Below are positions 1-11,034 of a stretch of 11,034 nt of DNA, in pieces (position 1 is the stretch's first letter; every line of letters starts with the position of its first letter). This DNA is from Bacteroidales bacterium (lineage in GTDB: Bacteria > Bacteroidota > Bacteroidia > Bacteroidales > SM23-62). Under the pieces are notes generated by a model that searched no databases, was not told where the DNA came from, and worked only from the letters and a program-made list of their open reading frames with translations. The stretch is taken from positions 1 through 11,034 of the forward strand of contig JADHVS010000146.1 of the NCBI GenBank assembly GCA_016783865.1, given 5' to 3'. The position numbers were made by a program, and so were the translations under genes.

Positions 1-661
1 CTTGAAAAACCGGTTTGCTGAAGCTATAATCCAGGCCCGCGTTCATTGAAGGGAAATTTATACCCAGGTTGGGCAGTTTATAACCACTGTTTGAAATGTG
101 GTTATAATTCCCGGCAAACCGCATCGATAAATGATCATTAAACCGGTAATTCACCGCAAAACTGGCAGATAAAAAGAAACTTATTCTGGCGCTGAAAAAT
201 AAATTATCCGGATTTGTTTCCTCATTCCATATTTCGGTCATGCAGGCAGGTCCCATTCCAAAACGGATAGAGTAATGAAGCGGCTTCTGGGCCCTGATGC
301 TGGGTTCAATGAAAGGATAAACAGATAGTGCACTTCCCAGGATGTCAGGTAAATCAAAATTGGTATAATTCATTGCAATTCCAGTGCGGGGATAGCAATA
401 GCAATAGTCCCATACACCTTTTTTTCTCAAGTGCCATATCGCCTCCATTTCAATACTCCAGGGAAATGACTTGGTGACCTCATCCTTTAATTTATCAGTG
501 TGCTTAATTATAAATCCCTTGTGAAATCTTCCCCCGATCAGGAACAAAGGTTCACCCAAATCCTCACTTTGCGCCTTAACCTCAGCCGGATATAACATCA
601 GAATAGCTGAAAAAAGAAAGATCCAAACTGTAATTTCAGATCGTCGAATATGATAATCCAT
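1..661 (-). CDS. PagL-like acyloxyacyl hydrolase (lipid A deacylase family), C-terminus beyond the window
   Basis: Partial CDS of 220 visible codons, with the 3' end cut by the window edge. The start is the ATG at 661-659; no ribosome binding site is visible. Residues 11-30 form a hydrophobic export signal ending near VKA-Q. The C-terminal part carries the signature of outer-membrane lipid A 3-O-deacylases (PF09411): H188-I-S190-N191, then P197-N198-L-G200, aligning with HxSN and PNxG of Pseudomonas PagL. Members are eight-stranded outer-membrane barrels that remove an acyl chain from lipid A. His and Ser of the catalytic triad are present, but the position matching the PagL glutamate (12 residues after the Ser) is Asn202. 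Activity may therefore differ, or another acid may serve. It lies 28 nt downstream of another barrel gene on the same strand, probably co-transcribed. Family assignment is from motif recognition only. Confidence 0.75.
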   Translation of the reverse strand, partial: MDYHIRRSEITVWIFLFSAILMLYPAEVKAQSEDLGEPLFLIGGRFHKGFIIKHTDKLKDEVTKSFPWSIEMEAIWHLRKKGVWDYCYCYPRTGIAMNYTNFDLPDILGSALSVYPFIEPSIRAQKPLHYSIRFGMGPACMTEIWNEETNPDNLFFSARISFFLSASFAVNYRFNDHLSMRFAGNYNHISNSGYKLPNLGINFPSMNAGLDYSFSKPVFQ

Positions 662-689
662 ACATTGATTCTAAAGGGAGGTAATTGAT

Positions 690-1241
690 TCAGAATCTGT
701 AGCCAAGTGAGAGTCCTGCATAAGCGACAGGTTGTAGTGATTCTCCGGCTTTTCCGGCCATGCGGAAAGATAATCCAAATCCGCCATGAAAATCCAGGTC
801 AATTCTGTTCGCAAAAATAAGTGTACAGCCAATGATCCCGGAAGGGGTCAATCCAAACCTGCTGTCCGGATCATCTTCATTATCAGTATTTATCATGACA
901 AAGTCCAGCGAAAAAGGATAAAATCCAGCGTAGGGCTCGGCATTAAAAAACCGGTCTTTCAATGGTTTCCTGAGACTTAAAAACCGAAAATTCATTCCAG
1001 CTGATAAAAATATACCCGAGCTGTCATTTTGAATTAACATGCCTGTCATCCCGGCCTTAATTGAGTAAGATATCTGGTCATCAAGATAGTACTGGTAATC
1101 AAGGAAGGGACCGCCATTATAGGTTTGAGTTGTATATAACAAACCACCGTGTATGGAATGCCCTGGCAGGATATTGGTATTGTTCTGCGCATGCGAAAGC
1201 GTGAATGAGAAAAATAGTGCCAGGGTCAGTATCCGTTTCAT
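690..1241 (-). CDS. Hypothetical outer-membrane beta-barrel protein
   Basis: This 183-residue protein has a type I signal peptide (MKRILTLALFFSFTLSHA, cleavage near A18/Q19). The body consists of alternating hydrophobic/polar, Gly- and aromatic-rich stretches typical of beta strands, and it ends in G-Y-R-F. A terminal Phe is the usual barrel-assembly signature of outer-membrane proteins. I do not recognise a specific family. Size and texture fit the small 'outer membrane beta-barrel' proteins common in Bacteroidota. It is the first gene of a two-gene unit with the PagL-like gene 28 nt downstream, so both may act at the outer membrane. A plausible promoter lies 17 nt upstream. Role unknown. 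Confidence 0.7.
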   Translation of the reverse strand: MKRILTLALFFSFTLSHAQNNTNILPGHSIHGGLLYTTQTYNGGPFLDYQYYLDDQISYSIKAGMTGMLIQNDSSGIFLSAGMNFRFLSLRKPLKDRFFNAEPYAGFYPFSLDFVMINTDNEDDPDSRFGLTPSGIIGCTLIFANRIDLDFHGGFGLSFRMAGKAGESLQPVAYAGLSLGYRF

Positions 1242-1257
1242 ACCTCAATGATTTACA

Positions 1258-1289
1258 TAAAAGTAACGAACAGCTGAAATTATAACAAA
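1258..1289 (-). promoter_or_regulatory. Candidate Bacteroidota promoter for the barrel/PagL-like operon
   Basis: On the minus strand a TTTG (1289-1286) is followed after 20 nt by TACTTTTA (1265-1258), a 7/8 match to the Bacteroidota -7 consensus TAnnTTTG. Spacing fits the known -33/-7 arrangement. The start codon at 1241 follows at a suitable distance. This is pattern matching only. Confidence 0.4.
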
Positions 1290-1437
1290 TAATCTACTAT
1301 CATATTTTCCACATGAATATTCTGTTTGATAAAAAGGTGTTAAATAATTAATCGATTTAACTCATAACAGTAATTATCAATTAATTTGCAATTAAACATA
1401 AAATGACCAATTATTTGATAACTAAACAATAATTAAA

Positions 1438-2025
1438 ATGAAATCAGCTTTAGGCATTGTCTTATTCAGTTTGCTATTCAATATTTCCGGAATTGACACT
1501 TCCATTAACATTGGAGATTCAGTACCCGACTTCCTGGCTAAAGATGAGGAAGGAAAAGATTGGAAATTATCTGATCATTACCGTCACGATTACATTGTAT
1601 TATACTTCTATCCTGCTGCATTTACAGGGGGATGTACAAAGCAGGCCTGCAGCTACCGGGACCAAAATAAAGATTTTGAGAACCTGAATGCACTTGTTGC
1701 GGGTATAAGTGGGGACGATTACAAAACCCTGGCCATGTTCAAGAAACAGCATGGTCTGAATTTTACATTATTATCTGATCCGAAGGGCCAGATAGCTGAA
1801 ATATTTGGCGTACCTTTTAATGAAGGTGGATCCACTGAGCAGGAAATTGAAGGTCAGTCACTCACCCTCGAGCGCGGGGTAACCACTTCACGCTGGACCG
1901 TTGTGGTTGATGGCAGGGGCAAGTTGATTTACCGGGACAACGACGTGAATGCTGCAGAAGACAGTGAAACCGTCATTAAATTTCTCACCGCACATAAATC
2001 AAGAAAATCCTGCGTCGCCCATTAG
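1438..2025 (+). CDS. Exported peroxiredoxin, PrxQ/Bcp-like (AhpC/TSA family)
   Basis: This 195-residue thiol peroxidase reduces hydroperoxides through a catalytic cysteine. The active site PxxxTxxC is P59-AAF-T63-GG-C66. A second cysteine, C71, lies five residues later in the same helix, the CxxxxC spacing of PrxQ/Bcp-type atypical two-Cys enzymes (typically TPGCTxEACxFRD; here TGGCTKQACSYRD). The partner arginine is probably R152 (TTSRW). The N-terminus (residues 2-18) is hydrophobic, unlike cytoplasmic Bcp, so the protein is probably periplasmic or membrane-anchored. An extra Cys at 192 near the C-terminus is unassigned. The start codon is the first in frame before the hydrophobic segment, and the AT-rich leader has no Shine-Dalgarno. 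It is divergent from the barrel operon and followed by tRNA-His, so probably monocistronic. Confidence 0.88.
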   Translation: MKSALGIVLFSLLFNISGIDTSINIGDSVPDFLAKDEEGKDWKLSDHYRHDYIVLYFYPAAFTGGCTKQACSYRDQNKDFENLNALVAGISGDDYKTLAMFKKQHGLNFTLLSDPKGQIAEIFGVPFNEGGSTEQEIEGQSLTLERGVTTSRWTVVVDGRGKLIYRDNDVNAAEDSETVIKFLTAHKSRKSCVAH

Positions 2026-2047
2026 ATTTAGCATAAAATTATTCCGA

Positions 2048-2079
2048 TTCACGATTTACGATTCACTATTCACGATTTA
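2048..2079. repeat. Short direct repeat TTCACGATTTA, period 21
   Basis: TTCACGATTTA occurs at 2048-2058 and again at 2069-2079. A related GATTCAC pattern (2046-2052, 2060-2066) lies in between. This is low-complexity spacer between the peroxiredoxin and the tRNA promoter. It may be a local slippage repeat; no function is evident. Confidence 0.6.
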
Positions 2080-2090
2080 AAAATAATTCT

Positions 2091-2098
2091 TAAATTTG
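2091..2098 (+). promoter_or_regulatory. -7 box of the tRNA-His promoter
   Basis: TAAATTTG matches the Bacteroidota -7 consensus TAnnTTTG exactly and ends 12 nt before the first base of the tRNA, as expected for a stable RNA promoter. No convincing -33 TTTG was found upstream. Confidence 0.55.
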
Positions 2099-2110
2099 CA
2101 ATCCCGATAC

Positions 2111-2185
2111 GGTGGTAGTAGCTCAGCTGGTTAGAGCACTGGATTGTGGTTCCAGGGGTCGTGGGTTCGAATCCCATCTTCCACC
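2111..2185 (+). tRNA. trnH: tRNA-His (anticodon GTG)
   Basis: A complete cloverleaf can be drawn. An extra G-1 at 2111 faces discriminator C2185, the identity element of histidine tRNAs. Acceptor stem 2112-2118 pairs with 2178-2184, D stem GCTC/GAGC is 2121-2124/2134-2137, and anticodon stem CTGGA/TCCAG is 2139-2143/2151-2155. The anticodon loop is TTGTGGT with GTG at 2146-2148. The T stem is 2161-2165/2173-2177 with loop TTCGAAT. CCA is not encoded. One acceptor pair (5-68) is a T-T mismatch. The 3' end is duplicated at 4048-4064, suggesting that this gene served as an integration site. Confidence 0.95.
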
Positions 2186-2202
2186 CAACACTCAAAAACC
2201 GG
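2169..2202 (+). repeat. Proximal attachment-site-like repeat (attL candidate) in the tRNA-His 3' end
   Basis: A 34-bp stretch beginning in the T loop and running 17 bp past the tRNA recurs at 4048-4081 with 30 of 34 identities. This includes an uninterrupted 15-bp core (2178-2192, CTTCCACCCAACACT) and the final AAAAACCGG. Reuse of a tRNA 3' end as a direct repeat is the hallmark of tRNA-targeted site-specific integration. Confidence 0.6.
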
Positions 2203-2224
2203 TATTGAAAAATCAAAACCGGTT
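2194..2224 (-). terminator. Intrinsic terminator of the PIN gene
   Basis: On the minus strand AACCGGT pairs with ACCGGTT (7 bp). A T-T mismatch and then TTGA/TCAA (4 bp) close a TTTT loop, and the second arm runs into a T tract (complement of the A run at 2194-2198). The hairpin begins within the PIN stop codon (2224-2226). It may also slow readthrough from the convergent tRNA. Confidence 0.6.
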
Positions 2225-2725
2225 CATCTCTTATATGAACGGATCAGCTTGTTAATTTCATCTAACGGTAAACTCCTATTTATTAATTTCAATTTCTCTA
2301 ATAACTCATTTGCCTTACTTTTTGTTATCAATTCCATTTTTACAAGAGTTGATACAACCCAAATACTCCCATGCACTTCAATGTTGAGTTCTTCAGCTTC
2401 CTTACGTAATTTTTTGTCGCCTGTCAACAAAGGACATTGAAGTTCAAACGATTTCCATAAGACCGATTTATCCGTAATCCCCTTGAAATTTCTGGATGTT
2501 TTAAACTCCTGTATTAACTCAATTTCATCGGGTGAAAATCGAAAAACTGTTACTTTATTTGCCCTTATAAATAAATCTATATTCTGCTTTTTGATCTGAT
2601 TCTTTTATCTCTTTGATGACAAATGCGGTCGTGCAAATTTCAAAGTCTAAACTGAAAAACTCTGGTAATGCACCGATACCAATGATATCGAAAAAAACAT
2701 TTGTATCTGTTATAATCAGCTTCAT
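2224..2725 (-). pseudogene. PIN-domain ribonuclease (VapC-like toxin), frameshifted
   Basis: The start ATG (2725-2723) overlaps the stop of the Xre-ImmA gene as ATGA, showing translational coupling. The frame begins MKLIITDTNVFFDIIG and stops early at 2555. The downstream half (ending 2224) continues in the +1 frame with a perfect PIN C-terminus: ITDKSVLW, then LLTGDKKLRKEAEEL. Removing one A from the A5 run (T run 2588-2592 on the plus strand) joins them as ...KESDQKQNIDLFIRANKVTVF..., giving a continuous 166-residue protein. PIN acidic residues are visible: D7 in TDTN, an E in the IKEIKE segment, D in ITDK, and D in TGDK. PIN proteins are Mg-dependent ribonucleases, often toxins. As read, the product would lack the last two acidic positions and be inactive. 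A sequencing error in the homopolymer, or programmed slippage, cannot be excluded. Confidence 0.8.
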
Positions 2726-3789
2726 ATCAATTGATGCATAGATTTGCGAAACTCCCACACACTTTCTCCTGAATAGTATGCAGCTTCATTCACAGAAATT
2801 AACTCTTTCCCTAAAGCAAAATAGATCAGCCTTTTAAACCGTATTGGTTTTTCTTGACTTAAAAATCTTCCTGGTTCGTTATTGTGAAGTCCTCTTGAAC
2901 GATAATTGATGTTTAAGTTCCTAAATACATACTCAGAAATAATCCCTAATCGCAATGCCCGTTGGAATATTGCAGAAATTGAAATTCCCCATCTTTCTTT
3001 TAACATCACCAGCTCATTTTCGAAAAAGTGAAATCGATCATAGTGTAATTCCTTGTGAGCCATTTCCTCTGGATACAATACTGCACTCGCAAAAACATGG
3101 CATAGTTTTTCTGCTTGCTTATGACCTATTTCCTCAGGAATGCTTAATGAGTGGTGTGCCAACTCGTGTAATGCAGTGAATCGTTTCCTGGTCTTGTTCT
3201 CACCGAAAATACTACCATTTAGAATAATAACCTTCTTACTTCCCACCTCCACTGCCAATCCATCAAAACTCTTTGATGCATCAATCTCGACAATTAAATA
3301 CCCTTTATCCTCAAGCATTGCGAGTACATCAGGAATGGGATCATAACCCAAATCCCAATCTTTGCGTAAATGTCTTGCAGCTTCTTCTGCATCATCTTCA
3401 TTTTGCACCTCTGATGTATAATTGAAATATTGCAAATCCTCTTGCAGATTAAGCAATTGTTCCAATTCAAGATATCTTTCTAGTATGTTTTTGGATTTTT
3501 CTTCAATCACAGTTTTTTCTGTCTCTGATACTCTTGAAGAATGTTTTCGGTAGTCAGGATTTTTAAGTTCAACTGATACGGTTGGTTCAGCATAAAAATA
3601 ATCAACAGGTACTTCCAACACACTTGACAGCATAATTAATAAATCACTATCTGGCTTCATCTTACCCTGCTCATATTTATTGAGAGACTGTTTGGTAACC
3701 ACATTCCCTAATGCATCAGCAAGTTTTTGAAGTGATAAACCCGCCATTTTACGGGCGGATGATAATCTTATGCCAAAAATGTTTTCCAT
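2722..3789 (-). CDS. Xre-family regulator fused to ImmA/IrrE-type metallopeptidase (COG2856-like)
   Basis: This 355-residue protein has an N-terminal Cro/C1-type helix-turn-helix (about 5-62; LSLQKLADALG then TKQSLNKYEQGK) and a linker with a coiled-coil-like stretch (about 86-120). A Peptidase_M78 domain (about 150-260) contains the zinc motif H208-E209-L-A-H212 with third ligand probably E227 (QAEKLCHVFASAVLYP). A further C-terminal region of about 100 residues may sense a ligand or bind the partner. ImmA/IrrE proteins cleave repressors, and Xre-M78 fusions are typical of phage and toxin-antitoxin-like loci. Here the gene precedes and overlaps a PIN ribonuclease gene, so it probably acts as its antitoxin or regulator. 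The ATG at 3789 fits the promoter directly upstream. A palindrome around that promoter suggests autoregulation. The gene appears intact although its partner is broken. Confidence 0.85.
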   Translation of the reverse strand: MENIFGIRLSSARKMAGLSLQKLADALGNVVTKQSLNKYEQGKMKPDSDLLIMLSSVLEVPVDYFYAEPTVSVELKNPDYRKHSSRVSETEKTVIEEKSKNILERYLELEQLLNLQEDLQYFNYTSEVQNEDDAEEAARHLRKDWDLGYDPIPDVLAMLEDKGYLIVEIDASKSFDGLAVEVGSKKVIILNGSIFGENKTRKRFTALHELAHHSLSIPEEIGHKQAEKLCHVFASAVLYPEEMAHKELHYDRFHFFENELVMLKERWGISISAIFQRALRLGIISEYVFRNLNINYRSRGLHNNEPGRFLSQEKPIRFKRLIYFALGKELISVNEAAYYSGESVWEFRKSMHQLI

Positions 3790-3807
3790 ATGTTTGGTTG
3801 TAGGTTT

Positions 3808-3843
3808 GTTGACAATTATACGAAATAAATATCAAATGTCAAC
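3808..3843 (-). promoter_or_regulatory. Promoter with flanking palindromic operator for the Xre-ImmA/PIN unit
   Basis: The minus strand shows TTGACA (3842-3837), 16 nt, then TATAAT (3820-3815), an almost ideal housekeeping promoter. It can also be read in Bacteroidota terms as TTG, 19 nt, TATAATTG. A perfect 7-bp inverted repeat brackets it: GTTGACA on the plus strand at 3808-3814 and TGTCAAC at 3837-3843, with 22 bp between. One arm covers the -35 and the other lies just downstream of the -10, as expected of operators bound by the encoded HTH dimer. Confidence 0.6.
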
Positions 3844-4047
3844 CATTAAGATGAATAATATTGTTAGATGCAGATAATTTCTTAGAGTGTGATGTGGAAT
3901 AAATAAATTAAGATTAATAGTTAATGATAATATTCGAGATGATAATCCCTTATATTAACTGAATCCCATACTACGATTGACAATAGTAACAATCCATTCC
4001 TGGGAGATTAGTTTATTGAGGTTGATTTTTCACCATCTCACCCGATT
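3844..4047. other. Gene-free AT-rich distal part of the islet
   Basis: I see no open frame of useful length, RNA gene or strong hairpin here. The content is AT-rich with short ATTAA/AATAAT motifs. It is bounded by the Xre-ImmA promoter on one side and the distal tRNA-end repeat on the other. It could hold degraded remnants of a lost recombination gene, but nothing recognisable survives. Confidence 0.5.
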
Positions 4048-4081
4048 GAATCTCCCCTTCCACCCAACACTAAAAAACCGG
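4048..4081 (+). repeat. Distal attachment-site-like repeat (attR candidate), degenerate tRNA-His 3' end
   Basis: Matches 2169-2202 at 30 of 34 positions. The 15-bp core at 4057-4071 is identical; differences lie at 4053, 4055, 4056 and 4072. The T-arm portion is degenerate and no upstream tRNA body exists here, so it is a tRNA 3' fragment, not a second tRNA gene. Confidence 0.6.
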
Positions 4082-4110
4082 AGTGCTGGCGCAGCCAGCG
4101 TCCAGTTTTT
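4072..4110 (+). terminator. Hairpin terminator, probably the original tRNA-His terminator
   Basis: The stem GCTGGC (4085-4090)/GCCAGC (4094-4099) has a GCA loop. It is extended by GGA/TCC with small bulges, and by an A run (4072-4077) that can pair with GTTTTT (4105-4110). The T run gives intrinsic-terminator character on the plus strand. It stands directly after the distal tRNA-end repeat, where the tRNA terminator would lie if the islet were removed. Confidence 0.5.
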
Positions 4111-4213
4111 GGAGTTGAAGTACTCCACTTAGGTATCGCGACCGAAGGGAGCAATCCCGGTTTTTGGAGTTGAAGTACTCCACTCAGGGATCGCGACCAA
4201 AGGGAGCAATCCC
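4105..4213. repeat. Two tandem 54-bp units of a dispersed structured repeat
   Basis: Units 4105-4158 and 4160-4213 differ at only three positions. Each contains a GGAGT...ACTCC stem-loop followed by a segment running from AGGGATCGCGACC (AGGTATCGCGACC in unit 1) to AGGGAGCAATCCC, whose ends can pair (GGGAT/ATCCC). The second half recurs at 4850-4878. Such short GC-rich palindromic elements resemble REP-like intergenic repeats. No coding function is supported. Confidence 0.8.
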
Positions 4214-4226
4214 ATGCGCTTCATGA

Positions 4227-4463
4227 TCAGGCCGTTTTCAGCTTTTCTGATATCCAGAATTTTATGATCGATTGACGGGTAACACCAAGTTTTGCAGCTT
4301 CCTGATCCAACATATTGATCATCCATTCTGGAATATCAACACTGACACGCCTTGTTTCCATCCCGTGACGCCTGGCTGTTTCGAAATCCAGAAATCCTGT
4401 TATGTCTTTCTCCTGCTCGAACAGCTCATCAAACTTTTGTGCTGTAATAGATTTCTTTTTCAT
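4227..4463 (-). CDS. brnA: BrnA-type ribbon-helix-helix antitoxin
   Basis: This 78-residue protein overlaps the brnT 3' end by 35 nt and starts inside it. The N-terminal part (1-37; FDELFEQEKDITGFLDFETA) matches the toxin-embracing region of BrnA antitoxins. A ribbon-helix-helix fold follows (about 38-76; RRVSVDIPEWMINMLDQEA, then GVTRQSIIKFWISEKL). BrnA neutralises BrnT by direct binding, and the complex represses its own promoter through the ribbon-helix-helix domain. The toxin-first gene order is normal for brnTA. The gene ends 13 nt from a structured repeat. Assignment rests on sequence texture and pairing with a clear BrnT. Confidence 0.85.
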   Translation of the reverse strand: MKKKSITAQKFDELFEQEKDITGFLDFETARRHGMETRRVSVDIPEWMINMLDQEAAKLGVTRQSIIKFWISEKLKTA

Positions 4464-4698
4464 TATTCCTTGATTTTCTAACAGAGATTATTCTTATCAT
4501 ATCGTTTCGTAATGTAAATATGGCCGACCATATATCATCGTTCCATTGAGCAATTAAAAGTTTACGTGGCTCTCCAATGGTTCGTGCATTAATCTCAACC
4601 CTTCTGTAATCAAGCCAAAGGAATTGAGCCTCAACAAAATCAATTCCATGTTTCTGTTTATTAGAAGCACTTTTGTTCTGATCGAACTCAAAGACCAT
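4429..4698 (-). CDS. brnT: BrnT-type ribonuclease toxin
   Basis: This 89-residue protein fits the BrnT/PF04365 family: FEFDQNKSASNKQKHGIDF at the N-terminus (family pattern F-D-x-x-K-x-x-x-N-x-x-K-H-G-I-x-F), then a central beta region (RKLLIAQWNDDIWSAIFTLR). The basic C-terminal motif is IRIISVRKSRNNEKEIY, where the conserved Arg residues (about R69, R74, R77) lie. BrnT is a RelE-fold ribosome-independent ribonuclease that inhibits translation. The ATG at 4698 follows a clear -7 box and operator-like repeat. It is the first gene of a two-gene operon with brnA. The open frame is intact and of normal length, so the pair may be functional. It lies between copies of a dispersed repeat. Confidence 0.9.
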   Translation of the reverse strand: MVFEFDQNKSASNKQKHGIDFVEAQFLWLDYRRVEINARTIGEPRKLLIAQWNDDIWSAIFTLRNDMIRIISVRKSRNNEKEIYYSTKV

Positions 4699-4718
4699 AA
4701 ATGGATCCGTTTATCGTT

Positions 4719-4751
4719 CAAATGTACAAAATTGCATTATAATTGCACAAT
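4719..4751 (-). promoter_or_regulatory. brnTA promoter with 11-bp-spaced operator half-sites
   Basis: On the minus strand TACATTTG (4726-4719) matches the Bacteroidota -7 box exactly, with ATTG (4751-4748) 21 nt upstream as a candidate -33. Between them the plus-strand heptamer AATTGCA occurs at 4730-4736 and 4741-4747, a direct repeat of 11-bp period, one helical turn. Ribbon-helix-helix repressors such as BrnA commonly bind such phased half-sites, so autorepression is likely. Confidence 0.6.
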
Positions 4752-4849
4752 AATTAAGCCTTTTTTACTCCATAATTACAAAATTATACATCCGTTTCCT
4801 ATTCATAAAGATAGTGATATCCCGATTACAAAGAGCCCAATAATCAATC

Positions 4850-4878
4850 AGGGATCGCGACCAAAGGGAGCAATCCCT
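4850..4878. repeat. Third copy (half unit) of the dispersed structured repeat
   Basis: The first 28 bases are identical to 4186-4213. The ends AGGGAT and ATCCCT are complementary and can form a hairpin. Together with 4105-4213 this copy brackets the brnTA operon in direct orientation. Confidence 0.75.
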
Positions 4879-4919
4879 GAAAAATTAACATATTTTTCTC
4901 ACTTTTAACACTTATAAAG

Positions 4920-4927
4920 TAAGTTTG
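4920..4927 (+). promoter_or_regulatory. -7 box upstream of the propeller-like gene
   Basis: TAAGTTTG is an exact TAnnTTTG match, 27 nt before the ATG at 4955. A T-rich stretch at 4893-4897 is a weak -33 candidate. This suggests that the broken gene was transcribed until recently. Confidence 0.5.
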
Positions 4928-4954
4928 TAGTATTGAAATATCAACAACTACATA

Positions 4955-6136
4955 ATGAAACGATCTCTCCTAATCATCGCCACAGCACTACTTAACCTCT
5001 TGGACATCAGCGCACAGGCCCCTCCCATGGAATGGCATAATTGCTATGGCACTGACAACGGGGAACATGTTCATGAAGGAATGCAGACCAGCGATTTGGG
5101 GTATATCGGAATTGGTCAAACAGATGAGGGCGAAAGTGAAGCCTCTGACCTTCTTGTGATCAAGATCAATGAAGACGGCACCCACGAGTGGCAGAAGATT
5201 ATTGGAACGCCTGGTAAAACTGAGGTTGGCCTTTGTGTCAATGAAGTGGATGATGGATATCTTATTGGAGGGGGATTGTTTGAATCGGACCGACAGCAAA
5301 GATACCTGGCCAAACTGGATGTAAACGGGGAGTTCATCTGGTAAAAGTTTTATGAGGGTTCCGGATCCGATGCCATCAGAAGTATTGATATAACCACAGA
5401 TGGATATATTGTCACTACTGGTTATAAAGGTGCTTCCCAGGACGGATTTATTTTCATTTCCGATGACTCAAAGGGTTTTATTATGAAAACCGATCGGGAT
5501 GGAAATATGATCTGGGATAAGGATATTACTCCTCCACAGGGAACGAAGATCAAAGTTGATCATGATTCAAAAGGCTTTGTTATCGTTTCCACCATCTGGG
5601 TAGATGGAGCCGATGGCGGGGAAGCCCACGAGGATGTTTTGTTAATGAAATTCGACCAGAACGGCGAAATGTACTGGAGCCAGCTTTATGGGGGTGAGAA
5701 AAGTGAACATTGCTATGATTTTGACCTGACTACTGATGGAGGCTACATATGCGGAGGCCACTCAAGGTCATATGGAATTAATTGGGATTTCTACCTGTTA
5801 AAGATCGGTGCGGATGGTGAAAAGGAATGGCACAAAACATTTAGCCAGCCACGTGGATACGATCCTCAGTGGATACATGACGAAGCATATGGCGTAAGGC
5901 AAACACCCGACGGAGGATTTGTCATAGTAGGAGGTACCGGGGATGAGTTCCCTTATTCAGAATCCGGCAGTCCATTTGGTCCTTCTGACATATGGCAGGT
6001 CTACCTGGTGAAAACAGATTCCGCAGGAAATAAACTCTGGGAAGGGGTGTATGGCAGTACTACGGATAATGATGCAGGAGAATATCTTGGACTAACTAAA
6101 GATGGGGGCTTTATCATTTTTACGGATGCAGATTGA
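4955..6136 (+). pseudogene. Secreted repeat protein (beta-propeller-like, Bacteroidota), nonsense-interrupted and 3'-truncated
   Basis: One reading frame of 394 codons is interrupted by TAA at codon 130 (5342-5344); the frame continues in phase on both sides. A signal peptide (1-20, ending ISA-Q) precedes about seven repeats of roughly 50 residues. Each has a G-x-x-x-W turn (W27, W79, W129, W187, W241, W292, W362) and a T-x-D-G-G-[YF] strand. This layout resembles delta-60-type or propeller repeats of large exported, often type IX-secreted, proteins. In other repeats the residue after Trp is H, Q, D, S, H or E, so the TAA probably replaced CAA or GAA. The 3' end stops mid-repeat (DGGFIIFTDAD), exactly where a 110-bp repeat begins and supplies TGA, so the remaining repeats and any sorting domain are missing. 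The function of the intact protein is unknown. Confidence 0.75.
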
Positions 6137-6241
6137 CTCTCCTCGCAGCAAGCTGCGAGGAATCATCGATCCTTTATATAAATTTTTAATTGCGCTCGCT
6201 AACCCCGCAGCAAACTACGGGGAATGCGCTCGCAGGATTCA
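6132..6241. repeat. 110-bp structured dispersed repeat, copy 1
   Basis: Nearly identical to 6895-7002; apart from a 2-nt gap, one base differs. It contains a perfect hairpin, CCTCGCAGC-AA-GCTGCGAGG (6141-6160). A second, imperfect hairpin, CCCCGCAGC... with ...CTACGGGG (6202-6221), is flanked by direct TGCGCTCGC copies. The element's first bases provide the TGA that ends the propeller-like gene. It has no coding capacity and resembles a REP/MITE-type palindromic element. Confidence 0.88.
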
Positions 6242-6336
6242 CCCAGTGAATTTGAGCCTAATAATTTTGGATTTATGAAAATACAATCCGATAAGTGATA
6301 TGAATTAACTCTTTTTAGGAATAGATATAAGTATCA

Positions 6337-6352
6337 GCGCCCTGCCGGGCGC
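6337..6352. other. Strong hairpin GCGCCC-TGCC-GGGCGC
   Basis: A perfect 6-bp GC-only inverted repeat with a 4-nt loop, just beyond the siaC terminator. No T tract follows on either strand, so it is not a standard terminator by itself. It may strengthen termination or protect a 3' end. Confidence 0.6.
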
Positions 6353-6355
6353 ACC

Positions 6356-6380
6356 AAAAAAAACCAGGCGGTCGGCCTGG
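6356..6380 (-). terminator. Intrinsic terminator of the siaC-like gene
   Basis: The minus strand reads CCAGGC-CGACC-GCCTGG followed by eight T residues (complement of A6356-6363). The hairpin begins 15 nt after the stop codon. This is a textbook rho-independent terminator. Confidence 0.9.
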
Positions 6381-6394
6381 CTTCTATTTATAAT

Positions 6395-6769
6395 CTATTT
6401 ACCTATTAGTTTGAATTTAAACCCGGTGATTGCTTCGTAGGTTTCACCGGCCTCCAAAAGCTCTTCGTCATCATCTTCATAATACCAGTTAACAATGCAC
6501 TCGTTAGGAGCTTTCTTGAGCGGCTCTAACTGTTTGAAGAAATCGAGAATACATTTCGAGGAGCTCGTATTAAAATGCTCAAGATCAATGTTAATAATAG
6601 TTTTTTCTTTTGGATCTTTTACGTATTCGCTCGCCCATTCTATCAAGGGCATGAAAAACTCCTTGGCATTTTCAGGATGAGCCCTGCCTTTCATTTCCAC
6701 GAATCCCTGATCGGCATCAGATCTGATTGATGGTGTTTTGGGCGTTCCTGGTATGTCTAACTTTCCCAT
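6395..6769 (-). CDS. siaC: SiaC-family regulatory phosphoprotein (DUF1987)
   Basis: This 124-residue protein covers a complete DUF1987/SiaC domain: TPKTPSI near the N-terminus, GRAHPENAKEFFMPLIEW, IDLEHFNTSSSK, then WYYEDDDEELLEAGETYE. In Pseudomonas, SiaC is phosphorylated on a threonine of the NTSS motif by kinase SiaB, dephosphorylated by SiaA, and when unphosphorylated activates the diguanylate cyclase SiaD. Here that residue is Thr68. I chose the ATG at 6769 over the in-frame ATG at 6790 because the predicted -7 box (6795-6788) overlaps the upstream codon, so a transcript would begin after it. The shorter start also drops an atypical MLYNLCI extension. No SiaA, SiaB or cyclase gene is in view. 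It is monocistronic, with its own promoter and terminator, and sits between two direct copies of the 110-bp repeat. Confidence 0.85.
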   Translation of the reverse strand: MGKLDIPGTPKTPSIRSDADQGFVEMKGRAHPENAKEFFMPLIEWASEYVKDPKEKTIINIDLEHFNTSSSKCILDFFKQLEPLKKAPNECIVNWYYEDDDEELLEAGETYEAITGFKFKLIGK

Positions 6770-6787
6770 TATACACAAATTATATAA

Positions 6788-6795
6788 CAAATATA
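6788..6795 (-). promoter_or_regulatory. -7 box of the siaC-like gene
   Basis: TATATTTG on the minus strand matches TAnnTTTG exactly and lies 18 nt before the chosen ATG. The -33 is only a T-rich stretch (6820-6817, TTTT, 21-nt spacing). Its position excludes the upstream ATG as start. Confidence 0.55.
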
Positions 6796-6894
6796 CTTAA
6801 AGTTATCAATTCACAGAAAAAAATAGAGTATAATCTTCAACAGTGTTTTGAGACAGACCTGTTTACGAGATCATTTGCCAGGTCATCAATGACT

Positions 6895-7002
6895 ATTGAC
6901 TCTCCTCGCAGCAAGCTGCGAGGAATCATCGATCCTATATAAATTTTTAATTGCGCTCGCTAACCCCGCAGCAAGCTACGGGGAATGCGCTCGCAGGATT
7001 CA
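6895..7002. repeat. 110-bp structured dispersed repeat, copy 2 (108 bp)
   Basis: Same orientation as copy 1, 2 nt shorter near 6936, with one substitution (CAAGCTA for CAAACTA). The hairpin at 6904-6923 is perfect. Read on the minus strand, its end encodes the last residues (ES)CERIPRSLLRG and the TAG stop of the GH127 gene, so the element lies inside that reading frame. Confidence 0.88.
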
Positions 7003-9353
7003 AGTACAATTGTCCTGATCTCAAACAGCGGTCCGGCAATATTGAAAGGGTGGGCTTCAAACTTAACTGTGACCTTTGATTTACCGGTGGTTAATCCAAC
7101 AGGAATTTCATACACAACATCCACAAATTCCCCATCCATTATGCCCACAATATCCTCTGTTACAAGTAATTCGCCATCTATCGATATGTCGAATGATTTT
7201 GACCCGGTAAATCCACCCCAATATTCAACGGCTAATCCCATGGGTTGATCCTTCAATACCTTCATATCATAAGAAAACCATCCCCGCCTGGCCTGCCTGT
7301 AGGTTCTGTGCCTGAATAATACTTTAATTGTGTTTTCTCCCTTCAGCTGATGTGCCAGTTCACCAATACTGTCACCCGGAAAGATAAAATCCAGGCTCTG
7401 GTCAATTATTTTTTGCTTTTTCTCCAATTTTTCCCGTTTTGCGGCCAGGAAATCCGCCCAGGACTCTTCATTATACATGTCCCAATAAACAGAATACCTC
7501 CGCTCATGTGTTGAATAGAATGGTTGCAAAACAAAATCGCGGGGATTACCAACTCCGGCGGTCCTGAAAACATTTGAACCCGGTTCAGGATTGGTCCAGG
7601 CAACGGGATCCCGTTGCTCTGTCATAATAACAGGCACAAAATTATCCTCCCGGGCATGGGGATCATCTTCTTCTCCCAGGTCACCAGCAAGCACCAGCGG
7701 ACCATACATTACAGCGATCCTGTTAGTATCATCAGGCATTGTTTCAAGACGAAGCGAAAAGGGAATTTTTACCTCCACCCTGTCTCCCGTCTTCCATTCT
7801 CCTGCAACAGCAACAAAACTGCCGGGCTTCCGTTTCACTGGATGCTGCTTACCATTTACGACTATTTCCATTCCATTCTCTGCCCAGTATGGATACCTGA
7901 GCTGAAGAACCAGTTTTACAGGTTTTTCACTATCAAATTCAATGGTTGTACCCTGCTCCTGCGGAAAATTCGTTAACTGTCTGACGACCAGTCCCTTTTC
8001 GGCCCATTCAACCTCCGAAGCAATAAACTGGCTCACAAATAATTCTTTATCATTATGGAAGAAGATGTTTCTTCCATATTTTGAATGATTTTCCATGCCT
8101 GTACCCACACAACACGTGAACCAATAAGGATCCTGGTATGTCTTAAATCCTCCCATCTCAAGCGACAGGTTGTAGATCACACGGCCGTCTCCCGGGTGCT
8201 GTGATGAAAGAATATGATTAAAAAGCGCTCTTTCATAGAAATCAGCGACTTCGGCAGAGGCTTCCCATTGAAACATATGGCGCGATAGCTTCAACATATT
8301 ATAGACATTACACGATTCAGTCGTTTCATCACTCAACCTGTTCCGAAGTTTATCCGGCTCTCCAAAGTATTCATGGTTTCCATGACCCCCGGTAACATAT
8401 GAATGATGATGAACCACCCTATCCCAGAAATATTCAGCCGTTTTCCTGTCATTTTCGTCACCGGTCAGTTCATACCTCCGGGCCAGGCCAATCAACTTTG
8501 GGATCTGGGTATTTCCATGGATCCCCGGCAGAATATCTTCTCCTTGGGATAAGGGTTCCAGTACATCATTATGATGGAATACACGCGATAGCTCCAGGTA
8601 TTTCCCGTCACCGGTATGAGCATACAGGTCGGCCAGTACTTCATTCATTCCACCGTGCTCACAATCCAGCATTTCCTGGATCTCCTCATCTGTTAAGGGA
8701 TTTACAATGGTCCCTACCCAATCGGCAAATTTCTTTTCTATTTCCAGCGCTTTATGATTTCCACATAAGGTATAAGCGTCACGCAAGCCAGCCATGACCT
8801 TATGCATGGTATAATACGGAGCCCATATCCCATTCAGGTCGAATAGTTTTGGCCGTATATCTCCCTTCGCTATCTCTTCCTCAAAAACTCTTTTCCCATC
8901 AGGAAAAGCACCTATATACCCATCCCCATTCGCATCCTGGCAAATCTTCAACTCATCAACAATGTAATTTACCCGGTCAAGGAAAGTCTGATCGCCAGTA
9001 GTTTGATACATCAAAGCGCAACCACTTAAATGATGGCCGAGGCTATGGCCTGCCAATGTTTCATTTTCCCATCCCAGGTAATGTTCGGCTCTTGGTTCCA
9101 AACCGGCCTCGCTCCTGAATCCGGCCAGCAAGCGGTCTGGTTCATAATTAAGTAATGACTTAACATTCAGCTCTGTAGCATGTTTGAACGGTCCATCTAA
9201 CAATTCTACCTCGGTAAGTTCAAAGGGCAATACACGAAATTCAATCACCTCCGGACCACCCGTTTGGATCCCTGGCGGCTCAGAATTGTTACAGGAAATC
9301 AATAAAACTCCAATAAGAAATTGTATCATGAAGGGTCTGGTTAAAAATTTCAT
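6960..9353 (-). CDS. GH127-family lipoprotein (probable beta-L-arabinofuranosidase) with C-terminal DUF4986-like domain
   Basis: This 797-residue lipoprotein has signal and lipobox LLIS-C21. The GH127 (DUF1680/PF07944) catalytic barrel spans about 42-560. Its signatures match the cysteine-dependent, zinc-binding active site known from HypBA1: TTE346-S-C348 for the Glu and first Cys ligand, and W-F-T-C414-C415-V-G-T-G for the paired cysteines, the first being the likely nucleophile. The acid/base Glu is probably in GGHGNHEYFGE (E328 or E332). A beta-rich C-terminal module (about 670-785; MGLAVEYWGG, FDISIDGELL) fits DUF4986. Such enzymes release L-arabinofuranose from plant or algal glycans; some relatives act on other sugars, so the substrate is uncertain. 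It is the last gene after the MFS permease, separated by a structured spacer. The final 12 or so residues come from an inserted repeat and are not native. Confidence 0.88.
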   Translation of the reverse strand: MKFLTRPFMIQFLIGVLLISCNNSEPPGIQTGGPEVIEFRVLPFELTEVELLDGPFKHATELNVKSLLNYEPDRLLAGFRSEAGLEPRAEHYLGWENETLAGHSLGHHLSGCALMYQTTGDQTFLDRVNYIVDELKICQDANGDGYIGAFPDGKRVFEEEIAKGDIRPKLFDLNGIWAPYYTMHKVMAGLRDAYTLCGNHKALEIEKKFADWVGTIVNPLTDEEIQEMLDCEHGGMNEVLADLYAHTGDGKYLELSRVFHHNDVLEPLSQGEDILPGIHGNTQIPKLIGLARRYELTGDENDRKTAEYFWDRVVHHHSYVTGGHGNHEYFGEPDKLRNRLSDETTESCNVYNMLKLSRHMFQWEASAEVADFYERALFNHILSSQHPGDGRVIYNLSLEMGGFKTYQDPYWFTCCVGTGMENHSKYGRNIFFHNDKELFVSQFIASEVEWAEKGLVVRQLTNFPQEQGTTIEFDSEKPVKLVLQLRYPYWAENGMEIVVNGKQHPVKRKPGSFVAVAGEWKTGDRVEVKIPFSLRLETMPDDTNRIAVMYGPLVLAGDLGEEDDPHAREDNFVPVIMTEQRDPVAWTNPEPGSNVFRTAGVGNPRDFVLQPFYSTHERRYSVYWDMYNEESWADFLAAKREKLEKKQKIIDQSLDFIFPGDSIGELAHQLKGENTIKVLFRHRTYRQARRGWFSYDMKVLKDQPMGLAVEYWGGFTGSKSFDISIDGELLVTEDIVGIMDGEFVDVVYEIPVGLTTGKSKVTVKFEAHPFNIAGPLFEIRTIVLESCERIPRSLLRG

Positions 9354-9389
9354 AATCAGATATTTATTTAACTTATTACCATTTAACTC

Positions 9390-9453
9390 AAGTTGCCAGG
9401 TACTGCCTGCCTGCCTGCCTCCGGCAGGTAAACCGGCAGTCAGGTAGCAACTT
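9390..9453. repeat. Branched inverted-repeat structure with (TGCC)4 in the MFS-GH127 spacer
   Basis: The outer stem is AAGTTGC (9390-9396)/GCAACTT (9447-9453) and the next is ACTGCC (9402-9407)/GGCAGT (9435-9440). The inner hairpin is CCTGCC (9414-9419)/GGCAGG (9423-9428), overlapping four tandem TGCC units (9404-9419). There is no T tract. Within an operon such a structure may act as an RNA-stability or attenuation element, or it may be another palindromic mobile repeat. Confidence 0.7.
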
Positions 9454-9456
9454 AAA

Positions 9457-10797
9457 TTATTTAATTAATATACTCTCAAGCTCTTCCAGTGTTTTACCTT
9501 TGGTTTCAGGCAGGACAAAGAACATAAACACTAATCCAAATATACAAATGGCCCCGTAAATCCAGAAGGTAATTGCACCTCCCAGGGCATTAATGAGGGA
9601 CGGGAAGGTCAGTGTTAATGTAAATGTACCTATCCAGAGACACATGGTGGCAACAGACATGGCCTGCCCGCGGATCTTATTGGGAAATATCTCTGAAAGC
9701 ATCACCCAGACCACCGGTCCCAACCCTAAAGAAAACGATGCAACCGCAATCAGGGCAAAAGCAAGCAGGATATATCCCGATAAATTATCGGTAAAAAACA
9801 AAATACCAACCAATGTATAACTTAAAGCCATACCTGCCGAACTCACCAGCAATAAAATTTTCCTTCCGGCCCGCTCTACCAACCACATAGCCAGGATAGT
9901 AAATATCACATTGGTGGCCCCGACAATAACGGTCTGAAACAGTTGCGATTCAACACCAACCCCTGTCTTTGCAAAAATATCGGGGGCATAAAAGAATATC
10001 ACATTGATACCGCTCCATTGCTGAAATATGGCTAAAAACACACCGATGATCAGCACCAGTCGCATAGATCTCTTAAACAGTAACCTGATATCACCTCCCT
10101 GTTTGTCTACCAATGTATTACGGATATTTTCAACCGTTTGAGCGGCAAAATCCCCACCACCGATCCTGGTTAAGATTTTTGTGGCTTTTTCGTAGTTTCC
10201 TATTTTGGCAAGATATCTCGGCGTTTCAGGGACAAAGAACATCGATAGTAAAAACAATACACTGGGAATAGTCTCGGCCAGCAACATCCACCTCCAGGCC
10301 TGGTCTCCCACACTCAGCAGTAAATAATTAACAAAATATGCAGCAAGGATACCTGTAACAATGGTGAATTGATTGGTGGCTACAAATCGTCCACGGATTC
10401 TGGCTGGCGTAACCTCCGCGATATACATGGGAGATAACATTGCGGCCATTCCAACTCCCAATCCTCCTATCAGCCTGTAAATAAAAAATGAGGTCAGCGT
10501 GTTTGACAGTCCGGAACCCACTGCAGAGATCCCGAAAATCAGAGCCGATACAATAAGCATTGATTTCCTTCCAAAACGGTCGCTCATCCTTCCCGCAAAA
10601 CCGGCCCCAACCAGACAACCGATATAGATCCCGCTCACGGTAAACCCTTTCCACCATTCGTTCAATGAAAATACATCTGTAATAAACGGGATGGTTCCTG
10701 AGATAACTGCAATATCATATCCAAACAGCAATCCTCCCAGGGCAGCCGTAAGCGCCAAACGGATAATGTAACCTAAATTGAATTGAGATGATGGCAT
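9457..10797 (-). CDS. Sugar porter-family MFS transporter (pentose/hexose:H+ symporter type)
   Basis: This 446-residue, 12-TM permease shows all sugar porter signatures: GGLLFGYD (21-28), GRMSDRFGRK (69-78), a PMYIAE...PARIRG loop (123-136) and PETPRYL (190-196). It also has QQWSGIN (259-265), ERAGRK (308-313), SEIFPNKIRG (368-377) and PETKGKTLEEL (430-440). Sugar-binding residues known from XylE have counterparts (Q259, Q260, N265, N296, W364). The XylE Gln168 position is Ile150 in TGILAAY, as in GalP/AraE-type symporters. It moves monosaccharides across the inner membrane, probably with protons. It sits 20 nt downstream of a glycosyltransferase gene and 103 nt upstream of the GH127 gene, so a role in taking up the released pentose is plausible. 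The exact substrate cannot be read from sequence. Confidence 0.93.
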   Translation of the reverse strand: MPSSQFNLGYIIRLALTAALGGLLFGYDIAVISGTIPFITDVFSLNEWWKGFTVSGIYIGCLVGAGFAGRMSDRFGRKSMLIVSALIFGISAVGSGLSNTLTSFFIYRLIGGLGVGMAAMLSPMYIAEVTPARIRGRFVATNQFTIVTGILAAYFVNYLLLSVGDQAWRWMLLAETIPSVLFLLSMFFVPETPRYLAKIGNYEKATKILTRIGGGDFAAQTVENIRNTLVDKQGGDIRLLFKRSMRLVLIIGVFLAIFQQWSGINVIFFYAPDIFAKTGVGVESQLFQTVIVGATNVIFTILAMWLVERAGRKILLLVSSAGMALSYTLVGILFFTDNLSGYILLAFALIAVASFSLGLGPVVWVMLSEIFPNKIRGQAMSVATMCLWIGTFTLTLTFPSLINALGGAITFWIYGAICIFGLVFMFFVLPETKGKTLEELESILIK

Positions 10798-10817
10798 GTG
10801 AAAATAAATTTAAAAAT

Positions 10818-11034
10818 CTATGATAATATCTCTGTATAACTCTTTACTACCGCTTCGTTGCTATAGTTTTCCACGATATATTCCCTGATTGAATCCGGAT
10901 TGAATTGATCATAGCTGCCGATCATTTTAGCCATGGCCTCCTTAAGTTCTGTTGTCTGATCAGGCTGCACCAGGTATCCCACATGTTCCTTAACTATACC
11001 TTCAGGTCCACCTGAACGAGTGGCAATAACTGGC
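10818..11034 (-). CDS. Glycosyltransferase family 4 (group 1), C-terminal fragment at the window edge
   Basis: Seventy-one codons plus stop are visible; the rest lies beyond the right edge. The fragment opens with PVIATRSGGPEGIVKEHVGY, the donor-binding loop of GT-B fold group 1 glycosyltransferases (typically P-V-I-A-T-x-x-G-G-x-x-E-I/V). The conserved Glu is in GPEG. It continues as GYLVQPDQTTELKEAM and ends with an amphipathic helix (SNEAVVKSYTEILS) usual for GT4 C-termini. Such enzymes transfer sugars from nucleotide donors in the cytoplasm, often for surface polysaccharides. The stop (10818-10820) is 20 nt upstream of the MFS start, so they are probably co-transcribed. Why a biosynthetic enzyme precedes a permease and a hydrolase is unclear. 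Confidence 0.85.
   Translation of the reverse strand, partial: PVIATRSGGPEGIVKEHVGYLVQPDQTTELKEAMAKMIGSYDQFNPDSIREYIVENYSNEAVVKSYTEILS

Follow-up and report, generated by a model that had tools for sequence, protein, structure and literature searches.

A putative RosmerTA-like toxin-antitoxin pair between two copies of a tRNA-His tail in a Bacteroidales genome, and tRNA-tail duplications in Bacteroidota that may be related to it

Cargo found at a tRNA gene is usually attributed to the past action of an integrase. The 3' ends of tRNA genes are common targets of tyrosine recombinases, whose insertion there creates direct repeats of 8-60 bp and leaves the target gene whole, and CIMEs retain their att sites without an integrase (PMC5704250). 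In phage T6, the GIY-YIG homing endonuclease SegB cuts inside tRNA genes at the motif RAWTSGAAC, which we read as the T-loop, and is needed for tandem tRNA-segB amplification (PMC13096335, 2026). RosmerTA systems combine RmrA, an ImmA-type antitoxin, with varied toxins, and PIN-like partners of the antitoxin node are reported (PMC10440598).

The locus described here lies in an 11,034-nucleotide stretch of a Bacteroidales bacterium genome (the window; GenBank GCA_016783865.1, contig JADHVS010000146.1); its features are collected in Table 1. Like CIME, IME or ICE remnants, it carries cargo between tRNA-end repeats and no integrase, but no related integrase element was found at tRNA-His, and the size and breakpoint pattern of the relatives differ. 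SegB is matched by a GIY-YIG enzyme adjoining tRNA genes and by tandem tRNA-endonuclease units found in this study; however, SegB acts in phage genomes and with homologous recombination, whereas here the genomes are those of a bacterial class, and the far copies are fragments of the tail that hairpins often interrupt. The class with the GIY-YIG/tRNA arrangement we take to be Bacteroidota. The window islet also differs from the SegB system in holding toxin-antitoxin genes in place of the nuclease. We think that the locus is one case of a type of tRNA-tail duplication without integrase that occurs throughout Bacteroidota.

Table 1. Features of the tRNA-His locus (positions within the window)
Feature	Position	Strand	Remarks
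tRNA-His	2112-2186	+	intact, anticodon GTG
T-loop of tRNA-His, GTTCGAATC	2165-2173	-	reverse complement fits the published SegB motif RAWTSGAAC
Proximal repeat copy	2169-2202	+	final 18 nt of tRNA-His and 16 nt downstream
Hairpin between tRNA-His and PIN gene	2197-2224		minus-strand T-run good, plus-strand T-run poor
PIN-type toxin gene	2224-2725	-	5' piece 2725-2555, 3' piece to 2224, in different frames
Xre-ImmA regulator, RmrA-like antitoxin	2722-3789	-	HTH_3 and Peptidase_M78
Promoter/operator, inverted repeat GTTGACA...TGTCAAC	3808-3843	-	also in relatives
Hairpin adjoining the distal tail copy, where the T-arm would be	4002-4056	+	fold
Distal repeat copy	4048-4081	+	tail copy alone, no tRNA 5' remnant detected
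Canonical tRNA-type terminator	4073-4110	+	5' arm within the distal repeat copy

The tRNA-His gene was identified with ARAGORN and the Rfam tRNA model (64.4 bits). The direct repeat of its 3' end and the bases downstream reported in the earlier note (34 nt, 30 identical, with a 15-bp core) proved real and exact. Its copies lie 1,879 nt apart from start to start, the distal one somewhat decayed; the first 9 nt are only partly identical, and the perfect core, CTTCCACCCAACACT, begins 9 nt before the tRNA-His end, at 2178, recurs at 4057 and occurs nowhere else in the window even with two mismatches (0.03 expected by chance; two copies in 0 of 200 shuffles). The 1.85-kb insert is A+T-rich, with a G+C content of 34.3% (2203-4047); the values for 110 overlapping segments of equal length from the rest of the window are 39.2-45.9%. 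Reading the distal copy as a decayed second tRNA-His gene was unsupported, as it keeps no trace of a 5' part: the score was reached in 409 and 315 of 500 shuffles. RAWTSGAAC has two matches in the window versus 1.25 expected by chance, so that the position of the T-loop match alone is informative. A 55-nt tandem repeat (4102-4211) lies beyond the distal copy.

On the minus strand, the hairpin at 2197-2224 is the terminator of the xre-pin operon; a loose terminator detector accepts it on the plus strand too. The strong terminator said to sit just outside the distal repeat has its 5' arm inside it, in the final 9 nt, and what holds is that the better tRNA terminator lies on the far side. That a terminator lies only there is a matter of degree, the hairpin after the proximal copy having a plus-strand T-run that is poor. 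At 124 of 135 loci in relatives, the start of a terminator-like hairpin lies no more than 50 nt from where tRNA-His ends, as called by the loose detector, whose control figure is 33 random positions with no total given. The 60-nt segment before the distal tail has a hairpin z of -3.05; the corresponding values are -3.58 and -3.62 in two relatives with GIY-YIG genes (L106 and L183), and z is weaker than -1 in four of the eight tail-duplication relatives described below. That the window hairpin is a copy of the recurrent REP-like hairpins at L185, L108 and L263 was not borne out, its fit to them being weak: its score was reached by 7, 32, 63 and 221 of 1,000 shuffles, which, like those of the 5' remnant test above and the tRNA partial-copy tests below, preserve base counts only.

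Matches in Pfam and to PADLOC RmrA support the view that toxin-antitoxin or defence-type cargo lies beside tRNA-His without an integrase. The regulator, which has 1,791 homologs, matches HTH_3 (3.6e-12), Peptidase_M78 (1.4e-5) and RmrA (1.4e-46). It has the RmrA domain layout (N-terminal HTH with an ImmA/IrrE peptidase) and a conserved neighbouring toxin partner, a PIN-like gene that adjoins 13 of 14 module relatives, the 14th being interrupted by a contig end. Judged from sequence, the pair would be RosmerTA-like, a candidate Xre-ImmA antitoxin with a split PIN toxin gene. Of the two genes originally assigned to the islet, the Xre-ImmA gene stands, and the PIN gene exists only as a broken reading frame, through either real decay or a sequencing error; it is intact in relatives L032-L034. 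Its start overlaps the xre stop, and the two genes are probably translationally coupled. The two window PIN pieces had no match in PADLOC, and the toxin of L033 matches PDC-S70 (2.4e-9), not a catalogued RmrT family. The likeness to RosmerTA lies here in the antitoxin, and the difference in a toxin that is PIN/DUF3368-like and broken; an antiphage role is putative. The intact L033 toxin is PIN-like in its predicted structure, with a modelled fold resembling VapC-type PIN toxins and HARP-type PIN RNases at 11-21% identity among the 50 Foldseek hits listed, but the window-type toxin is paired with Xre-ImmA, not VapB. The separate promoter claimed for the pair is a palindrome at 3808-3843, found in all four relatives inspected (L032, L033, L034 and L036), and we take it to be a promoter/operator of the Bacteroidota type and not of the E. 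coli type. The Xre-ImmA protein, as antitoxin and repressor, would be expected to autoregulate through this operator.

No integrase was found among 10 window ORFs scanned by Pfam (seven outside the repeats and three pieces inside), and the three minus-strand pieces scanned between the repeats held no transfer gene either. The scanned ORFs likewise held no helper-responsive or packaging gene, and the two genes recognised between the repeats are neither, which sets the islet apart from phage satellites and PICI-like elements. Matches of phage DNA to the window span the tRNA stretch alone (best 20 of 52 records), an att-like pattern with 24 fixed bases was found in 0 viral contigs, no close protein relative was confirmed in viral contigs, and the regulator relatives in plasmid (193) and phage (24) records are every one less than 60% identical. 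Searches for a close relative with an empty site returned, through the upstream peroxiredoxin, matches of at most 48% identity (a contig scan gave one distant locus) and, through a 446-aa ORF, presumably a sugar transporter, and the whole-window DNA, no close genome, DNA identity outside tRNA-His being at most 71% over single genes. We infer the insertion, because no searched genome was close enough to reveal the empty site.

The stretches read around the 14 module relatives (up to 1.5 kb per side) contain no tRNA, and a preference of the Xre-ImmA/PIN module for tRNAs was rejected on this count. In 12 of the 13 whose stretches are long enough, the outer 990-nt flanks share no direct repeat longer than 12 nt; the 13th, L042, has one of 42 nt that is not a tRNA tail. 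The earlier note had named relatives away from tRNAs and free of repeats as evidence against its reading, and this is largely what was found; in our view, these relatives show no more than that the module has other ways of travelling too.

Matches to tRNA-His were obtained in 330 of 395 genomes, with about 150 places listed, and 137 loci were taken (omitted were rows with shorter alignments, G192 and the first-listed loci of G056 and G072). Measured on the tRNA part only, a tail duplication (score at least 18) was present at 8 of 135 loci and at none of 136 on the opposite strand, where the best score was 14. This control replaced an earlier one that included terminator arms and reached 21, we think through palindromic terminators. 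The window repeat scores 13 by the tRNA-part-only measure, within the opposite-strand range, and 22 by the fuller measure, and is strong only because it extends past the tRNA end. The repeats of the relatives begin 17-21 nt before the tRNA end, in the T-loop, and extend 0-20 nt past it; that of the window begins 18 before, extends 16 past and covers less of the tRNA than theirs. A perfect T-loop motif was found at four of the eight duplicated loci versus 20 of 129 others, a mild excess only (Fisher p 0.03). Of the borderline repeats, L259 and L171 come from different tRNAs, and L208 resembles a chance match. The count does not include L173 (+48, score 14), which may be a small tail duplication that has decayed.

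The eight duplications span 77-1842 bp, and five of them hold just 77-155 bp between the copies. Two (L106 and L183) enclose an 86-aa GIY-YIG ORF, no GIY-YIG gene being seen in the other six, and one (L163) encloses an AAA_14/DUF4143 ATPase ORF with a 1.84-kb spacing resembling that of the window; at E <= 1e-40, 15 genomes gave two further relatives of this ATPase, one from the L163 genome and the other from G214. Tail-bracketed elements of 2-20 kb are absent from the 135 loci (89 with at least 19 kb read; islands over 20 kb would escape this survey). A hotspot for integrase islands in this size range would be expected to look different. All eight genomes have integrases, but PF00589 shares a contig with tRNA-His at less than 20 kb in just one of them (G147, 14 kb; some contigs are short); in G135 the distance is 22 kb.

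GIY-YIG relatives were searched for in 30 genomes, including the eight with tail duplications, and 20 stretches from 14 genomes were chosen out of 48 listed hits without knowledge of any tRNAs nearby. A tRNA is present in 17 of these stretches, and a same-strand tRNA lies within 250 bp in 15 and is absent in five. In 13 of the 15, a partial copy of that tRNA lies on the far side of the GIY-YIG gene with a score above all 50 base shuffles (narrowly for L270 and L275). Ten genomes (nine and that of L183) have a tRNA and its partial copy with a GIY-YIG gene in between. GIY-YIG genes and tRNAs often form tandem arrays with a period of 320-480 bp, which contain hairpin-broken tRNA copies. No published account of GIY-YIG/tRNA-tail duplication in Bacteroidota chromosomes was found among the matches listed, in a search that took in few subscription journals, and the available text of an article on the GIY-YIG superfamily (PMC1564403) is without mention of Bacteroid- or Flavobact-.

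The origin we favour for the islet, at somewhat below an even chance, is homing-like, by break and repair with the toxin-antitoxin pair as a passenger, in preference to loss of an integrase or trans-mobilisation of a satellite. The T-loop of the tRNA gene would have been broken, most plausibly by a SegB-like GIY-YIG endonuclease that is small and free-standing, and repair would leave the tail and the 5' arm of the terminator on both flanks of the new DNA. One copy would keep the tRNA whole, and the far copy would be a piece, often hairpin-broken or hairpin-capped. The new DNA may consist of the GIY-YIG gene, of some 100 bp of hairpin sequence or, here, of the RosmerTA-like operon, whose genes might have been captured by repair or have replaced earlier GIY-YIG cargo. 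The window shares with these loci a tail repeat that starts in the T-loop and extends to the terminator arm; it has no GIY-YIG gene between the copies (none in the window by tblastn with the L183 protein, E 10). Its cargo genes face the tRNA, whereas the GIY-YIG genes of L106 and L183 and the ATPase gene of L163 point the opposite way, and the tRNA 5' remnant kept in many GIY-YIG cases is absent. The step from the GIY-YIG-linked class to the islet is one that we infer, because it lacks that gene, its genes are opposed, its tRNA coverage is shorter and 0 of 14 module relatives lie at a tRNA.

It is possible, though on the doubtful side, that the islet is a CIME or a decayed island made by a tyrosine recombinase at the tRNA-His 3' end, in which only the gene pair survived deletions between attL and attR. 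Repeats that include the tRNA 3' end on both sides, the decay of the distal copy, the lack of integrase or transfer genes between the copies and the integrases in all eight tail-duplication genomes agree with such a history; the window ORFs scanned, the missing 2-20 kb tail repeats and the single PF00589 near tRNA-His speak against it. Replication slippage that duplicated the tail and terminator, with the pair inserted later and independently by illegitimate recombination, appears improbable. The tandem repeat at 4102-4211 shows that the spot duplicates, and five of eight relatives have 77-155 bp alone between the copies, but the GIY-YIG genes between copies and the consistent T-loop start are left unexplained. 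The satellite-like unit of the earlier note, mobilised in trans by the recombinase of a helper phage or ICE, has minimal cargo, well-kept repeats and defence-type genes to recommend it; it appears very improbable in view of the tRNA-only phage matches (best 20 of 52 records), the missing helper or packaging features and viral att patterns, the lack of close viral, plasmid or phage relatives and duplications of 77-1842 bp.

Returning to break and repair, a wider proposal, which we hold only tentatively and rate as rather unlikely, is that free-standing GIY-YIG enzymes of Bacteroidota cut T-loops and that repair duplicates the tails, placing small cargo such as a nuclease, an AAA/DUF4143 ATPase or a toxin-antitoxin pair behind tRNAs in a homing-like manner without an integrase or transposase, hairpin-only copies being non-autonomous leftovers. 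The GIY-YIG-tRNA arrays make this directly testable, with an enzyme of 86 residues, a short DNA target and a visible product in the tail duplication. The recurring arrangement suggests an overlooked route by which small genes come to lie next to tRNA genes. If T-loop-cutting nucleases make such islets, integrase-based island finders would misread or miss them, and defence genes would gain another route to safe sites.

The direct repeat proposed in the earlier note was confirmed, with 30 of 34 positions identical and 1.85 kb between the copies, and its perfect 15-nt core was unique to the two copies within the window, where 0.03 occurrences were expected. The terminator described as lying just beyond the distal repeat was upheld in part: the better terminator is at the far end, but its 5' arm is inside the repeat, and the proximal hairpin was also accepted, on the plus strand, by a loose terminator detector. 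In 124/135 relatives' loci a terminator-like hairpin started ≤50 nt from the tRNA-His end (a control at one random position per locus with >3 kb downstream gave 33 matches, a count without denominator). The better tRNA terminator thus stands on the far side of the islet, as expected for inserted DNA. The DNA between the two copies of the tRNA 3' end (tail) was very probably inserted there. As read from the sequence, the window tRNA-His has a U-U mismatch in its acceptor stem, and relatives' tRNA-His genes seem likewise to have one or two mismatches. A 55-nt tandem repeat (93%) at 4102-4211 has the tRNA terminator's 3' arm at its start and a REP-like hairpin at its end; the spot beside the terminator has therefore itself been duplicated.

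Positions of the tRNA, repeat copies, hairpins and regulator gene in the window
Feature	Position	Strand	Remarks
tRNA-His(GTG), intact	2112-2186		ARAGORN and Rfam
34-nt direct repeat, proximal copy	2169-2202		last 18 nt of the tRNA and 16 nt past it
Proximal hairpin	2197-2224		T-run on minus strand; ends the xre-pin operon
Xre-ImmA gene, 355 aa	2722-3789	minus	HTH_3 and Peptidase_M78 domains
Hairpin overlapping left side of distal copy	4002-4056
34-nt direct repeat, distal copy	4048-4081
Canonical terminator	4073-4110		5' arm is the right end of the distal copy

The search for an empty site turned up no close relative of the window among 395 genomes of the class or in narrower groups of 64 and 245 genomes. 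For the survey of tRNA-His, 137 loci were read up to 20 kb downstream (at least 19 kb in 89), with 135 relatives usable, and tail repeats were scored by a stricter measure counting the tRNA part only and by a fuller one adding 20 nt past the tRNA. Tail repeats scoring 18 or more were present in 8/135 relatives (L095, L096, L106, L108, L163, L183, L185 and L214); in the opposite-strand control none reached 18 (best 14). The window repeat scored 13 by the tRNA part and 22 by the fuller measure. Copies in the eight loci were 77 to 1842 bp apart, and no tail repeat at 2-20 kb spacing occurred in the loci read. Relatives' repeats start in the T-loop, 17-21 nt ahead of the tRNA end, and extend 0-20 nt past it. 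The window repeat fits these ranges at both ends, but its exact part begins no more than 9 nt ahead of the tRNA end. Between the copies, L106 and L183 each carry one 86-aa GIY-YIG ORF, L163 carries an AAA_14/DUF4143 protein at a spacing close to the window's, and the other five have no more than 77-155 bp, which in some of them includes a hairpin that recurs. The L163 islet (+0 to +1842 after tRNA-His) consists of a single 448-aa ATPase gene, with an exact 18-nt copy of the tRNA-His tail on its far side.

The GIY-YIG protein of L183 had matches in 15/30 genomes searched, its own included, often evenly spaced (e.g. four copies 322 bp apart in genome G216). ARAGORN found a tRNA, of eleven different kinds, in 17 of the 20 stretches fetched around such matches; a same-strand tRNA lay within 250 bp of the GIY-YIG array in 15, and in 13 of these a partial copy of that tRNA on the array's other side scored above all 50 shuffles. 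The clearest stretches (L263, L269, L271, L272, L275, L278 and L280) run from intact tRNA through terminator and GIY-YIG gene to a broken tRNA copy, which is split by one or two palindromes and mostly followed by another terminator. The intact tRNA is instead on the far side in L276 and L279, and the pattern was not clear in L273, L274 and L281. L262, L263, L265 and L266 contain tandem GIY-YIG arrays with a period of about 320-480 bp, the largest (L266) having 8 copies; most of these arrays adjoin tRNAs and alternate with tRNA-tail copies.

Excerpts of a study of phage T6 SegB (PMC13096335) describe this GIY-YIG endonuclease as cutting within tRNA genes, with the preferred motif RAWTSGAAC at 23/83 mapped sites, and report that tandem amplification of tRNA-Tyr with segB needs SegB. 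We read the reverse complement, GTTCSAWTY, as the consensus T-loop. The T-loop of the window tRNA-His matches it. The perfect motif is present in 4/8 duplicated tRNA-His genes versus 20/129 others (Fisher p 0.03), a suggestive excess only.

On balance, we lean towards assigning the window duplication to the same integrase-free kind, starting in the T-loop, as those of relatives. Its origin through a GIY-YIG enzyme, by a T-loop break whose repair duplicated the tail, is a tentative and rather doubtful hypothesis here, because the window has no GIY-YIG gene, its cargo is oriented opposite to that of relatives, its hairpin is only weakly akin to the recurrent ones, and the distal copy showed no remnant of the tRNA 5' part. 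In the main alternative, an integrase island would have decayed to a cis-mobilisable element (CIME), which keeps its att sites without an integrase; integrases occur in 8/8 genomes with tail duplications, but only in G147 does one lie <20 kb from tRNA-His on the same contig (14 kb). The satellite-like unit mobilised in trans, as the earlier note proposed, agrees with the small size and flanking repeats and found no further positive support.

The cargo described as a metallopeptidase-regulator and a PIN nuclease contains both genes, but the PIN gene is divided between two reading frames; it starts within the end of xre, overlapping the stop. The 355-aa regulator matched PADLOC RmrA, the RosmerTA antitoxin, at 1.4e-46. 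The PIN-like partner is intact in L032-L034; the predicted model of the L033 protein is confident (mean pLDDT 87.7), and PIN-domain proteins, VapC toxins and HARP RNases are among its matches in the PDB. The Xre-ImmA family is common (1791 homologs) but patchy (14/395 genomes at E ≤ 1e-60), and it adjoins a PIN-like gene in 13/14 relatives (a contig end truncates the 14th). For the ImmA antitoxin node, NetFlax likewise reports PIN-like partners (PMC10440598). The cargo is therefore an ordinary, mobile TA module. DNA similarity to three genomes (G231, G248 and G101) extends to 3843-3850, short of the distal repeat. Module relatives away from tRNAs and free of flanking repeats, which the earlier note held would count against the islet, were indeed found: a tRNA was near the module in 0/14 (stretches read up to 1.5 kb either side), and, when the outer 990-nt flanks were compared in the 13 long enough, 12 shared no direct repeat >12 nt. 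The exception, L042, has an exact 42-nt repeat (948-989 and 3577-3618) that looks REP-like, not tRNA-like. The module by itself shows no preference for tRNAs, which we take to mean only that it also spreads by other routes.

Upstream of xre, the window and 4/4 relatives inspected share a GTTGACA...TGTCAAC palindrome. Through it Xre-ImmA would turn down its own operon, and the regulator would also restrain the PIN RNase; when triggered, its peptidase part would lift both, a step suggested for Rosmer-type systems (PMC10440598). Unless a sequencing error accounts for the broken toxin frame, the window unit may have been reduced to an antitoxin relic. A secreted-type ORF at 4955-6136 has one in-frame stop (5342-5344), which together with the split PIN gene hints either at decaying genes or at errors in the sequence.

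A second TA pair, BrnA/BrnT (4227-4698), follows closely beyond the distal repeat and is flanked by identical 27-bp hairpin repeats (4187-4213 and 4851-4877). Palindrome-bearing direct repeats of ~110 bp (6132-6241 and 6895-7002; 93-99%) flank a SiaC-family gene (6395-6790); the one on the right overlaps the end of a 797-aa ORF (6960-9353). Together with the L042 repeat, those around BrnTA and SiaC hint that dispersed palindromic repeats often flank small modules here.
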